From Anaerolineales bacterium (GTDB taxonomy: Bacteria; Chloroflexota; Anaerolineae; Anaerolineales; Villigracilaceae): a stretch of 64,000 bases of DNA. Below, one piece after another: positions 1-64,000 of the stretch. The notes under the pieces are model-generated. The model saw nothing but the letters and a program-made list of their open reading frames with translations. It did not search any database and was not told where the DNA came from. A program made the position numbers and the translations under genes. Location: the NCBI GenBank assembly GCA_016934715.1, contig JAFGSI010000026.1:1-64000 (forward strand). The letters are read 5' to 3'. Positions within the stretch are counted from its first letter, which is position 1. The number at the start of each line of letters is the position of its first letter.

Positions 1-103
1 CTGTCCAGCGGGGCAGACCTTCCAGAGAAACCATCCGCTTGACCCAAATGTGGGCCTCATGACCACGGTTAATTGTGGTGACACCGCGTGAGATGGCAGT
101 GCA
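1..103. other. Window-edge region, no supported gene
   Basis: No complete gene can be supported here. A TATAAT hexamer on the minus strand (103-108) overlaps the stop codon of the SCO1664-like gene and could serve a minus-strand gene continuing past the left edge. A minus-strand frame from an ATG at 34 stays open to position 1 but covers only 11 codons. The segment 62-79 has short inverted arms (ACCAC/GTGGT). Confidence 0.3.
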
Positions 104-817
104 TTATACCGGGGGAAAGGGATACGCGCGCCGGTCCTCAGGGGGCTGGGGGTAGACCGGATTTGCAACCAGGGCCTCCAGGCGGGACCCAAGGGCAGCC
201 AGTTCGCCCGGATTGAGAATTCCCCCCAGAGCCGCGGGCAGGTCCGGGTTGCAGGCCAGTTTTGTCCGCAGGTCGACCAGGGCGGCGATGATCTCGTCCG
301 GGACCGGCTCCCCGGCAAAGTCCCAGATCACGGTCCGCAGTTTCTCTTCTTCGTGGAAGCACAGGCCGTGGTCAATGACGTACAGGCGGCGGGTGCCCTC
401 CTGAACCAGCAGGTGGCTGCCCTTGCGGTCAGCATTGTTGACCAGCAGGTCAAACAGGGCCACCGGGCGCAGGCGCTGACGGTCTTCGGGCTGGAAGCTG
501 AAGTACTGGTAGTTGGGATCGTACTTGATGAACTGCTGCAGCGAACCCGGGCCGAAGGGCCCTTCCCGCAGGACCGTGAAGGGGACAAAGCCGAAGCCGA
601 GCGCCTCGCTGACCAGATAGGCTGCCACCTCGCGCCCGGCCAGGGAGGCTTCGGGGAAGTCCCACAGGGGCTGCTCGCCGCGCATCGGCTTGTAGACCGC
701 CGGCAGGACCTCTCCCTGGTAGGCGACCTCGACCAGGAAGGTGTAATTCGAGCCCAGCAGGAACTGGCCTTTGAGTTCAATTTCGCCGTGTTCGAAAAGG
801 TCACGTTGGTTTTCCAT
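104..817 (-). CDS. SCO1664-like family protein (PI3/PI4-kinase-like fold)
   Basis: This 238-residue protein resembles the SCO1664 family (TIGR03843), shared by Actinobacteria and Chloroflexi and distantly related to phosphatidylinositol 3/4-kinases. Visible support is a segment of the type YKP then a Gly-rich turn (a possible nucleotide-binding Lys region), LFDLLVNNADRKGSHLLV in the middle (an N-N-x-D-R catalytic-loop-like motif), and VIDHGLCFH shortly after (a D-H-G metal-binding-like motif). The chosen start is the ATG at 817; a GTG at 862 would add 15 residues that do not look conserved. It lies downstream of the DUF3090 gene on the same strand, the arrangement known for these families. 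The substrate is unknown; kinase activity is an inference from the fold and motifs. Confidence 0.82.
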   Translation of the reverse strand: MENQRDLFEHGEIELKGQFLLGSNYTFLVEVAYQGEVLPAVYKPMRGEQPLWDFPEASLAGREVAAYLVSEALGFGFVPFTVLREGPFGPGSLQQFIKYDPNYQYFSFQPEDRQRLRPVALFDLLVNNADRKGSHLLVQEGTRRLYVIDHGLCFHEEEKLRTVIWDFAGEPVPDEIIAALVDLRTKLACNPDLPAALGGILNPGELAALGSRLEALVANPVYPQPPEDRRAYPFPPV

Positions 818-901
818 GGACGGGCTCACCAGATAAACCACCACAGTGCACACCGGGAGCACAGAGCCCCCTGGTGCTCTATGGCCTCCGAAGAAAAGGG
901 A

Positions 902-1435
902 TTAATGCCTGTGCCCGTTCTTCTTGGGACAGAAATGACCCTCAGGCTCGATCGGTTCACCGCACTGTGGGCAGATCGGCCGACCGCGTTTGATCACCTC
1001 TGCGGCCCAGCGCGCCATCCGGCGGGCCTGGGCGCGGGAGCACCAGAAGCGCACCACGGAGGCCTGCTCAGGGTCGTCGCCCTCGGTCTGGATCTCGCGC
1101 ACCAGCAGGACGACCAGGTCGCGTTCCTCATCATAACCCAGTCCGAGTTCGCCGGTGCGGAAGAGTGGGTCCACCGGCGGGTGGATGCGCATCTTCTCTT
1201 CCTTAAAATCCACCGGGGCCTCGTCCAGCTGGGGATGCTGGCGGGCCACTTCAGCCAGGAGTTGCTCCACACCCACCGCCAGCGACTGGACCTGGATCTT
1301 CTCGAGGATCACGGTCACCGGCTGGGGATCCGTTGTGCGCCAGCCCTGCAGGTAAAAGACCCGCTGCCCGGGCTGGCCGATCGCGTCGGTGGTAATGTGC
1401 TGGAGGGGGTCAAGATCAAGTTCGAAACGCGGCAT
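902..1435 (-). CDS. DUF3090 family protein with C-terminal zinc-ribbon-like tail
   Basis: A 177-residue protein of the DUF3090 family (TIGR03847), which usually sits beside the SCO1664-like family, as here. The N-terminus MPRFELDLDPLQHITTDAIG and the central R-x-W-C-S-R-A-Q segment are typical. The C-terminus has CPQCGEPIEPEGHFCPKKNGH, a CxxC...C/H arrangement that may bind zinc. The start at 1435 leaves only 4 nt after the RNase Z stop, so the two are probably cotranscribed; a start at 1486 would overlap the RNase Z coding end and is less likely. Biochemical function is not known. The conserved pairing suggests that it and the kinase-like protein work in one process. Confidence 0.82.
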   Translation of the reverse strand: MPRFELDLDPLQHITTDAIGQPGQRVFYLQGWRTTDPQPVTVILEKIQVQSLAVGVEQLLAEVARQHPQLDEAPVDFKEEKMRIHPPVDPLFRTGELGLGYDEERDLVVLLVREIQTEGDDPEQASVVRFWCSRAQARRMARWAAEVIKRGRPICPQCGEPIEPEGHFCPKKNGHRH

Positions 1436-1439
1436 GGGT

Positions 1440-2357
1440 TTATCCCTGTTTGATCTGGAATGAGTCGAAATCACGCGCCACCACAACTTCCGGAAAGGCG
1501 GCCTGGGCCTCCGCCAGAACGTCCTTCTCGCGGTAGCGGCGTGAGATATGAGTCAGGATCAGCCGGCGCACGCCGGCCCGGATGGCCAATTCGGCAGCCT
1601 GCTTGGCGGTCAGATGCGAGAACTGGTGGGCCATGTCGGCCTCCTCCTCGAGGTAGGTCGATTCGATGACCAGTGCGTCGGCATTCCTGCAGTAGGGGAC
1701 CAGGTCCTCGGTCCGCCCGGTATCGCCGATGTGGACGAAGAGAACCCCTGGTTTAAGTGAGCCAAGAACGTCATCAGGCCGGATCCGGCGTCCGTCCTCC
1801 AGCGTGACCGTGTTCCCGGCCACCAGGTCCCGCCGCAGTGGACCAGCAGGGACTCCGAGTTCCTCGGCCTTCTCGGGCAGGAACGGTCGGCGGGCCCTTT
1901 CCTCGAAGCGGAAACCCAGGCAGTCGGCCCCACGGTGGAACACCGGGAAAGCTGAAACCGTGAAGTCATCGGCTTCGAAGAAGACGCCCGGCTTAAGTTC
2001 GTGCAGCTTGATCGCCATCGGCGGTTTGGCGCCGCGCAGGACAACCCCAAAGAGCAACTCGTGGATCCGGTCGAGGGCGTAGCGACTGCTGTAGATGTTC
2101 AGGTCCTCAATCGCCTCCCAACGCATGAACGTCGAGAGCAACCCGCCCAGCCCGAGGATGTGGTCCAGGTGGCCGTGGGTGATCAGGATGTGGTTGAGAT
2201 TCTTGAACCCCAGTCCCGATTGCAGGATCTGGCGCTGGGTGCCCTCGCCGCAGTCGATCAGGAAGCGGTACTCGTCGTGCTTGACCACCTGGGCAGAGAG
2301 GCCGCGCCGGACGGAGGGGGCGGAGGCAGAGGTACCGAGGAAGACGATTTCAAACAT
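1440..2357 (-). CDS. rnz: Ribonuclease Z
   Basis: A 305-residue metallo-beta-lactamase-fold nuclease that cleaves the 3' trailer of tRNA precursors. The metal-binding motif THGHLDH is at residues 60-66, with FLGTSASAPS near the N-terminus, a late HIGDTGRTEDL segment (Asp ligand) and TYLEEEADMAHQFSHLTAKQAAELA, followed by LILTHISRRY, all characteristic of the short bacterial RNase Z. Length matches the family (about 305-310). It leads a minus-strand group with the DUF3090 and SCO1664-like genes. A TACAAT hexamer ends 7 nt before the ATG and no Shine-Dalgarno sequence is visible, so the transcript may be leaderless. Divergent from ftsK. Confidence 0.95.
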   Translation of the reverse strand: MFEIVFLGTSASAPSVRRGLSAQVVKHDEYRFLIDCGEGTQRQILQSGLGFKNLNHILITHGHLDHILGLGGLLSTFMRWEAIEDLNIYSSRYALDRIHELLFGVVLRGAKPPMAIKLHELKPGVFFEADDFTVSAFPVFHRGADCLGFRFEERARRPFLPEKAEELGVPAGPLRRDLVAGNTVTLEDGRRIRPDDVLGSLKPGVLFVHIGDTGRTEDLVPYCRNADALVIESTYLEEEADMAHQFSHLTAKQAAELAIRAGVRRLILTHISRRYREKDVLAEAQAAFPEVVVARDFDSFQIKQG

Positions 2358-2364
2358 CGAGGCA

Positions 2365-2370
2365 ATTGTA
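2365..2370 (-). promoter_or_regulatory. Putative -10 element of rnz (leaderless arrangement)
   Basis: TACAAT on the minus strand, 7 nt before the rnz ATG. No good -35 hexamer is seen at 16-18 bp. The spacing would put transcription start at or next to the ATG. Supported by similar spacing at five other genes of this window. Confidence 0.45.
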
Positions 2371-2462
2371 CCTCACTCTTCCGACCCCCACCCTGCCCGC
2401 CTATTTTCCGGGATAAAAAGAGCAGAGGTGCAGCGCGCGGGGAGGCCCTAGACCATTTGTGC

Positions 2463-2468
2463 TATAAT
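2463..2468 (+). promoter_or_regulatory. Putative -10 element of ftsK
   Basis: TATAAT lies 9 nt before the ATG at 2478, and the intervening bases contain no Shine-Dalgarno sequence. Transcription would begin within a few bases of the start codon. No clear -35 hexamer is visible. Confidence 0.5.
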
Positions 2469-2477
2469 AAGCTTGCC

Positions 2478-4925
2478 ATGCCGACCACCCGCCGTAAGAA
2501 ACGTTCCTCGTCCAAATCCGGGTCAACCACGTCCAGGAGCAGAACCACCTCCCGCGGTTCGGCGCGTCCTGCATCCGGGAGCAGCGCCTCCGGCGGACGC
2601 ACGCGCGCGGAGCCCTACGACGATCGACCGGAAAGCTCGACACGGCGCTCCTCGACGTCGTCGCGCTCCTCGACCGCGCGCGGCACACAACCGTCGCGGA
2701 CGAAATCGACCCGCTCGCGTAGTTCCTACGCCCCCCAGCGGACTTCGCTGCTGGGCGGCCTCTCACCCGAGCGCAAGATGGACCTGGTCGGAGCGGTCAT
2801 GGCCCTGGTGGGCCTGCTGACCATCTTGAGCCTGTTCTCGGCCAACCGCAGCAGCCTGACCGGTTCGTGGGTTGGCCTGCTGGCAACGATCTTCGGCTGG
2901 GGGGCTTACATCCTGCCCTTCGGGTTGATCGCCCTGGGGGTCTGGCTGATCGCCCGCAACGTAGAACGCCTGCCGGACCTGTCGCTCGAGCGGATCGTCG
3001 GCATGCTCCTGCTCTTCTTTAATCTGCTGGCCCTGTTTCACAGCCTGACCGGCCCGACTGGGACGGCCATCGATCGCGCCCAGGCCGGCTCAGGCGGCGG
3101 CTACGGAGGGGCCCTGATCCAGCGCGGGCTGGTGGTGGCCGTCGGCAACGCCGGGACGGCAGTGATCCTGATTGCCTGGCTGCTGATCGCCCTGGCGATG
3201 ACCTTCGACCTGAGCATGCAGGAGATGTTCGCCTGGGCCGGCCCGGTGCTGCAGAACCTGCGCCAGCGCCTTGACGAACCCTCCCGGCGGACGACCGGCC
3301 ACCTGCCTTCCGTCCCGCGTTCTGCAAGCGAACCGCGCGGCAATTTTGTCCCCTTCCAGCACCTGCCGGAGGATGCCCCGGCGGTCGAACCGCCACCCGG
3401 GGCAGCCATCCGGACCGGGATCCCGAGCGGGCCGACGATCACCTGGTCGCTACCCCGGGTGGCCGAGATCCTCGAACAGGCCGAGGCCCCGGCAGTCAAC
3501 GAGGAGTTCGTCGAGCAGCGCGCCCGGCTGATCGAGGAGACCCTGGCCTCGTTCGGGGCACCCAGCCAGGTGGTCGAAATCAGCCGCGGGCCGACGATCA
3601 CCATGTTTGGCGTCGAGCCGCTGTTCATCGAGACCCGCAACGGTCAGACACGCGTACGGGTCGGCAAGATCGCCTCCCTGGCCGATGACCTGGCCCTTGC
3701 CCTGGCAGCCCCGCGCATCCGCATCCAGGCCCCGGTACCCGGGCGCGGCTATGTTGGCATCGAAGTACCTAACGAAGAGATGGCCCTGGTCGCCTTGCGC
3801 GAGGTCGTGGAAAGCGAGGTCTTCCAGCGCGGCCGCCTGTCGTTGCGCTTTGCACTCGGCAAGGACGTCGCCGGGCATCCCAAGGCTGCCAACCTGGAAT
3901 CGATGCCGCACCTGCTGATCGCCGGGACGACCGGATCCGGTAAATCGGTGTGCGTTAATTCGATCTTGAGCTGCTTCCTGCTGCACAACACCCCTGACGA
4001 ACTGCGCCTGATCCTGGTCGACCCCAAGCGGGTTGAACTGACCGGCTACAACGGCGTCCCACACCTGCTGGCTCCGGTAGTGGTCGAGATCGAACGCGTC
4101 GTTGGCGCCCTGCAGTGGATGACCCGCGAGATGGACAACCGCTATCACAAGTTCGCCGAGATGGGCACCCGTAACATCCAGGACTACAATACCCGCATGT
4201 CCACCCAGAGCGGCAAGAAACTGCCCCACCTTGTGGTGGTGATCGACGAGTTGGCCGACCTGATGATGATCGCTCCTGATGAGACCGAACGGACGATCAC
4301 CCGCCTGGCCCAGTTGGCGCGCGCCACCGGCATCCACATGATCATCGCCACCCAGCGCCCCTCGGTGGATGTGGTCACCGGCCTGATCAAGGCCAACTTC
4401 CCGGCCCGCATTGCCTTCGCCGTGGCCTCCAATACCGACAGCCGGGTGATCCTCGACCAGCCGGGCGCCGAGCGCCTGCTCGGGCGCGGCGATATGCTCT
4501 TCCAGGCCCCCGATTCCCCGGCCCCGGTCCGGTTGCAGGGTGTCTTCGTCTCAGATGGCGAGATCAACCGCCTGGTGGATTACTGGAAAGCCCAGGCCGG
4601 GGCCAGCCCCTACGCTGCTGCCGGGACCCCCGGGTCAGCCGACTCGCCGGCCACCAGTGGCGTTCCGCTCAAGCAGGTGCCCATGTTCGAGATGGAGCCG
4701 GAGGAGAAAAGCGACCCGCTGATCAGCGAGGCAACCGACATCGTCCGGCGGGAGGGACGCGCCTCGATCTCGATGCTACAGCGCAAACTACGCATCGGCT
4801 ACACCCGCTCAGCCCGCCTGGTGGACACGCTCGAGGAGAAAGGCATCGTCGGCCCACCCGATCAGGCAACCGGCGTGCGCCAGGTGCTGGATTACGGCCC
4901 GGCCGCGCCCCCAAAGGATGCGTAG
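2478..4925 (+). CDS. ftsK: DNA translocase FtsK/SpoIIIE
   Basis: An 815-residue septal DNA pump that moves chromosomal DNA during division. The N-terminal 90 residues are Arg/Ser/Thr-rich and basic. Four or five hydrophobic helices follow at about 97-245, then a Pro-rich linker, the alpha domain, and the RecA-like motor with Walker A GTTGSGKS (483-490) and Walker B VVVIDE (Asp590). The C-terminus (about 735-815) is a winged-helix gamma domain containing LQRKLRIGYTRSARLVD, which recognises orientation sequences. It is close to the length of SpoIIIE and much shorter than E. coli FtsK. The start is the ATG at 2478; upstream frame-open sequence is antisense to rnz. It converges on the kinase-like gene at 4953. 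Confidence 0.96.
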   Translation: MPTTRRKKRSSSKSGSTTSRSRTTSRGSARPASGSSASGGRTRAEPYDDRPESSTRRSSTSSRSSTARGTQPSRTKSTRSRSSYAPQRTSLLGGLSPERKMDLVGAVMALVGLLTILSLFSANRSSLTGSWVGLLATIFGWGAYILPFGLIALGVWLIARNVERLPDLSLERIVGMLLLFFNLLALFHSLTGPTGTAIDRAQAGSGGGYGGALIQRGLVVAVGNAGTAVILIAWLLIALAMTFDLSMQEMFAWAGPVLQNLRQRLDEPSRRTTGHLPSVPRSASEPRGNFVPFQHLPEDAPAVEPPPGAAIRTGIPSGPTITWSLPRVAEILEQAEAPAVNEEFVEQRARLIEETLASFGAPSQVVEISRGPTITMFGVEPLFIETRNGQTRVRVGKIASLADDLALALAAPRIRIQAPVPGRGYVGIEVPNEEMALVALREVVESEVFQRGRLSLRFALGKDVAGHPKAANLESMPHLLIAGTTGSGKSVCVNSILSCFLLHNTPDELRLILVDPKRVELTGYNGVPHLLAPVVVEIERVVGALQWMTREMDNRYHKFAEMGTRNIQDYNTRMSTQSGKKLPHLVVVIDELADLMMIAPDETERTITRLAQLARATGIHMIIATQRPSVDVVTGLIKANFPARIAFAVASNTDSRVILDQPGAERLLGRGDMLFQAPDSPAPVRLQGVFVSDGEINRLVDYWKAQAGASPYAAAGTPGSADSPATSGVPLKQVPMFEMEPEEKSDPLISEATDIVRREGRASISMLQRKLRIGYTRSARLVDTLEEKGIVGPPDQATGVRQVLDYGPAAPPKDA

Positions 4926-4952
4926 GGGCGCCCCACATCTTTCTCACGGTTG

Positions 4953-5594
4953 TCATTGCATGTACAACCCGCCGCTGGATTCCATCCAGTCGGCGATTTT
5001 TTCCACCCGCGCGGGGATGTTGTTGTCCGAAATGTCCAGGTCCAGCCTGGGCAAGAGCGAGTCCCCCACCAGGCGCTGCATCAGTTCCTGCTCGCGGACG
5101 AAGATCGACAGGTCGTCGTACTGGTCCGGCTTTCCCGAGACCTTGAGACGCTCGGCCCGAGCGGCGGCGAACGAGTCGGGGGCCCGGGTGAGGAAGATCA
5201 GGCGGAAATTGAGCGGCAGCAGGCGCTCCTCCAGCCAACGGAAGTCGTAGTCCTTTCCATACACCTGCAGCTGGTAGGCGCGGGTCGAGATGTGAAAACG
5301 GTCGACGATCCACGAGTAGTAGCACTGGAGCTCGAACAGGCGCGCCCAGGTGGCGTAGGTCTCCATCGCCAGGGCTTCTTCATGGGGCTCAAAATTGATC
5401 GGCCCGCGGCCCCAGGGATTGTTGGTGAAGGTGCACCATTCGGCCGAGATGAGCGGAGAGTGATAGCGGTAGCGGCGCGGTCCCACGAGGCGCGGGTGTT
5501 CGTTGAGCTCGAAGGCGATCTCGGTCTTGAAGGTCAGGCGGGTGCCTTCGAGAATGATCTTGGGAGTCAGTTTGGGTCCCATCAACGGTTTCAC
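4953..5594 (-). CDS. Nucleoside/thymidylate-kinase-like protein with degenerate P-loop
   Basis: A 213-residue protein that I do not recognise as a named family, but its layout follows deoxynucleoside/thymidylate kinases. Residues 17-24 read GTRLTFKT at the place of Walker A (GxxxxGKT), with Phe replacing the penultimate Gly. DRFHISTRAYQ (98-108) matches the DR..S..AYQ substrate motif. RAERLKVSG (147-155) looks like the LID region, followed by a YDDLS and REQELM segment. The start could be GTG at 5594 (used here) or ATG at 5582; neither has well-placed SD. It converges with ftsK, leaving 27 nt between stops. Either a diverged active kinase or a nucleotide-binding protein that lost catalysis. 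Confidence 0.62.
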   Translation of the reverse strand: MKPLMGPKLTPKIILEGTRLTFKTEIAFELNEHPRLVGPRRYRYHSPLISAEWCTFTNNPWGRGPINFEPHEEALAMETYATWARLFELQCYYSWIVDRFHISTRAYQLQVYGKDYDFRWLEERLLPLNFRLIFLTRAPDSFAAARAERLKVSGKPDQYDDLSIFVREQELMQRLVGDSLLPRLDLDISDNNIPARVEKIADWMESSGGLYMQ

Positions 5595-5677
5595 TCCTCG
5601 ACGAGCGCCGAATTCCCGGCGGGATGGTCATGCCAGGGTCCCGGGTGCGGAAAAGGTACTGGCAGGCCCGACCCGGA

Positions 5678-5878
5678 TCATGGTCGAAGTTGCGCCGCTT
5701 CCCGAGGGCCGCCCAAGCAAAAGCCCTCGCCCAAATCGGCGCGCTTGCTCGGGGTCTTGAGGAGGCGAACATCGGGAACTTCCGACAGCCGGCAGACCGG
5801 CGTGGGCGTCCAGTCCGGCGAAGCGCAGGCCAGCACAGCACCGGCGCAGAGCGCCAGGAATGGCCAGCATCTCTTCAT
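5678..5878 (-). CDS. Small putative lipoprotein
   Basis: A 66-codon frame with a complete set of expression signals: GGAGG four bases before the ATG, and a TATAAT hexamer (5911-5916, minus strand) 32 nt upstream. The protein begins MKRCWPFLALCAGAVLACAS, a lipoprotein signal with lipobox V-L-A-C (Cys18), leaving a mature part of only 49 residues with no family that I recognise. It ends in LRP and the neighbouring frames do not obviously continue it. It may be a true small lipoprotein or the remnant of a longer one shortened by a frameshift. The kinase-like gene follows 83 nt downstream on the same strand. Confidence 0.5.
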   Translation of the reverse strand: MKRCWPFLALCAGAVLACASPDWTPTPVCRLSEVPDVRLLKTPSKRADLGEGFCLGGPREAAQLRP

Positions 5879-5910
5879 CCTGCCTCCAGCGATCCTTAGA
5901 ACTTTCTGAA

Positions 5911-5945
5911 ATTATAAACGTAGCCGGACTACTTTATGGTATGAT
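5911..5945. promoter_or_regulatory. Divergent -10 elements between the small lipoprotein and the acidic-tail gene
   Basis: TATAAT on the minus strand (5911-5916) faces the lipoprotein gene, and TATGAT on the plus strand (5940-5945) faces the gene at 5970, 24 nt away. The short AT-rich stretch between them would hold both start regions. Neither has a convincing -35 hexamer. Confidence 0.4.
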
Positions 5946-5969
5946 TTCGCCACCTACAGGTAATCAACC

Positions 5970-6329
5970 ATGGATGACAAAATCACTATCATCGAGGGTC
6001 CCCCTCCTGTCTTTGAACCGGTCCAGGAAGAATGGGCGCTCGGGCTGAGCGAAGGCCCGCACGTCCCGCTGACCGTGCTGACCCGCCTGCGCACCTTCAA
6101 CGGTCAGGCGCTGGTCGAGCGCTGCTACCGGCGCTGGAAGTCCAACCAGCCAATCCACCTGCTGTACCGCAACGACCTCGGACTGGAGGAGCAGGCCCCG
6201 ATCGTCGCCGCCCGTTCGGTCGATACATCCGATGGGCCAGTGATCATGCTCTGGATCAGCCTGGATCCGCAGAAGGTCGAGATCGAATACGATTCCGACG
6301 ACGAAGAGTCGGACGACGAGGAGCTATAA
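5970..6329 (+). CDS. Conserved-looking hypothetical protein with acidic C-terminus
   Basis: A 119-residue soluble protein with no domain that I recognise. It starts MDDKITIIEGPPPVFEPV, has a compact middle with VPLTVLTRLRTFNGQALVERCYRRW (partly basic), then APIVAARSVDTSDGPVIMLWISL, which looks like paired beta strands, and ends in a strongly acidic Asp/Glu tail. Codon choice is like the neighbours, so it is likely a real gene. It stands alone between a divergent promoter region and a hairpin terminator (6346-6388). The acidic tail suggests interaction with a basic partner such as a ribosomal or nucleic-acid-bound protein, but this is a guess. Confidence 0.75.
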   Translation: MDDKITIIEGPPPVFEPVQEEWALGLSEGPHVPLTVLTRLRTFNGQALVERCYRRWKSNQPIHLLYRNDLGLEEQAPIVAARSVDTSDGPVIMLWISLDPQKVEIEYDSDDEESDDEEL

Positions 6330-6345
6330 GCCCACGCGATACCCG

Positions 6346-6388
6346 GGGCACGAAGCGCACGGCTGGTTGTGAGGCTTCGTGCCCTTTT
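6346..6388 (+). terminator. Rho-independent terminator before gatB
   Basis: Perfect 11-bp arms GGGCACGAAGC (6346-6356) and GCTTCGTGCCC (6374-6384), followed by TTTT. The 17-nt loop is longer than usual. It ends the transcript of the 5970 gene, 18 nt before the gatB ATG, so gatB probably needs readthrough or a start site within this stretch. Confidence 0.7.
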
Positions 6389-6405
6389 CAGTTGGGAAGG
6401 AAGCC

Positions 6406-7875
6406 ATGCCATACGAAGCAGTCATCGGGCTTGAGATTCACGCCGAACTGGCGACCCGCTCCAAGATGTTCTGCGCCTGCCCGGTGGTTGACACCACCGT
6501 CGCAGCGCCGAATACGGCCGTCTGCCCGGTGTGCGCCGGGATGCCTGGCACGCTCCCGGTCGTCAACGCTGCGGCGGTCGAGTACGGGCTGCGGGTAGCC
6601 CTGGCCCTCGGCTGCCAGATCAACCCAGGCAGCATCTTCGCCCGCAAGAACTACTTCTACCCCGACCTGCCCAAGGGATACCAGATCTCGCAGTACGAAG
6701 AACCACTGGCCCGCAATGGCCGGATCACCATCCGCACCTCGCAGGGGGAGAAGACCATCCGCATCCGCCGAGTCCATCTGGAAGAGGATACCGGCAAGCT
6801 GACCCACGCCGGCAGCGGGAAACAGGCCCACACCCTGGTGGACCTCAATCGGGCCGGGGTGCCCCTGCTCGAGATCGTCACCGAGCCCGACTTCCGCAGC
6901 GGAGAGGAGGTGCGCATCTACGCCCAGGCCCTGCGCTCGATCCTGCGCTACCTGGAGGTCAACTCCGGCGACATGCAGAAGGGCGTCATGCGCATCGAGC
7001 CCAACATCTCGATCCGCCCGGCGGTACGGGAGGGCGGCCAACCCGCCCCGCTCGGGACTCGGGTCGAGGTCAAGAACCTGAATTCTTTCCGGGCTCTCGA
7101 ACGGGCCACCAACTACGAGATCCAGCGCCAGGCCGCAGCCCTGGAAGCCGGCGAGGTCGTCCACCAGGTGACCGTTGGTTGGGATGATGCGAAGGAGATC
7201 ACCGTCCTGCAGCGGGTCAAGGAGGGCGAGGATGACTACCGCTACTTTCCCGAACCGGACCTGCAACCGGTGGTCGTCGACGAGGCGCAGATAGCCCGCC
7301 TGCACGCAGAACTGCCCGAACTGCCCGAAGCACGCTTCCAGCGCTTCTGTACGCAGCACGGGTTGACAGAATACGCGGCCGGGGTGCTGGTGGAGGAAAA
7401 GGCCGTCGCCGATTATTTCGAGGCGGCGGCAGCGGCCAATGCGGTGGTCACACCCAAGGCGCTGGCCAACTGGATCAGCGGCGAATTGTTCGGATTGATG
7501 AACCAGGCCGGGGTCACACTCGACCGGCTCCTGATCCGGGCAGAGGCGCTGGCCGAACTGGTCCAGCTGGTCGAGCAGGGCAAGATCAACCAGGCCACCG
7601 GGCGCGAGGTGCTGGGCGAGATGTTCCGATCAGGAAAAGCCGCCGGGGAGATCGTACGTGCCCGCGGCCTGGAACAGGTCTCGGACGCTGATTTCATCAC
7701 CGGCCTGGTCGGCGAGACACTGGCGGCCTATCCGCAGGAGGTGGCCGACTATCGAACTGGCAAGGAGACACTCTTCAACTGGCTGTTCGGGCAGGTGATG
7801 CGCAAGGCCGGCGGGCGCGCCAATCCGCAGGTCGTCCGCCAGGCACTCAGCAAGCAATTGAAAGACACTTCGTGA
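6406..7875 (+). CDS. gatB: Aspartyl/glutamyl-tRNA(Asn/Gln) amidotransferase subunit B
   Basis: A 489-residue subunit of the GatCAB complex, which converts Glu-tRNA(Gln) or Asp-tRNA(Asn) to the amidated form using ammonia from GatA. YEAVIGLEIHAELATRSKMFC opens the catalytic domain, CPVCAGMPGTLPVVN carries the zinc-site cysteines, and YPDLPKGYQISQYEEPL and HLEEDTGKLTH are family signatures. The C-terminal third (about 330-489) is the GatB/YqeY tail domain that contacts tRNA. The ATG at 6406 has GGGAAGG upstream. gatA and gatC are not next to it, so the three subunits are encoded apart. Confidence 0.97.
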   Translation: MPYEAVIGLEIHAELATRSKMFCACPVVDTTVAAPNTAVCPVCAGMPGTLPVVNAAAVEYGLRVALALGCQINPGSIFARKNYFYPDLPKGYQISQYEEPLARNGRITIRTSQGEKTIRIRRVHLEEDTGKLTHAGSGKQAHTLVDLNRAGVPLLEIVTEPDFRSGEEVRIYAQALRSILRYLEVNSGDMQKGVMRIEPNISIRPAVREGGQPAPLGTRVEVKNLNSFRALERATNYEIQRQAAALEAGEVVHQVTVGWDDAKEITVLQRVKEGEDDYRYFPEPDLQPVVVDEAQIARLHAELPELPEARFQRFCTQHGLTEYAAGVLVEEKAVADYFEAAAAANAVVTPKALANWISGELFGLMNQAGVTLDRLLIRAEALAELVQLVEQGKINQATGREVLGEMFRSGKAAGEIVRARGLEQVSDADFITGLVGETLAAYPQEVADYRTGKETLFNWLFGQVMRKAGGRANPQVVRQALSKQLKDTS

Positions 7876-7950
7876 GCAATGTCACGAACGAAATGACAGG
7901 CGGGTGGATTTTGTCATATTGACTCCGGGGGGAGAATCGGGTAACTTTAA

Positions 7951-7965
7951 GATTGTTAGACAATC
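7951..7965. promoter_or_regulatory. Palindrome in the gdhA upstream region
   Basis: GATTGT-TAG-ACAATC, a perfect 6-bp inverted repeat with a 3-nt spacer, 115 nt before the gdhA ATG. It could be an operator. TGTCA/TGACA arms also occur at about 7879-7897. Function is inferred only from position and symmetry. Confidence 0.35.
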
Positions 7966-8013
7966 CGCCTTGAGACGGCCTATGCGAGTATTGTTCTATA
8001 TCCCAATGCAATA

Positions 8014-8052
8014 AAGCGGGCTCCCCCGTCCGGGGTGCCCGCTTATATTTTT
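8014..8052 (+). terminator. Hairpin with T-tract in the gdhA leader (terminator or attenuator)
   Basis: Arms AAGCGGGC (8014-8021) and GCCCGCTT (8037-8044), with additional CCCCC/CGGGG pairing inside, followed by ATATTTTT. It lies 28 nt before the gdhA ATG. It may end gatB transcripts, or act as an attenuator if the gdhA promoter is upstream. Confidence 0.6.
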
Positions 8053-8079
8053 CCAAATGCTACCTAAACAGGAGAAAAA

Positions 8080-9366
8080 ATGTCCGGACAGATCAATGAA
8101 TTCGAAATGGCCCAAAAACAATTCGATGGGGTCGCCAAGCTGCTTAACCTCGACCCGCAGATTTCCGAAGTGCTGCGCTGGCCAATGCGCGAGTTCAGCT
8201 TCCGCATCCCGGTGCGCATGGATGACGGCACGATCCGCAGCTTCCAGGGCTTTCGCGTCCAACACAACGACGCCCGCGGTCCGCACAAAGGCGGCATCCG
8301 CTTCCACCCGGCCGAGACCTTCGACATGGTGCGCGCCCTGGCGACCTGGATGACCTGGAAATGCGCTGTGGCCGACATTCCTCTGGGCGGTGGTAAAGGC
8401 GGCGTGATCGTCAACCCGGCGACCCTCTCGGTCGCTGAGAAGGAGCGCCTGTGCCGCGGCTGGGTTCAACAGATGTGGCGCAACATCGGCCCACGCCAGG
8501 ACGTGCCCGCACCGGACGTCGGCACCACCCCCCAGATGATGGGCTGGATGATGGACGAGTATTCCAAGCTGGCCGGCCAATATACCCCCGGGGTGTTCAC
8601 CGGCAAACCGGTGAGCAGCGGCGGCTCGCTCGGCCGCACTGAGGCAACGGGCTCCGGCGTCATCTACACCGTGCGCGAGGCGATGAAGCACCTTAATCTG
8701 GATCCCAAGAACTGTATTGCCGCCATGCAGGGCTTCGGCAACGTGACCCAGTACGCCGCCATCGGCTTCGTGGATATGCTCGGCGGCAAGGTCGCCTGCG
8801 TCTCCTGCTGGGACCACAAGGACAAGGTCGCTTACACCTACAGCAAGAAAGACGGGATCGACCCGCACTTCCTGCTCGACATCACCGACGAATACGGCAC
8901 GATCGACAAGACCAAAGCCCAAGATGCCGGCTACGTGGCCGAGGATGGCGAAGCCTGGATCACAAAGGAAGCCGATGTGCTGATGCCCGGCGCACTGAGC
9001 GGCCAGGTCAACGCCGACAACGTCACCAAGATGTCCAAGCGGGTCAAGATCGTGGCCGAAGGTGCCAATGGCCCCTGCACTCCTGAAGCCGACGAGTACT
9101 ATAAGAAGAACGATATCTTCAACATCCCTGACTTCCTGTGCAACGCCGGCGGTGTGACCTGCTCGTACTTCGAACAGGTCCAGAACGATATGAACTTCTA
9201 CTGGTCGAAGGAAGAAGTCCTGCAGAAGCTCGACAGCAAGATGACGCAGGCCTTCCACGGGGTTCTTGAAATGGCCAAGGCCCAGAAAGCCTACATGCGC
9301 GACGCGGCCTACATGGTCGCCATTGACCGGGTAGTCAAAGCCATGGAACTGCGTGGCTGGGTCTAA
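8080..9366 (+). CDS. gdhA: Glutamate dehydrogenase (Glu/Leu/Phe/Val dehydrogenase family)
   Basis: A 428-residue enzyme that interconverts glutamate and 2-oxoglutarate plus ammonia. The substrate-binding domain has GPHKGGIRFHP and ADIPLGGGKGGV, including the lysines that hold the substrate. The dinucleotide-binding half has AAMQGFGNVTQYAA and a late IVAEGANGPCTPEA signature. Length is typical for hexameric NAD(P)-linked GDH. An AGGAG sequence precedes the ATG at 8080. The gene is monocistronic: a hairpin lies in its leader and a strong terminator follows at 9396. The coenzyme cannot be settled by eye. Confidence 0.95.
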   Translation: MSGQINEFEMAQKQFDGVAKLLNLDPQISEVLRWPMREFSFRIPVRMDDGTIRSFQGFRVQHNDARGPHKGGIRFHPAETFDMVRALATWMTWKCAVADIPLGGGKGGVIVNPATLSVAEKERLCRGWVQQMWRNIGPRQDVPAPDVGTTPQMMGWMMDEYSKLAGQYTPGVFTGKPVSSGGSLGRTEATGSGVIYTVREAMKHLNLDPKNCIAAMQGFGNVTQYAAIGFVDMLGGKVACVSCWDHKDKVAYTYSKKDGIDPHFLLDITDEYGTIDKTKAQDAGYVAEDGEAWITKEADVLMPGALSGQVNADNVTKMSKRVKIVAEGANGPCTPEADEYYKKNDIFNIPDFLCNAGGVTCSYFEQVQNDMNFYWSKEEVLQKLDSKMTQAFHGVLEMAKAQKAYMRDAAYMVAIDRVVKAMELRGWV

Positions 9367-9395
9367 GCAACCAGCAGCCTGGTTTCTTGAATTGC

Positions 9396-9426
9396 GCCGG
9401 GGCGGTGTCTACCGCCCCGGCATTTT
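9396..9426. terminator. Terminator between gdhA and the GNAT gene
   Basis: Perfect 11-bp arms GCCGGGGCGGT (9396-9406) and ACCGCCCCGGC (9411-9421) with a GTCT loop, then ATTTT. The stop codon of the convergent GNAT gene overlaps its 3' edge. Confidence 0.8.
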
Positions 9427-10576
9427 ATCCTCCCCGGGCATTCTCCCGGATCTTTTCCAAGAAAGCCGGCCACGCGCACAGGTCACGCAACGGTACGAAC
9501 TCCTGGCAGTCCTCGAACAGCGCCAGGTTGCGTGACCCGCGCCCGGCCAGCGCCTGCAGGTGCGACAGGGCCACCGCATGCTCGCCCAGGATCGCCCGGG
9601 CCCGGGCCGCATCAAAGAGGACGTAAGGCGGAAAATCCTGACCGGAGGCGATGATCCCGTCGAGCAGAGCCAGTGCCTGGCGATGGCGACCAGCCTGCAA
9701 GTGAGCATAGGCCAGCATGGACTGCGCCTCCAGCAGGTCGAAGGCCAGCACGTACATGTTGTAATCCTCGACTCGCTCCAGGCCGAGTCGTTCGGCGGTG
9801 CGAATCGAGCCCGGGTTGTCGTCCATGCAAGTCCAGCTGACCTGCCGCAGCCCGCAGGCCAGGCCATGCTCGATGGCTGCCGCACTGGTGGCACAGGCCA
9901 AGCCGCGCCGGCGATATCCATCCTGGGTGAATACGCCCAGATCGCCCATCCCGCCGGCGATAAAGTCGACCGTGGCCCAGGCGGCCACCTGAGCGACGCG
10001 CGGGGACAGATCGATCGCGACGAAACCATAATCTGCGAAGCGCGGGCCGGCCAGGCGTTCCCACTTCGCTAGCGTCTGGCGGACATCGTCAGGGGCGCTC
10101 AAGCCTGGACTCTGCAGCAGGGACGCGGTGAGCGGTTCGACGACGAACCCGTCCGGAAGAACATGGCGCCAGTCCAGAGCCAGGGTCCGGGCGATGTAAT
10201 GACGGCGCGGGGCCGGGACAGGCGGGCTGGGGGCAAAGATCGCCCTCAGGGCCGGCTCCCAGTCCGGCGTGGCACAAGTGCAGAAGACCAGCGGTGAGTC
10301 GGGATGAATGATCTCGCGTTCGAACAGGGCCTTGTTCAGGTCGCGGTGGAAGGCCGCGCTGGTCGGTTCGCCGGCCAGGAAACCCCACTGAGGCTCCTGC
10401 TCATTGCCCAAGCTGGTCTGCAGGTAAGCCGCCGCCGGGCGGGCCGGGTCGTCTGCATAAACCTGCCCCGGATAGACGCCCTCCAGCACGGCCAGGCACA
10501 TCGGCTGGGTCTCAGCCAACCCGGCGAACAAGGGGCGTGTGTTGGGAAATCCTTTTTTATCCAGACGGTGGAGCAT
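9425..10576 (-). CDS. GNAT-family N-acetyltransferase
   Basis: A protein of about 383 residues. The GNAT fold sits in the middle: LGVFTQDGYRRRGLACATSAAAIEHGL carries the Q/R-x-x-G-x-G/A acetyl-CoA-binding pattern (YRRRGLA), and SWTCMDDNPGSIRTAERLGLE is the usual beta5-alpha4 end. The first 170 residues are a family-specific N-terminal domain. The last 90 look helical and TPR-like (AYAHLQAGRHRQALALLDGII). The start used is the ATG at 10576; an ATG at 10651 would add 25 residues with a false lipobox-like SGC. It lies 81 nt after the ArsR-type regulators on the same strand and may be cotranscribed with them. Substrate unknown. Confidence 0.75.
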   Translation of the reverse strand: MLHRLDKKGFPNTRPLFAGLAETQPMCLAVLEGVYPGQVYADDPARPAAAYLQTSLGNEQEPQWGFLAGEPTSAAFHRDLNKALFEREIIHPDSPLVFCTCATPDWEPALRAIFAPSPPVPAPRRHYIARTLALDWRHVLPDGFVVEPLTASLLQSPGLSAPDDVRQTLAKWERLAGPRFADYGFVAIDLSPRVAQVAAWATVDFIAGGMGDLGVFTQDGYRRRGLACATSAAAIEHGLACGLRQVSWTCMDDNPGSIRTAERLGLERVEDYNMYVLAFDLLEAQSMLAYAHLQAGRHRQALALLDGIIASGQDFPPYVLFDAARARAILGEHAVALSHLQALAGRGSRNLALFEDCQEFVPLRDLCAWPAFLEKIRENARGG

Positions 10577-10657
10577 CTCTTGTATCCTTATCAGAAAACC
10601 GGGCTGGTCGAAAGGCGGCGGGGAAAACGAGGCACAACCCGAAACCAGCACAATCGA

Positions 10658-11230
10658 TCATTCGTTTGTCGCGCCAACCCCGGCCCGCCAGTAATCACCC
10701 CCGCCGCCCTGGCGCTCGAGCAGGCCGCAACCGACCAGTTCCCGCCGCAGGGTGGCCGTGTCCTCGTGATAGCGAGCCAGGAGTTCGTTGGTTTCCTTCT
10801 CGCTGTAGTGCCGGCCCGGCGCGAAGGCCCGGGAGACGTGCCGCAGGATCGCCTCCAGCTTCTTGCGCTGGGCCGGGATGGTCTTCAGCCTGCCGTCCGG
10901 AGAGGTGTAGTCAGCGATGACCTTGCGGTCATAGGCATTCGCGTCCACCCCGGCGGCGGCGGAGGCCAGATCCTGGCTTGGAAAGAGCAGGCGTACCCGC
11001 TCGAGGGCGGCCGTCTCCAGCTGATAGATGCTGTAGTAGCCCTCGGCACGCGCCGCCACCAGGCCAGCCTCGGCCAGCCTGGTGAGGTGGTGCGAGACGG
11101 TCGACGGCTTGAGGTCGAGCAGGGCGGCCAGTTCCTCCCCGCTGTAGGGCTGCCGGGCCAACAGGCCCAGGATCTTCAACCGGCTGGAATCGGCCAGGGC
11201 CTTGAAAAAGACGACCAGTTCCTCGCTCAT
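10658..11230 (-). CDS. ArsR-type winged-helix regulator with DUF2087 domain (copy 2)
   Basis: 190 residues. Positions 1-75 are an ArsR-like helix-turn-helix (LADSSRLKILGLLARQPYSGEELAALLDLKPSTVSHHLTRL in segments), with no obvious metal-binding cysteines. The C-terminal 70 residues are a DUF2087 domain, seen as HYSEKETNELLARYHED followed by LRRELVGCGLLER and a final YWR. The ATG overlaps the stop of the upstream paralogue by 4 nt, so the two are translationally coupled. The two proteins share the same architecture and spacing, indicating tandem duplication. They may form heterodimers; the ligand is unknown. Confidence 0.85.
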   Translation of the reverse strand: MSEELVVFFKALADSSRLKILGLLARQPYSGEELAALLDLKPSTVSHHLTRLAEAGLVAARAEGYYSIYQLETAALERVRLLFPSQDLASAAAGVDANAYDRKVIADYTSPDGRLKTIPAQRKKLEAILRHVSRAFAPGRHYSEKETNELLARYHEDTATLRRELVGCGLLERQGGGGDYWRAGVGATNE

Positions 11231-11820
11231 ACCGGCTTCTCTTCGGCGGGGCGCCAGTATTTGGATCCATCGCGCTCGCGGGCCAGCAGGCCCGCATCGA
11301 CCAGGTCGCGCCGCAATCCAGAGATGTCGGCGTGGAAGCGTTTGAGGATGACATTGACCTCTCGCTCAGTGTAGGTAGTATCGAAGGTAAAAGCGCCAGC
11401 GACGTGATCCAGGACGATGCGGAACTTGGCCATCTGCGACTTTGCGTTGGGAATCTGGCGGATCGACCCATCCGGGTTCAGGTAGGCGGCTAGAGTCCGA
11501 CGACGCTCCTGCTCCAGATCCGGAGCGGGAGTGAAGACCGGGCGCCGGCCTTCCAGCTCCCGGCGGGCGATCCCCTCCAGGGCCTCCGCATCCAGTTCAT
11601 AGACGTCGTCCTGTTTTTTCTCCGCCGGCCGGACGCGCACGGCGCCGACGTACTCCAGGAAGGCCAGGTGATTGACCGCCGCCCGGTAGGAAAAACCGGC
11701 CGCCTCAGCCACTCGGGCGGCGGTGAGCGGGCCCTGGCTCAGTACGCCGATGATGCGCAGCCGGTCAGGATCTGACATGGCTTTGATGAAGTCAAGCATG
11801 GTGGGGGAATTGGAGTCCAT
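11227..11820 (-). CDS. ArsR-type winged-helix regulator with DUF2087 domain (copy 1)
   Basis: 197 residues, first gene of the pair. The N-terminal winged helix contains MSDPDRLRIIGVLSQGPLTA and NHLAFLEYVGAVRVR. The C-terminal DUF2087 domain has TYTEREVNVILKRFHADISG, then LRRDLVDAGLLARERDG and KYWRP. A perfect palindrome (11843-11858) lies 22 nt upstream, a likely autoregulatory operator. Compared with copy 2, the recognition-helix region differs (FSYRAAVNH against LKPSTVSHH), so the copies may read different DNA sites. Divergent from ilvE, so the operator region could control both. Confidence 0.85.
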   Translation of the reverse strand: MDSNSPTMLDFIKAMSDPDRLRIIGVLSQGPLTAARVAEAAGFSYRAAVNHLAFLEYVGAVRVRPAEKKQDDVYELDAEALEGIARRELEGRRPVFTPAPDLEQERRRTLAAYLNPDGSIRQIPNAKSQMAKFRIVLDHVAGAFTFDTTYTEREVNVILKRFHADISGLRRDLVDAGLLARERDGSKYWRPAEEKPV

Positions 11821-11842
11821 GGTTTTACTCTCGTTGAATTAG

Positions 11843-11858
11843 TTTGATATATATCAAA
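11843..11858. promoter_or_regulatory. Operator-like palindrome upstream of the ArsR/DUF2087 pair
   Basis: TTTGATATATATCAAA, a perfect 16-bp palindrome in an AT-rich island within otherwise GC-rich sequence. It is placed where the minus-strand promoter of the regulator pair should be. Dyads like this are typical ArsR-family sites, so autoregulation is likely. Confidence 0.55.
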
Positions 11859-11942
11859 TTGAATTTTAACAATAAACCCCACCCCTGTCAAGACCTTCCT
11901 TGAATGCTGTGCCAGCCACCGCAGGGGCCGGGAGGATGCGGG

Positions 11943-11948
11943 TATAAT
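11943..11948 (+). promoter_or_regulatory. -10 element of ilvE
   Basis: TATAAT, 54 nt before the ilvE ATG, giving a leader of about 45 nt with a strong GAGGAGGTG ribosome-binding site. No clear -35 hexamer is visible at 17 bp. Confidence 0.5.
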
Positions 11949-12002
11949 ACGCTGTGCAGTGGGGGCTGCGAAGATTCCAACCTGCTCGCGAGGAGGTGCT
12001 TC

Positions 12003-12920
12003 ATGACCCTGCCCAAACATGCTTATTTCCAGGGCAAAATCGTTTCCTATGCTGAGGCCAAGGTCGGCATAGCCACCCATGCCCTGCACTATGGTACGGC
12101 CGTCTTCGGTGGACTGCGCGGCTACTGGAACGACGAGGAGAAGAGACTGTTCGTCTTCCGCCCCCTCGACCATTACCGGCGCTTCTTGCACTCCTCCCGG
12201 ATCATGTGCATGCAGTTCGAGCACACTCCCGAGAGCCTGAGCAAATTGACCTGCGAACTGCTGCGCCAGGACGGCTACCAGGAAGACGTCTACATCCGCC
12301 CCCTGGCCTACAAAGCCGACGAGATCATCGGCGTACGCCTGCACGACCTGACAGACGAGATCACCATCTACGCCATCCCCTTCGGCCAGTATGTCAAGAA
12401 CGACACCAACGCTCACGTGACCGTCTCATCATGGCGGCGCATCGACGACAACATGATCCCAGCACGCGGCAAGATCAGCGGGGCCTACGCCAACTCGGCC
12501 TTGATCAAGACCGACGCCACCCGGGCTGGTTTCGACGAGGCCCTGGTCCTGACCCAGGAAGGACACCTCTCCGAGGGCAGCGCCATGAATATCTTCATGC
12601 TGCGTGATGGCATCCTGGTCACGCCGCCGGCCACCGAGAACATCCTGGAGGGGATAACCCGCCGCAGCACCATGGAACTGGCCCGCCAGGAACTAGGCCT
12701 GACAGTGGTCGAGCGCCCGATCGACCGCACCGAGATCTACATCTGTGACGAGCTGTTCTTCACCGGGACAGCAGCCCAGATCACCGCCATCACCAAGGTT
12801 GACCATCGTCCGATCGGTAAAGGCGAAATGGGGCCGGTGACCGGGCAGTTGCGGGCCATTTTCAATGACGTGGTACGCGGCAGGAACCCCAAATACCTCG
12901 ACTGGCTCCAGACAGTCTAG
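12003..12920 (+). CDS. ilvE: Branched-chain amino acid aminotransferase
   Basis: A 305-residue fold-type IV PLP aminotransferase that makes leucine, isoleucine and valine from their 2-oxo acids with glutamate. ATHALHYGTAVFGGLRGY is the N-terminal signature, Lys157 in ARGKISGAY is the expected PLP lysine, and EGSAMNIFML and ITRRSTMELARQELG follow as in IlvE. The start at 12003 is fixed by the GAGGAGGTG sequence just before it. A perfect-stem terminator follows 16 nt after the stop. The gene stands alone and depends on glutamate, which the nearby gdhA could supply; no shared control is visible. Confidence 0.95.
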   Translation: MTLPKHAYFQGKIVSYAEAKVGIATHALHYGTAVFGGLRGYWNDEEKRLFVFRPLDHYRRFLHSSRIMCMQFEHTPESLSKLTCELLRQDGYQEDVYIRPLAYKADEIIGVRLHDLTDEITIYAIPFGQYVKNDTNAHVTVSSWRRIDDNMIPARGKISGAYANSALIKTDATRAGFDEALVLTQEGHLSEGSAMNIFMLRDGILVTPPATENILEGITRRSTMELARQELGLTVVERPIDRTEIYICDELFFTGTAAQITAITKVDHRPIGKGEMGPVTGQLRAIFNDVVRGRNPKYLDWLQTV

Positions 12921-12936
12921 CCAGCGAAGCGAAGAA

Positions 12937-12981
12937 ACCAGAAAAAGTGCGGCCGGGTCATCCGGCCGCACTTTTTCTGGT
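12937..12981. terminator. Bidirectional terminator between ilvE and the TP-linker gene
   Basis: A perfect 20-bp inverted repeat (12937-12956 with 12962-12981) around a 5-nt loop. Each arm has an A5/T5 block at its base, so it has a T-run on both strands and can stop both convergent transcripts. The left arm contains AAAAAGTGCGGCCGG. Confidence 0.9.
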
Positions 12982-12989
12982 GCTCTAGC

Positions 12990-13745
12990 CTAGCGAGTCT
13001 GGCGGAAACGGACCAGCACCAGGTTCTTGGTGCAGTCACCGAATGTATCGAAGTAAATCTTGTCGGTCAGCGCATGACCGGCCTGGTCCTGGAGTTGAAT
13101 CCAGATGGCATCGTTGGAGGCGATCGGCCGATCACCGAGAACGAACTCGAAGCCCGAAGCACCGTAGTTCGGGGCTGTGCCAGTCAGGCCGATGCGCTCG
13201 ATCGGTTGTCCGCCCAGAGTCCCGCTCAGGTAGATGGTCAGGCCAATGACGGGGTTGTTGTTCTTGTCCACCGCCTGGCCGGCCACACCCATCCAGTTGC
13301 ACCCGGCTTCGGGATGGTAGATGCTGCTATCCATGTAGGTGATGTTGACCACCACCGGCAGCCCGGTGGCCGTCGGCGAGGGAGTCCCGGTCGTGGTTGG
13401 AAAGATATCGGTCACCGAGGCGACATAGTAGGGTGTGTTGGTCGGGACAGACGTCCAGGTGGCGGCAAAAGTGCGGGTCGGGGAGGGCTCGATGGTCGAG
13501 GTGGGAGTCCAGGTAGCATCCAGCTGGATCGCGGTGATCGTCGGCGTTGGAAACTGGGCTAGAGTGGGGAGAGAGGATGGAGGAAAGGGGTTGATGCTTG
13601 CCTGGGGATTGACGAAGATGGTCAGGAAGAAGATGCCCAGACAGCAAATCCCGACCAGCATGACCACGGTCAGGATGTTCCACAACAGGCCGCCGCTCAA
13701 GGGGCTGGGAGTTCTTCTTTCGGATTTCATTCCAAAATTATCCAT
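12990..13745 (-). CDS. Membrane-anchored protein with Thr/Pro linker and C-terminal beta domain
   Basis: 251 residues. A short basic N-terminus is followed by one membrane helix at about 20-45 (LLWNILTVVMLVGICCLGIF). A Thr/Pro/Ser-rich linker spans about 55-125. The extracellular C-terminal domain (about 130-251) includes GCNWMGVAGQAVDKNNNPV and LTIYLSGTLGG, resembling a carboxypeptidase-regulatory-like or Ig-type beta sandwich. Two Cys (CNW and GDCTKN) may form a disulfide. A GGGAG sequence precedes the ATG. It follows the foldase gene by 17 nt on the same strand, so a foldase and one of its possible clients may be coexpressed. Architecture is typical of Anaerolineae surface proteins; function unknown. 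Confidence 0.75.
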   Translation of the reverse strand: MDNFGMKSERRTPSPLSGGLLWNILTVVMLVGICCLGIFFLTIFVNPQASINPFPPSSLPTLAQFPTPTITAIQLDATWTPTSTIEPSPTRTFAATWTSVPTNTPYYVASVTDIFPTTTGTPSPTATGLPVVVNITYMDSSIYHPEAGCNWMGVAGQAVDKNNNPVIGLTIYLSGTLGGQPIERIGLTGTAPNYGASGFEFVLGDRPIASNDAIWIQLQDQAGHALTDKIYFDTFGDCTKNLVLVRFRQTR

Positions 13746-13762
13746 CGCGACTTCTCCCGAGT

Positions 13763-14641
13763 TTATGGAGCCAGGATGATGGTGCTTTGCTGGCGCTGCC
13801 CGACAAGCCAGTCTGCCAAAGCCTGCAACTGCAAGGTCAGCAAAGCATCCGGTGAGAGTGGGTGGGCCGGATCCAGCTCGAGGACCATGATGATGTGATA
13901 ACCGGCCTCGGTCTGGAGGATGTCACTGTACTGACCCGGTTCAAGCGAAAAAGCGACCTCCTCAAAAGCGGCTTCGGGCAGATATCCGCGTGGAAACCAG
14001 CCGAGTTCTCCCTGAGTGAACGGGTCGTAGTAATTCGCCAGGGTGGCAAAGTCTGCACCCGCCTGCAACTGGGCAAGCGCGCTGCGGGCATCCTCAGCAT
14101 TATAGAGCAGAATCTGCCGGACGTGTACCTGTTCGATGGTACTGGGAACCGAGGCGGTGATCTGGTCGCGCATCCAGGCAGCGGAGATCTGGCGAGCCAG
14201 CGCCTGGCGAAAGGAGTCGGCGGTGTAACCGTGAGCCGCCTGCCAGGTAGCCAGCGCTTCCGGGCCCCCGGCCTGGACTGCCAGTGTATCGAGGCGCGCT
14301 TGCAGGGCCGCTTCGTCGAGGGTAAAACCGGCCGCCGCGGCGCCCTGGGCCAGCAGCAGCTCATTAATGAAGTGATCCAGAACCGCCTGGGTAGTCGCAT
14401 CGAGCGTACCCTGCGGATAGGTCGACTGGTAGCGGACCAATTCCGCCTCGAATTCGGTGATCGGGATGCCTTCGCCGTTGACGAGTACCGCCATCGCAAC
14501 CGGGGGGATGATCGCGGTCGGGACCTCGGTCGGGGTGTCGGGTACGGAGACCGGGTCGGTCCCGCCCGTGCCGGTGCAGGCATTCAGGAAGAGGGTCAGG
14601 GCTATCAGCACAAGCAGGAGTTTCAGCGACGAGTTTGTCAT
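13763..14641 (-). CDS. PrsA/SurA-like peptidyl-prolyl isomerase lipoprotein
   Basis: 292 residues. The signal peptide ends in L-N-A-C (Cys22), a lipobox, so the protein is membrane-anchored outside the cell. A Thr/Pro/Val linker is followed by a SurA-type N-terminal helical region (about 50-165: ITEFEAELVRYQ, VLDHFINELLLAQGAAAAGFTLDEAA). A parvulin rotamase domain follows (about 170-265) with VHVRQILLYNAEDA, GELGWFPRGYLPEAAFEEVAF and YHIIMVLEL. The role is folding of secreted proteins. A TATAAT ends 7 nt before the ATG and no SD is visible, so leaderless transcription is likely. The groEL terminator lies just upstream, separating the operons. Confidence 0.9.
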   Translation of the reverse strand: MTNSSLKLLLVLIALTLFLNACTGTGGTDPVSVPDTPTEVPTAIIPPVAMAVLVNGEGIPITEFEAELVRYQSTYPQGTLDATTQAVLDHFINELLLAQGAAAAGFTLDEAALQARLDTLAVQAGGPEALATWQAAHGYTADSFRQALARQISAAWMRDQITASVPSTIEQVHVRQILLYNAEDARSALAQLQAGADFATLANYYDPFTQGELGWFPRGYLPEAAFEEVAFSLEPGQYSDILQTEAGYHIIMVLELDPAHPLSPDALLTLQLQALADWLVGQRQQSTIILAP

Positions 14642-14648
14642 CGGCTAG

Positions 14649-14654
14649 ATTATA
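14649..14654 (-). promoter_or_regulatory. -10 element of the PrsA/SurA-like gene (leaderless arrangement)
   Basis: TATAAT on the minus strand, 7 nt before the ATG at 14641. It abuts the groEL terminator T-run. Transcription would start at the initiation codon. Confidence 0.5.
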
Positions 14655-14657
14655 CCG

Positions 14658-14689
14658 AAAAAACAAGGGCGCAGCACCGCTGCGCCCTT
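14658..14689 (-). terminator. groEL terminator
   Basis: Arms AAGGGCGCAGC (14665-14675) and GCTGCGCCCTT (14679-14689) with a 3-nt loop. Read on the minus strand the stem is followed by GTTTTTT. Confidence 0.85.
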
Positions 14690-14706
14690 ACGAGAAGTTA
14701 CCAGGT

Positions 14707-16347
14707 TTAGTAGTCCATCCCGCCGCCCGGAGGCATGGGAGGGGCTTTTTCTTTTTCAGGGACGTCGGTGATCAGACATTCGGTGGTCAGGATCATCGCC
14801 GCGATGGAGGCCGCGTTCTCGAGGGCCCCGCGCACGACCTTGAGCGGGTCGATGACGCCAGCCTTGACCATATCCCCGTACTCACCGGTGATGACGTTGT
14901 AGCCAATGTGCTTGTTGTTCTGCTCCTTGGCGAGGCGGCGGACGTTCTCGATGATGACCGCGCCATCCTGGCCGGCATTCTCAGCCAGCTTGCGGATGGG
15001 GGCCTCGAGCGCCTTACGAACAATGGAGACGCCAATGCTCTCATCTTCGCCATCCATCTTGACCTTGTCGAGGGAAGCAACAGCGTTGATGAAGACGATC
15101 TCGCCGCCGGGGACGATGCCTTCTTCAATGGCCGCCCGCGTGGCCGACAGGGCATCCTCAACGCGGTGCTTTTTCTCTTTCAATTCAGTCTCGGTAGCAG
15201 CACCAACGCGGATGATCGCAACGCCGCCGGAGAGCTTGGCCAGGCGTTCCTGCAGTTTTTCCTTGTCGTAGTCGCTGGTGCTCTTGTCAATCTCGACCCG
15301 GATCTGCTCGATGCGGCCCTTGATCTGGGCCGTCTCGCCCTTGCCGCCGACGATGGTCGTGTTGTCCTTGTCAGAGACAACCTTCTCGCACTGACCCAGA
15401 TCCTGGACAGTGGCAGTCTCAAGCTTGCGGCCGGTCTCCTCAGAGATGACCTGGGCACCGCTCAGGACGGCGATATCCTGCAACATGGCCTTGCGACGAT
15501 CGCCGAAGCCCGGGGCCTTGACAGCCAGGACATTGAGCATGCCGCGCAGTTTGTTCAGTACCAGGGTGGCCAGCGCTTCACCGTCCACATCCTCGGCAAT
15601 GATCACCAGGTCGCGCTTGCCGATCTGGACCAGTTTCTCCAGCAGCGGGACGATGTCGGCCGCGGCCGAGATCTTCTTGTCATAGATCAGCAGGTAGGGT
15701 TCGGGGATGACCGCTTCCATGTGTTCTGGATCGGTGATGAAGTAAGGCGAGAGGTAACCACGGTCGAACTGCATGCCCTCGACATACTCGGTCTCGAACT
15801 GCAGCGACTTGGACTCCTCGACGGTGATGACACCATCCTTACCAACCTTGTCCATCACGTCGGCGATCAACTGGCCGATCTCGGGATCGGCGGCAGAGTT
15901 GGTGGCAACCGAGGCGATCTCTTCCTTGGTCTCGATCTTCTGAGCCATCTTGCGCAAGGCCTTGACGACCTCATCGGTAGCCTGCTCGATGCCCAACTTG
16001 AGGCGCATCGGGTTGGCGCCAGCGGCCAGGGTCTTGAGTCCTTCGGTCACGATGGCGTGCGCCAGAACAGTCGAGGTGGTCGTACCGTCGCCGGCGATGT
16101 CATTGGTCTTGGTGGCGGCTTCCTTAAGAAGCTGAGCGCCCATATTCTCGAACGGATCTTCCAGTTCGATTTCCTTGGCCACGGTCACACCGTCGTGGGT
16201 GATGGTCGGGGAACCAAACTTGCGATCCAGAGCGACGTTGCGTCCCTTGGGACCCAGGGTGGTGGCGACGGCGCTGGCAACGATATCAATGCCATTCTTC
16301 AAGCGCCGGCGCGCATCTTCCGAAAAAACAAGTTGCTTGGCTGCCAT
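14707..16347 (-). CDS. groEL: Chaperonin GroEL (60 kDa)
   Basis: A 546-residue group I chaperonin subunit forming the ATP-driven folding chamber with GroES. Conserved segments are [41 protein letters not shown] (ATP-binding Asp), the apical YISPYF-like [11 protein letters not shown], and the Gly/Met-rich tail GGGMDY. Length is standard. It lies 24 nt after groES and shares the CIRCE-controlled promoter upstream of it. A terminator follows. Sequence shows no disruption. Confidence 0.99.
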
Positions 16348-16371
16348 AATTTAATGCCTCCAGTTACTGAA

Positions 16372-16671
16372 TTATTTGCTCTCGACAATTGCCAGAATGT
16401 CGTCTTCGCGCAGGATGAGCAACTTCTTGCTATCCAGCTTGATCTCGGTGCCGGAATACTTGGCATACAGGACCTTGTCACCGACCTTGACGTCCATGGC
16501 GATGTACTTGCCATCATCGTCGCGGGCGCCCGGCCCGGCCGCCAGGATCAGACCCTGCTGGGGTTTCTCCTTGGCCGTTTCGGGCAGGACGATCCCGCTG
16601 GCAGTGATTTCATCCTGTTCAACAGGTTCCACCACAACGCGATTGCCGAGGGGTTTGAGATTAAGAGCCAT
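16372..16671 (-). CDS. groES: Co-chaperonin GroES (10 kDa)
   Basis: A 99-residue cap of the GroEL chamber. [18 protein letters not shown] at the start, the mobile-loop region [34 protein letters not shown] and [12 protein letters not shown] at the end are all typical. A GGAGG motif lies 6 nt before the ATG. First gene of the groES-groEL operon, behind a sigma-70-type promoter and a perfect CIRCE element, so heat-shock control by HrcA is expected. Confidence 0.98.
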
Positions 16672-16702
16672 ATTCGCCTCCTGAAAAATTTTTCACAACG
16701 CT

Positions 16703-16729
16703 TTAGCACTCTATGCACGCGAGTGCTAA
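16703..16729. promoter_or_regulatory. CIRCE operator (HrcA-binding site)
   Basis: TTAGCACTC, 9-nt spacer, GAGTGCTAA, a full match to the CIRCE consensus. It lies directly downstream of the -10 element of the groES promoter, where HrcA blocks transcription in the absence of heat stress. The hrcA gene is not in this window. Confidence 0.97.
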
Positions 16730-16734
16730 CACGA

Positions 16735-16763
16735 ATGATACATGCCTTCACCGGGAACGTCAA
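16735..16763 (-). promoter_or_regulatory. groES-groEL promoter
   Basis: On the minus strand TTGACG (16758-16763), a 17-bp spacer and TATCAT (16735-16740), a good sigma-70-type match. The predicted start falls at the edge of the CIRCE element. Confidence 0.85.
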
Positions 16764-16818
16764 GAGGAAAAGGGGAAGATTAACGAAATTCTGATATTTG
16801 GCCCCTGCCCCCGGCTCG

Positions 16819-18234
16819 CTAGGGAAATGGGGTCGGGAGTGGGGTTGGGGTAGGAACCGGCGTGGGCGTCTGGCGCAGCGACTCGGACAGCGAACCGCAG
16901 ATCTGCAGGCCTGCGTCCACGATCCCGGCGATGGTCGCATCATCCCCATACGCATCCTGGACCTCGTTCAGGACCTGCACGGCATCCGGACAGTAGTTCT
17001 GCTGTGGACGGCTCAGAGCAGCCAGGACTGAGCCGTAGGTGTAATAATACACCACCGTAGTGGGAGAAAGATCCATCCCTTCCACGGTGACCCCTTCGCC
17101 CTCTTCGCAACCCTGCCCGAAACGAGCCAGGCAGCTGGTCTCCAGGTCGCAGCCACGGACGGCACACTGCAATGCCGGGATGGAGCCCTCGTAGTTGCGG
17201 GCCCTGAAGTAAATGATCCCCAACTGGCCATACAGGTCGGGGTTGGTGGTGTCGAATTCCAGGGCGCGCAGAATGTTCTGGGCCGCGATGAAAAATTCAC
17301 CCTGCTGGGAGTAGGTCTTGGCGATCGCAATAAACGGAAGCGGATCTTCGATGCCGAGTTGTTCGTTCAGACTGGCAGCCCGGGCGAAGTATTCCAACGC
17401 CAGGTCATACAGTTCGTCCCGCTGGCTGGAGAGCGTGCTTTCAAAAGCCAGGCGGCGGTAGCTCAAACCAACAGAAATATAGAGAAAGGTCAGGTTGGGG
17501 TTGATTTCGATCGCCCGGTTGTATTCCTCGATCGCCTGGCGGTAACGCCCGGTGGATTCGAGGACGTAGGCATAGACGCGGTGGACATCCATCAGGCTGG
17601 GATCCCGCTGGACAGCCTGCACAATAATCTGCTCAGCCTGCGACCATCTCTGCTGGTCGACCAGGATCTCGGCGTAGAAGGCCAGCGCCAGCACATTCTG
17701 GTTATCCAGTTGCAGGGCCCGGGCAGCATCCTGCTCGGCCTGGATGAGCAGGGATTGCCGCTCGTTCTCCGACTGCGCTACGCTGGCGTTCCAGTCGAGG
17801 ACGAAGGCCCGGATGGCATGGACCGTGCTGTCGTCGGGTGCCAAGGCCAACGCCTGGTCGATCGAAAAGAGCGCATCCTGCAGCCTCTGGCGGCGCTCCC
17901 GGTCAGTGGTTTCCAGGCTGGATGCATAAGCCTGGATGCGCGCCAGTTCGGCCCACACCCGCGCGTCGGTCGGGTCGACCTCGGTCGCCTGCTGATAAGC
18001 CGTGATGGCGGCCTCCAGGTAGCCGGCGTCGAAGAAAGCCTCCCCCTCCAGCGCAAAGGACAGGGCCGTGCGGGTCGGCGTGGGCGAAGGCAGGAAGGGA
18101 TTCGTGATGGACCCGCTGTCCAATGCCCGGGTGAACCAGGCCGCAACCAGGATCACGGCCACCAGGACGAAGATGCGGTACAGGTTGGAGCGCTGGCGCT
18201 GGTAGAACAGCGCCCGCCGGCGATTCACTTTCAT
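16819..18234 (-). CDS. Membrane-anchored TPR protein (second of a tandem pair)
   Basis: 471 residues. A basic cytoplasmic N-terminus (MKVNRRRALFYQRQRSN) is followed by one membrane helix (about 20-38), a PSPTPTRT linker, and six or more TPR units (for example FFDAGYLEAAITAYQQATEVDPTDARVWAELARI, in pieces). The end is a Pro/Thr-rich tail (TPTPVPTPTPLPTP). Cysteines cluster in a late insertion (CAVRGCDLETSCLARFGQGC), perhaps disulfide-bonded outside the membrane. Its ATG overlaps the upstream paralogue's stop by 4 nt. TPR modules usually scaffold protein assemblies; the partner is unknown. Confidence 0.85.
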   Translation of the reverse strand: MKVNRRRALFYQRQRSNLYRIFVLVAVILVAAWFTRALDSGSITNPFLPSPTPTRTALSFALEGEAFFDAGYLEAAITAYQQATEVDPTDARVWAELARIQAYASSLETTDRERRQRLQDALFSIDQALALAPDDSTVHAIRAFVLDWNASVAQSENERQSLLIQAEQDAARALQLDNQNVLALAFYAEILVDQQRWSQAEQIIVQAVQRDPSLMDVHRVYAYVLESTGRYRQAIEEYNRAIEINPNLTFLYISVGLSYRRLAFESTLSSQRDELYDLALEYFARAASLNEQLGIEDPLPFIAIAKTYSQQGEFFIAAQNILRALEFDTTNPDLYGQLGIIYFRARNYEGSIPALQCAVRGCDLETSCLARFGQGCEEGEGVTVEGMDLSPTTVVYYYTYGSVLAALSRPQQNYCPDAVQVLNEVQDAYGDDATIAGIVDAGLQICGSLSESLRQTPTPVPTPTPLPTPFP

Positions 18235-19493
18235 GGGCTTTCGGGCTCAGTGGTAGGCGCGGCCGTAGGGTCTCGCAGGCTCTGCTCGCATACGCTGATG
18301 GTGAACTGGGCATTATAAACAGCATCGGCATCATTGGTCGCGGCGCTCAGGATCAACTGGGCGACCGGCAAGGCCTCGCTGCAGCGGTTCAGACGCGCCA
18401 GCACAACGGCGTAGGTGTAGAAATACTGGGTGACACGCAGATCGTCGCCCGTCAGAGTCAGCGGCTCGATGATCAGGCCCTCATCGAGGGTGCCCCCGTT
18501 GATCGCCAGCGAAAACTGCTCGACGGCCCGGGGCCAATCCGGCAAGTAGTAATAGATCAATCCCCAGTTGCCACGCAGATAAGGATCGGTCGGGTCGTCC
18601 CGGACGGCCTGTTCCGCGTACTGGGCCGCCTTGGCATATTCCCCGGTGGTGAAATACACCCGCGAGGTATAGAGATCAGGCAGCGGGTCGGCCGGGTTGA
18701 GGGTATTGGCAATCGTGTATTCCTCAACAGCTTCCGGCAGCGCCCCCACCACGCGGTAGGTGCGTCCCAGGGCCAGGTGCAGGTCAGGGATGTTCGGATT
18801 GATATTGACCGCCGCCTGGTACTCCCGGATGGCCTCTTCATAGTTGCCGGTGATCTCCAGGACGAATCCACGCGCCCGGTGCGACTCGATGGCCGAAGGC
18901 GCGAGCTGGACGGCCACCTGCGACTCGGCAATGGCGAGATCAAGGGCATCGAACGGACCAGTGTTGTTGATATACATGTTGCCCAGCAGTTCGGCATACA
19001 GGGCATGGGCGATGCCATTGTTGGGATCGACCTGGATCGCCAGCTGGAGCTGCGCCTGGGCGCCCAAGAAATCCTGTTGCTGGGCCAGAGCCCCGCCGCG
19101 CAGCGCATGGGCCATGGAATTGTTCGGGCTGAGCAACAGGGCGTTTTCGGCATTGACCAACGCGTCCTCAGGGTGGCCGGCGAAAAGCTGGACGCGCGCC
19201 AGCGAGACATAAATTCCCGGATCGTCCGGAGTCAGAGGAATGACCTGCTCGTACACTGCGATCGCCTGAAGCAGTTTCCCGTCCGCAAAGAGGGCTTCCG
19301 CTTCACTGCGATAGGACTCGGGGTCGCGTGTGGCCGTCGGCGAGGGCACGAAAGGGGTTGGAATATCGGGAACGATCGCGACGTTAATATAAACAACCAG
19401 GGCAATTAAAAGCACCAGGACCGAAATCGAAAACCAGTTGATCGGTTTACGGCGCCGGCGGCGCATGCTCCAATTTGAACCGCGCAGATACAT
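18231..19493 (-). CDS. Membrane-anchored TPR protein (first of a tandem pair)
   Basis: 420 residues with the same plan as its neighbour: Arg-rich start (SMRRRRRKPINWF), one membrane helix (about 17-37), linker PTPFVPSPTATRDPES, then TPR repeats through most of the length (LFADGKLLQAIAVYEQVIPLTPDD and similar). The tail is AAPTTEPESP. The start at 19493 is supported by a TTGACG-18-TAAGAT promoter ending 6 nt before it; an internal ATG at residue 10 is the alternative. The pair probably arose by duplication and may act together at the outer face of the membrane. Confidence 0.85.
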   Translation of the reverse strand: MYLRGSNWSMRRRRRKPINWFSISVLVLLIALVVYINVAIVPDIPTPFVPSPTATRDPESYRSEAEALFADGKLLQAIAVYEQVIPLTPDDPGIYVSLARVQLFAGHPEDALVNAENALLLSPNNSMAHALRGGALAQQQDFLGAQAQLQLAIQVDPNNGIAHALYAELLGNMYINNTGPFDALDLAIAESQVAVQLAPSAIESHRARGFVLEITGNYEEAIREYQAAVNINPNIPDLHLALGRTYRVVGALPEAVEEYTIANTLNPADPLPDLYTSRVYFTTGEYAKAAQYAEQAVRDDPTDPYLRGNWGLIYYYLPDWPRAVEQFSLAINGGTLDEGLIIEPLTLTGDDLRVTQYFYTYAVVLARLNRCSEALPVAQLILSAATNDADAVYNAQFTISVCEQSLRDPTAAPTTEPESP

Positions 19494-19499
19494 GCAGTC

Positions 19500-19529
19500 A
19501 TCTTACCATCCTAACCAAACCGACGTCAA
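19500..19529 (-). promoter_or_regulatory. Promoter of the TPR pair (leaderless arrangement)
   Basis: Minus strand TTGACG (19524-19529), an 18-bp spacer and TAAGAT (19500-19505), 6 nt before the ATG at 19493. No ribosome-binding site fits in between. Confidence 0.6.
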
Positions 19530-19544
19530 TCCCTGCATTGCCTC

Positions 19545-19573
19545 TTGTCAGACAACCGACTTAAGGCTAGAAT
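19545..19573 (+). promoter_or_regulatory. trmD promoter
   Basis: TTGTCA (19545-19550), a 17-bp spacer and TAGAAT (19568-19573). Only GGAGGT separates the -10 from the trmD ATG, so the transcript would begin at or just before the initiation codon and the SD-like bases might not be transcribed. Confidence 0.65.
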
Positions 19574-19579
19574 GGAGGT

Positions 19580-20320
19580 ATGGAGTTTGACGTCTTCACG
19601 CTCCTGCCGGAAGTGTTCCCCGCCTACCTCGAAAGCAGCATCTTGCAGCGCGCCCACAGCCGCGGCCTGATTAACGTACGCCTGCATAACATCCGCGACT
19701 GGGCAACCGATAAACATCATACTACTGACGATGTGCCCTACGGCGGCGGCGGTGGAATGGTGATGAAGACCACACCGATCTTCGCAGCGGTTGAAAGCGT
19801 TGTGGGCCCTCAGCCCAACTTCCCGGTCATTCTACTGACTCCCCAGGGACGCGTTTTTACACAACAGGTGGCCATGGAATTGGCCGCCTGTTCACGCCTG
19901 GCCCTTTTGTGCGGAAGATATGAGGGTGTCGACGAGCGCATCCGCGAGCACCTGGTCACGGATGAGATCTCCATCGGGGACTACGTCCTGACCGGTGGCG
20001 AACTGCCGGCCCTGATCCTGATCGATGCCCTGGCCCGCCTGGTCCCGGGCGTCCTCGGCGATCCTGACGGCGCCTGCGACGACTCGCATGCTTCCGGCTT
20101 GCTCGAGTACCCACACTATACCCGCCCGCCCGAGTTTCGCGGCTGGAAGGTCCCGGATGTTCTGCTTTCGGGCGACCACGCCAAGGTCGCCGCCTGGCGG
20201 CGCGAGCAGGCCCTGCAGCGCACGCTCCAGAGGCGGCCAGATCTGCTGGCCACCGCATCCCTGAGTGAAAGGGATCGAGAGCATCTGGAACGCTTGCACA
20301 AGGAAAGCAAAAAACCATAA
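19580..20320 (+). CDS. trmD: tRNA (guanine-N1-)-methyltransferase
   Basis: A 246-residue SPOUT methyltransferase that makes m1G37 in tRNA to keep the reading frame. [50 protein letters not shown] and the trefoil-knot segment [20 protein letters not shown] are diagnostic. Length is standard. In many bacteria trmD sits with rpsP, rimM and rplS; here it stands apart and leads an MFS carrier gene that starts 16 nt downstream with its own GGAGG site. Its own promoter is unusually close. Confidence 0.97.
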
Positions 20321-20336
20321 CAGGAGGCTTTGGTCG

Positions 20337-21638
20337 ATGGAAAACAAACGGTTCCCGTGGGGAAAAACGTTCTTGCTGGGCTTCGGATTTCTGGGGATCA
20401 GCATCATCTGGCCGATCTTCAATCAGTACATACCCCTCTTCTTACAGGCCGGCAATCCGGAGTTTGAACGCCTGTTGCTGGAGGAAGGCCGCACCATTCC
20501 GACAATCGTCGGGTTTGGGCTGGCACCCAGCCTGGCAATGTTCATCATGACCTGGGACAACCTGCTCAATATGTTCATTGCCCCCTGGGCCGGAGCTGCC
20601 AGCGATCGGACCTGGAACCGGCTGGGCCGTCGGAAAATGTGGATCCTGATCGGCGCCCCCATCGCCCTGTTGGGATTTGTCTTCGTTCCTCTGGCCCAGA
20701 CCACTCTGGCGATCATGGTCTTCATCCTGATCACCAACTTCGGGATGGCGCTGTTCCGCTCACCGACCGTTTCCTGGCTGGGCGATCTGTTTAGCCGGGA
20801 CGATCGCAGCAAGGCCAACGGCGTCATCAATCTGATGGGCGGCGTGGGCGGCCTGCTGGCTTACTTTGGCAGCGGCATGCTCTTCAACGCTTTCGAGGCC
20901 TCTTCCCCGCAGACGGCAAGGCTTCTGCCGTTTGTCGCCGGCGCGATCGCCACCGCGGTTGCCCTGACCACGGTGCTGCTCTTTGTCAAGGAGCCCCGGA
21001 CCCTGCCCGGCGGCGAAGACAAAGAAAAAGCCAGCATGCTCCAGAATTTGCGCACGTTGTTCTCCAATCCGGACAAGAGCGGCATCTTCGTGCTCCTGGG
21101 CATCCTGTTCTGGTTCATGGCCTTCAACGCCCTCGAGACCGGCCTGTCTTCGTTCGCCGTCTTCAGCCTGGGAATGAGTGCAGGAACCGCATCCATCTAC
21201 GCCGGCCTGGTGACGATCTCGTTCATCCTTTTTTCACTCCCGGCTGGATTCCTGGGAACGCGCTACGGGCGCGGCACGACCATTCGGGTCGGGTTGATCG
21301 GGCTGGTCGTTTTGTTGTTGTTCGGTTTCTTTTTCATCAAAGGCACGCTCCTCTTCGCAGTTGTGCTGATCCTGGCAGGAGCCTTCTGGGCTCTGGTGAA
21401 TGTCAACAGCCTGCCGCTGGTCTACGATCACGGCGATGAACGCAGGATTGGCGCCTATACCGGTTTATATTATTTCTCCTCACAACTTGCGGCAGTCCTT
21501 GGCCCAACCCTGGGCGGATTGCTGGTAGATGTCCTGGGCAATCAATATCGCTGGCTGTGGCTGTTCAGCGTGGTTTTCATGACCCTGGCCCTGTTCGCCA
21601 TGCTGGGCGTGAAACGCGGCAAGCCACAGGCCGCTTAA
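20337..21638 (+). CDS. MFS transporter (GPH/SLC45-like cation-sugar symporter type)
   Basis: A 433-residue membrane protein with about 12 hydrophobic helices. The segment APWAGAASDRTWNRLGRRKMWILIG is the MFS loop 2-3 motif (G-x-x-x-D-R-x-x-R-R) with the AGAASDRT form seen in sucrose/GPH-type carriers, and a related motif is at the middle of the second half (GTRYGRGTTIRVG). The start is the ATG at 20337, preceded by GGAGG. It is probably cotranscribed with trmD. The substrate may be a sugar, but this cannot be decided from sequence. Confidence 0.85.
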   Translation: MENKRFPWGKTFLLGFGFLGISIIWPIFNQYIPLFLQAGNPEFERLLLEEGRTIPTIVGFGLAPSLAMFIMTWDNLLNMFIAPWAGAASDRTWNRLGRRKMWILIGAPIALLGFVFVPLAQTTLAIMVFILITNFGMALFRSPTVSWLGDLFSRDDRSKANGVINLMGGVGGLLAYFGSGMLFNAFEASSPQTARLLPFVAGAIATAVALTTVLLFVKEPRTLPGGEDKEKASMLQNLRTLFSNPDKSGIFVLLGILFWFMAFNALETGLSSFAVFSLGMSAGTASIYAGLVTISFILFSLPAGFLGTRYGRGTTIRVGLIGLVVLLLFGFFFIKGTLLFAVVLILAGAFWALVNVNSLPLVYDHGDERRIGAYTGLYYFSSQLAAVLGPTLGGLLVDVLGNQYRWLWLFSVVFMTLALFAMLGVKRGKPQAA

Positions 21639-21704
21639 CGGCAGCCCGCCTTCGAGTCCGGGCCACAGCTCAGGGCATGCGAAGTTGGTTTGGGAACCCC
21701 TGTC

Positions 21705-21733
21705 TTGCGAAACCACCCAAGAGACTGTATACT
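21705..21733 (+). promoter_or_regulatory. Promoter of the BMP-type ABC importer
   Basis: TTGCGA (21705-21710), a 17-bp spacer and TATACT (21728-21733). It gives a leader of about 125 nt before the substrate-binding protein gene. The leader has an isolated GGGAGGAGGT without a following start codon; no known riboswitch was recognised. Confidence 0.65.
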
Positions 21734-21862
21734 GAATTTAACACCGGGGTTCGCTGGTTCAACAGATTCCGGGAGGAGGTACCGATCGAATAATCATCAG
21801 ACAACCCTGCTTGGGTCCGCTGTCCCTATCTGTCACTCAACTTTTTCAAGGAGAAGAAAGAA

Positions 21863-22927
21863 ATGAAGAAACTGTACGCTGTCGTTGCCATCCTGGTGCT
21901 GGCCGCCATGCTGATCCCGGCCTGCACCCCCACGGCCCCCGACTGCACCCTGCCCGAGGTCTTCTGCGTGGGCATGGTCACAGACGTCGGCAAGATCGAT
22001 GACAAGTCCTTCAACCAGTCCGCCTGGGAAGGCCTGCAGGCGGCCAGGGAAGCCGGCGTTGCCGATTGGGTCCAGTACATCGAGACTACCGATGCCAAGG
22101 ATTATGACAAGAACATCCAGACCTTCGCGGATGCCGGTTACGATGTCATCGTGACGGTTGGTTTCGCCCTGGGTGAGGCCACCTATGCCGCCGCGGCGGC
22201 CTATCCGGAGATCTACTTCATCGGCATAGACCAGTTCCAGGAATGGCCCTACGATGACGATCCGTCCAACGACCTGGCCAACTTCACCAGCCTGAACTTC
22301 CCTGAGGATCAGGCAGGCTTCCTGGTCGGCGCCCTGGCAGCCATGATGAGCGACACTGGCACGATCGGCGCCGTTTGCGGCACCGACGCGGTCCCGCCCG
22401 TCTGGCGCTTTGGGGAAGGCTATCGCGCTGGTGCGACCTACATCAATCCCGACATCAATGTCCTGGTGGTCTACCACAGTGACGTTGGCTTTGACAAGAC
22501 CTTCACCGACCCCGAATGGGGCGCAGCCACCGCTGGCTCGATGATCGACCAGGGTGCTGATGTCATCTTCGGCGCCGGCGGAAAGACCGGCAACGGTGCG
22601 GTCATCGAAGCGGCTGCCCGCGGCGTATACGCCATCGGCGTCGATACCGACCAGTACTACACCCTGCCCGAGGCGGCTTCCATGATGCTTTCCAGTGCCA
22701 TGAAGCTCATTACCCCCGGAGTTGCGGAACTGATCTCCCTGGCCAGGGACGCCCAGAACGGCGGCGCGGCCTTCCCGGCCGGCAACTACAACGGCCAGGC
22801 TGGTTACGCCCCGTATCATGATCTCGAAGACATGGTCCCGCAGGATGTCAAGGACCGCATGGAGGAGATCAACGCCATGCTCCTGAGCGGCGAACTGCAG
22901 ACCGGTGTCCCGCCTGTCAAGCCGTAA
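21863..22927 (+). CDS. BMP-family ABC transporter substrate-binding lipoprotein
   Basis: A 354-residue lipoprotein (lipobox I-P-A-C, Cys21) of the basic membrane protein/PnrA family that captures nucleosides. The opening motif MVTDVGKIDDKSFNQSAWEG is the family hallmark, and a later GGKTGNGAVIEAAARGVYAIGVDTDQYY segment carries ligand-contact positions. AAGGAG precedes the ATG. It heads an operon with two permeases and one ATPase. A 15-bp hairpin after the gene would allow more binding protein than permease to be made. Nucleoside specificity follows from the family, not from direct evidence. Confidence 0.95.
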   Translation: MKKLYAVVAILVLAAMLIPACTPTAPDCTLPEVFCVGMVTDVGKIDDKSFNQSAWEGLQAAREAGVADWVQYIETTDAKDYDKNIQTFADAGYDVIVTVGFALGEATYAAAAAYPEIYFIGIDQFQEWPYDDDPSNDLANFTSLNFPEDQAGFLVGALAAMMSDTGTIGAVCGTDAVPPVWRFGEGYRAGATYINPDINVLVVYHSDVGFDKTFTDPEWGAATAGSMIDQGADVIFGAGGKTGNGAVIEAAARGVYAIGVDTDQYYTLPEAASMMLSSAMKLITPGVAELISLARDAQNGGAAFPAGNYNGQAGYAPYHDLEDMVPQDVKDRMEEINAMLLSGELQTGVPPVKP

Positions 22928-22946
22928 AGTCGATCTGCGCTAGAAA

Positions 22947-22979
22947 GAAAGGGGAAAGAGGATCCCTCTTTCCCCTTTC
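22947..22979 (+). terminator. Intercistronic hairpin after the binding-protein gene
   Basis: Perfect 15-bp arms GAAAGGGGAAAGAGG (22947-22961) and CCTCTTTCCCCTTTC (22965-22979), a 3-nt loop, then CTGGATTTTTC. Its place between the first gene and the permeases suggests a partial terminator or an mRNA-stabilising stem. Confidence 0.7.
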
Positions 22980-23009
22980 CTGGATTTTTCTTCCCCAAGG
23001 GATGGAGCA

Positions 23010-24149
23010 ATGAATAAAATGCGACAACTGGCGGGTAAAATTGGCGAAGGCCTCAAGAACAGTCTCCCCTCGGCAGTCAACTCGCTCCTGGTCCCCCTGC
23101 TGGCCGTGCTGACCGCCGTCGTCCTTGGCGGCATCGTCATCGCCCTGGCGGGAGGCAATCCTTTCCTGGCCTACGTTGGCCTGTTCCAGGGCGCTTTTGG
23201 AAATGCCAGGGCGATCAGCGAGACAGCCATCTGGGCCACCCCCTACATTTTTGCCGGCCTGGCCGTGGCCCTGGCCTTTAAGGGCGGCCTGTTCAACATC
23301 GGGGCGGAAGGACAACTGGCCTTCGGAGCAGTCGTCTCGGCACTGATCGGTTATGCCCTTCCCGGCTGGCTCGGTTTCGATCTGCCTGCAATCATCCACA
23401 TTCCTTTCGCCATTCTGTGCGGCGGCCTGACAGGGGCCCTGTGGGCGGCCATCCCGGGCTTCCTGAAGGCCTACACCGGCGGACATGAGGTCATCAACAC
23501 AATCATGATGAACTACATCGCCCTCAATCTGACCTCCTTCCTGCTCAACGGCCCGATGAAAGATCCCAATCCGAACAACGTCATCGCCCGCACGCCGGTG
23601 ATCGCCGAAAGCGCCCGCCTGGCCCCCCTGTTCGAGGGCTACCGCATCCACTGGGGGTTCCTGCTGGCCCTGCTGGTGGCCTTCCTGGTCTGGGTCCTTT
23701 TGTGGAAGACCACCCTCGGATTCGAGATCCGCACCGTGGGCGCCAACCCGGATGCTGCCAGATATGCCGGCATCAACGTAAAGCGCACGATCGTGCTGAC
23801 CATGGCCCTCTCCGGACTGCTGGCCGGCATGGCCGGGACAATCGAGGTGACTGCCCTCAACCATCGCCACGAACTCGGCTTCTCGATCGGCTATGGCTTC
23901 GACGCCATCGCCATCGCCCTGCTCGGCAAGACCCACCCGCTGGGGGTGGTGATCGCCGCCATCCTGTTCGGGGCGATGCGCAACGGGGCAACGCGCATGC
24001 AATTCCTGACCCAGATCCCGGTCGACGTGATCTCCGTCATCCAGGCTCTGATCCTGCTCTTCGTGGCCGCGGATGCGATCATCCGCTACATCTACCGCAT
24101 CCGCGCCGCCAGCGAACGGGTGGTCCTGACCCGCGGCTGGGGGGGATAG
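23010..24149 (+). CDS. BMP-system ABC transporter permease 1
   Basis: A 379-residue inner-membrane permease of the BPD_transp_2 (LivH/RbsC-like) type with about nine helices. Recognisable segments are TPYIFAGLAVALAFKGGLFNIGAEGQL, the family's N-terminal signature, and AGINVKRTIVLTMALSGLLAGMAG near the ATPase-contact loop. The start at 23010 is after a short leader that contains the hairpin. Together with the next gene it forms the heterodimeric channel of the presumed nucleoside importer. Confidence 0.95.
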   Translation: MNKMRQLAGKIGEGLKNSLPSAVNSLLVPLLAVLTAVVLGGIVIALAGGNPFLAYVGLFQGAFGNARAISETAIWATPYIFAGLAVALAFKGGLFNIGAEGQLAFGAVVSALIGYALPGWLGFDLPAIIHIPFAILCGGLTGALWAAIPGFLKAYTGGHEVINTIMMNYIALNLTSFLLNGPMKDPNPNNVIARTPVIAESARLAPLFEGYRIHWGFLLALLVAFLVWVLLWKTTLGFEIRTVGANPDAARYAGINVKRTIVLTMALSGLLAGMAGTIEVTALNHRHELGFSIGYGFDAIAIALLGKTHPLGVVIAAILFGAMRNGATRMQFLTQIPVDVISVIQALILLFVAADAIIRYIYRIRAASERVVLTRGWGG

Positions 24150-24158
24150 GAGCATCTC

Positions 24159-25280
24159 ATGGACTGGAAACGCTTCCTTTTCATTCTGCTGGTCATCGCC
24201 GTCCTGTTTGGGGCCGTTGTCCTGGTGGGCATGGTCAAGCAGGAACCGATCATCATCATCGCCAGCATGCTGGCCACGACCATCACCGTTGCCACGCCGC
24301 TGACCCTGGGGGCGCTCTCAGGCCTGTTCTGCGAACGCAGCGGGGTGGTCAACATCGGCATCGAGGGCATGATGCTCACGGCGGCCTTCTTCGGCTGGCT
24401 GGCCGCCATCTATATGAGCTCGATCTTCGGATTCCCGGCCCTGCCCAGCCTTTTGGTAGGTGTCTTTTTTGCCATTGTGTCCGGCGGCCTGATGGCCCTG
24501 CTGCATGCCGCCTTGTCGGTGACCTTCAAGGTCGACCAGATCATCGGAGGAACGGTGATCAACATCCTGGCGATCGGCATCACCGGCTTCCTGAACCGAC
24601 AACTGTTCTTTGAGAGCGGCAGCGTCTTCGGCGGAACCGTACCCCACGGCCCGGGAACGCTGCCCAACATCCTGATCCCGGTCGGGCAAGGCGTCAAGGC
24701 CATTTGCGGCTGGTTCGGTCCATCGGAAAGCTGCCTGACCTTCGCCAACTCCATGGACAAGATCTTCAGCCAGGGGCCGATCACCTACGCGGCCATTCTG
24801 CTGGTCATCCTGTCGCACTTCGTTCTCTTCAAGACGACCTGGGGCCTGCGGACGCGCTCCGTAGGTGAACACCCCAGGGCAGCCGACACGGTCGGGATCA
24901 ACGTCGCCAAAATGCGCTATGCCAACGTCATCCTCGGCGGTATGCTGGCCGGACTGGGAGGGGCCTACTTCACCCTCGAATCGGTGCCTTCCTTCGAACC
25001 GCTGATGACCAACGGGCGGGGCTTCATCGCCCTGGCGGCGATGATCTTCGGTAACTGGACGCCTTTCGGCGCCTGGGCAGCCTCGCTGGTCTTCGGCGCT
25101 GCACAAGCCATGCAGATCAATATGCAGGTCTTTCGCGATGTCATCCCGCCCCAATGGGCCTTCCTGCAGGTCTCCTACGTGGTTGGGCTGGCCCCTTACA
25201 TCCTGACCATGCTGATCCTGACCGGCATCATCGGCAAGACCATCCCGCCGGCGGCCGATGGTGTTCCGTACGAGAAGTAG
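24159..25280 (+). CDS. BMP-system ABC transporter permease 2
   Basis: A 373-residue permease, nine nucleotides after permease 1. It shows ATTITVATPLTLGALSGLFCERSGVVNIGIEGMMLTA, the second-permease signature in this system (quoted here only as the family pattern TLGAL...E..G..NIGIEGMML), and VGINVAKMRYANVILGGMLAGLGGAYF for the ATPase contact. An insert of about 45 residues (GGTVPHGPGTLPNI ... SCLTFANSMDKIFSQ) extends one external loop. AGGAG precedes the ATG. It acts with the first permease. Confidence 0.94.
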   Translation: MDWKRFLFILLVIAVLFGAVVLVGMVKQEPIIIIASMLATTITVATPLTLGALSGLFCERSGVVNIGIEGMMLTAAFFGWLAAIYMSSIFGFPALPSLLVGVFFAIVSGGLMALLHAALSVTFKVDQIIGGTVINILAIGITGFLNRQLFFESGSVFGGTVPHGPGTLPNILIPVGQGVKAICGWFGPSESCLTFANSMDKIFSQGPITYAAILLVILSHFVLFKTTWGLRTRSVGEHPRAADTVGINVAKMRYANVILGGMLAGLGGAYFTLESVPSFEPLMTNGRGFIALAAMIFGNWTPFGAWAASLVFGAAQAMQINMQVFRDVIPPQWAFLQVSYVVGLAPYILTMLILTGIIGKTIPPAADGVPYEK

Positions 25281-25289
25281 GAGGCCGAC

Positions 25290-26816
25290 ATGACCGAGAA
25301 CAATATCGTGCTGGAAGCCAGGGGCATCACCAAGCAATTCCCCGGTGTGCTGGCCAACGACCAGGTCGACTTCGACCTGCGCAACGGCGAAATACACGCC
25401 CTGCTCGGTGAGAACGGCGCTGGCAAGACCACGCTCATGAACATCCTCTATGGCCTGTATCATCAGGACGCTGGAGAAGTGTTTCTCAATGGTCAGCCAA
25501 TCGAGATCCACTCATCACGAGATTCCATCAAGGCCGGCATCGGCATGGTCCACCAGCACTTCATGCTGGTCCCGGTCTTCAGCGTGGCCGAGAACATCAT
25601 GCTTGGTGACGAGATCACCCGCCTGGGCATGATCCTGGATGAGAAAGCGGTCGCCAAACGGGTGCTGGAGTTGTCCCGCCAGTATGGCCTGGACGTGGAC
25701 CCGCAAGCCCTGGTCGGGCAGCTGCCGGTCGGCGTGCAGCAACGGGTTGAGATCATCAAGACCCTCTACCGGGACGCCAGCATCCTGATCCTCGACGAAC
25801 CGACCGCTGTCCTGACCCCCCAGGAGGCCGAGGACCTGTTTCGGATCATGCACGAACTGACCGAACGCGGGGTTTCGATCATCTTCATCACCCACAAGCT
25901 CAAGGAAGTGCTGGCTATCGCCGACCGGATCACGGTCATGCGGGCCGGCAAGGTCATAGGCACAGTCACCCCCAAGGAGACGAGCGAGCAGAAACTGGCC
26001 ACCATGATGGTCGGCCGGGATGTCATCCTGACGGTGGACAAGGGCCTATCCCAACCCGGCGAAGAGGTCCTCAAGGTGGATCGGCTGAAGGTCCACGATT
26101 TCCGCGGCCTGGAGGTTGTGCGGGAGGTCTCGTTCGAGGTCCGGGCCGGAGAGGTGCTGGGCATCGCCGGCGTGCAGGGCAACGGCCAGACCGAACTGGT
26201 CGAGGCGCTGACCGGCCTGCGGCCGACCGCCAGCGGCCGGATGCTGTTCGCCGGCAAGGACCTGACCGGCAAGCCGCCGCGTCCGCTCACCGAGACCGGC
26301 ATGGCCCACGTGCCCGAGGATCGCCAGCGTCACGGCCTGGTGCTGAATTTCTCCGTGGCCGACAACATGGTCCTGAACACCTATTACCGCCCACCCTTCG
26401 CCAGATTCGGCGTCATGCAACCCGAGGCCATCGATGCCAACGCTCGAAACCTGGTGAAGGAATTCGACGTGCGTACGCCCTCGCCGTTCGTGGCGGTCAG
26501 CAAACTTTCAGGCGGCAATCAGCAGAAGGTCATCGTGGCGCGCGAACTCAGCCACGGCGTCAAACTGCTGCTGGCCAACCAGCCGACCCGTGGTCTGGAC
26601 GTCGGCTCGATTGAGTACATCCACCAGGAGATCGTCGCCATGCGCGACCGCGGAGTGGGTGTATTGCTGGTCTCGGCCGAACTGGACGAGATCATGGCCC
26701 TCTCCGACCGCATCGCGGTGATGTATCACGGTCAGATCGTGACCACAGTCGACGCCAAGAAGGTTACCCGCGAACAACTCGGCCTGTGGATGGCCGGCGC
26801 GCGCCCCGAAGAATAG
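25290..26816 (+). CDS. BMP-system ABC transporter ATP-binding protein (two ABC domains)
   Basis: A 508-residue fused ATPase of the sugar/nucleoside import type. Domain 1 has Walker A GENGAGKTT (40-48), a degenerate signature LPVGVQQRVEI and Walker B ILILDEPTAVL. Domain 2 (about 250-508) has a degenerate Walker A, GVQGNGQTE, a good signature LSGGNQQKVIVARELS, and LLLANQPTRGLDVGS in place of Walker B. This asymmetric pairing is normal for the RbsA/NupO family. It ends the operon, with a GC-rich hairpin 22 nt after the stop. Confidence 0.96.
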   Translation: MTENNIVLEARGITKQFPGVLANDQVDFDLRNGEIHALLGENGAGKTTLMNILYGLYHQDAGEVFLNGQPIEIHSSRDSIKAGIGMVHQHFMLVPVFSVAENIMLGDEITRLGMILDEKAVAKRVLELSRQYGLDVDPQALVGQLPVGVQQRVEIIKTLYRDASILILDEPTAVLTPQEAEDLFRIMHELTERGVSIIFITHKLKEVLAIADRITVMRAGKVIGTVTPKETSEQKLATMMVGRDVILTVDKGLSQPGEEVLKVDRLKVHDFRGLEVVREVSFEVRAGEVLGIAGVQGNGQTELVEALTGLRPTASGRMLFAGKDLTGKPPRPLTETGMAHVPEDRQRHGLVLNFSVADNMVLNTYYRPPFARFGVMQPEAIDANARNLVKEFDVRTPSPFVAVSKLSGGNQQKVIVARELSHGVKLLLANQPTRGLDVGSIEYIHQEIVAMRDRGVGVLLVSAELDEIMALSDRIAVMYHGQIVTTVDAKKVTREQLGLWMAGARPEE

Positions 26817-26837
26817 CTCTCCGCTTGCCCGTTTTCG

Positions 26838-26861
26838 GGGGGCGGCCGGATGGCCGCCCCC
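26838..26861 (+). terminator. Terminator of the BMP transporter operon
   Basis: Arms GGGGGCGGCC (26838-26847) and GGCCGCCCCC (26852-26861) with a GGAT loop. The tail, AGGTTTCTTTTC, is T-rich but interrupted. Confidence 0.7.
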
Positions 26862-26874
26862 AGGTTTCTTTTCA

Positions 26875-27190
26875 ATGGATCCCGCTCTTTCCCGCCGGGG
26901 CCCTTTTTTTGAATGCCCGGTTGGCTGCGGGTCCGGCAGCACCCGTCTATCTCCCCTGCCATCCTCACCCGGATCCTGGGGAACATCCTGCTACTTGGCA
27001 GCCATCCAACTCCTGACGGCCAGGGTCGGACCCGCACGGAAGCCCGAGTCGCTCAACCTGGGAGCAGACCCGGTCTACGCAGCAATCGGGGTCGCACGGG
27101 CCTCGGCCCGGCATCGAAGGCGAAGACAGTCGACCACGAAATGCGAAAAACCAGGCCACGAGCAATGCGTGCGCCAACAAAAGACAGCGG
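26875..27190. other. About 320 bp without a recognisable gene
   Basis: Between the transporter terminator and the next promoter no convincing frame, tRNA-like cloverleaf or repeat is visible. A GGGGCCC followed by T7 occurs near 26907-26918. The base composition is as GC-rich as coding sequence, so it might be a decayed gene. Confidence 0.4.
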
Positions 27191-27197
27191 GGTTTGA

Positions 27198-27203
27198 TAT
27201 AAT
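27198..27203 (+). promoter_or_regulatory. -10 element of the NBR1-like lipoprotein gene
   Basis: TATAAT, 35 nt before the ATG at 27239. A GGAGG ribosome-binding site lies at 27229-27233. No clear -35 hexamer. Confidence 0.5.
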
Positions 27204-27238
27204 GGACTGTATCTTCGATTCTAGTTATGGAGGTCGCG

Positions 27239-27928
27239 ATGAAACAACCGATGAGACTCCTCAGTATGCTGGCAGGCGCTGTCCTGTTGCTCCTGACAGC
27301 CTGTGGTGGGGGCACGGAGACCACCGCAGATCCTGGCGCCTTCTACACCCAGGCTGTGGAAACCGCTTACGCCCAATTGACCCAGACGGCACAGGCCCAG
27401 CCACCGATCCCCACAGTGACTCCGGAACCTTCTCCCACGGCTACGCTCGACCCCGATGCAACAAATGACGATGCGCCAGCCGCCACCCGCGACCCGAATG
27501 CCACTGCGGGACCCACAGCCACCCCGGTCACCCCGATCGGGCTGCGGCCGACGGCTACCACGCAATCCTGCGATAACTATCTGTTCCTGGGCGACGTCAC
27601 CATCCCCGATGGCACCATCATGGACCCGGGCGTCTGGATGGATAAGACCTGGGAAATCCAGAACGCGGGCCCCTGCAACTGGAATTCCAATTATGAGCTG
27701 GTCTATGCCTATGGAAATGTCGATGCCTGGGCTGCGACTCTGCCCGTTGGTCTCGCCTTCGATGTACCCTGGGGCGACACCATCCAGATCACCGTTTCCC
27801 TGGAAGTGCCCACCGAGCCAGGAAACTACTTCGCCGCCTTTGTTTTACGCAACGACCAGGGCATCAACTTCGGGATCACCCTGCCCCTGACCGTCTCGAT
27901 TGTCGTTCCTGGAACCCCCGAACCGTAA
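27239..27928 (+). CDS. Lipoprotein with NBR1-type Ig-like domain
   Basis: 229 residues. The signal peptide ends in L-T-A-C (Cys22), then a region with TQTAQAQ and a long Thr/Pro/Ala linker (about 55-105). The C-terminal domain (about 110-225) begins SCDNYLFLGDVTIPDGTIM and contains DKTWEIQNAGPCNWNSNYELVYAYG and a late NYFAAFVLRNDQGINFG; this is the pattern of the NBR1 Ig-like (four-Trp) domain widespread in Chloroflexota surface proteins. Start chosen at 27239 because GGAGG lies 5 nt before it. queG begins 2 nt after the stop, so they share a transcript although their functions look unrelated. Confidence 0.88.
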   Translation: MKQPMRLLSMLAGAVLLLLTACGGGTETTADPGAFYTQAVETAYAQLTQTAQAQPPIPTVTPEPSPTATLDPDATNDDAPAATRDPNATAGPTATPVTPIGLRPTATTQSCDNYLFLGDVTIPDGTIMDPGVWMDKTWEIQNAGPCNWNSNYELVYAYGNVDAWAATLPVGLAFDVPWGDTIQITVSLEVPTEPGNYFAAFVLRNDQGINFGITLPLTVSIVVPGTPEP

Positions 27929-27930
27929 TC

Positions 27931-28989
27931 GTGCCCGAAACGCTCATCCAGGCGATCAAGGCAGAAGCCGCCCGCCAGGGATTTGTCCTGGCGGGCGTTA
28001 CCACTCCCGATCCGCCGCCTCACTGGAATACCTACCTGACCTGGCTGGTCGAGGAACGGCATGGCCAGATGGCCTACCTGGCGACCGAACGCGCTCGTCT
28101 CTGCCGCCGCGACCCATCCCGGCTGCTGCCGGACTGCCAGTCAATTCTTGTCCTTGGAATCCCCTACCCGAACCCCGGACCTGACGCGCCCGAGGCAGAC
28201 TCTGGTTCCCCACAAGGACACGTGGCGGCTTATGCCTGGGGGGAAGACTATCACCTCGTCCTGCCGGAACGCCTGAAGGCACTGGTGGCATTCATCGAAG
28301 ACCGGGTCGGGGGTCCCGTGGCGAACCGCTGGTACACCGATACGGGTCCTCTGCTCGAGCGCGACCTGGCCCAGCGCGCCGGCCTGGGCTGGATCGGCAA
28401 GAACACCTGCCTCATCAACCCCGCCATCGGCTCCTGCTTCTTCCTGGCCGAGATCCTGCTTGCCCTGGACCTGGAGCCGGATCCGCCCTTTCCGGCCGAC
28501 CGCTGCGGGACGTGCACCCGCTGCATCGATGCCTGTCCCACCGGCTGCATCCTGCCCGACCGCACGATCGATGCCCGGCACTGCATCTCCTACCTGACGA
28601 TCGAGAACAAGGGGCGGATCCCGCCTGAGCTGCGCCCCTCGATCGGCACCTGGGTCTTTGGCTGCGACATCTGCCAGATGGTCTGCCCGTGGAATCGCTT
28701 CGCCATCCGGCAGGCCGATCCGGCTTTTGCGCCCCGGCCTGAGGTCGCCCACCCCACCCTGGCAGTTGATATGACCCTCACGCCGCAGGACTTCAATCGC
28801 AAGTTCAGAAACAGCCCGATCCAGCGCGCCAAACGACGCGGCTACCTGCGCAATGTGGCGCTGGCCCTCGGAAATTCACGCCCTGACAACATCCTCCCCG
28901 CCCTCGCCAACGCCCTGCAGGACAAAGAGCCTCTGGTACGTGAAAGCGCGGCCTGGGCCTTGGAAAACCAGAACACCTGCAAAAAATGA
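27931..28989 (+). CDS. queG: Epoxyqueuosine reductase
   Basis: A 352-residue cobalamin-dependent iron-sulfur enzyme that makes the last step of queuosine synthesis in tRNA. The GTG start follows the previous gene by 2 nt. Motifs are YTDTGPLLERDLAQRAGLGW (with the catalytic Asp) and GWIGKNTCLINP, the first cluster CGTCTRCIDACPTGCI, and the second region CDICQMVCPWN. A HEAT-like tail (residues about 300-350: RNVALALGNSRPDNILPALA) matches the longer QueG form. It overlaps rdgB by 4 nt. Confidence 0.95.
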   Translation: MPETLIQAIKAEAARQGFVLAGVTTPDPPPHWNTYLTWLVEERHGQMAYLATERARLCRRDPSRLLPDCQSILVLGIPYPNPGPDAPEADSGSPQGHVAAYAWGEDYHLVLPERLKALVAFIEDRVGGPVANRWYTDTGPLLERDLAQRAGLGWIGKNTCLINPAIGSCFFLAEILLALDLEPDPPFPADRCGTCTRCIDACPTGCILPDRTIDARHCISYLTIENKGRIPPELRPSIGTWVFGCDICQMVCPWNRFAIRQADPAFAPRPEVAHPTLAVDMTLTPQDFNRKFRNSPIQRAKRRGYLRNVALALGNSRPDNILPALANALQDKEPLVRESAAWALENQNTCKK

Positions 28990-29603
28990 ACCGTCACCTG
29001 CTGATCGCCACCAACAATCCTGGCAAAGTCCGTGAAATCCAGGCTCTGCTGGCAGGCTTGGACATCAGCCTCCTGACCCCGGCCGAGATCGGCCTGAACC
29101 TGGCCGTGGTCGAGGACGGCCAGACCTACGCCGAGAATGCCTCCCGTAAGGCAATTGCCTTTGCCCAGGCCACCAGCCTGGTCGCCCTGGCTGACGACTC
29201 CGGCCTGGAAGTGGATGCCCTCGACGGCCGGCCAGGCCTGCATTCGAACCGTTTCGGACCGCAGCCGGGCAGCGAAGCCGCCCGGCGCCGTTACCTGCTG
29301 GAACAACTGGCCGGCCAGCCCAGCCCCTGGAGAGCACGCTTCCGCGCCACGGTGGCCATCGCCGGCCCGGGCAGGGAAATCCACCTTACGGAGGGTTGTT
29401 GCGAGGGCGAGATCATCCCCACCGAGAAGGGCCACAATGGATTTGGCTACGATCCGCTCTTCCTGATCCCGGCCCTGGGCCGTACCATGGCCGAATTGAC
29501 CCCGGAAGAAAAAAACCGCCTGAGCCATCGCGCCCTGGCGGTCAAAGCAGCAATTCCCCTCTTGCAGGAACTGCTTGCCATTCCGTTTACGCCCCCGGCG
29601 TAA
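28986..29603 (+). CDS. rdgB: XTP/dITP diphosphatase (RdgB/HAM1 family)
   Basis: A 205-residue housecleaning pyrophosphatase that hydrolyses non-canonical purine triphosphates. ATNNPGKVREIQALL is the substrate motif, then ADDSGLEVDALDGRPGLHSNRF and a later EGEIIPTEKGHNGFGYDPLF. A 4-nt ATGA overlap with queG indicates translational coupling. Its last codons lie inside a 16-bp palindrome shared with the convergent hydrolase gene; the protein ends IPFTPPA. Length is typical. Confidence 0.96.
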   Translation: MNRHLLIATNNPGKVREIQALLAGLDISLLTPAEIGLNLAVVEDGQTYAENASRKAIAFAQATSLVALADDSGLEVDALDGRPGLHSNRFGPQPGSEAARRRYLLEQLAGQPSPWRARFRATVAIAGPGREIHLTEGCCEGEIIPTEKGHNGFGYDPLFLIPALGRTMAELTPEEKNRLSHRALAVKAAIPLLQELLAIPFTPPA

Positions 29604-29612
29604 ACGGAATGG
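29578..29612. terminator. Palindrome spanning the 3' ends of rdgB and the hydrolase gene
   Basis: Perfect 16-bp arms CCATTCCGTTTACGCC (29578-29593) and GGCGTAAACGGAATGG (29597-29612) with a CCC loop. Both stop codons lie inside, and both genes overlap by 17 nt. It has no T-tract, but a hairpin on either strand could protect or end transcripts. Confidence 0.65.
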
Positions 29613-30363
29613 TGTTGAGGAAAAGCGACAAAATCCCCGCCAGACGGCGGGGCTGCTCGAGCATCACCATGTGCCCGGCGCCATCGATCGTCTGCAGGGC
29701 AGCGCCGGGAATCCTGGAAGCCAACTCTTCGGAGAATTGCAGAGGGGTGATCTTATCTTCCGTGCCGCACAACACCAGCGCGGGGACACGCACTTTGTGA
29801 AGGCGTTTCAGCATATCAAAACGATCACAGGCCAGCAGGTCCCCGTGGAAGACTGTCGGGCGGGTAGCGGCCATGCTGCGAGCCAGCAGATCCTTCGGGC
29901 CTGGCCCGGCCTGCGGGCCAAGGCTCCTTTCCTGCCAGGAGTTGACCATCGCCGGGTATGTGCCCGGGTTGGCAGCCTCTTCCAATGCTGCTGAGGCGAT
30001 CACCAGCGAGGCTCCAGTAGCAATCAGGGCAATGCCAACAACATGACGCGGGTGGTCGATGCCCATGGCCAGAGCAATCGCCCCCCCGAGGGAGTGACCG
30101 GCGATGACGGCCCGATGCAGGCCAACCGCCTTCATGAAACCCGCAACACGATCCGCATAATCGAAGACCGACTGCAGCCCCGGCCCCTCAGACCTGCCAT
30201 GGCCGGGGAGATCGAGCGTGTAGATCCGGCACCCGGTCATACGGCGAATTTCCGGCGGCCAGAGCTGATAGTTGCCCCCCGTGCCGTGGATCAAAACGAG
30301 CGGTGGTCGAGCGTGACCACCACCATCGTGATGGAAGTAGTACAACCCGGCAGCAACTGGCAT
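29587..30363 (-). CDS. Alpha/beta hydrolase
   Basis: A 258-residue protein of the alpha/beta-hydrolase fold. LVLIHGTGGNYQLW carries the oxyanion-hole HG, GHSLGGAIALAM holds the nucleophile Ser, LVLCGTEDKITPLQ gives the acid Asp, and DGAGHMVMLEQP the catalytic His, so the triad is complete. Likely an esterase or lactonase; the substrate is unknown. It follows the histidine kinase by 4 nt. It ends IPFTPGA, nearly the same as the unrelated RdgB end, because both are encoded by the two halves of one palindrome. Confidence 0.88.
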   Translation of the reverse strand: MPVAAGLYYFHHDGGGHARPPLVLIHGTGGNYQLWPPEIRRMTGCRIYTLDLPGHGRSEGPGLQSVFDYADRVAGFMKAVGLHRAVIAGHSLGGAIALAMGIDHPRHVVGIALIATGASLVIASAALEEAANPGTYPAMVNSWQERSLGPQAGPGPKDLLARSMAATRPTVFHGDLLACDRFDMLKRLHKVRVPALVLCGTEDKITPLQFSEELASRIPGAALQTIDGAGHMVMLEQPRRLAGILSLFLNTIPFTPGA

Positions 30364-30367
30364 GGGC

Positions 30368-32122
30368 CTATTTCGCCCTGGCGTGATGAAGGCGGTCGGC
30401 GGCCTCCTCGGTCAAGGGAATCACGACCTGGACGTTGGTCCCCTTTCCGGGGGCTGATTCGATATGCAAGAGGCCATTGACCAGTTCGGCGCGCTCGCGC
30501 AGGTTGACCATGCCCAGACTGCCGCGCTGATCGTAGGCCTGCATGACCGAATCCACATCGAAGCCCGCTCCGTCATCCTTGATCTCGAGCAGGGCCAGGT
30601 TATGCTGGAACAGGCGCAGGCCCACCCAGATCGTTGCTGCCCGGGCATGTTTGCGGGCGTTGTTGACGGCCTCCTCCACCAGGTAGAAGACCACACCCTG
30701 CTTGCCCATTTCCATATCCTTCAAGGCATTCTCATCCACATGGACGGTGACTTCCTGAGAATAGGTCTCTTTCATCTTCTCAGCCATGGCCTTCAACGCA
30801 GCAACCAACCCTTGCGACTCCAGCACCAACGGCCGCAGGGTAAACAGCATATGCCGGATTTCCTTGGAGGTGCGGCGAGCCAGGTCTTCGATCTTGATCA
30901 ATTCATCAGTAGCGCCTTCAGGGTCCTTCTGCATCATGCGGCGGGCAAGGTTGACCCGCATCGCCATGGCCGCCACCGATTGAGTCGGCCCGTCATGCAG
31001 GTCGCGGGCCAGTTTCTTGCGGGCCTCTTCCTGGACATCGATCATGCGGTCGCGCTCTTCAACCAGGTCCTGGTACAGACGGGCATTCTGCATCGCAATG
31101 ATGGCCTGACGGCCAATGATATCGAGCACTTCGCAGCGATCCTCAGCGAAATACCCTGCTTCGGGGTGACCGAAGACCAGCACACCGTAGACGCTGAATC
31201 CGCTGCGCAGCGGGAAACAGTAGATGTCGGCACAACCATGCAGGGCCACGATCCGGCTCAACTCGGGATCACGACCCACCTCGGTGACCCGGACCGCTTC
31301 GCCATCTTCAATGGCCCGCATAATGGCGCCGTCCTTCCCAGGCAGGGTCACGCGTAAGTCAGCGGAGGTCAGCCGGCGGGCTGAGACGACTTCAAGCACT
31401 TCCTCGTTCGTAAAGAGCAGCGCCGCGCTCACAATCAGATCGTCGATCTGGGTATCGGGATCAGGGGTCATCGCGCGGGCACTGAGGTCGAGGGCCGTCT
31501 CGAGGACACGCTGGTAGTTGAGGGTACCTGCCAGGGTGGAGGTCAGGTCGTAGATCGCCCGCAGGCGTTCATTCCCTACCCGCTGTTGGAGCAGCTGTGA
31601 ATCAAGATTTTCCTGCCGCGTGCGCCGCAGGTTCTCGACGACCCGTTTGCTCAAGAATCCGAACAGGATCGCCAGCAGGGCTGTCAGGCCACCGGCCACG
31701 GCTGTGAACTTCCAGACCTCCGGGAATGGTGATCGAAGGGCCACCGTGATCACCTGGGCCAGGATCACGCAGCCGCCGGCAATGAAGGCTCCCAGAAATT
31801 CGAAGTAAATCGCAGCGGTTACGATCGGGATCAGGCCAATCCAGAAGGCCGGACTCTCGAAGCCCCCCGATAACCCGAAGAAAAAGCATGCCACCAGCAG
31901 GTCGATCGTCAGGCTGATCTCCCGATGATAGCGCATGCGCCGGTTGAGACCCGCCAGGATCGTCAGGGAAATGTTCCAACTCACCAGGACAGCCAGGAGC
32001 GCAAGCGGTCTGCCCATCAACTGCCCGCCCAGAGCCAGCGCGACGATCAGCCCGAGCAGCATCAGCCAGCGCAGGGAGATGGTATACCAATCAGCAATGA
32101 AAGGGGAGTCAGCAGTCCGCAC
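30368..32122 (-). CDS. Sensor histidine kinase (GAF, HisKA_3, NarX/LiaS class)
   Basis: 584 residues. About six hydrophobic helices occupy 1-170, with GLSGGFESPAFW in one loop. A GAF domain lies at about 190-345, followed by a coiled coil (RLYQDLVEERDRMIDVQEEARKK). The dimerisation box RDLHDGPTQ contains the phospho-acceptor His376, and the ATPase domain has VEEAVNNARKHARA (N box), DDGAGFD and RGSLGMVNLRERA. The start is GTG at 32122, with a TAAAAT hexamer 6 nt upstream. No response-regulator gene adjoins it, so it is an orphan kinase here. The downstream hydrolase may be cotranscribed. Signal unknown. Confidence 0.92.
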   Translation of the reverse strand: MRTADSPFIADWYTISLRWLMLLGLIVALALGGQLMGRPLALLAVLVSWNISLTILAGLNRRMRYHREISLTIDLLVACFFFGLSGGFESPAFWIGLIPIVTAAIYFEFLGAFIAGGCVILAQVITVALRSPFPEVWKFTAVAGGLTALLAILFGFLSKRVVENLRRTRQENLDSQLLQQRVGNERLRAIYDLTSTLAGTLNYQRVLETALDLSARAMTPDPDTQIDDLIVSAALLFTNEEVLEVVSARRLTSADLRVTLPGKDGAIMRAIEDGEAVRVTEVGRDPELSRIVALHGCADIYCFPLRSGFSVYGVLVFGHPEAGYFAEDRCEVLDIIGRQAIIAMQNARLYQDLVEERDRMIDVQEEARKKLARDLHDGPTQSVAAMAMRVNLARRMMQKDPEGATDELIKIEDLARRTSKEIRHMLFTLRPLVLESQGLVAALKAMAEKMKETYSQEVTVHVDENALKDMEMGKQGVVFYLVEEAVNNARKHARAATIWVGLRLFQHNLALLEIKDDGAGFDVDSVMQAYDQRGSLGMVNLRERAELVNGLLHIESAPGKGTNVQVVIPLTEEAADRLHHARAK

Positions 32123-32128
32123 GGTATG

Positions 32129-32134
32129 ATTTTA
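32129..32134 (-). promoter_or_regulatory. -10-like element of the histidine kinase (leaderless arrangement)
   Basis: TAAAAT on the minus strand, 6 nt before the GTG at 32122. No -35 hexamer at 17 bp. Supported mainly by the same geometry at other genes. Confidence 0.4.
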
Positions 32135-32175
32135 TCCGATGTTTCCAGAATCGACATCACAAAGGTGTTACAGAC

Positions 32176-32946
32176 TCAGCCAGAAGTACGCATGCGCCAC
32201 TTGAGGCGATAGCGCCACAAGGGTCCGATCGCCTTGCGGATCAGGTACTTGACAGTGATGGGCGAGAACCAGGAACCCCCATCCCGGAAGTGGACGCGGA
32301 GCATCTCCGGCCAGCAGCGGTCGTCGGCGACGTAGGTCTTGCCGTGGGCGTGCAGACGGAAATTGGCCCACAGGCGAGGGTGGTAACGCACCGGCGCCAC
32401 GCCGGCCAGGCGGACCCACAGGTCATAGTCCATGGCAAAATAAAACGAAGGGTCGAGCGGCCCGACCTGGCGCCACAGGTCGGCGCGGAAGAAAGCCGCC
32501 TGCTGGGGGATATGCACATAGCCGCGCCGCAAGCGCGCATAATCCGTCTGGGCTGCCGGGAAACGGCCCGTGACCCTGCCAGACTCGTCAATAAAATTCG
32601 CATCCCCGTACACCAGACCGACATCGGACTGGGCCTGAAAATAAGCAACCGCCTCAGCGATGGCGCCAGGTTCGTAGGTGTCATCCGAATTCAACCAGGC
32701 CAGGATCTCTCCTTTGGCGCGCCCGAAGCCCTTGTTGATCGCATCGGTCTGGCCGCGATCATGCTCCGAAACCCACCAGGCCAGGCGGTCTGCGTACTGC
32801 TGGATGATCTCTAGACTGCCATCCGTCGAACCCCCATCCACAATGATGTACTCGATTCGGGGATAATCCTGCTCCAGGACCGAGCGGATGGTGCGCTCCA
32901 AAAAACGCGCCTGGTTATAAGAAGGGGTAACGATGGATACCAGCAT
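32176..32946 (-). CDS. GT2-family glycosyltransferase
   Basis: A 256-residue GT-A enzyme. VSIVTPSYNQARFLERTIRSVL opens the nucleotide-binding fold, IIVDGGSTDGS and AWLNSDDTYEPG (the DxD-type metal site) follow, and DRGQTDAINKGF lies between. It is very similar to the GT2 at 34564 in its first 130 residues, so the two are probably recent paralogues. The C-terminus includes YFAMDYDLWVRLAGV, typical of WcaA-like enzymes. It is the last gene of the glycan locus before the histidine kinase. Sugar donor and acceptor unknown. Confidence 0.9.
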   Translation of the reverse strand: MLVSIVTPSYNQARFLERTIRSVLEQDYPRIEYIIVDGGSTDGSLEIIQQYADRLAWWVSEHDRGQTDAINKGFGRAKGEILAWLNSDDTYEPGAIAEAVAYFQAQSDVGLVYGDANFIDESGRVTGRFPAAQTDYARLRRGYVHIPQQAAFFRADLWRQVGPLDPSFYFAMDYDLWVRLAGVAPVRYHPRLWANFRLHAHGKTYVADDRCWPEMLRVHFRDGGSWFSPITVKYLIRKAIGPLWRYRLKWRMRTSG

Positions 32947-32964
32947 GGGGCGATTACTCCTGGA

Positions 32965-34494
32965 CTAAGGCTGTGAGAGAGGGTGCCGCAGGTCGAAGAT
33001 AACGTACCCTTCGCCCTCCTCAAGGACCGGATAAGTGGTGTATAGCAATTCCTGTAACTGCGGCTGATTCTCAAACTCATCCAGATCCGTGACCAGGAAA
33101 TAGGACCGATCGGCAGTCATCTCGTTGAACCGGGCGAAGAACTCAGGCATCGACATCCCGGCCATCTCCCGCAGGGCAATATCCCCCTCGTGCGGCCAAT
33201 AAGACGGGATGATCCAGCCCCAGTAGAAGAGCGGATACCCGTAATCCTGAGTCAGGGACACCCCGCGGCTGTCATAGTCGACCGCCTCGCCGAGCTGGGC
33301 CCAGAATTGGACCTGGGGACGATAATCGACCCGGTGGAAGGTCTGGCGCAGGTTCCACAGGTTGATGCTGAAGCCGGCCAGAAGCACAAGGATCGTGAAG
33401 AACCGCGCCAGCCGGCCCGGACCCATCTCGACCAGCCGACGAAGGAGCAAGTCCCCAACCGGGGCCAGGCCGAGCGCCACTATGGGAACCAGCGAGAGGT
33501 GGTAATAGTCATGGGTCATGAAGTAGTAAGCGAAAACCACACCAAACAAAACATAGCCCCCCCACAAGCCTGCCATCCAGACCCGCTTCTCCTTGCCTGC
33601 CAGATACAGGGGGCCCAGCAGGCCAAGCACCAGCGGCAGGAGTCCGACCACGCGTTCGATCTTTGCTTCCGCGCCCAGATAGAAGATCGGATCGAACCAC
33701 AGGTTCGGGAAGAAACGCAGGCTGAACTGATCACTCATGGACCCTTCGACAAAAAAACCATAATACATCCAGATCAGGATCGGTACAGCGGTCAGGAGGC
33801 CCATCACCCAGAACTGGATGCTGCGCAAGGACTTGCGCAGATCGCGGGCGAAGAAGACCCCCGCCAGACCACCCAAGAGGGAAAAGGCAGCCAGCGATTT
33901 GAACAGGATCGCCAGTCCGCCGAGCAGCCCGGCGGCAATGGCCCAGCCCCATTTCCCGGTCCGGAACCAGCGCCACATCGCCCACCAGGCAAACAGGATG
34001 AAGCCCATCATCATGGGATCCGGCTGGAAACTGCGGCTGGAGACAACTGCGTAAGGTGCGAAAAGATAGAAGGCCAGGGCGATCACAGCCCCATCAGGTG
34101 AGACCAGTTCGCGGCCCAGGAAATAGACCGCCAACCCACCCAAGACCCAGAATAACACCGAGTAGAGGCGCGGGTAGAAGAGGTCCTCTTGCCCGATCAG
34201 ACGATAGGTCAGGACCGCCAAGCCATCAATGGAAGGAAACTCCGTCTGTTCGGCCTGCCACTGGCCGACGGCCCGCTCGCGCTGCCAGTCAGGCACAGTA
34301 TCCAGGTTCTCATAATACATCCCGCGCGCAACGATGGCGGTGAACACCTGGCGGGTCGGGTGGAAATCCAAGGGAGCATCGGTCAGGTCGTAGACGCGGA
34401 TACCGATGGCCACGACGAAAAGGACCACCAGGATGACAATGTGCCAGGCCAGGCTGCGGTTGAACAAAGAACTGTTGGTGTCAGAAGGCATCAT
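32965..34494 (-). CDS. GT-C membrane glycosyltransferase (GT39/ArnT-like)
   Basis: A 509-residue polytopic protein with about 11-12 helices. The first loop DLTDAPLDFHPTRQVFTAI, with an acidic position after the first helix, is of the PMT/ArnT (GT39, GT83) type that uses polyprenyl-phosphate sugars outside the membrane. DPMMMGFILFAWWAMWRWF and GLAILFKSLAAFSLLGG are typical of the central helices. The C-terminal part is soluble with YSFLVTDLDEFENQ-like content. It lies between two GT2 genes of the locus (gaps of 69 and 18 nt). Donor and target are unknown. Confidence 0.8.
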   Translation of the reverse strand: MMPSDTNSSLFNRSLAWHIVILVVLFVVAIGIRVYDLTDAPLDFHPTRQVFTAIVARGMYYENLDTVPDWQRERAVGQWQAEQTEFPSIDGLAVLTYRLIGQEDLFYPRLYSVLFWVLGGLAVYFLGRELVSPDGAVIALAFYLFAPYAVVSSRSFQPDPMMMGFILFAWWAMWRWFRTGKWGWAIAAGLLGGLAILFKSLAAFSLLGGLAGVFFARDLRKSLRSIQFWVMGLLTAVPILIWMYYGFFVEGSMSDQFSLRFFPNLWFDPIFYLGAEAKIERVVGLLPLVLGLLGPLYLAGKEKRVWMAGLWGGYVLFGVVFAYYFMTHDYYHLSLVPIVALGLAPVGDLLLRRLVEMGPGRLARFFTILVLLAGFSINLWNLRQTFHRVDYRPQVQFWAQLGEAVDYDSRGVSLTQDYGYPLFYWGWIIPSYWPHEGDIALREMAGMSMPEFFARFNEMTADRSYFLVTDLDEFENQPQLQELLYTTYPVLEEGEGYVIFDLRHPLSQP

Positions 34495-34563
34495 TCCTCG
34501 TCCTCGCGGATAAATCAGACAACGGCCCGCAAGATCAACCGGACCAGGGCTCGAAGGGTTCTT

Positions 34564-35514
34564 TCAAACAGAAAAATCCGTAAAACCAGAGCGAACGAGA
34601 CGGCGGCGCAGGGACAGGTAAAGCGCCTTCAGCCGCCCCAGGCCGAACAGGTTGAGCACGGCCAGCAGCACCCGTCGCCAGGCGCGCAGGATGGTCGGCG
34701 GGTGGGCGACAAAACCGCGCCCATAGTCCTTGAGGGCCGCGCCAGACCGGCCGCCCTCAATGAGATAGAAGGCGCTCAGGCGGTACAGCCCGGCCCGAAT
34801 GCGTTTCTCGTTTCGGGCGAAGACTGGCCCGAGGGCAGGATGGGACTGCATCCAGGTGGCAATCCGGTGAGCTTCGCAAGCAAAGGCCACCGGCTGGGCA
34901 AGATTCTTGGCGCGCGAGTGATAGCGAGCTGCCGCAAGGGGCCTGGGAACGTACAGCATCCCGGCCAGAAGTGCCATGCGCAGCCAGAGATGATGGTCGA
35001 GCAGGCAATGATAGGAAATGTCGAGCAACCCGGCCTGTTCGAGCACCTCCCGGCGCATGAAGACCGCTGGCTGGCCGATGATGTTAAATGCCATCAACTC
35101 TTCGAGGCCCCAGCGGCCGTAGCGCATCAGGTTGATCAGCTGGCCTTTTTCGTCGATCGCAAACACATCCCCGAAGACCAGCCCGACCTGCGGGTTCTCC
35201 CCAAAAATCCGCACCACTTCGGCCAGCACCCCAGGGCGGTACAGGTCATCCGAATTGAGCCAGGCGACGATCTCACCCCGGGCGCGGTGCAGTCCTTTGT
35301 TGATGGCATCGGCCTGGCCCTTGTCTTTTTCAGAAACCCAGCCAGCCAGTTGATCGGCATATTTACGAATGATCTCCAGGCTGCCATCGGTCGAGCCGCC
35401 ATCCATGACGAAATACTCCAGGGCATCAACCTCCTGCTCGAGCACCGAGCGGATGGTCTGCTCCAGGTACTGGGCCTGGTTGAAGGAGGGCGTCACGATC
35501 GAAACGAGGGGCAT
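34564..35514 (-). CDS. GT2-family glycosyltransferase
   Basis: A 316-residue GT-A enzyme. It opens PLVSIVTPSFNQAQYLEQTI and contains VMDGGSTDGSLEII and AWLNSDDLYRPG. The start is the ATG at 35514; an upstream ATG at 35622 would add 36 residues unlike the family. Compared with the paralogue at 32176 it has an extra C-terminal helical part (LLDHHLWLRMALLAG, then a basic tail). A 122-nt gap separates it from the DUF115 gene upstream, the largest in the right half, so a promoter or processing site there is possible. Confidence 0.9.
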   Translation of the reverse strand: MPLVSIVTPSFNQAQYLEQTIRSVLEQEVDALEYFVMDGGSTDGSLEIIRKYADQLAGWVSEKDKGQADAINKGLHRARGEIVAWLNSDDLYRPGVLAEVVRIFGENPQVGLVFGDVFAIDEKGQLINLMRYGRWGLEELMAFNIIGQPAVFMRREVLEQAGLLDISYHCLLDHHLWLRMALLAGMLYVPRPLAAARYHSRAKNLAQPVAFACEAHRIATWMQSHPALGPVFARNEKRIRAGLYRLSAFYLIEGGRSGAALKDYGRGFVAHPPTILRAWRRVLLAVLNLFGLGRLKALYLSLRRRLVRSGFTDFSV

Positions 35515-35636
35515 GTTTATGGGCTCGGTCACGGAAACACAGGTCAGAGAGGTCTCTGCGAGGACATTTAAGAGAATCGCGGATCGGTCTGCTTGGATCA
35601 ACACACTTTGTGACAGGATCACAGGTGAACGGATGA

Positions 35637-36455
35637 TCAGAAGAGCGAATTGTACTCGACTTTGGGAAAGATCGTCAGCTTGCCACCGACGGTCGCGTCC
35701 AATACCTGACGGCCGGCGCGGGTGTAGGTGTCCCTGGCCAGAAGATAGGCACGCTCAGAGGTCTCCAAATCAGGCAGTTGCCACTTGAAGCCTGTGCCGA
35801 AATAGTGGGGAGAGAAATGGTTGGGATCATCCCCTGCGGAGACGATGGTCTGATTGGCTTCGCCCTGGGTGACGAAATTGTGGTCCACGCCAACCAGGAT
35901 GACCTGCTCGAAGCCCAGGTGGAATGCCAGCTGCAGGGCCACATAGGTGACGGTGGCCCCTTCCCACAGGCGGCCGCGGGCATCACGGGAGAATTTCGGC
36001 CCGGTATAGGTCGTGTAAAGGAAAGTCGGCAGTGTGAAGGAGCCAGGCGCGAGATTTGAAAAAACGCGACGGGAGCGCCAGGTCAGGAACGTCGGGACCG
36101 AGAGGGCGGCGATCTCTGCCGCACACTGTTCGATAACCAGGTCATTGATCGAGACCAGGTAGGTGGTGGTGAAGCCCAATTCGGGGAAAAGCAGATAGAT
36201 GCGATTCAACCCGAAGGTGGCTTCCGTGCGCAGTTTCGACAGGTCTGTCTGCCGCAGGGATGGGCCATTGCCGAGGATAAAGCACCGCCTGCCGCGCCGC
36301 GAATCCTTCATCTCCGCCAGGGTCCGGATGCTCTGCCGCCGCCAGGAGTGCAGGGCCGCGGATGGCAGATCCGGCAGGAGGCGCAGCGCATCATAAGCGT
36401 TGCGCGCCGCGCTCCAGAGCGGCGCGGGGGTGAGGCGCTTGAGAACCGCCTTCAT
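35637..36455 (-). CDS. DUF115/MptE-like protein, GT42-like (copy A)
   Basis: 272 residues. FILGNGPSL (59-67) is the nucleotide-binding turn seen in DUF115/Maf proteins and in GT42 sialyltransferases such as Campylobacter CstII. FGLNRIYLLF, GATVTYVALQLAFHLGFEQVILVGVDHNF and DDPNHFSPHYFG (His213) follow in the same order as CstII motifs from memory. In glycan loci such proteins are candidate nonulosonate transferases, in accordance with the CMP-sugar genes here. General annotation would be 6-hydroxymethylpterin pyrophosphokinase MptE-like. A close paralogue lies at 51264. It overlaps the SDR gene by 4 nt. Confidence 0.72.
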   Translation of the reverse strand: MKAVLKRLTPAPLWSAARNAYDALRLLPDLPSAALHSWRRQSIRTLAEMKDSRRGRRCFILGNGPSLRQTDLSKLRTEATFGLNRIYLLFPELGFTTTYLVSINDLVIEQCAAEIAALSVPTFLTWRSRRVFSNLAPGSFTLPTFLYTTYTGPKFSRDARGRLWEGATVTYVALQLAFHLGFEQVILVGVDHNFVTQGEANQTIVSAGDDPNHFSPHYFGTGFKWQLPDLETSERAYLLARDTYTRAGRQVLDATVGGKLTIFPKVEYNSLF

Positions 36456-37225
36456 TCCGTACTTAACCTCGCCGTAGCACCACCATCCACGATCATCGCC
36501 TGGCCGGTCATGAACGAGGACTGGGTTTCGTCAGCCAGGAAATAGATGGCATGCGCGATCTCGGCGGGCCGGCCGACGCGCCCGTTGACTGTCCTGCGGG
36601 CCAGGTTGTCAAGGCGCCTGAAGATGTCTTCGCCGTCGAGGTGGCCGCGGTCGAGGCCGGCGCGCAGCATGGGCGTATCCACCGCACCAGGCAGGATGGC
36701 ATTGACGCGCAGGTTGTCAGGGGCGAACTCGATCGCCATGGCGCGCGTCAGGGCCAGCAACCCACCCTTGCTGGCCGCATAGGCGGCGATATTGGCCGAG
36801 GTCTGCACGGCATGGACGGAAGAGACATTGACGATCGCCCCACCGCCAGCCGTCTTGAAGAGCGGATAGGCCAGCTTGGCACTCAGGAAGACCGAGCGCA
36901 GGTTGGAGGCCATCACGGCATCCCACTCTTCGACGCTGGTGTCCAGCAGCGGCTTGGCGATCTGCACGGCGGCGTTGTTGACCAGGGCATTGAGCTGCTC
37001 GCTGAAGCCGCGCGCCTGTTGGAAAACGGTCTCGAGCGAATCAGGCTGGGAGAGATCGGCCTGGATGAAGAGCCCGTTGGACGGGAATCCATCGCCGAAG
37101 GGCGCCCGGTCCACGCCGATGACGCGCCAGCCGCAGTTATCGAAGAGCTTGACAGTCGCCCGGCCGATCCCTCCGGCTGCGCCGGTGATGAGAAGGGTCT
37201 TGGGGGTAATCCGTTGATTATTCAT
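36452..37225 (-). CDS. SDR-family oxidoreductase
   Basis: A 257-residue classical short-chain dehydrogenase. TLLITGAAGGIGRAT binds NAD(P), LVNNAAVQIAK follows, and the catalytic set is VNVSSVHAVQ (Ser) and YAASKGG (Tyr, Lys). The C-terminus FMTGQAMIVDGG is standard. It overlaps both neighbours by 4 nt and is tightly linked to a D-2-hydroxyacid dehydrogenase and, further up, a CMP-sugar synthetase; this trio suggests it modifies a sugar or 2-oxo acid precursor. Substrate not determined by sequence. Confidence 0.9.
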   Translation of the reverse strand: MNNQRITPKTLLITGAAGGIGRATVKLFDNCGWRVIGVDRAPFGDGFPSNGLFIQADLSQPDSLETVFQQARGFSEQLNALVNNAAVQIAKPLLDTSVEEWDAVMASNLRSVFLSAKLAYPLFKTAGGGAIVNVSSVHAVQTSANIAAYAASKGGLLALTRAMAIEFAPDNLRVNAILPGAVDTPMLRAGLDRGHLDGEDIFRRLDNLARRTVNGRVGRPAEIAHAIYFLADETQSSFMTGQAMIVDGGATARLSTE

Positions 37226-38199
37226 GGTCTCTTTCCCCTGTCCATTTCGCCGAGGGCCTCAGATGGAATCCCCAGGCCATCCAGCAAGTTCTTGATCGTA
37301 TTCCAGTGGACCCGCTCCCAGGCGGCCGGGCTGGAATTTGCGTTGTGTGGGGCGAGCATCACATTGTCCATTGCGCACAAAGGGCTGTCAGACAGCAGGG
37401 GCTCGATCTCGAAGACATCCAGAGCTGCGCCGGCGATCTGCCCGGACTGCAGTGCCGCCACCAGGGCCGCCTCGTCGACGATCGGACCGCGGGCGGTATT
37501 GACCAGGATCGCGGTCGGGCGCATCAGGCCCAGGGCCCGAGCGTTGATCAGGTGCCGGGAGGTCGGGTTCAAGTCACAATTCACAGAAACGAAATCGGAA
37601 CGCGCCAGCAGATCGTCGAGGGACGTCATCGCGATGCCGGTCTCCGCAAGAAAAACGTGGTCGATGGCTACGATATCGTTACCGAGGATCTGCATCCCAA
37701 AGGCGCGCGCCCGGCGGGCGACTGTCTTGCCAATCGTGCCCACGCCGATGATGCCGAGGGTGCACTCGTGCAGGGCCCGTCCAGGGATCTTCTCCCAGAT
37801 GCCCGCCTTGACGGCCGCATCCATCCAGGGCTGGCGGCGGGCGAAGGCCAGCATGTACCCGAAGACACTGTCGGTCACCGGCAGGGTGAAGGCATTCGGC
37901 GTGCGATCGATACGGATCCCCAGCCGGGCGGCAGCCTGCGAATCAATCGAGTCGATGCCGGTGCCCCACTTGGAGATGACCTTCAGACGCGGCAGGCAGG
38001 CCTGCAGGACGCGTTCCGTGTAGCGGTCGTCGCCACAGATGGCCCCGTCGAACTGGCCGGCATAGACGAGCAGGTCAGCTTCCTCGAGTCGTTCGTGGAC
38101 CTCGGGCACGATCACTTCGAGGCCGTACCGATTCAGCACCGGGCGAAAGCGGTCAAGGAAGGGAATCATGTAAGGAGCGGAGAAGAGAATGGTGGACAT
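37222..38199 (-). CDS. D-2-hydroxyacid dehydrogenase (SerA-like)
   Basis: A 325-residue NAD-dependent enzyme. GIIGVGTIGKTVARRA is the Rossmann motif. The catalytic Arg is in NTARGPIVDEAALVAAL, Glu in ALDVFEIEPL and His in MLAPHNANSS. It resembles phosphoglycerate dehydrogenase but lacks the regulatory ACT domain. In glycan loci such enzymes oxidise or reduce sugar-derived 2-hydroxy acids; an ulosonic acid route is possible given the nearby cytidylyltransferase. It overlaps the SDR by 4 nt and follows the sulfatase-fold gene by 25 nt. Confidence 0.9.
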   Translation of the reverse strand: MSTILFSAPYMIPFLDRFRPVLNRYGLEVIVPEVHERLEEADLLVYAGQFDGAICGDDRYTERVLQACLPRLKVISKWGTGIDSIDSQAAARLGIRIDRTPNAFTLPVTDSVFGYMLAFARRQPWMDAAVKAGIWEKIPGRALHECTLGIIGVGTIGKTVARRARAFGMQILGNDIVAIDHVFLAETGIAMTSLDDLLARSDFVSVNCDLNPTSRHLINARALGLMRPTAILVNTARGPIVDEAALVAALQSGQIAGAALDVFEIEPLLSDSPLCAMDNVMLAPHNANSSPAAWERVHWNTIKNLLDGLGIPSEALGEMDRGKRP

Positions 38200-38224
38200 G
38201 GCAGGTCAAGTATATCCTTAAATA

Positions 38225-39760
38225 TCAGGGGAGCGGGCAATCCACATTGAACATGGCTTCGAATTCATAGATGTTCGGTATGGGGGAGTAGTAGCTGGTG
38301 TCAGGGAGGATTTCATAGTCTCCGCCCAGGTAGGTGTTGAAGACCAGACGAAAAGTATTGACCGGGGAAATGGTCGGGTAGAGCAGGTCATTGTGCCCGG
38401 GCAGGTAGTAGGCATTCAGGATCAGGAATTTGCGCGCGCCTGACTGCATCCAGGGGGCATGGTCACCCTGGATGATGATCACCGGTGGCGTGGCGGACTC
38501 CTCCAGCAGGGTCCGGACGGCGATCGTCAGCTGCTGACTGATGTAGGCTGCCTGGTTGACATAACCCTCGGTGTACGCGGCGGATGTATACCGCCGGTCG
38601 GCATTGAGGAACGACGCCGGGTCGGTCCATTCGCCTTCCGGCCCATAGACAAACGGCGGGTGCGGCGGGATGATGTGGATGAAGACGAACTGGGGGCCAG
38701 GCATGGCAGCCAGTTCGTCCATGCTGGCGAAGATGTAGTCCGTCCGGTCGCGGTAACGCCAGCCATCGATGGCATCCAGGTTGATCCAGCCCTGATCCTC
38801 GAGGTGACGAAGCGGCGTGGTGCGCAGCAGCAGGATCTCGAACTCGGTCAGGGTGGACGACATCGACGATGGTTCCATGAACACGTCGGCGTGATCGACC
38901 TCGCTCCAGGCAAATCCGGTGGCGAAGGACACGCTGGTGTAGCCGACTTCTTCGAGCATGATCCGGACCGCACTGTCATCGATCGAGGCCCACAACCGGC
39001 GCCGGCTGCGGCCCTCGGGCTGATAATCGGCACTCAGGTTATGCAGGTAATCCAGGTTGAGCGACGAGGCCAGCGAGACGTCAGTGCGGTTGTAATTGCT
39101 CTGGGCACACCCAGCCACATAGAACCCCAGTGCTTCCAGGTCGGTGATGAACTGGCTGTTGTCGAAGCGGAAGGCGTACTCGAGCAGGTCGGAGCGCCCG
39201 TAGGAGTCGACAATGATGTAATAGATGTCAGGCGGGATCTCCCCCTGAGGGACCTGGAGAGTCTGCCGCGGAGCGTGTTCATCAGCCGGAAGGTCAGCGT
39301 CGCCCTGCGGAGCGGAGAAATGAGCCGCCTGGATCGTGACGACCAGCACCAGCCCAAGCGAGACGACGTTCAGGATGGGTGCAGTCTTTTCGAATTTCAC
39401 CTTGCGCCGCGTCGCCCAAAACAGTCCAAGCAGGGCCAATCCAAGCCACAGACCGCCCAGCCAGATGGGCAGGTTGGCAATCTTCAGTCCCTCTTGCAGC
39501 AAATTGATCACGTGGCCGTAGGTAAAGAAAAGTAACGCCAGAACAGCGCTCCCGAAGGCTGCCCGCTGCCAGTCTCGATAGAACAGGCGCAGGAACAACA
39601 GCAAGGCCAGCGTCGCCGCGACGACCGCCAGCAGCGGACGCAAGGCGCCCTCCAGGCGAATCTCGGACAGGTTCATCTGCAGGAGCGCCAGCACCGGGTA
39701 GGCAGCAACGCAGAGGGGATACCAGGGAAGCTTGAAGGCACGGAGTAGCTGGTTTTTCAC
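38225..39760 (-). CDS. Membrane protein with sulfatase/alkaline-phosphatase-fold domain
   Basis: 511 residues. Four or five N-terminal helices (about 10-150) precede an extracellular sulfatase-like domain. YYIIVDSYGRSDLL supplies a metal-binding Asp, SNYNRTDVSLASSLNLDYL holds the likely Thr nucleophile, IHIIPPHPPFVYGP a His, and IIQGDHAPW the D-H pair. This resembles LTA-synthase/phosphoglycan transferases (e.g. adding phosphoglycerol or phosphoethanolamine) more than soluble sulfatases. It could decorate the polymer outside the membrane. Gap to the cytidylyltransferase is 51 nt. Whether it transfers or hydrolyses phosphate groups cannot be told. Confidence 0.82.
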   Translation of the reverse strand: MKNQLLRAFKLPWYPLCVAAYPVLALLQMNLSEIRLEGALRPLLAVVAATLALLLFLRLFYRDWQRAAFGSAVLALLFFTYGHVINLLQEGLKIANLPIWLGGLWLGLALLGLFWATRRKVKFEKTAPILNVVSLGLVLVVTIQAAHFSAPQGDADLPADEHAPRQTLQVPQGEIPPDIYYIIVDSYGRSDLLEYAFRFDNSQFITDLEALGFYVAGCAQSNYNRTDVSLASSLNLDYLHNLSADYQPEGRSRRRLWASIDDSAVRIMLEEVGYTSVSFATGFAWSEVDHADVFMEPSSMSSTLTEFEILLLRTTPLRHLEDQGWINLDAIDGWRYRDRTDYIFASMDELAAMPGPQFVFIHIIPPHPPFVYGPEGEWTDPASFLNADRRYTSAAYTEGYVNQAAYISQQLTIAVRTLLEESATPPVIIIQGDHAPWMQSGARKFLILNAYYLPGHNDLLYPTISPVNTFRLVFNTYLGGDYEILPDTSYYSPIPNIYEFEAMFNVDCPLP

Positions 39761-39811
39761 GAAGACAGCCTCTTGGTTCGGGGATGATGCAGGTCGTCCC
39801 CAGTCAGGAGA

Positions 39812-40477
39812 TCATTTACGCTGCTGCATCAGGAAGTCGGCGATGGCAAAGTCAAGTTCCTCGTCGATGTCCCAGGCCTCGGCGGCATCGACGGCGAACA
39901 GCCGCGGGCGTTCGCCCAGCCGGTTGCGGCGGCGGACCAGCTCGGCGCGGGCGAAAATATAGAAGCAGGAGTTCTCTTCATAAACCGGAGGCAGGTCCTG
40001 GGTCTGGAGCAGTACGTTCGGATCATGATTCATCGCCCGGCCGTGCTGGTCGTACAGGCGGGTCTGCAGGCGGGTCACCGAGAAGAGCGAGTCGTGCTGG
40101 GGATAATCCGCCAGGAAGGTCTGGATGGCCTGCGAAATCGTCCCGGGGCGCAACAGCGGGTTGGTGCTGTGGGTCTGCAGGTAGAAATCAGCCTGGACCT
40201 GGGCGGTGTCGTAGAGCAGGATCTCGTTCATCGGGATGGCATCGGCGCGCAGGTGCTCGGGGCGCGGCAGGACGACCACCTGCGGGAAGTCGCTGCGAAG
40301 ACCATCCATCACAGGCTGCGAGTCAGTATCGACAACGATCTGCCCGATCTCGGGCACGGCCAGCAAGGTCGTGATGATGTGCTGGTAGAGCGGTATCCCC
40401 GCCAGCGGGCGGTAGTTCTTGCCCGGGACGCGCTGGCTGTGATGCCGCATGGGGACGAGGGCAGCGATGATTGTCAT
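39812..40477 (-). CDS. CMP-sugar cytidylyltransferase (acylneuraminate type)
   Basis: A 221-residue enzyme related to NeuA and KdsB, which activates an ulosonic acid with CTP. IAALVPMRHHSQRVPGKNYRPL is the nucleotide-binding start (R...S.R.PGKN), then VVDTDSQPVMDGL, LQTHSTNPLLRPGTI, and AVDAAEAWDIDEELDFAIA, with the terminal Asp residues of the family. It is distinct from the NeuA domain at 56331 in length and start motif. Its neighbours, SDR and D-hydroxyacid dehydrogenase, suggest a separate precursor pathway. The sugar it activates is not known. Confidence 0.85.
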   Translation of the reverse strand: MTIIAALVPMRHHSQRVPGKNYRPLAGIPLYQHIITTLLAVPEIGQIVVDTDSQPVMDGLRSDFPQVVVLPRPEHLRADAIPMNEILLYDTAQVQADFYLQTHSTNPLLRPGTISQAIQTFLADYPQHDSLFSVTRLQTRLYDQHGRAMNHDPNVLLQTQDLPPVYEENSCFYIFARAELVRRRNRLGERPRLFAVDAAEAWDIDEELDFAIADFLMQQRK

Positions 40478-40480
40478 AGG

Positions 40481-41413
40481 TCACTCATTATACCGAATCG
40501 GCTCGACCTCCCGTTTTGGGAGAGCATCCTTCTCCCAGCCAACGTGATAGTAGAAGGTCTGGCGCAGTTCGGGGGTCAACAGGCTGGCAGAGCGATACCC
40601 CTGGTAGGTCCCCAGGAACTGATTCCAGCGAAACCAGAAGATGCTTGCCAGACTGCGCCACAGGACCCGCTGCCGGAAGGCGTGCAGCAGATCGAACCCG
40701 ATGCTGGAGATCACGTTACGCAGGAAGTCATACAGATTAAAGTGGGCCTCGGAAAAAATGCGCTTGAAGGCCATCGCTTCGCGCCGGTAGCGGTTGCGGA
40801 CCCCGCGCGGGGTCTCATGATGGACATGCATGATCTCCGCCTCGGCGACGTAGGCGATGGCCCGCCCCGTTGCCTGGGCCGCCCTGGCCCAGGCCAGGTC
40901 CTCCAGGCCGGTCAGGGTCTCGTCATAGGGGTGTTCTTCCCAAACGGAACGGCGGATGGCAGCGTTGGCGTTGTTGCAAAATGGATGAGTCTGCCGGCCA
41001 ACAGACTGGTCGGGATACCAGCGGGCAAAGACCTGCTGCTCAGAGAAGCGGGCCGTCGCCGGACCGCGCTGCCGGCCGTAGGTCAGGGCGACCTGCGGGT
41101 CGGCGAACGGCTCGAGCAGGCACTCCAGCCAGTCGGGGTAGACCGGGTAGACATGGGCGCTGGCAATCACAACCAGTTCGCTGGTCGCAGCGGCCAGACC
41201 CAGGTTGAGCGAACGCCCGAAGGTGAATTCCTTCGGCCGGATGTGGACCACCCTGGCCCCATAGCAGGTGGCGATCGCCACTGTGCTGTCGGTCGAGCCC
41301 GAATCGACCAGGATGACCTCCACATCCCGCACCGTCTGGTGACGGATGCCCTCCATCAGGCGTCCGATGTGAGCCTCCTCGTTATATGCACGGATGACAA
41401 TGGAACAGCGCAT
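40481..41413 (-). CDS. GT2-family glycosyltransferase
   Basis: A 310-residue GT-A enzyme. It starts MRCSIVIRAYNEEAHIGRL, with VEVILVDSGSTDSTVAIA and an acidic site later; PYDETLTGLEDLAWARAAQATG and MHVHHETPRGVRNRYRREA are characteristic of rhamnosyltransferase-like GT2s. The ATG at 41413 is one nucleotide beyond the formyltransferase stop; an earlier ATG at 41485 would read through that gene and is rejected. It lies between the cytidylyltransferase and formyltransferase genes. Donor unknown. Confidence 0.9.
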   Translation of the reverse strand: MRCSIVIRAYNEEAHIGRLMEGIRHQTVRDVEVILVDSGSTDSTVAIATCYGARVVHIRPKEFTFGRSLNLGLAAATSELVVIASAHVYPVYPDWLECLLEPFADPQVALTYGRQRGPATARFSEQQVFARWYPDQSVGRQTHPFCNNANAAIRRSVWEEHPYDETLTGLEDLAWARAAQATGRAIAYVAEAEIMHVHHETPRGVRNRYRREAMAFKRIFSEAHFNLYDFLRNVISSIGFDLLHAFRQRVLWRSLASIFWFRWNQFLGTYQGYRSASLLTPELRQTFYYHVGWEKDALPKREVEPIRYNE

Positions 41414-41414
41414 C

Positions 41415-42206
41415 TCAGAATTGGCGATACATTTTCGGTTCGCGCCGGGGCAACCTGCCTTCAAGATATTGGCGGGCAATATCATCAGAGTACACGTTGT
41501 AGATCATACGCAGGTGCTGGGGCATGAAATCGCCGGCCAGGAAATTCTTCCCGGTTGCTTTCTGTCGGCGGGTTTCCCATTTTCCCTTTGCGTCGAAGAT
41601 CTTCAGCAATTCGACCGCCTGATTGGCAGACTCGGCCACCGTTTTGCAGGCCACATCATGGATCCCGTCGGCGGCATCCAAAGCGGGAACGACCTGGTGA
41701 ATGATCTCGCCCGCATCCGGTTCCGAAACAATGTAGTGAAAGGTGCTGCCGGCGTAAGCCGGTTCAAGAAAATAGAATGGCCAGAAAAGGGTTGCAGCGC
41801 CGCGATAGCGCGGGGAGAGGCCCAGGTGCAGGTTGACCGCACCCCCTGGCAAGGCAGAAAAGAGCGGCTCACGCACCATCCCGGAACCGAAGACCAGGAC
41901 CAGGTCCGGATCGTGCGAACGAACAAAGTCCACGGACTCGGAAGTGTTGAGCGTGTCATGGCTGACCTCGCGGATCGGGCAGTCCGGGAAGGGCTGTTCA
42001 CCAAAATACTTCTTTTCGGCCTTCTCGCGGTTGGCGAAATGGAGGACAAAGTTCTGGTGATCGATCTCCTCCAGGCCATCCGGAGGCTGCGGAAGCAGAT
42101 TCTCGCGGATCTCGATCAGCGCGCCAGCCAGCTGGAATTGCTTGCAAATGGTGTTGATGTAGTAAAGATGCCGGGGGTGGCTGCCCCCAATCCAGAAGAG
42201 CTTCAT
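41415..42206 (-). CDS. Formyltransferase-family protein
   Basis: A 263-residue protein with the formyl_trans_N fold found in methionyl-tRNA formyltransferase and sugar N-formyltransferases. The catalytic trio is visible: Asn125 and His127 in GGAVNLHLGLSPRYRGAATLF, and Asp164 in EPDAGEIIH. The oligomer or C-terminal OB domain of tRNA formyltransferase is absent, which favours a small-molecule or sugar substrate. It overlaps the DUF4910 gene by 4 nt. In this locus the role may be N-formylation of an amino sugar or nonulosonate using 10-formyl-THF; this is an inference. Confidence 0.85.
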   Translation of the reverse strand: MKLFWIGGSHPRHLYYINTICKQFQLAGALIEIRENLLPQPPDGLEEIDHQNFVLHFANREKAEKKYFGEQPFPDCPIREVSHDTLNTSESVDFVRSHDPDLVLVFGSGMVREPLFSALPGGAVNLHLGLSPRYRGAATLFWPFYFLEPAYAGSTFHYIVSEPDAGEIIHQVVPALDAADGIHDVACKTVAESANQAVELLKIFDAKGKWETRRQKATGKNFLAGDFMPQHLRMIYNVYSDDIARQYLEGRLPRREPKMYRQF

Positions 42207-43588
42207 GGGATCTCCTTTTCCACGATTTCTAGCAACTGGTTTTGGACCAGCCTTTCGGCCACGTCGAAGAGCTGACGCATCGGCAAGCCGGTCTTCTCGG
42301 CGATCTCCAGCAGCGAGGTCTGGCCATCACTGTAGAACAGAACCCAGCGCAGGGCGTCCAGTTCGTTGCCGTACAAGATCCGATCTGTCGAGACCTGGTA
42401 CTGCCGGTCTCCATGGTCAGTGGACATATTGGCCGCTTTCTGTTTGATACTTCCGCCGATCTTGGGGTATAAGCCGCGCTTTCCCAGCATCGGCTCCCCA
42501 TATGGCATCAAGGAACGGTAGGTCTTATTCTGTTCCAGTTTTTCGATCGCCAGCAAATAGAGATTCAGGGTTTGGACCAGGGCTTCTGCGCTGATGAAAT
42601 CCAGATTATCAAGCGATGTGTGATAGTAGGTGTATTCGTAATACTTATCCTTGCAAATTGTCCCCATCGGGATACGAAATGCAGGGGAAGAGTACTGGCG
42701 TTCGTCACTTCCGTTGACATCGAAAGGATAGGGGTTGTAATCCAGGTCCAATTCTCGAAAAGTCGCCCGGACGACCCGGTCGATGAGATGATCGCCGAGA
42801 AAGGATTGTTTGTAGCCAAATTTGCCCGGCCCGGCGACGGTCGAGGGGATGAAACCTCCCACTAGGTTGCGGACCTGGTCTTCATGCTGGGAGAGGTAAA
42901 CGATCGAACCGATCGTTTCCGGGACAATGACAAAGCGATAGGTGTGCAGCAAGGATTGCCGGCTGAGTTCACGTAATAGCAACGCCCACAGCACCACCCC
43001 GGAGAGATTATCATTTCCGAGCGATGGGTGGCAAAGATAGGTCGAGATCAGGTATTCCTGTCCTGAGGTGCCGGGGAGAGTACGTTCCGCATAGGTCAGA
43101 TGGCCGGGGGCAAGTTTCGTATCCACAACGACGCGATAGGTTTCATCCGGGTCGAGGGAATCGAACTGTTTCTGGGTGAGGCAGAAGCCCCAATCCCGGT
43201 TGTAGTAGCTGGTGCGATAGGGAATCGCATCCGGAAGGTCGGGCAGCGTATGCAGATGGGGACGCAGTTCGGCGAATGACATGCTCGCCTCCACCGGGAT
43301 GCTGTAACTGACCAGGTGCAGATTGTTCGCCCGGAAATCGATGATCCGCTTCCCGAGGGAATCGGCCACATAGGCATCCTGTACATTCCATTCCTCAGGG
43401 ACTTCCCAATCGAAACACTGCGTGCCCGAAGGGACCTCCTCGACCTGCATAGCGATCCCCGCCTGCAAGATCGAGAGGGTTGCGCGAACGCCATCCCCGG
43501 TGATGCTGCGGCAGATCGGGAAAAGTCGTTCCAGGAGGCTCTCGGCCTCAGGCAGGTAGGCTTGCGGGTCGGTTGGCGCAAGGTTCAT
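42203..43588 (-). CDS. DUF4910/DUF2172 aminopeptidase-like protein with winged-helix tail
   Basis: 461 residues, resembling DUF4910 proteins found in polysaccharide loci. An M28-like zinc-peptidase core appears with TYLCHPSLGNDNLSGV (His187, Asp193) and VIVPETIGS (Glu224), then VNGSDERQYSSPAFRIP. The final 60 residues (DALRWVLFYSDGQTSLLEIAEKTG) form a winged helix. The start at 43588 overlaps the upstream gene by 4 nt; an earlier start at 43786 is rejected. The role in glycan synthesis is not established; an amide hydrolase acting on an acylamino sugar before reformylation is one possibility, given the coupled formyltransferase. Confidence 0.8.
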   Translation of the reverse strand: MNLAPTDPQAYLPEAESLLERLFPICRSITGDGVRATLSILQAGIAMQVEEVPSGTQCFDWEVPEEWNVQDAYVADSLGKRIIDFRANNLHLVSYSIPVEASMSFAELRPHLHTLPDLPDAIPYRTSYYNRDWGFCLTQKQFDSLDPDETYRVVVDTKLAPGHLTYAERTLPGTSGQEYLISTYLCHPSLGNDNLSGVVLWALLLRELSRQSLLHTYRFVIVPETIGSIVYLSQHEDQVRNLVGGFIPSTVAGPGKFGYKQSFLGDHLIDRVVRATFRELDLDYNPYPFDVNGSDERQYSSPAFRIPMGTICKDKYYEYTYYHTSLDNLDFISAEALVQTLNLYLLAIEKLEQNKTYRSLMPYGEPMLGKRGLYPKIGGSIKQKAANMSTDHGDRQYQVSTDRILYGNELDALRWVLFYSDGQTSLLEIAEKTGLPMRQLFDVAERLVQNQLLEIVEKEIP

Positions 43589-45078
43589 TTCGTTTCGAAC
43601 TCCTGCCTCCGGGCCAGGAAACTGGCCGCGGTCAGCAATCCCAGGGAGACCCACAGGTAAGGCAAGGCAAACGAGTCGATGCTGAAGCCCTCGGCCAGGA
43701 ATGCCAGCATGCTGAAGGCACCCATCCAGCCAAGGGTGCGCAGCACGGGGGAGGCATGCCCACGCAGCCAGCGTGCAGCCTTCCACAAGAGGAACATCCA
43801 GGTCGCGAAAAGGCCGAAACCGATCATCCCCGTCTCAGCCAACAGGCGCACCCACATGCTCTTGATGTTGGGAACCAGGTCAGAGAAGTTCAACAGGCGG
43901 ATGGTTTCATACGTGCCGGTACCTATGTTATGAAGATAATCCTCAAAAAAGAACCCGGCGTTCCCTAACCCGACCCCCAGAAGAGGAAACCGGCCGAACA
44001 CCTGCCAGCCGCAGTCCCAGAACAGGAGTCGTTCGAGAACCTTTACCTGCGAGGCGAGGGCAAACACGTTGGTGGGAATTTCCGTCAAGGTGAACCACTG
44101 GCCAACCCGCCAGTCGAATTCTGCCATCAGTTTCATAATTCCCAGGATGGCGACTCCGTACACCAGGAAACTTATCACCACGAACACAACTTCGACCCAG
44201 GTGCTCTTCTGCAAGCGTGTTCCCAGGAGCCTCGGCTTCAGCCAGCGCACGAACCTGAGGTTCGTGTGATAGAAAAAGAAAGCGACCATGATAAAGAACC
44301 CCAGCAACCCAACCCGCGAGAAGGTCATAAAGAGAACGACCACCCCTCCCGCAAACAGGACTTTCTCCAGCGTGAGCCAACCGATCTTTTTGTGCGCCGA
44401 GAACCCTGTGCTGCTGGCCGCCAACCAGGCCGGAATGAAAACCATATTCAGCTGATGTGCCAGCCAGGATGGCTCGAAGGCGAAACCCGCAAAGCGCGGG
44501 TAGCCACTGAACATGATGTATTCATCCGGCGATTGGCTGGAAAGGAGCTGGTTCAACCGGACCATCACCGGCGGATATTCCCCTCCGGTCAGGAAGGGTA
44601 CGATCACCAGCGCGGCTGACCAAAGGAGAATGACCAGACCGCTGTAGTTCAGGATCCGCAAGGCCCAGGTGAAGTGCTCCTGGTTTTGAAACCAGAGCGC
44701 AAAAATGAGATAGGTTCCAGCCCCGATCGCCAGCGTCAGGATGGCGCCCACCTCTTCGGAAATGACCGTGTGCCCCTTGTAAGGGAAAATCGGCAGGAAG
44801 AAGGCCAGTGCGGCTGCGGCCAGGGCAGCAACCAGGAACGCCAGGAAGGGCAGGATCTCACGCGGGATCTGTCCCAGCCTGAGGAAATACGCCGGCAGCC
44901 AGATCACCACGAGGATAAAAACAAAGATGACAGTCGGCGGTGCGACCATCGTCCCGCCCATCAGGCGGGAAAGCAGAGGCAGGCTGGTTACGGGCAGGGA
45001 GAGGATGGCCAGCGTCATCGCCAGTTTGGCTACGCTATCCAAGCCCTTCGCCCCGGGGAACTGCCTGAGACGTTCCAT
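43585..45078 (-). CDS. O-antigen polymerase/ligase-like membrane protein
   Basis: A 497-residue integral membrane protein with about 11 helices. FMTFSRVGLLGFFIMVAFFFY matches the hydrophobic part before the major loop in Wzy/WaaL proteins, and LLGVGLGNAGFFFEDY gives the G-x-G-x-x motif seen in the second loop of the O-antigen_ligase family. The neighbouring Wzz-like protein makes a Wzy polymerase more likely than a ligase. The start is ATG at 45078, three nucleotides from the Wzz gene. Typical of the family in size and low conservation. Confidence 0.78.
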   Translation of the reverse strand: MERLRQFPGAKGLDSVAKLAMTLAILSLPVTSLPLLSRLMGGTMVAPPTVIFVFILVVIWLPAYFLRLGQIPREILPFLAFLVAALAAAALAFFLPIFPYKGHTVISEEVGAILTLAIGAGTYLIFALWFQNQEHFTWALRILNYSGLVILLWSAALVIVPFLTGGEYPPVMVRLNQLLSSQSPDEYIMFSGYPRFAGFAFEPSWLAHQLNMVFIPAWLAASSTGFSAHKKIGWLTLEKVLFAGGVVVLFMTFSRVGLLGFFIMVAFFFYHTNLRFVRWLKPRLLGTRLQKSTWVEVVFVVISFLVYGVAILGIMKLMAEFDWRVGQWFTLTEIPTNVFALASQVKVLERLLFWDCGWQVFGRFPLLGVGLGNAGFFFEDYLHNIGTGTYETIRLLNFSDLVPNIKSMWVRLLAETGMIGFGLFATWMFLLWKAARWLRGHASPVLRTLGWMGAFSMLAFLAEGFSIDSFALPYLWVSLGLLTAASFLARRQEFETK

Positions 45079-45081
45079 GGT

Positions 45082-45903
45082 TTAGTCCCCCTTCCCATCA
45101 CATCCATGCTTCACCCAGGCCGGCAAAACCTCAACGCCGGTGATCCCCATCAGGAAACCGAACACCATCCCGGCGAAGATCAGTGTGCTGACGGAATACA
45201 GAACCGGGCTGGCCGGGAGTTCAGCCAGTTCAACAACCCCCAGGTCAAAGGCGGCATCGATGTTCGCACTCGCCAGGCGCTGCGTTTCAATCTGCGCATT
45301 CAGTTCATCCATATAGAAGTCGAGCGCGGTCGGAACCGTGAACGCTGTTCCAGCACAGGCGTTCGCCGAGGTGAAATCCAGATCCTGGAAACAGGCGTAA
45401 ACCGAATCGCGTTGCAATTCCAGCACCAGGGCCTGCACGGCGTAAGCGCGGCTTTCCTGCAGCCGGGCGTCGCCAATCTGCATCCATAAATTGGCCACCT
45501 GCGCGGCCAGTTCGGGGTCCGGGGAGCGGACAACAAACATGAAGCGGTGCGTGCTTTGCAGCAGGGAAATGTCATAATCGATAGTGTCGACGGGCAGACC
45601 CTGCTCACGCGCGGCGGTCTCAAGGTCAGAGAGCACCGCCGTGGAGGTCACCAGTCCCTTGACAGCACCATAGTAGTTGTTCTGGACTTGAAGGGACAGA
45701 CCGATTTCAGGATCCAGAGAAAGCCTCTGGATGACCGCCGCGGTGTTCAACTCCACCCGGTAAAGTGCAGTCGCTTCATACACCGGGGGTTGGAAACGGC
45801 TGAAGAGCCAGCCGGCCAGCCCGCCGAGGAGGGTCGCCAGAGCCAGCACCCACCACAGGCGCAGGAGCCGTTCAAGAGAAGCGCGTGGTGAAATATCGAT
45901 CAT
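45082..45903 (-). CDS. Wzz-like polysaccharide chain-length protein
   Basis: A 273-residue protein with two membrane helices, one near the N-terminus (about 18-35, RLWWVLALATLLGGLAGWLF) and one near the C-terminus (VLYSVSTLIFAGMVFGFLMG), flanking an extracytoplasmic helical domain. This topology and the FQPPVYEATALYRVELNT motif fit polysaccharide co-polymerases (Wzz/KpsE). The ATG at 45903 overlaps the WecA-type gene by 4 nt; an earlier start (46014) is rejected. No C-terminal tyrosine-kinase domain is present. Likely sets polymer length with the adjacent polymerase. Confidence 0.85.
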   Translation of the reverse strand: MIDISPRASLERLLRLWWVLALATLLGGLAGWLFSRFQPPVYEATALYRVELNTAAVIQRLSLDPEIGLSLQVQNNYYGAVKGLVTSTAVLSDLETAAREQGLPVDTIDYDISLLQSTHRFMFVVRSPDPELAAQVANLWMQIGDARLQESRAYAVQALVLELQRDSVYACFQDLDFTSANACAGTAFTVPTALDFYMDELNAQIETQRLASANIDAAFDLGVVELAELPASPVLYSVSTLIFAGMVFGFLMGITGVEVLPAWVKHGCDGKGD

Positions 45904-46946
45904 TTCCGTCTCCGATCCAGATAGAAATAGGTGAACAATCCAAGCACGCAAATGAGTCCGAAGAGGATGTTGGCCGGCAGCGGTTCGAGCGCCAAGGCGA
46001 TAAAGGCCACACAACCCAGGGCAACGGCGGCGATGTGCATCAGGGCCACGGCCCGGGTGGAATCGAATCCCAGGGCGACCAGGCGATGATAGGTATGATC
46101 ACGCCCGGCCTGGTAAACCGCTGACTTGCGGTGCAGGCGCGAGAAGACCACCAGCACCATGTCGAAGATCGGCACGCCCAGGATCAGGATCGGCAGGAAC
46201 CAGGAAGAAGCCTGAGCTACATTTTCTGGGGTGTACAGGATCCCGATCGCCGCCAACAGGAACCCGATCGTCTGCGCCCCAGAGTCGCCCAGGAAGAGCC
46301 GGGCCGGCGAGGCGTTGTAGAAATACAGGCCGATCAGGCAGCCGGCCATCAGGGACAGGAACTGCAGCAGGGCCGCTTGTGGGGAGCTCAACGTCACCAG
46401 CACCAGGAAGGCCATCGCGATCCCCCCCAGGCCAACCACCAGGCCGTCCATGCTGTCGACAAAGTTCATCGCATTGGTGATCCCGACCACCCACAACAAC
46501 GTGATGAACCAGTTCAGCCCCTGGGCGACCGCATGATCCAGACCGAGGAAGCCCGGTTTGATGATCCGCACAGACGTCCCCAGGGCGATCAGGGCAACCA
46601 CCGCGACGATCTGGACGATGAACTTGGTACGGGCCGGCAGACGCTTGAAATCATCCCACAGACCCAGACCAAAGATCAGCATGGCTGGAAGCAGGATGTT
46701 CCAAAACTCCTTCAAGATCTGCCAGTTGAGAAGCAGGATTCCTCCCAGCAGGGCCAGGAACAGGGCGATACCACCGGCCAGCGGGGTGGGGGTAACGTGC
46801 TGCTTGTGGGGCAGGATGCCCGGAATGTCGATCAGGCCGACCTTGCGGGCCAGCCAGATGGCCACCTGGCCAAACACCAGCGCCAGCAGGGTCCCGATCA
46901 GGACATTCTGGAACAGGAAGAGGGGATAAACGTTTGTGGATTCCAT
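45900..46946 (-). CDS. Undecaprenyl-phosphate sugar-1-phosphate transferase (WecA/MraY family)
   Basis: A 348-residue membrane transferase with ten or eleven helices that loads the first sugar phosphate onto undecaprenyl phosphate. Key motifs are HKQHVTPTPLAGGIALF, GLWDDFKRL (Asp98, Asp99), TNAMNFVDSMDGLVVGLG and SFLGDSGAQTIGF-like FLGDSGAQTIGF, then the cytoplasmic HRKSAVYQAGRDHTYHRL, with the conserved His. This is the initiating enzyme of the locus; the sugar is probably GlcNAc-type, as usual for WecA-like enzymes. Confidence 0.94.
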   Translation of the reverse strand: MESTNVYPLFLFQNVLIGTLLALVFGQVAIWLARKVGLIDIPGILPHKQHVTPTPLAGGIALFLALLGGILLLNWQILKEFWNILLPAMLIFGLGLWDDFKRLPARTKFIVQIVAVVALIALGTSVRIIKPGFLGLDHAVAQGLNWFITLLWVVGITNAMNFVDSMDGLVVGLGGIAMAFLVLVTLSSPQAALLQFLSLMAGCLIGLYFYNASPARLFLGDSGAQTIGFLLAAIGILYTPENVAQASSWFLPILILGVPIFDMVLVVFSRLHRKSAVYQAGRDHTYHRLVALGFDSTRAVALMHIAAVALGCVAFIALALEPLPANILFGLICVLGLFTYFYLDRRRK

Positions 46947-46949
46947 CGG

Positions 46950-48071
46950 CTACAGGCCTTTCATTCCGGCCAGGGCATAGACGGCCAGTGTCTCGTGAAT
47001 AACGCGATCGGTGGAGAATTCCTGTTCAGCCAACAGGCGTCCCGCCGCGCCCATCTCCCTGCACAGGGACCGGTCAAGCAGGAGTGTTGCCAGAGCCGCG
47101 GCGAGAGGTGGAACTTCGCGCGGCGGGACCAGAAGACCGGTCTGGCCGGCGCGCACCGCCTGACGGCAGCCAGGCACATCGGTGGCGACGATCGCCCGCC
47201 CGCAGGCAGCCGCCTCAATCAGCGAACGCGGCAATCCCTCACGGTAGGACGGCAGGCAGACGATGTGCGCCCCGGCATAAACGGCTGGCATATCCTCCTG
47301 CCAGCCCCACCATTCGACCACACCTTCCTCTGCCCAGGCCTGCAACCGCACCGAAGGTACCGCGGCCGGGTTGCCATCATACGTATCGCCAACCAGGGCA
47401 AAGCGGGCTTCCAGGCCCTGGGCCTTGAGGGCGCGCGCCGCAGCAACGAACTCACCGACCCCCTTGTCCCACAGCATGCGGGCCGCCAGCACGACCAGCG
47501 GTACCCCGCCGGGCAGCGGCCGAGCCCGGAAGGCGGACACATCTACCCCCGAGCCCTGGATGAGGTGAGTCGCCCCAGCCCGGACCAGCCGCCGGTCGAG
47601 GAAAGCCTGCCGGTCGTCGGGGTTCTGGAAGACAACCTGAGATCCACCCAGGATGAGCCGGTAAAGATTCGCCACCAGCGTCTGCAGGAGGTGCTTCCGC
47701 CACCCGCCGCCGGTAAAAACATAGCCCAGACCAGTCACGGCGTTGACGACCGTTGCGACCCGGTTCAGGCGCGCCGCCAGCGATCCATACAGGACGCACT
47801 TGACTGTGAAGTGGTGGGCCAGCGCGGGGCGCTCGCGGCGATACAGACGCACCAGACGAAAAATGGTCGCGGCCTCGGCCAGGGGATTCATCCCGCTGCG
47901 CGACAATGACACGCCCTCGCACCGAAAGCCCTGCTCCTCCAACCGGGCGAGGTATTCCCCGGGCGGGCAGACCAGGACCACCTCCAGGCCGCGTTCCTGC
48001 ACGGCCTTCAACAACGGCAAGCGGAAGTTGTAAAGGTACCAGTCGGTGTTGGCGAAGAACAGGGCCTTCAT
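46950..48071 (-). CDS. GT4-family glycosyltransferase
   Basis: A 373-residue GT-B enzyme. ALFFANTDWYLYNFRLPLLKAV starts the acceptor domain, with VLVCPPGEYLARLEEQGF and AVTGLGYVFTGGG. The donor domain includes LAARMLWDKGVGEFVAAARAL and VCLPSYREGLPRSLIEAAACG, the E-x7-E site. It follows the WecA-type gene by 3 nt and overlaps the next GT4 by 4 nt, so it may add the second sugar. The start at 48071 is fixed by the overlap. Donor unknown. Confidence 0.9.
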   Translation of the reverse strand: MKALFFANTDWYLYNFRLPLLKAVQERGLEVVLVCPPGEYLARLEEQGFRCEGVSLSRSGMNPLAEAATIFRLVRLYRRERPALAHHFTVKCVLYGSLAARLNRVATVVNAVTGLGYVFTGGGWRKHLLQTLVANLYRLILGGSQVVFQNPDDRQAFLDRRLVRAGATHLIQGSGVDVSAFRARPLPGGVPLVVLAARMLWDKGVGEFVAAARALKAQGLEARFALVGDTYDGNPAAVPSVRLQAWAEEGVVEWWGWQEDMPAVYAGAHIVCLPSYREGLPRSLIEAAACGRAIVATDVPGCRQAVRAGQTGLLVPPREVPPLAAALATLLLDRSLCREMGAAGRLLAEQEFSTDRVIHETLAVYALAGMKGL

Positions 48072-49225
48072 GGCCGGGCTCCACGGATGCCGGTTATTAT
48101 ATCCCGATACAGTTTGACATACAAAGCCGTGGTTCTGGCGAGAGTGAAATTTTCGACCACCCGCTGACGGGCGGCCGCACCCAGGGCCAGGCGTTCGCCG
48201 GCCGGCTGGACCAGCACCCGTTCCCAGGCGGCAGCCAGGGCCTGCGGGTCGCGGCACGGCACGGTCAGCCCGGTCGCGCCGACGATCCGGGCCGCGTCCC
48301 CGACGTCAGTGGTGACGCATGGTACACCACAGGCCATCGCCTCGACGAGCACGGTCGGGAAGGCCTCGCTGGCCGAACTGAGCGTCGCCAGATCAAGGGC
48401 CGCGGCCAGACGGGGCGAATCGTCGCGCTGGCCGAGCAAGTGCAACCTGTTCCGCAGGCTGCCCGTGCCAATCCAACCCGCCAGGGAGGGGTTGTCCGGG
48501 ACGACACCCGAACCCCACAGGACGAAACCGACCCCCGGCCGGCCGGCATGCAGCAGTTCCGCCGCCTGGAGGAAGGTTTGATGGTCCTTGTCCGGGTGGA
48601 AGCGGGCGCACATCCCGATCAGCGGCGCTGCCGGGTCGAGGCCTAACTGCTCGCGGACCTCCCCCCGGGCCGCCGGATCAGGGCGGAAGATATCCGGGTC
48701 GACACCATTGGGAATGACCAGCATCCGCTCCGTGCAGTATCCCAGAGCGGCATGGGTCGTCCGCGTCGCCTCGGCACAGCAGACGATCCGGTCCGGCGCG
48801 GAATGCGACAGGCGGGCGTTCCAACGCACCACCAACCGGGTGGCGGGCTTCAACCCGGCCAGGTCGGCGACCGTGTGATGGATGTTCCAGACCAACGGGA
48901 TACGCCGCGGGACAGCCAGGGCGGCCACCAGGTCGGCGTGGTACATCCACGACTGGACCAGGTCGGGGTCAAAGCAACGCAGCACCCGCCGCAGCCCGAG
49001 GACCAGGCGCGGGTCGGGGCGGCCCGGGGCGAGTTCCAGGGTTGTCACAGGAATGCCCCGCGCGCGCAGGCCTTCACCGACTGGCCCGTCGCCAGTCAGG
49101 GCAACGACAGCCGGTTCGAACTCGGCCCGATCAAGGCCCACCAGCAGCCGTTGCAAGGCCAGTTCTGCCCCGCCAACCTGCAGCCCGGTGATCACATGCA
49201 GGAGGCGGATCGGCTTCTCAGGCAT
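48068..49225 (-). CDS. GT4-family glycosyltransferase
   Basis: A 385-residue GT-B enzyme. RLLHVITGLQVGGAELALQRLL carries the N-terminal GGAE loop. IVCCAEATRTTHAALGY and VIPNGVDPDIFRPD mark the domain boundary, and the donor site includes ATLSSASEAFPTVLVEAMACG. It overlaps the following GT4 gene by 8 nt. Several GT4 genes in a row suggest sequential sugar additions. Specificity unknown. Confidence 0.92.
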   Translation of the reverse strand: MPEKPIRLLHVITGLQVGGAELALQRLLVGLDRAEFEPAVVALTGDGPVGEGLRARGIPVTTLELAPGRPDPRLVLGLRRVLRCFDPDLVQSWMYHADLVAALAVPRRIPLVWNIHHTVADLAGLKPATRLVVRWNARLSHSAPDRIVCCAEATRTTHAALGYCTERMLVIPNGVDPDIFRPDPAARGEVREQLGLDPAAPLIGMCARFHPDKDHQTFLQAAELLHAGRPGVGFVLWGSGVVPDNPSLAGWIGTGSLRNRLHLLGQRDDSPRLAAALDLATLSSASEAFPTVLVEAMACGVPCVTTDVGDAARIVGATGLTVPCRDPQALAAAWERVLVQPAGERLALGAAARQRVVENFTLARTTALYVKLYRDIITGIRGARP

Positions 49226-50339
49226 CCGGCCTCGCCTCCTCGGGGAGAAGCACTTGCAGATATCGACGGGTAATCACCTCGATTGAAAAATCCTCTGCCC
49301 GCTGGCGCAGCGCTTCGGGCGGCAGGGGGTTGTCGAGGGCCGCAGCAAGGGCCCCGGCCAGGGCCTCCGGATCGCCGACCGGGGCCAGGCGACCGTACTT
49401 CCCGTTCGCCAGGATCTCAGCCGGCCCACCAGGGCAGTCGGTGGAGACCACCTGGGTCCCACATGCCAGGGCTTCGGTGAGCACCACACCAAAGCCTTCC
49501 CAGGCCGAGGAGAGCACGAAGACACCACTGCGGGCCATGTACTGGAAGGGATTGGGCTGGTAACCCGCCAGGCACACATCCGCACTGATCCGCAAGTCGG
49601 CAGCCTGCTGTTCGAGTTCCGGGCGAAGTTCGCCTTCGCCCAGGATGAGCAGACGCAACGGACGGACGGCCCGCAGTCGGGCAAAGGCGCGCAGCAGGGT
49701 GGCATGATCCTTCTGAGGCGTCAGGCGGCCGGCGGTCATGATGACCGGTGGTTGGCCGGGAGCAAACCAATCCAGCTCAGGAGGCTGCTGGGCCAGGGAA
49801 GCGATCTCAGGAAAGACGCTGGGGTTGTGGATGACAACGATCCGCTGGCGCGGCAGGTGGATCAGGCGGGACAGGTCCTCGGCCACAGCTGCTGAGACTG
49901 CCACCACAGCATCGGCCGCCGGGTAGAACAGGCGCATGAGCGGCGGCAACAGGCGGTCCTTGCGAGACCGTGAACGCTGCAGGTCGAGGCTCATCGGGTT
50001 GTGCTCGCTGATTACCAGGCGGGAGTGCGGCGCGCCAAACTGGCGGGCCCAGATCGCAACCAGGTTGTTGTGGGGCAGACCGGTCAGCAAGGTTGCCGGG
50101 CGGGTGCGGCGCAGGTAGTCAACCAGGCCGGGCAGTGCAGCCAGGGCGCCGCCCGCCTGCAGGTCGATCAGCTCCACCCCGGCGGGGATCCGTTGGCGGA
50201 AGGGACCGGTGGCGTTTGTGACCAGCAGATCCAGGCCATAACCGGCACCCACCAGGCCGCGGGCCAGATTGAGCATGACCTGCTCGGCGCCGCCGGGGTG
50301 CAAGGATGCCAGAAAGATCGCCAACCGGGATTCAGTCAT
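49218..50339 (-). CDS. GT4-family glycosyltransferase
   Basis: A 373-residue GT-B enzyme. AIFLASLHPGGAEQVMLNLA is the acceptor-domain start, LVISEHNPMSL and VVAVSAAVAEDL follow, and the donor domain includes MTAGRLTPQKDHATLLRAFA and LSSAWEGFGVVLTEALACG. The start at 50339 is within an 8-nt overlap with the GT2 gene; an ATG at 50528 would lie inside that gene. This is the typical WaaG/PglH-like enzyme of polysaccharide clusters. Sugar unknown. Confidence 0.92.
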   Translation of the reverse strand: MTESRLAIFLASLHPGGAEQVMLNLARGLVGAGYGLDLLVTNATGPFRQRIPAGVELIDLQAGGALAALPGLVDYLRRTRPATLLTGLPHNNLVAIWARQFGAPHSRLVISEHNPMSLDLQRSRSRKDRLLPPLMRLFYPAADAVVAVSAAVAEDLSRLIHLPRQRIVVIHNPSVFPEIASLAQQPPELDWFAPGQPPVIMTAGRLTPQKDHATLLRAFARLRAVRPLRLLILGEGELRPELEQQAADLRISADVCLAGYQPNPFQYMARSGVFVLSSAWEGFGVVLTEALACGTQVVSTDCPGGPAEILANGKYGRLAPVGDPEALAGALAAALDNPLPPEALRQRAEDFSIEVITRRYLQVLLPEEARPDA

Positions 50340-51267
50340 GCTCGCGGAATTCTTCGCTGACCCGCCGGAATGCGAATTGGAAGAAAACCAGCGGCCAGAG
50401 CAGGTCGCGGCGAATGGCCTGAACGGCTCCCCGCAGAGCCTGTTTCCAGAAGCGGTGGTAGAGTGCAGTGGCCACCAGACGGTAGGACCGTTCACTGTGG
50501 GTCTTGACCAGCGCCTGACGGGCGGCAAGCGGCATCGGGCGGATCTGCATCAGGCCAACCAGCATCCCCAGTTCTTCCTCCAGGGCACGCAGGCGGCGCC
50601 GGCCCTGCTCGGGAGCGCGCGAATCAGAATGGGCAAAGGTGGCCGAATCAGCGTGGCGCCGGTACTGGTAGACCACCTGGTCGACCGGGTCAGGGCACAG
50701 ACCGGTCAACGCGACCCGGAAGAGAAACTCACGGTCAGCGGCCAGATGGTAGGCGGTGTTATACTCGCCCACCTGCCTGTAGACATCCCGGTGGATGAAC
50801 CAGGCGTTCGGCGCTGTCGTACCATAGCCGGCCACGCGCAGCCACACATCATGAGGCCGAACAGCGTGAAACAGGTAGGTCCGGAGACGCTCCCCGTCGC
50901 GATCCTCAAACCATTCTGCGGATCCCATGACTGCCTGAACACCGGGATGCTGGTTGAATGCCTTGGCCACGGCCGTGAAGGTCCCCGGAGGATACAGGTC
51001 GTCGGTGTTCAGCCAGCCGATCACCTCGCCGCGCGCCAGGCGCAGACCCTTATTGATGGCATCGTAAATGCCCTCGTCAGGTTCACTGATCACGCGCAGG
51101 TGCGGGTAACGGGACAGCACTTCCAGGGTTCCGTCAGTGGATCCGCCATCGACAATGATGTGCTCGAAATCTGGGTAGTCCTGCTGCAAGACACTCTCGA
51201 CCGCTTCGGCGATCAGGTCAACGCGGTTGAAACAGGGGGTAATGATCGAGAAAGGAAGCTTGTTCAT
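50332..51267 (-). CDS. GT2-family glycosyltransferase
   Basis: A 311-residue GT-A enzyme. It opens FSIITPCFNRVDLIAEAVESVL, with IIVDGGSTDGTLEVL, EGIYDAINKGLRLARGEV and GWLNTDDLYPPG. The family resemblance is to WcaA-like enzymes as for the GT2s at 32176 and 34564. The last 60 residues are basic and helical. Its start overlaps the DUF115 gene by 4 nt, the pairing of a GT2 gene with a DUF115 gene being seen also at 34564/35637. Confidence 0.9.
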   Translation of the reverse strand: MNKLPFSIITPCFNRVDLIAEAVESVLQQDYPDFEHIIVDGGSTDGTLEVLSRYPHLRVISEPDEGIYDAINKGLRLARGEVIGWLNTDDLYPPGTFTAVAKAFNQHPGVQAVMGSAEWFEDRDGERLRTYLFHAVRPHDVWLRVAGYGTTAPNAWFIHRDVYRQVGEYNTAYHLAADREFLFRVALTGLCPDPVDQVVYQYRRHADSATFAHSDSRAPEQGRRRLRALEEELGMLVGLMQIRPMPLAARQALVKTHSERSYRLVATALYHRFWKQALRGAVQAIRRDLLWPLVFFQFAFRRVSEEFREHD

Positions 51268-52031
51268 TGGAATAGGGTCTCGTAATCGATTTTAGGGAAA
51301 ATGGTCAATTTACCGCCAAGGGTGGCATCCACCACCTGGCGGCCGGCTGCTTCGTAACCCTGCCGGGCAAAGCGATAGGCCTGTTCGGAAGTCTCCAAAT
51401 CGGGGAGTTCCCATTGGAAGCCCTTGCCAAAATAGTTGGGCGAAAAATGGTTGGGATCATCGCCCTGCGAGACCACCGTCATCCCGGCCGGGCCCGTGGT
51501 AACGAAATTATGGTCGACGCCGATCAGGATGACCTGCTCGAAGCCCATGAAGTAGGCCAGTTGCAGAGCCACGTAGGTGACCGTGGCGCCGTGCCAGAAC
51601 GGCCGGCGCACATCGCGGTAAAAACCCGGCTTCCACATGGCACACACCAGATCCATGAAAATGGTATCTTCGGTCGGTTGACCAATATCACGCCGGCAGG
51701 ACCAGGGCACGAACTTCGGGATTGGCAAAGCCAGGATCTCCCTGGCACACTGCCGGATGACAAGGTGGTTGACCGAGACGAAGTAGGTCGTGGTGAATCC
51801 CAATTCGGGAAAGAGCAGGTAAATCCGGTTCATCCCGAACGTGTACTCCTTCTGCAGCCTGCTCAGGTCGGTCCGGCGCAGGCTGGGGCCGTTGCCGAGT
51901 ATGAAACAGCGCTCACCGCGATGAAGATCCTGCAGCGCGTCCAGGCGACGACGGCTGTTGCGTCCCCAGGGATGCAGGGCCAGATCCAGGCGGTTCTTGA
52001 CACAGCGGGCAGAGTGAATCAATGATCGCAT
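51264..52031 (-). CDS. DUF115/MptE-like protein, GT42-like (copy B)
   Basis: 255 residues, highly similar to the protein at 35637 over nearly all of its length. FILGNGPSL (43-51), FGMNRIYLLFPELGFTTTYF, GATVTYVALQLAYFMGFEQ, VILIGVDHNFVTTGP and DDPNHFSPNYFG (His195 in DPNHF) are shared. The position after SP is Asn here and His in copy A, so the HF histidine is the better candidate for an active residue. Copy B lacks about 12 N-terminal residues. It lies 3 nt after the capsule-type gene at 52035. Two copies suggest two transfer steps or two sugar donors. Confidence 0.72.
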   Translation of the reverse strand: MRSLIHSARCVKNRLDLALHPWGRNSRRRLDALQDLHRGERCFILGNGPSLRRTDLSRLQKEYTFGMNRIYLLFPELGFTTTYFVSVNHLVIRQCAREILALPIPKFVPWSCRRDIGQPTEDTIFMDLVCAMWKPGFYRDVRRPFWHGATVTYVALQLAYFMGFEQVILIGVDHNFVTTGPAGMTVVSQGDDPNHFSPNYFGKGFQWELPDLETSEQAYRFARQGYEAAGRQVVDATLGGKLTIFPKIDYETLFQ

Positions 52032-52034
52032 CGG

Positions 52035-53648
52035 TCAATCTTTCAACAGGAAATCGCCATCGTTCAAGATCCCATCCAGAAGGGCACGGACCGTTGGGTG
52101 ATCGGGTTTGATCCGAACGATCGCATCAGCCTTGATGTGCACGTAACCACGCTGTTCAGCCGGGATCAGGAAATCATCGAAAGGCAGGGAAACACGGAAG
52201 AGCTGGTAGTACAGGAACCGGCGAGCGTTCCGGCGGTGCTCGGGCAATGCTGCCACCGTTTCTGCATGCAGAAATTCTTCCAGTGTCTGGCGGTATTCAG
52301 CCGGACTGGGAGGGAAAAACACACTTGGATAGCGGGTAAAACGGGCCTTCCCAGCACACAGCACCGGGATGCCCATGATGGAAGCCTCCAGGCCAATGGT
52401 CGAGTTGTAGATCATCACGAATTTCGAACGCTGGATCAATTCGTAAGAACTCAGATACCGATCCGGCGGAATGAAGACCACATTGGACAGTTCTGTAACC
52501 TGTTTCGCCTCCACCCAGCCGGCCACCGACTCGCGGCTGACTTTCCCGGGACGGGACTCGTCGGGGTGCGCCCGAATTACGAACAATGTCTCAGGGTGTT
52601 CCCGGATGACTTTCAGGACCACTTCCAGCCAGGTGAACATGTCAGGGAAAACGATATTGGAGTGCGGCTGGCTGGTATCGAAGATGACATTGGTGAAGAT
52701 CGGGACAACCTGTTTGAACCCGCGCATTCTCTCCAAAAGGGCGTCATCAAGACCCATCATCTCCGGCCAGAACTTGATCCCGGCCATGATGAATTTTCCC
52801 TGAAAACGATTTTCCAGATACCGATCCAGGCGATCGTTCTGGCTGGCGTTCAGATCAAATTGCTCGGGGATATCGATCGGATAGGCCGTGGACTCCCCGT
52901 GGGTAAAGTACCCGCTCATCGGCTGCAGGCCAACCTCATGCGTCACCACCCGGATCCCACGCCGGAGTGCAAGCCAGCGGACGACTGCCTCGGGGAAGAA
53001 CTGGCCGTTGAAGAGCACGATCGTCTGAGGGTCCGTGCGGAGCAGCAGAGAATCGAACGCATTCAGAACATTCCAGGCAGAAACCATGAACTCACGGTAC
53101 AAGAAGCGCGTTGTTTCATCATCAGGCAGATGATGAACCCGCATGCGCCAGCGCACAGACGGCAGAACGATCGCGCCGAGAGGAACCAGGCTGTCTTGAA
53201 AACGATGTTCATAGCATGACAGAGCCGCGACGTCCAGAGAACGCAATGCCTCCCGTAAATCCGGCGAATCCCGGAAGGAAAAATATCTTTTCCTGGCGGT
53301 GGCATAGGCGAGGCGGGATTGACGGATGCATGCCTTGCATGGAGGCGCCCCGGCAGGGTTCTCTTGATCGGTCCCAAGCACGCAATGGGTCATGCCTGAT
53401 CGGCAGACGAAGTGCACCACCGGTACGCCGGCCAACCGCACCACCCAGGCCGCGAGCAGCGCAAAACCGGCGTTCAAACTGAGACTGTCCAGACGCGTGG
53501 TTGCATTAAAAAAAACCACTGGCCTTCCCCGCGCACCCAGCGTACGCACCGAAATACGCATCGCCAGCTGGACCGTCATCATGAAAACCGCCAGGCGATG
53601 GAGGCGCCTGCGGAATCGGAGCGCCAGGTCTGTCATGGATCGTCTCAT
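52035..53648 (-). CDS. Capsule-polysaccharide-type glycosyltransferase (KpsS/LipB-like)
   Basis: 537 residues. The C-terminal half reads LFVIRAHPDESRPGKVSRES, PPDRYLSSYELIQRSKFVMIYNSTIGLEA and MGIPVLCAGKARFTRYPS, the pattern of capsule polysaccharide biosynthesis proteins (KpsS/KpsC family, Kdo-type transferases) with a GT-B fold. A Cys pair in the N-terminal half (PPCKACIRQSR) is unusual and could bind metal. The gene overlaps the methyltransferase at 53645 by 4 nt. A CMP-ulosonate donor would fit the family and locus, but is not proven. Confidence 0.75.
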   Translation of the reverse strand: MRRSMTDLALRFRRRLHRLAVFMMTVQLAMRISVRTLGARGRPVVFFNATTRLDSLSLNAGFALLAAWVVRLAGVPVVHFVCRSGMTHCVLGTDQENPAGAPPCKACIRQSRLAYATARKRYFSFRDSPDLREALRSLDVAALSCYEHRFQDSLVPLGAIVLPSVRWRMRVHHLPDDETTRFLYREFMVSAWNVLNAFDSLLLRTDPQTIVLFNGQFFPEAVVRWLALRRGIRVVTHEVGLQPMSGYFTHGESTAYPIDIPEQFDLNASQNDRLDRYLENRFQGKFIMAGIKFWPEMMGLDDALLERMRGFKQVVPIFTNVIFDTSQPHSNIVFPDMFTWLEVVLKVIREHPETLFVIRAHPDESRPGKVSRESVAGWVEAKQVTELSNVVFIPPDRYLSSYELIQRSKFVMIYNSTIGLEASIMGIPVLCAGKARFTRYPSVFFPPSPAEYRQTLEEFLHAETVAALPEHRRNARRFLYYQLFRVSLPFDDFLIPAEQRGYVHIKADAIVRIKPDHPTVRALLDGILNDGDFLLKD

Positions 53649-54481
53649 GAATTCCTCGTGGGCTCGGTATGCTTCTTGAGGTGAAAGAGGAGGGTCCCGG
53701 CACGCCGGTATTGGAAGTCCGTCAGGCCATCTTTCAGGATGCGATTCAGGCCGATCTCATACCCTTCCGTAAGGACATCCGGGTTGAATACCATATCCGT
53801 GACGGACAATCCCTTGATGTCAATCTCGCTTATTCCCAACAAGCGAGCGACGAGTCGTGCGTGGGCTTTGGGCGTCGCCATATAGTGCGGCAGGTGGAAG
53901 GACTGGGGAAACAGCGGAAAGAACCGATCGTAGAACTCCCCGGCAAGCACCTTGCGCCAGCCCTGATTGGATGGGAACGGAATGTCAATGGCATGCAACA
54001 TCTCGCCGCCCGGCTTGAGCAGAAGATCCATGTGCCGCCAGACATCCGGGACCATCGTGACACGCACATGTTCGAGCGCCGACAGACTGTAAATCACATC
54101 GAAATACCCGGTCGGGAGAGAGGAAGATGAAGGATCCCCAAGTCGTTCCAGGACGAACTTGACACTGGGATGGGCGCCAACATGTTCCTCAGGGGATTGG
54201 CCGCGCTGCCAGAAAGGTTGCCCGCTCTGCAATCCATAATCGTCCGCCACCCAGACCTCACAGCCATACGTTTCCTGGAGATGCATGGGGAGCAGCGAAT
54301 ACCCCGCCCCGACATCCAGAACACGCTCTCCGCTTTTCCACTGGCGCGAGGCCAGCAACCAGGGATAGTCAAACCCCTTGATGTTCAAGTCGGCCCCAAA
54401 GAACTCTTTTTGCTTGTACTGATAAAGGCGAGAAAGGTTGCCCAGCGATATTTCCAGAACGTCATACATATGCAGCCTCAC
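53645..54481 (-). CDS. Class I SAM-dependent methyltransferase
   Basis: A 278-residue methyltransferase. SAM motif I is RVLDVGAGYSLLPMHL, then IYSLSALEHVRVTMVPD after the core beta strand, and LLKPGGEMLHAIDIP. N-terminal helical residues (SLGNLSRLYQYKQKEFFG) precede the fold. It lies in a coupled series with 4-nt overlaps on both sides, adjacent to a second methyltransferase. Acts probably on a sugar of the polymer or a lipid-linked intermediate; the target is unknown. Its layout resembles that of the 60486 enzyme (EHIPLDYLDAFFRD). Confidence 0.85.
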   Translation of the reverse strand: MRLHMYDVLEISLGNLSRLYQYKQKEFFGADLNIKGFDYPWLLASRQWKSGERVLDVGAGYSLLPMHLQETYGCEVWVADDYGLQSGQPFWQRGQSPEEHVGAHPSVKFVLERLGDPSSSSLPTGYFDVIYSLSALEHVRVTMVPDVWRHMDLLLKPGGEMLHAIDIPFPSNQGWRKVLAGEFYDRFFPLFPQSFHLPHYMATPKAHARLVARLLGISEIDIKGLSVTDMVFNPDVLTEGYEIGLNRILKDGLTDFQYRRAGTLLFHLKKHTEPTRNS

Positions 54482-55377
54482 TGATGCTTGACTTTTCGGA
54501 CGCCCACAGGTTGGTACTGGGGATCCCAGACGCCCCAGGGCATCCCGTTATCGCCCGATTGAGAATAGAATGACGACAGGTTCTCACGCAGTTCGCGACA
54601 ATCCTTCAACGTTGCCATCAGTTCATCGTAGCACCCATAATTGGATGGGATCGATGGCGGCAGGTCAAATAACCGCTGGAGGGTTTCCTCAGTATAGTTC
54701 CATCCGCGTGAAGGTTCATGGAACCAGTCACGCTCTCTCGCAGCGCCCAGGGTCGCCAGGAGCACACCACCCGGCTTGAGCCTGCGCATGAGTTCGGCAA
54801 CAACTCCTGGCAGCATTTCGGGCGCATTATGTTCCAGGGCTGAGACGGCGACGACCGCATCCAGCGAGTTGTCGGCAATTTCGGACATGCTGGTGAGATC
54901 CTGGTTGTAGATCATCAAGCGGCCGGGGAATGCCTTCGGCAGCGCGATCAGCAGCAAGCCGGCAAGTCCCCGAAGGGCAGAGACGAATTTCTGGCTTCCA
55001 TGCGCAGCGCGAATATTCTTCTGCACGATAGCCATCGAAGGCTTCAGGTCACCAGGCCGCACTCCCTGAATGCGATAGCGGGCCCGCAAGGTCAGAGTAA
55101 CTTCTGAACGGTCCACCCGATCCACGCTGAACACACGGGCGGCCTTCTGCTCCAGCAAATACCACTGCAGCAAGCCAAGGCCCGCACCTGCGTCCACGAT
55201 CTGAAGACCCGCCGGATCCCCCAGGTTCTCAAGAATCCACACCAGGTCGAGCAGATAATGCCAGCCCAGCTGGTGACCGATCGGCGCACATAAATCTCGA
55301 AGTGCCTGCACCTGCTGACGGTGCCGGTCCAACAGATCCACCGACAGGATTTCGATCTTGTCACCTAACTCGTCCAA
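54478..55377 (-). CDS. Class I SAM-dependent methyltransferase
   Basis: A 299-residue enzyme. LQIVDAGAGLGLLQWYLL is SAM motif I, and NSLDAVVAVSALEHNAPEML with LMRRLKPGGVLLATLG are the later motifs. An N-terminal helical stretch precedes it (LLDRHRQQVQALRDLCAPIGHQLGW). Start at 55377 follows the NeuB gene by 33 nt. It overlaps the next methyltransferase by 4 nt. With three methyltransferases in the locus, several O- or N-methyl groups are likely. Target unknown. Confidence 0.85.
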   Translation of the reverse strand: MDELGDKIEILSVDLLDRHRQQVQALRDLCAPIGHQLGWHYLLDLVWILENLGDPAGLQIVDAGAGLGLLQWYLLEQKAARVFSVDRVDRSEVTLTLRARYRIQGVRPGDLKPSMAIVQKNIRAAHGSQKFVSALRGLAGLLLIALPKAFPGRLMIYNQDLTSMSEIADNSLDAVVAVSALEHNAPEMLPGVVAELMRRLKPGGVLLATLGAARERDWFHEPSRGWNYTEETLQRLFDLPPSIPSNYGCYDELMATLKDCRELRENLSSFYSQSGDNGMPWGVWDPQYQPVGVRKVKHQ

Positions 55378-55410
55378 GGGTTTTTCTCCTTTTGACCGGT
55401 CTTTGCCCGG

Positions 55411-56283
55411 CTAAGCGATCCGGCGCAATTTTTTCAACGTTGCGAGTTCGCTCTGATAGACCCGTTTGATCCCATCGCCCAGGGATTGTTCGGTCACCCG
55501 AAGGTATTTCACCAGCCGCTCAAAACCATTGGGTTCCACCGAGGCCGCCTGGTCCGAGCCCCACATCGCCCGGTCAAGGGTCAGGTGGCGTTCGACGATG
55601 CAGGCCCCCAGCGTGACTGCCACCACTGAGGGGACCAGCCCGACCTCGTGGCCGGAATAGCCGACCGGGCAGGGGAATTCCCGCCGCAGGGTCTCGATCA
55701 TGCGCAGGTTGAGTTCTTCCGGTTCGCACGGATAGGTGCTGGTGCAGTGGGTGATGACCAGGTTCTCGGTCCCGACCGCCTCGACCGCGGCCTGGATCTG
55801 CTCCATGGTTGACATGCCGGTCGAGAGGATCATTGGCCGTCCCGTCTTGCGAACGTGGCGCAACAGGTCATGGTCGGTCAGCGAAGCGGAGGGAATCTTG
55901 TAAGCCAGGGTATCGAACTGCTCCATGAAATCGACCGAGGCCTCATCCCAGACCGAGGCGAACCAGGTGATCCCCTTCTGCCGGCAGTGGCGGTCGATTT
56001 CTTTATACTCGGTCTCCCCAAACTCGACCTTGTAGCGATAATCGAGGTAGGTAATGTATCCCCAGGGGGTCTCACGCATTTGCTTCTGCTGCTCGGGCGG
56101 CGTGCAGACCTCGGGCGTGCGTTTCTGGAATTTGACCGCATCCACTCCAGCGTGGACGGCGGCATCGATCATTGCCCTGGCGATTTCCAGGTCGCCGTTG
56201 TGGTTGATGCCGATCTCGGCAATGATGAAAGTCGGATGGCCGTCACCGACCAGGCGGTTGCCGATCTTGATTTCACGAGGCAT
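55411..56283 (-). CDS. neuB: NeuB-type nonulosonate synthase lacking the SAF domain
   Basis: 290 residues. TFIIAEIGINHNGDLEIA, AVKFQKRTPEVCT, GRPMILSTGMSTMEQI, HCTSTYPCEPEELNLRMI, GYSGHEVGLVPSVVAVTLGA and ERHLTLDRAMWGSDQAASVEP are diagnostic of the PEP-dependent synthase barrel. The protein ends soon after (LKKLRRIA), whereas typical NeuB proteins are about 345 residues and add a C-terminal SAF/antifreeze-like domain. No domain fragment follows. The start at 56283 has no strong SD. It makes a nine-carbon ulosonic acid, probably from a hexosamine-type sugar or its phosphate. The adjacent NeuA-phosphatase fusion would finish and activate it. Confidence 0.9.
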   Translation of the reverse strand: MPREIKIGNRLVGDGHPTFIIAEIGINHNGDLEIARAMIDAAVHAGVDAVKFQKRTPEVCTPPEQQKQMRETPWGYITYLDYRYKVEFGETEYKEIDRHCRQKGITWFASVWDEASVDFMEQFDTLAYKIPSASLTDHDLLRHVRKTGRPMILSTGMSTMEQIQAAVEAVGTENLVITHCTSTYPCEPEELNLRMIETLRREFPCPVGYSGHEVGLVPSVVAVTLGACIVERHLTLDRAMWGSDQAASVEPNGFERLVKYLRVTEQSLGDGIKRVYQSELATLKKLRRIA

Positions 56284-56330
56284 AGGGTTCCCTTTCGAGG
56301 TAAAGGTGTGATAGGTAAATTGGTTGCTGC

Positions 56331-57557
56331 CTATTCGCTCTTTTGATTTAAAATGAGGTCGCACAACTCGCGCACCGCGCCGTGACCGCCAGGCCTGGAC
56401 AGCACGTGATCGGCAGCAGCCAGGACATCGGGCAGGGCATCCGCAACGGCCACCGCCCAACCGACCAGCGGGAAACAGGGCAGATCATTGATATCGTTGC
56501 CCAGGTAGACCACACTGGCCGGGTCGACGTTCCGCTCGTTCATCAGGTTCTTCAAGGTCCTGGCTTTGTCGCTCTCTCCCTGAATGTAGGGAACTTTCAT
56601 CTTCCGGCAGCGCGCCGCCACAACCTGGTCAGTTTCCATCGAAAGGACGAACGCCTCGATCCCCTCCCGGCGCAGGACATTGAGACCCAAGGAGTCGCTG
56701 CGGTAGGCTGCCACCAGTTCGCGGCCTTTCCGGTCCACCCAAACCCGGTTGTCGGTCAGCACGCCATCAAAGTCGAGCACCAGCAGGGACACCTTCTTCG
56801 GCATCGACCGCCGCCTCCTGCCTGGCGAAACATATGCCAGTCCGCCGAATGCCACCAGCCACTCGGAGCGGGCCCAGTCCCACAGGTTGTCCAGGTCCAC
56901 GGTATAGCGCGGATCGATGATGAGCGGGCAGAGCACATCGCCAGTCAACGAATGCTTTTCCAGGATCGATGTCGTACGGACAGCATCGATGTGACCGGTC
57001 TGCCAGTAGACCGGGGGCAGGGCCTGGCGCGGGGCGTTGAACGGCTCGGCAATCCCGGGGACGGTCAGCAGCGCTTGCATGTGCCCACTGGTCGCGTCGA
57101 TACGCCACATTTTATGCGGGTTCTGCCCGGCCGGGACCACGCCGCGCACGCAGTCGGCCTCGGGATGGGCCTGCAGAAGATGCACGGCATCATCGACACA
57201 GTCGAGCGGGCGGATGGGCGAAGTGGGGCGCAATTGTACCACCACCTCAGGATGGTAACTTTCGTGCTCCGCCAACCAGGCCAGGGCCTGTTCGAATACC
57301 GGAAGATCGGTAGCCGCATCCCCGGCCAGTTCGGTGGGACGCAGGAAGGGGGTCTCGGCACCGTAGGCCCGGGCAACCGCGGCGATCTCCTCATCGTCAG
57401 TGCTGACGATCACCCGACCGACTGTCGCAGCCTGCAGCCCGGCGGCAATGCTGTAGGCGATCAACGGGTGGCCGGCAAAATCACGGATATTCTTGCGCGG
57501 GATGCCCTTCGAACCCCCGCGGGCCGGGATGAGGGCCAGGACCTCGGGTTTCTTCAT
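56331..57557 (-). CDS. Fused CMP-nonulosonate synthetase and KdsC-like HAD phosphatase
   Basis: 408 residues. Domain 1 (about 1-235) is NeuA: LALIPARGGSKGIPRKNIRDF, VIVSTDDEEIAAVA, QLRPTSPIRPLDCVDDAV and a late TVDLDNLWDWARSE. A basic linker (GRRRRSMPKK) leads to domain 2 (about 255-405), a KdsC-type HAD phosphatase with LLVLDFDGVLTDNRV (Asp262, Asp264) and GNDINDLPCF. The order resembles animal CMAS. The phosphatase suggests a 9-phosphate intermediate released before activation. A GAGGAG SD precedes the ATG. It lies 47 nt upstream of neuB. Confidence 0.92.
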   Translation of the reverse strand: MKKPEVLALIPARGGSKGIPRKNIRDFAGHPLIAYSIAAGLQAATVGRVIVSTDDEEIAAVARAYGAETPFLRPTELAGDAATDLPVFEQALAWLAEHESYHPEVVVQLRPTSPIRPLDCVDDAVHLLQAHPEADCVRGVVPAGQNPHKMWRIDATSGHMQALLTVPGIAEPFNAPRQALPPVYWQTGHIDAVRTTSILEKHSLTGDVLCPLIIDPRYTVDLDNLWDWARSEWLVAFGGLAYVSPGRRRRSMPKKVSLLVLDFDGVLTDNRVWVDRKGRELVAAYRSDSLGLNVLRREGIEAFVLSMETDQVVAARCRKMKVPYIQGESDKARTLKNLMNERNVDPASVVYLGNDINDLPCFPLVGWAVAVADALPDVLAAADHVLSRPGGHGAVRELCDLILNQKSE

Positions 57558-59641
57558 CGCTCCTCCTCGGCCGGCAGATAACGGTACAGAACCTGAAATT
57601 CAAAATGCTCGACCTCCACCAGACGGCCGGAAAAGATCTCCTGGTAGGGATCGGATTCCAAGAACATATAAGTGCGCCCATAGACGTAATCCAGGCCCAG
57701 CGCATCCCAGAATCTGGCTGCCTGCCCGCCGGATAAGAACTCGAAATAGTCCGGACAATTGATCAGCCCATCCATATTGGTAATCGTTCGGCCCTGGAGA
57801 AAATAGGCTGTCGTGCCGCCGCCGGTCATGCCGATCAGCGCCCCGGGTTCCGTGTGGGCCTCCAGGAAGCGGGTCTCGGCCAGGTATGCCTCCCGGTGCT
57901 CAGGGGAAATCTGGTAAGGGAAGAAATGCAGCAGCCGGGCGCCAAAACTGACCAGCACAGCCACACCGACCAGCGCCATGAACGCCGCCCAGAGCCGCGG
58001 TCGCGGCTGCCGGCGCTCCAGTCCCTGCCGGACAGATTCGAGCAGGACTCCCAGCAGCAGCATGGTAAAGACCATCTCGCCCACCCAGTACCAGGGACGG
58101 ATGTGGATGTAGGAGGTGGCTGTGTAATAAAAGATGTGACAATAAAGGGCCAGGAAGAACGGGAACAGACCCATCTGGTCCAGCAGGCCGGCGATCCACC
58201 TGCGGCGGGAGATCAGGATCACGACGATCCCCAGAACCAGCAAGGCGACCAACAACATGGAGACGACCCGGGCTGCGCCTGGGTTGAGGATCTTCTGGGT
58301 TGTTTCGACAATGAAGGTGAAGGGCGAAGCAGCCAGTTCCCAGGCGTTGTAACGCCCCTGGACGCCGAACAGCTCGGGGGCGGTGTGGACCACCGTCCCG
58401 TAAACCACGTTGCGCAGCCCAGACCACCAGTGCTTGATCTGGGCGCTGACCGGCATCCATGCGCCGGTATAGGCGTAGCTCCAGGCCAGGTAGCCGCCCA
58501 GCAGGCCTGCCAGGGGGAGCAGAAAACCGGGCGCGCTACGCAGAACCGGGGTCCAGAAAGAGGCCGAGCGCAGATCAGGAGCGAGGTCCCCCTCGGCCGC
58601 CCCGGCGGTGAATCCGCGGACGAACAGCCGCAGGCCCAGCGCTCCCAGCAGGGTCCCGGTCCAATCGATGATGATGATCTGGCCCAGGATGAGCATGGCA
58701 CGCGGTTCAGCGGGAAAGACGTGCAGCCCCTGCAGGCCAAGCAGCACCCCGCCGATGACCCCTTCGGCCAGCGTCACAGCCAGCCCGCCGCGCAGCAGGA
58801 AGCGCAGCGGCTGCCTGGCCGCCTGCGGCCGGTAGAGCCCGAACAGGTACAGCAGCAGCGGCTTGAGCAGGAAGCCCAGCCCCAGCAGCCAGGGCAGGGA
58901 ATAAGCATAGGTCTGGTAGAAGGGACCCGCCCGCAGGCGGATGAAATAACTCAACAGTCCGGCGATGAAGACCAGCGCCAGGTCGCCAACGGCCAGGTTG
59001 CGAGCAAAGGGTCCGGCGAACCCCAGGATGAACCAGACGCCCAGCAGCAGGACCACGAAGATGTTGTCCAGCCGGGCCAGGATGGCCAGCCCGGCGACCA
59101 GTCCCAGCAGCGCCACCCGGGACGCCGGCAGGCGCTCACCGCGCCACTGAACTGCCAGGGAGAGCAGCCAGACCAGGAAGAAGGCACTGGTCACGGCCTC
59201 CATGCCCTGCATGACCACATCGCCATGGATGGACGGCAGGAACAGCCAGACCACCACGATCACGGCCGCCACCCCGGTGGAAATGAATCGGCGCAGCATG
59301 CGGAAGAGCAGCAGTCCTGTACCGATGCTGAAGGCGGCCGAGACCATCACCAGCAGGCGCAGCGGCAGGAGCAGGTTGAACCGGGCCAGCGCGAAGACCG
59401 GGATGCAGACCAGCATCCACAGGGGCTGGAAGCCATTGGTGGGATTGATCCCGTCGAAGGTCACGCCATTCCCACCGGTCACGTTGACAGCCACCTGGTA
59501 GTAATAGAAGGCATCATCGGTGGTGTACCAGTTCAACAAGCTGTTGGCCGGGCTGAGAGCCACATAGGCATGCAGGACCAGGCCAAGGATCACCAGCCCG
59601 ATCGCGAACCCTCGCCAAATGGATTGCGGTTTCTCTTCCAT
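57554..59641 (-). CDS. GT-C-type membrane glycosyltransferase
   Basis: A polytopic protein of about 695 residues with at least a dozen helices. NWYTTDDAFYYYQVAVN after the first helix carries the acidic pair expected in the first external loop of GT-C enzymes using polyprenyl-linked sugars. A soluble C-terminal section follows (about 570-695). The start is the ATG at 59641, nine nucleotides after the SDR stop; a TTG at 59665 would overlap it. It overlaps the NeuA fusion by 4 nt. Substrate unknown; a dolichol-like or undecaprenyl-linked donor is likely. Confidence 0.8.
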   Translation of the reverse strand: MEEKPQSIWRGFAIGLVILGLVLHAYVALSPANSLLNWYTTDDAFYYYQVAVNVTGGNGVTFDGINPTNGFQPLWMLVCIPVFALARFNLLLPLRLLVMVSAAFSIGTGLLLFRMLRRFISTGVAAVIVVVWLFLPSIHGDVVMQGMEAVTSAFFLVWLLSLAVQWRGERLPASRVALLGLVAGLAILARLDNIFVVLLLGVWFILGFAGPFARNLAVGDLALVFIAGLLSYFIRLRAGPFYQTYAYSLPWLLGLGFLLKPLLLYLFGLYRPQAARQPLRFLLRGGLAVTLAEGVIGGVLLGLQGLHVFPAEPRAMLILGQIIIIDWTGTLLGALGLRLFVRGFTAGAAEGDLAPDLRSASFWTPVLRSAPGFLLPLAGLLGGYLAWSYAYTGAWMPVSAQIKHWWSGLRNVVYGTVVHTAPELFGVQGRYNAWELAASPFTFIVETTQKILNPGAARVVSMLLVALLVLGIVVILISRRRWIAGLLDQMGLFPFFLALYCHIFYYTATSYIHIRPWYWVGEMVFTMLLLGVLLESVRQGLERRQPRPRLWAAFMALVGVAVLVSFGARLLHFFPYQISPEHREAYLAETRFLEAHTEPGALIGMTGGGTTAYFLQGRTITNMDGLINCPDYFEFLSGGQAARFWDALGLDYVYGRTYMFLESDPYQEIFSGRLVEVEHFEFQVLYRYLPAEEER

Positions 59642-59649
59642 GTTTTTTC

Positions 59650-60480
59650 TCACCACGCCGTCCAACCGCCATCGACGACCAGGTTGCCACCGGTCATGTA
59701 AGCCGAGGCCTCTGACGCCAGGAACAACAGGGCGCCGTTCATCTCGTCCCGGTCGGCCATGCGGCCGAGAATGGTTTTGGCCGCATAATTTGCCACGAAG
59801 ATCTCGTCGTGATTGTTGTAGACTCCGCCGGGGGTCAGGGCATTGACCCGGATGCGGGTACCCGTATAATAAGCGGCCAGATATTTGGTGAAGCCAAGCA
59901 CTCCGGCCTTGGTCACCGTGTAGTAGACCGGCTTGTAAGCCAGGCGCTTCCCCTCCTTGACATAGATGCGCTGGTCGGGACCGTTCAGGCCATAGGTCGA
60001 GCAGATATTGATGATGCTGCCCTGTGAGCCCTGATCAAGCATCGGCCGGACGCAGGCCTGGGTGACCAGGAACATGCCGGTCAGGTTCACGTTCAGGGCC
60101 GCCTGCCACTGCTCGAGCGGATATTCTTCAAACTTGCCTGGAGCAATGCCTCTCGCCACGGCGTCGGCGTCGAACTTGGGATCAAGGGCCGCGCTGTTGA
60201 CCAGCACGTCCAGCCGTCCGAAGGTGCGCAGGGTTGTCTCAACCAGCAGGCCGCAGGAGGCCGGGTCGGTGACATCCAGGGCAAAGGGGCTGGCGCGCAA
60301 ACCCGCGGCGGTCAGGGAGTCGGCCGTCTCTCCGGCGGGACCCGCGGCCAGGTCAGCGACGACGACGGAGGCCCCGGCCTCCGCCAGTGTCCGGCAGAAC
60401 TCACGGCCAAGCAACCCTGCCCCGCCGGTGACGACCGCCACGCGGTCCTGCAGGCGAAATAAATCGAATACGGTCGACAT
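59650..60480 (-). CDS. SDR-family oxidoreductase
   Basis: A 276-residue short-chain dehydrogenase. VAVVTGGAGLLGREFCRTL binds NAD(P), LVNSAALDPKFD follows, and the catalytic set is IINICSTYGLNG (Ser) and YYTVTKAG (Tyr, Lys). The end MTGGNLVVDGGWTAW is typical. The start at 60480 follows the methyltransferase by 5 nt. Sequence resembles SDRs commonly next to NeuA/NeuB-type genes, so a role in making or modifying the nonulosonate or its precursor is plausible. Confidence 0.9.
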   Translation of the reverse strand: MSTVFDLFRLQDRVAVVTGGAGLLGREFCRTLAEAGASVVVADLAAGPAGETADSLTAAGLRASPFALDVTDPASCGLLVETTLRTFGRLDVLVNSAALDPKFDADAVARGIAPGKFEEYPLEQWQAALNVNLTGMFLVTQACVRPMLDQGSQGSIINICSTYGLNGPDQRIYVKEGKRLAYKPVYYTVTKAGVLGFTKYLAAYYTGTRIRVNALTPGGVYNNHDEIFVANYAAKTILGRMADRDEMNGALLFLASEASAYMTGGNLVVDGGWTAW

Positions 60481-60485
60481 GGCCT

Positions 60486-61259
60486 CTACACCTTGATCCA
60501 TTCTGCTTTGAAACTGACCATCTGGGCAATTTCGCGCTTGATGGTCGCGAAGCCCTGTTGCCACTTATACAAGACGTTGTCTGGCTGGCTGGCATAACGA
60601 CATGAAAAGACCAGGTTCGCATCGACCTGTGGAGGCCTGACAAGGCGGATCCCAAGATCCGGGCGATCAGCATAGGCCAGGTAGCATTTGGTGCGCTCCA
60701 TCATCTCTTGCAGTTCCGGGTTTTGTCTGTCGGCCGGGTCATAGATATACGTGTCGATCGCATGGATCATCCTGCCGCCCGGTTTGAGAACACGCACACA
60801 GTCGCGGAAGAAAGCATCCAGGTAATCGAGGGGGATATGTTCAACAACCGAGATTGAAAACAGCGTGTCAAAATATCCGGCGCGCAGGATCGGATTAAAT
60901 TCACCTAGATAATCTTCGACGATCTTTACACCTCCCAAAAAAGGACGGCGCAGGGGTCCATTGCCCATCCCCTCAAACTTATCCACCAGCCAGCATTCAT
61001 TCGCTTTTCTCAGAAGCCGCAGGACACGCGAGTTGCCCCCACCGGCCTCAAGGATCTTTTTCCCCTTCTCCTTACGAAGCCGCGTGTAGACGTAAGCGTC
61101 CTGGATCGTCTTCAGCGTATGTTCATCGCCCATGCCAAAACCATACCGCCGCAAAGCCAGGTTCCGTCTGGTTCGTCTCAGGAATCCACGATACTTCGCT
61201 TCAGGCTCCAGCTCATTCAACCAATCCCAATATTCTTTACGAGTGATCACATCGAACAT
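60486..61259 (-). CDS. Class I SAM-dependent methyltransferase
   Basis: A 257-residue enzyme. KKILEAGGGNSRVLRLL is motif I, LFSISVVEHIPLDYLDAFF the middle, and RVLKPGGRMIHAIDTYIYDP the motif after beta 5. The N-terminal part is basic (RGFLRRTRRNLALRRYGFG). It lies 32 nt after the acyltransferase and 5 nt before the SDR. It shares the middle and post-motif pattern with the methyltransferase at 53645 and so may belong to the same subfamily. Target unknown, probably a sugar or lipid-linked intermediate. Confidence 0.85.
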   Translation of the reverse strand: MFDVITRKEYWDWLNELEPEAKYRGFLRRTRRNLALRRYGFGMGDEHTLKTIQDAYVYTRLRKEKGKKILEAGGGNSRVLRLLRKANECWLVDKFEGMGNGPLRRPFLGGVKIVEDYLGEFNPILRAGYFDTLFSISVVEHIPLDYLDAFFRDCVRVLKPGGRMIHAIDTYIYDPADRQNPELQEMMERTKCYLAYADRPDLGIRLVRPPQVDANLVFSCRYASQPDNVLYKWQQGFATIKREIAQMVSFKAEWIKV

Positions 61260-61291
61260 AGCAATGACTCCATCAGCGCACGAATGACTTG

Positions 61292-61984
61292 CTAGGAAGG
61301 TCCCCTTTGGTTACGGTCCCGTCGCCAGGTGATGCCTTCCTTGATGCCCGCGGCAGGGTTGCCGGCCAGGATCGTACCCGGTTGGCAGGATCGGGTGACG
61401 ATCGCGCCCGTTGCGATCACGGAATCATGCCCGATCTCCACACCTTTCAAAAGCACAACATGTGCGGCGACCCAGACATGGTCTCCGATGATGATATTGC
61501 GGGCCGGATTGATGCGTTCGCCTGTTGCAGCATCCAGGATGGCATGGCTGTCACCGGTACGAATGTCAATGTCGTTGGCAAACATGCATTCCTTGCCGAT
61601 CATCACCTGTGAACCCGGTTCAGTAACGGCAACCACCACATCGACCATGGTCGTGCCGGCCCCGATCTCCAGCCGGCAATCCTGGTCCTCGAACCACAGC
61701 AGCGCGCCACGACTGATGCGACAGTTGGGACCGATCTCAATCCGGTGGCCCGAGCCGCGAATCCGGATCTTGAGATTGAAGACCACGCTGCCTGCACCAA
61801 TCGTGATGTGGTTGTCGTCACCGATAATATCCAGTTCCACGCTGGAGAGCCTGGCGCCGTTGGCCTCCAGGTGGTTTCCCTGGCCATGCACAATCTCGCG
61901 CAGTTCACCGCCTAACAAGCGCCACAGAACCCCGCCCAGGCGAGGAAAGCGTTTGAGGAAAAAACGATAGAGAGGATTCGCCAT
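61292..61984 (-). CDS. Hexapeptide-repeat acyltransferase
   Basis: A 230-residue left-handed beta-helix acyltransferase. Repeats of the I/V-G-x-G/D-x-x-I type run from about residue 55 to 205 (IIGDDNHITIGAGS, IEIGPNCRISRGA, VMIGKECMFANDIDI, IIIGDHVWVAAHVVLLKGVEIGHDSVIATGAIVT). The motif DHVWVAAHVVLLKGV is typical of the LbH_XAT group of O- or N-acetyltransferases. The N-terminal basic helix may touch the membrane. It follows the Gfo/Idh gene by 3 nt. Probably acetylates a sugar. Confidence 0.88.
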   Translation of the reverse strand: MANPLYRFFLKRFPRLGGVLWRLLGGELREIVHGQGNHLEANGARLSSVELDIIGDDNHITIGAGSVVFNLKIRIRGSGHRIEIGPNCRISRGALLWFEDQDCRLEIGAGTTMVDVVVAVTEPGSQVMIGKECMFANDIDIRTGDSHAILDAATGERINPARNIIIGDHVWVAAHVVLLKGVEIGHDSVIATGAIVTRSCQPGTILAGNPAAGIKEGITWRRDRNQRGPS

Positions 61985-61987
61985 CCA

Positions 61988-62977
61988 TTACTCGATTCGC
62001 AAGAGGCGCCCTTGCCGGGAAGACTCGCAGGCGGCCAGGGCCAGGCGTAGAGCGGTGATGCCATCCTCCAGCGTGCAAAGGGGTTGGCTCTCCCCGCGGG
62101 CAATGTGGATGAGGTGGTTTATCTCATCCATGAACATCACATTTCGGTCAAAATCCTGTGGGGCGAAGAACTCCTTCCAGGCCTGCTTCTGCGGCTCGTA
62201 GAGACGCAACAGACCTGTGGCATTGTCCCATGCAAGGGTCCCCTCGGTCCCGGCAATCTCCCAGTGGTGACCAGGAGGCTGCTGAATCATATTCAAATGG
62301 ATGCTGCCAATTGCCCCGCTGGCAAATAGCAATCCAATCTCGGCTGTATCATCGACATCGATCCCGAGGCCGCCGAGAGTAGTGACGAAGGCCCACAACG
62401 AGTCGACCCTCCCGACCAGCCAGGGGAGATAATCCAGTGAATGAGACTGGGTCAGCACGACCCCGCCCCCCAGGTCAGAACGCGCCGCATATCCCTGGCG
62501 ATAATCCTCCCACGGATGCCAGGCGGGCAAGTATTCCCCAAAGTGGACCCGCGCCACCAGCAGGCGCCCAATGGCCCCGGCAGCAATCAGGTCGCGCGCC
62601 ATTTGCAGAGTCGGGTGGAACCGAAACTGGAAGCCCACCAGGATCCGGCTCCCGGAACGTCTTGCCGTCGCAGCCAGTTCATCCAGACCTTCAAGAGAAT
62701 GGGATACTGGCTTCTCAAGCAGGATGGTGCAACCCGCCTCGGCTGCTGGAATGGCCACGTCAAGGTGCAGGGCGGTCGGGTTTGCAATAATGACCACATC
62801 CGGTTTGTGCGCCAGGGCAGCCTGCAACTCGGTTACGACCGGCAGACCGGCCAGGTCGTCGTCCGGGAGAGTAGCCTGATGGGTTCGGTAGAGGAGGAGA
62901 TCCTCTTCGCCGCAGGCGCGCAGGTTGCGTAAGTGGCGACGTCCGATGGAACCAAGTCCGGCAATCAGAAATTTCAT
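61988..62977 (-). CDS. Gfo/Idh/MocA-family oxidoreductase
   Basis: A 329-residue NAD(P)-dependent sugar dehydrogenase. FLIAGLGSIGRRHLRNLRA is the Rossmann motif; VVIIANPTALHLDVAIPA and ILLEKPVSHSLEG (the E-K-P catalytic element) follow, then the family alpha/beta domain to the end (MFMDEINHLIHIARG). Members oxidise or reduce sugars and nucleotide sugars. It lies in the nonulosonate end of the locus, 4 nt after the GT2 and 3 nt before the acyltransferase, suggesting precursor synthesis. Confidence 0.9.
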   Translation of the reverse strand: MKFLIAGLGSIGRRHLRNLRACGEEDLLLYRTHQATLPDDDLAGLPVVTELQAALAHKPDVVIIANPTALHLDVAIPAAEAGCTILLEKPVSHSLEGLDELAATARRSGSRILVGFQFRFHPTLQMARDLIAAGAIGRLLVARVHFGEYLPAWHPWEDYRQGYAARSDLGGGVVLTQSHSLDYLPWLVGRVDSLWAFVTTLGGLGIDVDDTAEIGLLFASGAIGSIHLNMIQQPPGHHWEIAGTEGTLAWDNATGLLRLYEPQKQAWKEFFAPQDFDRNVMFMDEINHLIHIARGESQPLCTLEDGITALRLALAACESSRQGRLLRIE

Positions 62978-62981
62978 GCGC

Positions 62982-63929
62982 TTACTTCACGTTGCTAAAA
63001 TACAGGCGGAAGAGACCATTGTAAATCCCGAACAGGAGGTGGCGAATCCCCGGCAACCAGAGCAAGCGCCGCAGCCAATGCATCCGGGGAACAGCTCTCA
63101 CGGCGTGCGGCCTGTCCTTGACCTCATTGCCCATATGGGCCACGTAAGCCTCCGTGGTCGAAAGGCGTAAGTAACCCAGTTCGTTTAAACGGCTGTCGAG
63201 GATGTTTTCCCCACGCATGGGTTTTTCTGACGGCAATGGCAGAATCTGCTGGAGCGCCGGGCGCGGGCAAACAAACTGAAAATGGGCCGCGCCGACGTAA
63301 GCCCTGCGACCATTATACTCAAGCAGATAATCCTTGCCGTGAAGATATTTCTCGCGCGCCTTGGCCTCATCCCAACCAGTATTGACGGCATGTTCGAGGA
63401 AGACCTCCCACTCCAAAAAGGCACCCTCCTGCAGGACGCCCTGCTGGCGTCCCCAATCGAGGGTGGAGGTGAACATCTCTTCCTTGGTCCGCAGCGGGAT
63501 TGCGGTAATCATGCCGGCCTGTGGATAAGCAGCGAAGATCTCAAGCGTGCTCTTGAGCCAACCGGGACGGAAATAGATATCTCCGTCGGCGAAAGCGACA
63601 TACTTCCCCTGTGCTGCCCCGAACATAAAGTTCCAGGCTCCGATCTTGCCGATATTGGTGTCGGAAAGGATCAGGTACTGAATCTGATCCTGCTTGAGCA
63701 TATCAACCAGGTAATCCCGGACTTCAGGACAGCTGTGATTGTCGAAGACCACCAGGTCGAAGGGTTGTTCCGTATTGGCCCGGACACTTTCCAGGCAGGC
63801 GCGCAAGACCTCCATGCCTTGCGCATGAAAGCCCTCCAGCATCGGGATGAAGTTCACGATACAGACCGTAATTTCCCTGGGCTGGGCAACCTTTTCGATC
63901 TTCTTGGCCGGATTCTGACCAGTGCGCAT
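62982..63929 (-). CDS. GT2-family glycosyltransferase
   Basis: A 315-residue GT-A enzyme. VCIVNFIPMLEGFHAQGMEVLR starts the fold, VVFDNHSCPEVRDYLVD replaces the usual V-D-N-x-S/T-x-D-G, and VAFADGDIYFRPGWL is the D-G-D metal site. The enzyme continues with VVFLEHAVNTGWDEAK-like segments and ends in a basic tail. The frame stays open upstream of the ATG at 63929 to the window edge, so a longer N-terminus cannot be excluded. It lies 4 nt before the Gfo/Idh gene. Donor unknown. Confidence 0.85.
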   Translation of the reverse strand: MRTGQNPAKKIEKVAQPREITVCIVNFIPMLEGFHAQGMEVLRACLESVRANTEQPFDLVVFDNHSCPEVRDYLVDMLKQDQIQYLILSDTNIGKIGAWNFMFGAAQGKYVAFADGDIYFRPGWLKSTLEIFAAYPQAGMITAIPLRTKEEMFTSTLDWGRQQGVLQEGAFLEWEVFLEHAVNTGWDEAKAREKYLHGKDYLLEYNGRRAYVGAAHFQFVCPRPALQQILPLPSEKPMRGENILDSRLNELGYLRLSTTEAYVAHMGNEVKDRPHAVRAVPRMHWLRRLLWLPGIRHLLFGIYNGLFRLYFSNVK

Positions 63930-63934
63930 GGCAA

Positions 63935-64000
63935 CTACTTTCTCGGAATAGTGGAAGACCAGGTCTGCGCCCGGACGAACAGCAGGGCGATCCTCCAGCG
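63935..64000 (-). CDS. Partial 3' end of an unidentified gene
   Basis: The minus strand from the right edge to 63935 holds one frame with a stop codon (TAG at 63935-63937) that gives a C-terminus such as RWRIALLFVRAQTWSSTIPRK. Its third codon positions are mostly G or C, as in the neighbouring genes, and the stop sits 5 nt before the GT2 ATG, matching the locus spacing. It is too short to name. The alternative frame, continuous with the GT2, has a much lower GC content at third positions. Confidence 0.4.
   Translation of the reverse strand, partial: RWRIALLFVRAQTWSSTIPRK

Follow-up and report, generated by a model that had tools for sequence, protein, structure and literature searches.

The last glycine of the Walker A motif, or P-loop (GxxxxGK[ST]), is commonly regarded as essential, and proteins are classed as ATP-binding or dead by its presence; a bulky residue at this site is expected to disturb phosphate binding. 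Among nucleotide kinases, thymidylate kinases (TMKs; PF02223/TIGR00041) also carry a P-loop acid, which in established TMK structures contacts the sugar of dTMP. A departure from the glycine rule exists among solved structures: YorR, a kinase of the Bacillus subtilis phage SPbeta and of phi3T (2axp, 3kb2; within phrog_761), whose PDB sequence reads MTLIILEGPDCCFKST, has the P-loop EGPDCCFKST, with Phe at the equivalent site, and its entry 3kb2 bears the title “in complex with phosphorylated GDP”. A search of the open-access literature returned no paper describing the YorR P-loop or the bacterial kinase family considered below, and both this family and the freedom of its P-loop position 22 appear to be undescribed in the available sources.

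Here, we characterize a gene that shares this substitution, located in the window (the entire 64,000-nucleotide stretch of Anaerolineales DNA that was analysed). The minus-strand open reading frame at positions 4953–5594 encodes 213 amino acids from a GTG at 5594, free of internal stops. Since most homologues begin with M[GSP].KLTPK, translation more likely begins at the ATG at 5582 (MGPKLTPK), which would give a protein of 209 amino acids.

A P-loop with one relaxed position

The window protein reads EGTRLTFKT at residues 16–24 (5523–5549, minus strand), as the sequence-only reading of this DNA had reported; relative to the canonical Walker A motif, the first Gly, the Lys and the Thr are kept and the last Gly is replaced by Phe22 (codon TTC, 5529–5531, minus strand). 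An alignment of 104 nearly full-length homologues revealed that G17, R19, L20, T21, K23 and T24 are invariant, with E16 and T18 present in 103/104 and 101/104 members, respectively. Position 22, in contrast to this near-invariant setting, hosts eight residue types (Phe in 73 members, His in 12, Leu in 9, Arg in 4, Ser and Gly in 2 each, Cys and Met in 1 each), such that the last Gly is replaced in 102 of 104 sequences and the canonical GTRLTGKT occurs in two members only (loci L110 and L073). Phe22 is therefore the majority state of the family and not a local mutation of an otherwise normal GKT. On a quick tree constructed with that column left out, position 22 required 18 changes, compared to zero at R19, L20, T21, K23 and T24; this number falls at the 75th percentile of all columns, which is high but not extreme. 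Judged from these alignments, the striking point is the freedom of site 22 inside an otherwise fixed motif. The earlier description of the P-loop as “broken” should thus be replaced by “relaxed”, given that only the last Gly varies, that Lys and Thr never do, that two members retain GKT and that YorR carries Phe as well.

Conservation extends to the remaining catalytic landmarks, two of which had been recognised from the single sequence. The proposed substrate signature, DRFHISTRAYQ, is a TMK-like DR motif at residues 98–108 (5271–5303, minus strand) in which D98, R99, F100, H101 and S103 are present in 104/104 members, T104 in 100/104 and Q108 in 102/104, while the Tyr of the YQ pair, Tyr107, varies. 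The proposed LID-like Arg pair corresponds to R146 and R149, which lie with R137 and the motif SG.P.QY within 5118–5186 (minus strand); R137, R149, Q158 and Y159 are invariant in all 104 homologues, and R146 is Arg in 102 and Lys in the other two. Between these landmarks and the P-loop side of the protein lies a family-specific stretch at residues 38–68 (GPRRYRYHSPLISAEWC.FTN.PWGRGPINF; 5391–5483, minus strand), which includes E52 just after strand 2 and in which G38, R40, Y44, W53, C54, G62, G64 and N67 are invariant. The low dN/dS of close pairs (mostly <0.25, about 0.016–0.21, with a median of 0.21 over 979 usable pairs; Nei–Gojobori) argues that intact copies of the gene are under purifying selection.

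Kinship with YorR-type phage kinases

The AlphaFold2 model, generated with 48 family sequences as input (pLDDT 90.9, pTM 0.89), adopts a P-loop kinase fold (alpha/beta; beta1, P-loop, helix), in agreement with the kinase-like fold first supposed from the sequence; confidence is lower (75–85) over residues 38–68. Structural comparison (Foldseek, VIA-align) identified YorR of B. subtilis SPbeta as the best solved match (3kb2, Z 17.8 over 166 residues at 2.9 Å; 2axp, Z 17.4), followed by thymidylate kinases and archaeal adenylate kinases at Z of about 14–15.5. The link from this family to YorR among solved structures came from fold comparison only, as sequence searches of solved structures with either the protein or the family profile found no true relative. 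At the profile level, hhalign comparison of the family with a diverse set of phage YorR sequences gave a probability of 97.5% (E 6.4e-12, 162 columns, residues 12–208) with the P-loops in register, EGTRLTFKT aligning gap-free to EGPDCCFKS, as compared to 23% against 21 cellular TMKs and 0.5% against 17 deoxynucleoside kinases (dNKs). Since a narrow YorR set alone gave 11.6%, the family–YorR link rests on the diverse phage set together with the fold.

The two groups share the fold, the pattern EG....[x]K[ST] in which an aromatic residue substitutes for Gly, the DRF motif and an Arg-rich LID. However, they are only ~20% identical; in YorR, the second P-loop position is occupied by Asp (EGPD) and the core motifs KGSSFE and RGD[ED] (RGDEYI) are present, whereas the kinase family has Arg19, a longer 38–68 stretch (SAEWC.FTN.PWGRG.INF) that is absent from YorR, and SG.P.QY. 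Because KGSSFE and RGD[ED] are absent from the family, these motif comparisons place it as a relative of YorR-type phage kinases and not a member of that group. A search of phage records and viral contigs likewise found no close member of the kinase family.

Sampling of the YorR side suggests that the last Walker A Gly is exchangeable there as well. Among 80 YorR relatives on viral contigs (L195–L274), a set that includes many near-copies of SPbeta-type prophages, this site is Tyr in 36, Phe in 24 and Gly in 20, and the distant relatives alone (L241–L274) still show Tyr, Phe and Gly. The YorR precedent reduces the oddity of Phe22. Collectively, the 104 family sequences with eight residues at one site in fixed surroundings, plus the Gly/Phe/Tyr swaps of YorR, amount to a natural mutational scan, according to which this branch of nucleotide kinases would be exempt from the last-Gly rule of Walker A.

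Candidate activity and acceptor

We consider it likely that the protein acts on its own as an active kinase of small molecules, with the TMK/YorR-like NMP-kinase P-loop fold and an acceptor that would most plausibly be a nucleotide, though not dTMP. Since the solved phage relative has the same swap with nucleotide bound, the enzyme is probably functional. In the proposed mechanism, the ATP phosphates would be held by main-chain amides of the 17–22 loop along with Lys23 and Thr24 (the latter via Mg2+), while Arg99 of the DR motif and Arg137, Arg146 and Arg149 would bind the acceptor and bring about LID closure. This lineage would be able to dispense with the last P-loop Gly, with Phe, His, Leu, Arg, Ser, Cys, Met or Gly serving at its site. 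The 38–68 stretch, which would replace the usual acceptor region, probably makes the acceptor pocket. Along with the exchange of the P-loop Asp/Glu for Arg19, this replacement is the basis on which an acceptor other than dTMP is favoured.

The sequence-only reading had left two options, a variant yet active P-loop or a nucleotide sensor. The second, in which a pseudokinase would bind nucleotide with its altered loop and signal without phosphoryl transfer, could draw on the near-universal absence of the last P-loop Gly from the family and on Arg19 at the position of the TMK acid. We nonetheless regard it as improbable and find no positive support for it: K23, T24, D98, R99, R137 and R149 are invariant, and residue 146 is always basic; site 22 is variable instead of a fixed new signature, with GKT in two members; the YorR relatives alternate between Gly, Phe and Tyr at the equivalent site; and both a fused signalling domain and a partner conserved across phyla are absent. 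As the recognisable catalytic residues are all kept under strong purifying selection, the “variant yet active” option is preferred. The points that stand against an active kinase are that the gene is dispensable, that it has decayed in several relatives, that a pathway partner is absent across phyla, that a bulky residue in place of the last Gly would be expected to interfere with phosphate binding and that the 38–68 region is modelled with lower confidence.

That the protein is an ordinary, second dTMP kinase is a further reading, which we consider very improbable. The family resembles TMKs in fold and LID arginines, and the DR motif followed by S..AYQ occurs in it as DRFH.ST..[YF]Q (DRF..ST..YQ against DRY..ST.AYQ, or DR[YF]..ST..YQ overall); the best Pfam match of the window protein is indeed Thymidylate_kin. 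This match is weak (E 0.048; 6e-5 at best among 48 family members) and lies below the cut-off (13.8 versus 27 bits), as does the NCBIfam model DTMP_kinase (TIGR00041; 11 versus 83 bits), in keeping with the earlier failure to recognise a named family. Furthermore, the P-loop Asp/Glu (EGx[DE]), found in 21/21 cellular TMKs, is Arg19 in 104/104 members, the last P-loop Gly is replaced and Tyr107 varies. For the helix-3 F...R pair that reads thymine, an equivalent Arg is not evident in an alignment that is uncertain over helix 3. The genome has its own normal tmk (C40:37520–38083; 163.5 bits) in addition to dNK genes, so the protein is not the housekeeping TMK. Taking the invariant Arg19 and this resident tmk together, we infer that the kinase is probably not a dTMP kinase.

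Deoxynucleoside kinases (PF01712) offer a similarly partial likeness. They share the P-loop kinase fold, with dCK and the M. mycoides dAK in the Foldseek list, and a Glu just after strand 2, to which E52 presumably corresponds as a counterpart of the dNK catalytic Glu. In contrast, the family has DRFH.ST in place of [ED]RS, its P-loop differs and the profile match is negligible.

Retaining the same fold and activity, the acceptor could instead be a non-nucleotide such as a cofactor precursor, a sugar or a xenobiotic. This would accommodate the unique conserved 38–68 stretch and Arg19, and NRK1, gluconokinase, APS kinase and shikimate kinase appear in the Foldseek list, although at lower rank; it is rather unlikely, given that the closest relatives in both sequence and fold are YorR and nucleotide kinases. 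A bolder version of the active-kinase reading is possible but doubtful: that of a widespread family with a functionally neutral residue at the last P-loop Gly, an Arg inverting the P-loop acid and, as substrate, a nucleotide or cofactor lacking a known dedicated bacterial kinase. The family offers a predicted enzyme activity that is easily tested.

Distribution, context and repeated loss

The family defined here is unnamed and unlisted in Pfam or NCBIfam. Scanning of genome contigs recovered 76 loci at 60–88% identity, nearly all near full length and matching far beyond chance, in Chloroflexota, Verrucomicrobiota, Lentisphaerota, Ignavibacteriota, Acidobacteriota, Sumerlaeota, Myxococcota, KSB1 and others. 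The 104 homologues span >10 phyla, where members assigned to Nitrosomonadales, Bacteroidetes and similar bins may have been misbinned; a member is also carried by Anaeromyxobacter sp. PSR-1 (L058), whose record is not titled as a MAG. Strong matches were found in about two dozen of 400 Chloroflexota genomes, and whole-genome searches of the window's relatives gave matches in 26/101, some of them merely fragments. No PADLOC anti-phage defence model was matched by the window protein (0 families), and a role in such defence was rejected on this basis.

Comparison of neighbouring genes across phyla identified no recurring partner, and an operon partner in other phyla was rejected accordingly. The neighbouring ftsK, to which the sequence-only reading had drawn attention, is real: it is complete (PF01580, PF17854, PF09397), ends at 4925 and adjoins the kinase gene tail to tail. 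This adjacency is incidental, however, as ftsK-type sequence lies beside 7/108 loci only, and two of these represent the window itself. On the other side, within the window's own lineage, a small acidic open reading frame at 5970–6326 (plus strand; 119 amino acids, without a Pfam match) is divergent from the kinase gene; this arrangement occurs in about 30 loci. It was rejected as a kinase partner because it occurs in 95/101 relatives with or without the kinase, and is itself a gene without a name that is nearly ubiquitous in this lineage.

The acidic open reading frame nevertheless marks where the kinase gene once stood. In genomes G002 and G008, only a C- or N-terminal kinase remnant persists beside it (L188 641–808 and L189 570–707), and G393 retains short N- and C-terminal pieces that include a stop (L194 655–968). 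Because remnants adjoin the acidic open reading frame in relatives, the kinase gene was once resident in the lineage and was repeatedly lost; its presence in only 26/101 relatives, along with its decay in several, suggests a gene that is useful but dispensable. A further copy in G018 (L191 731–1279) is in frame but lacks ~25 residues (roughly 123–147, including R137 and R146), which may reflect a natural deletion, a dying gene or an assembly error. Elsewhere in the window, positions 104–862 (minus strand) encode a weakly HipA_2 / PI3_PI4_kinase-like protein that adjoins a DUF3090 gene and an MBL-fold hydrolase.
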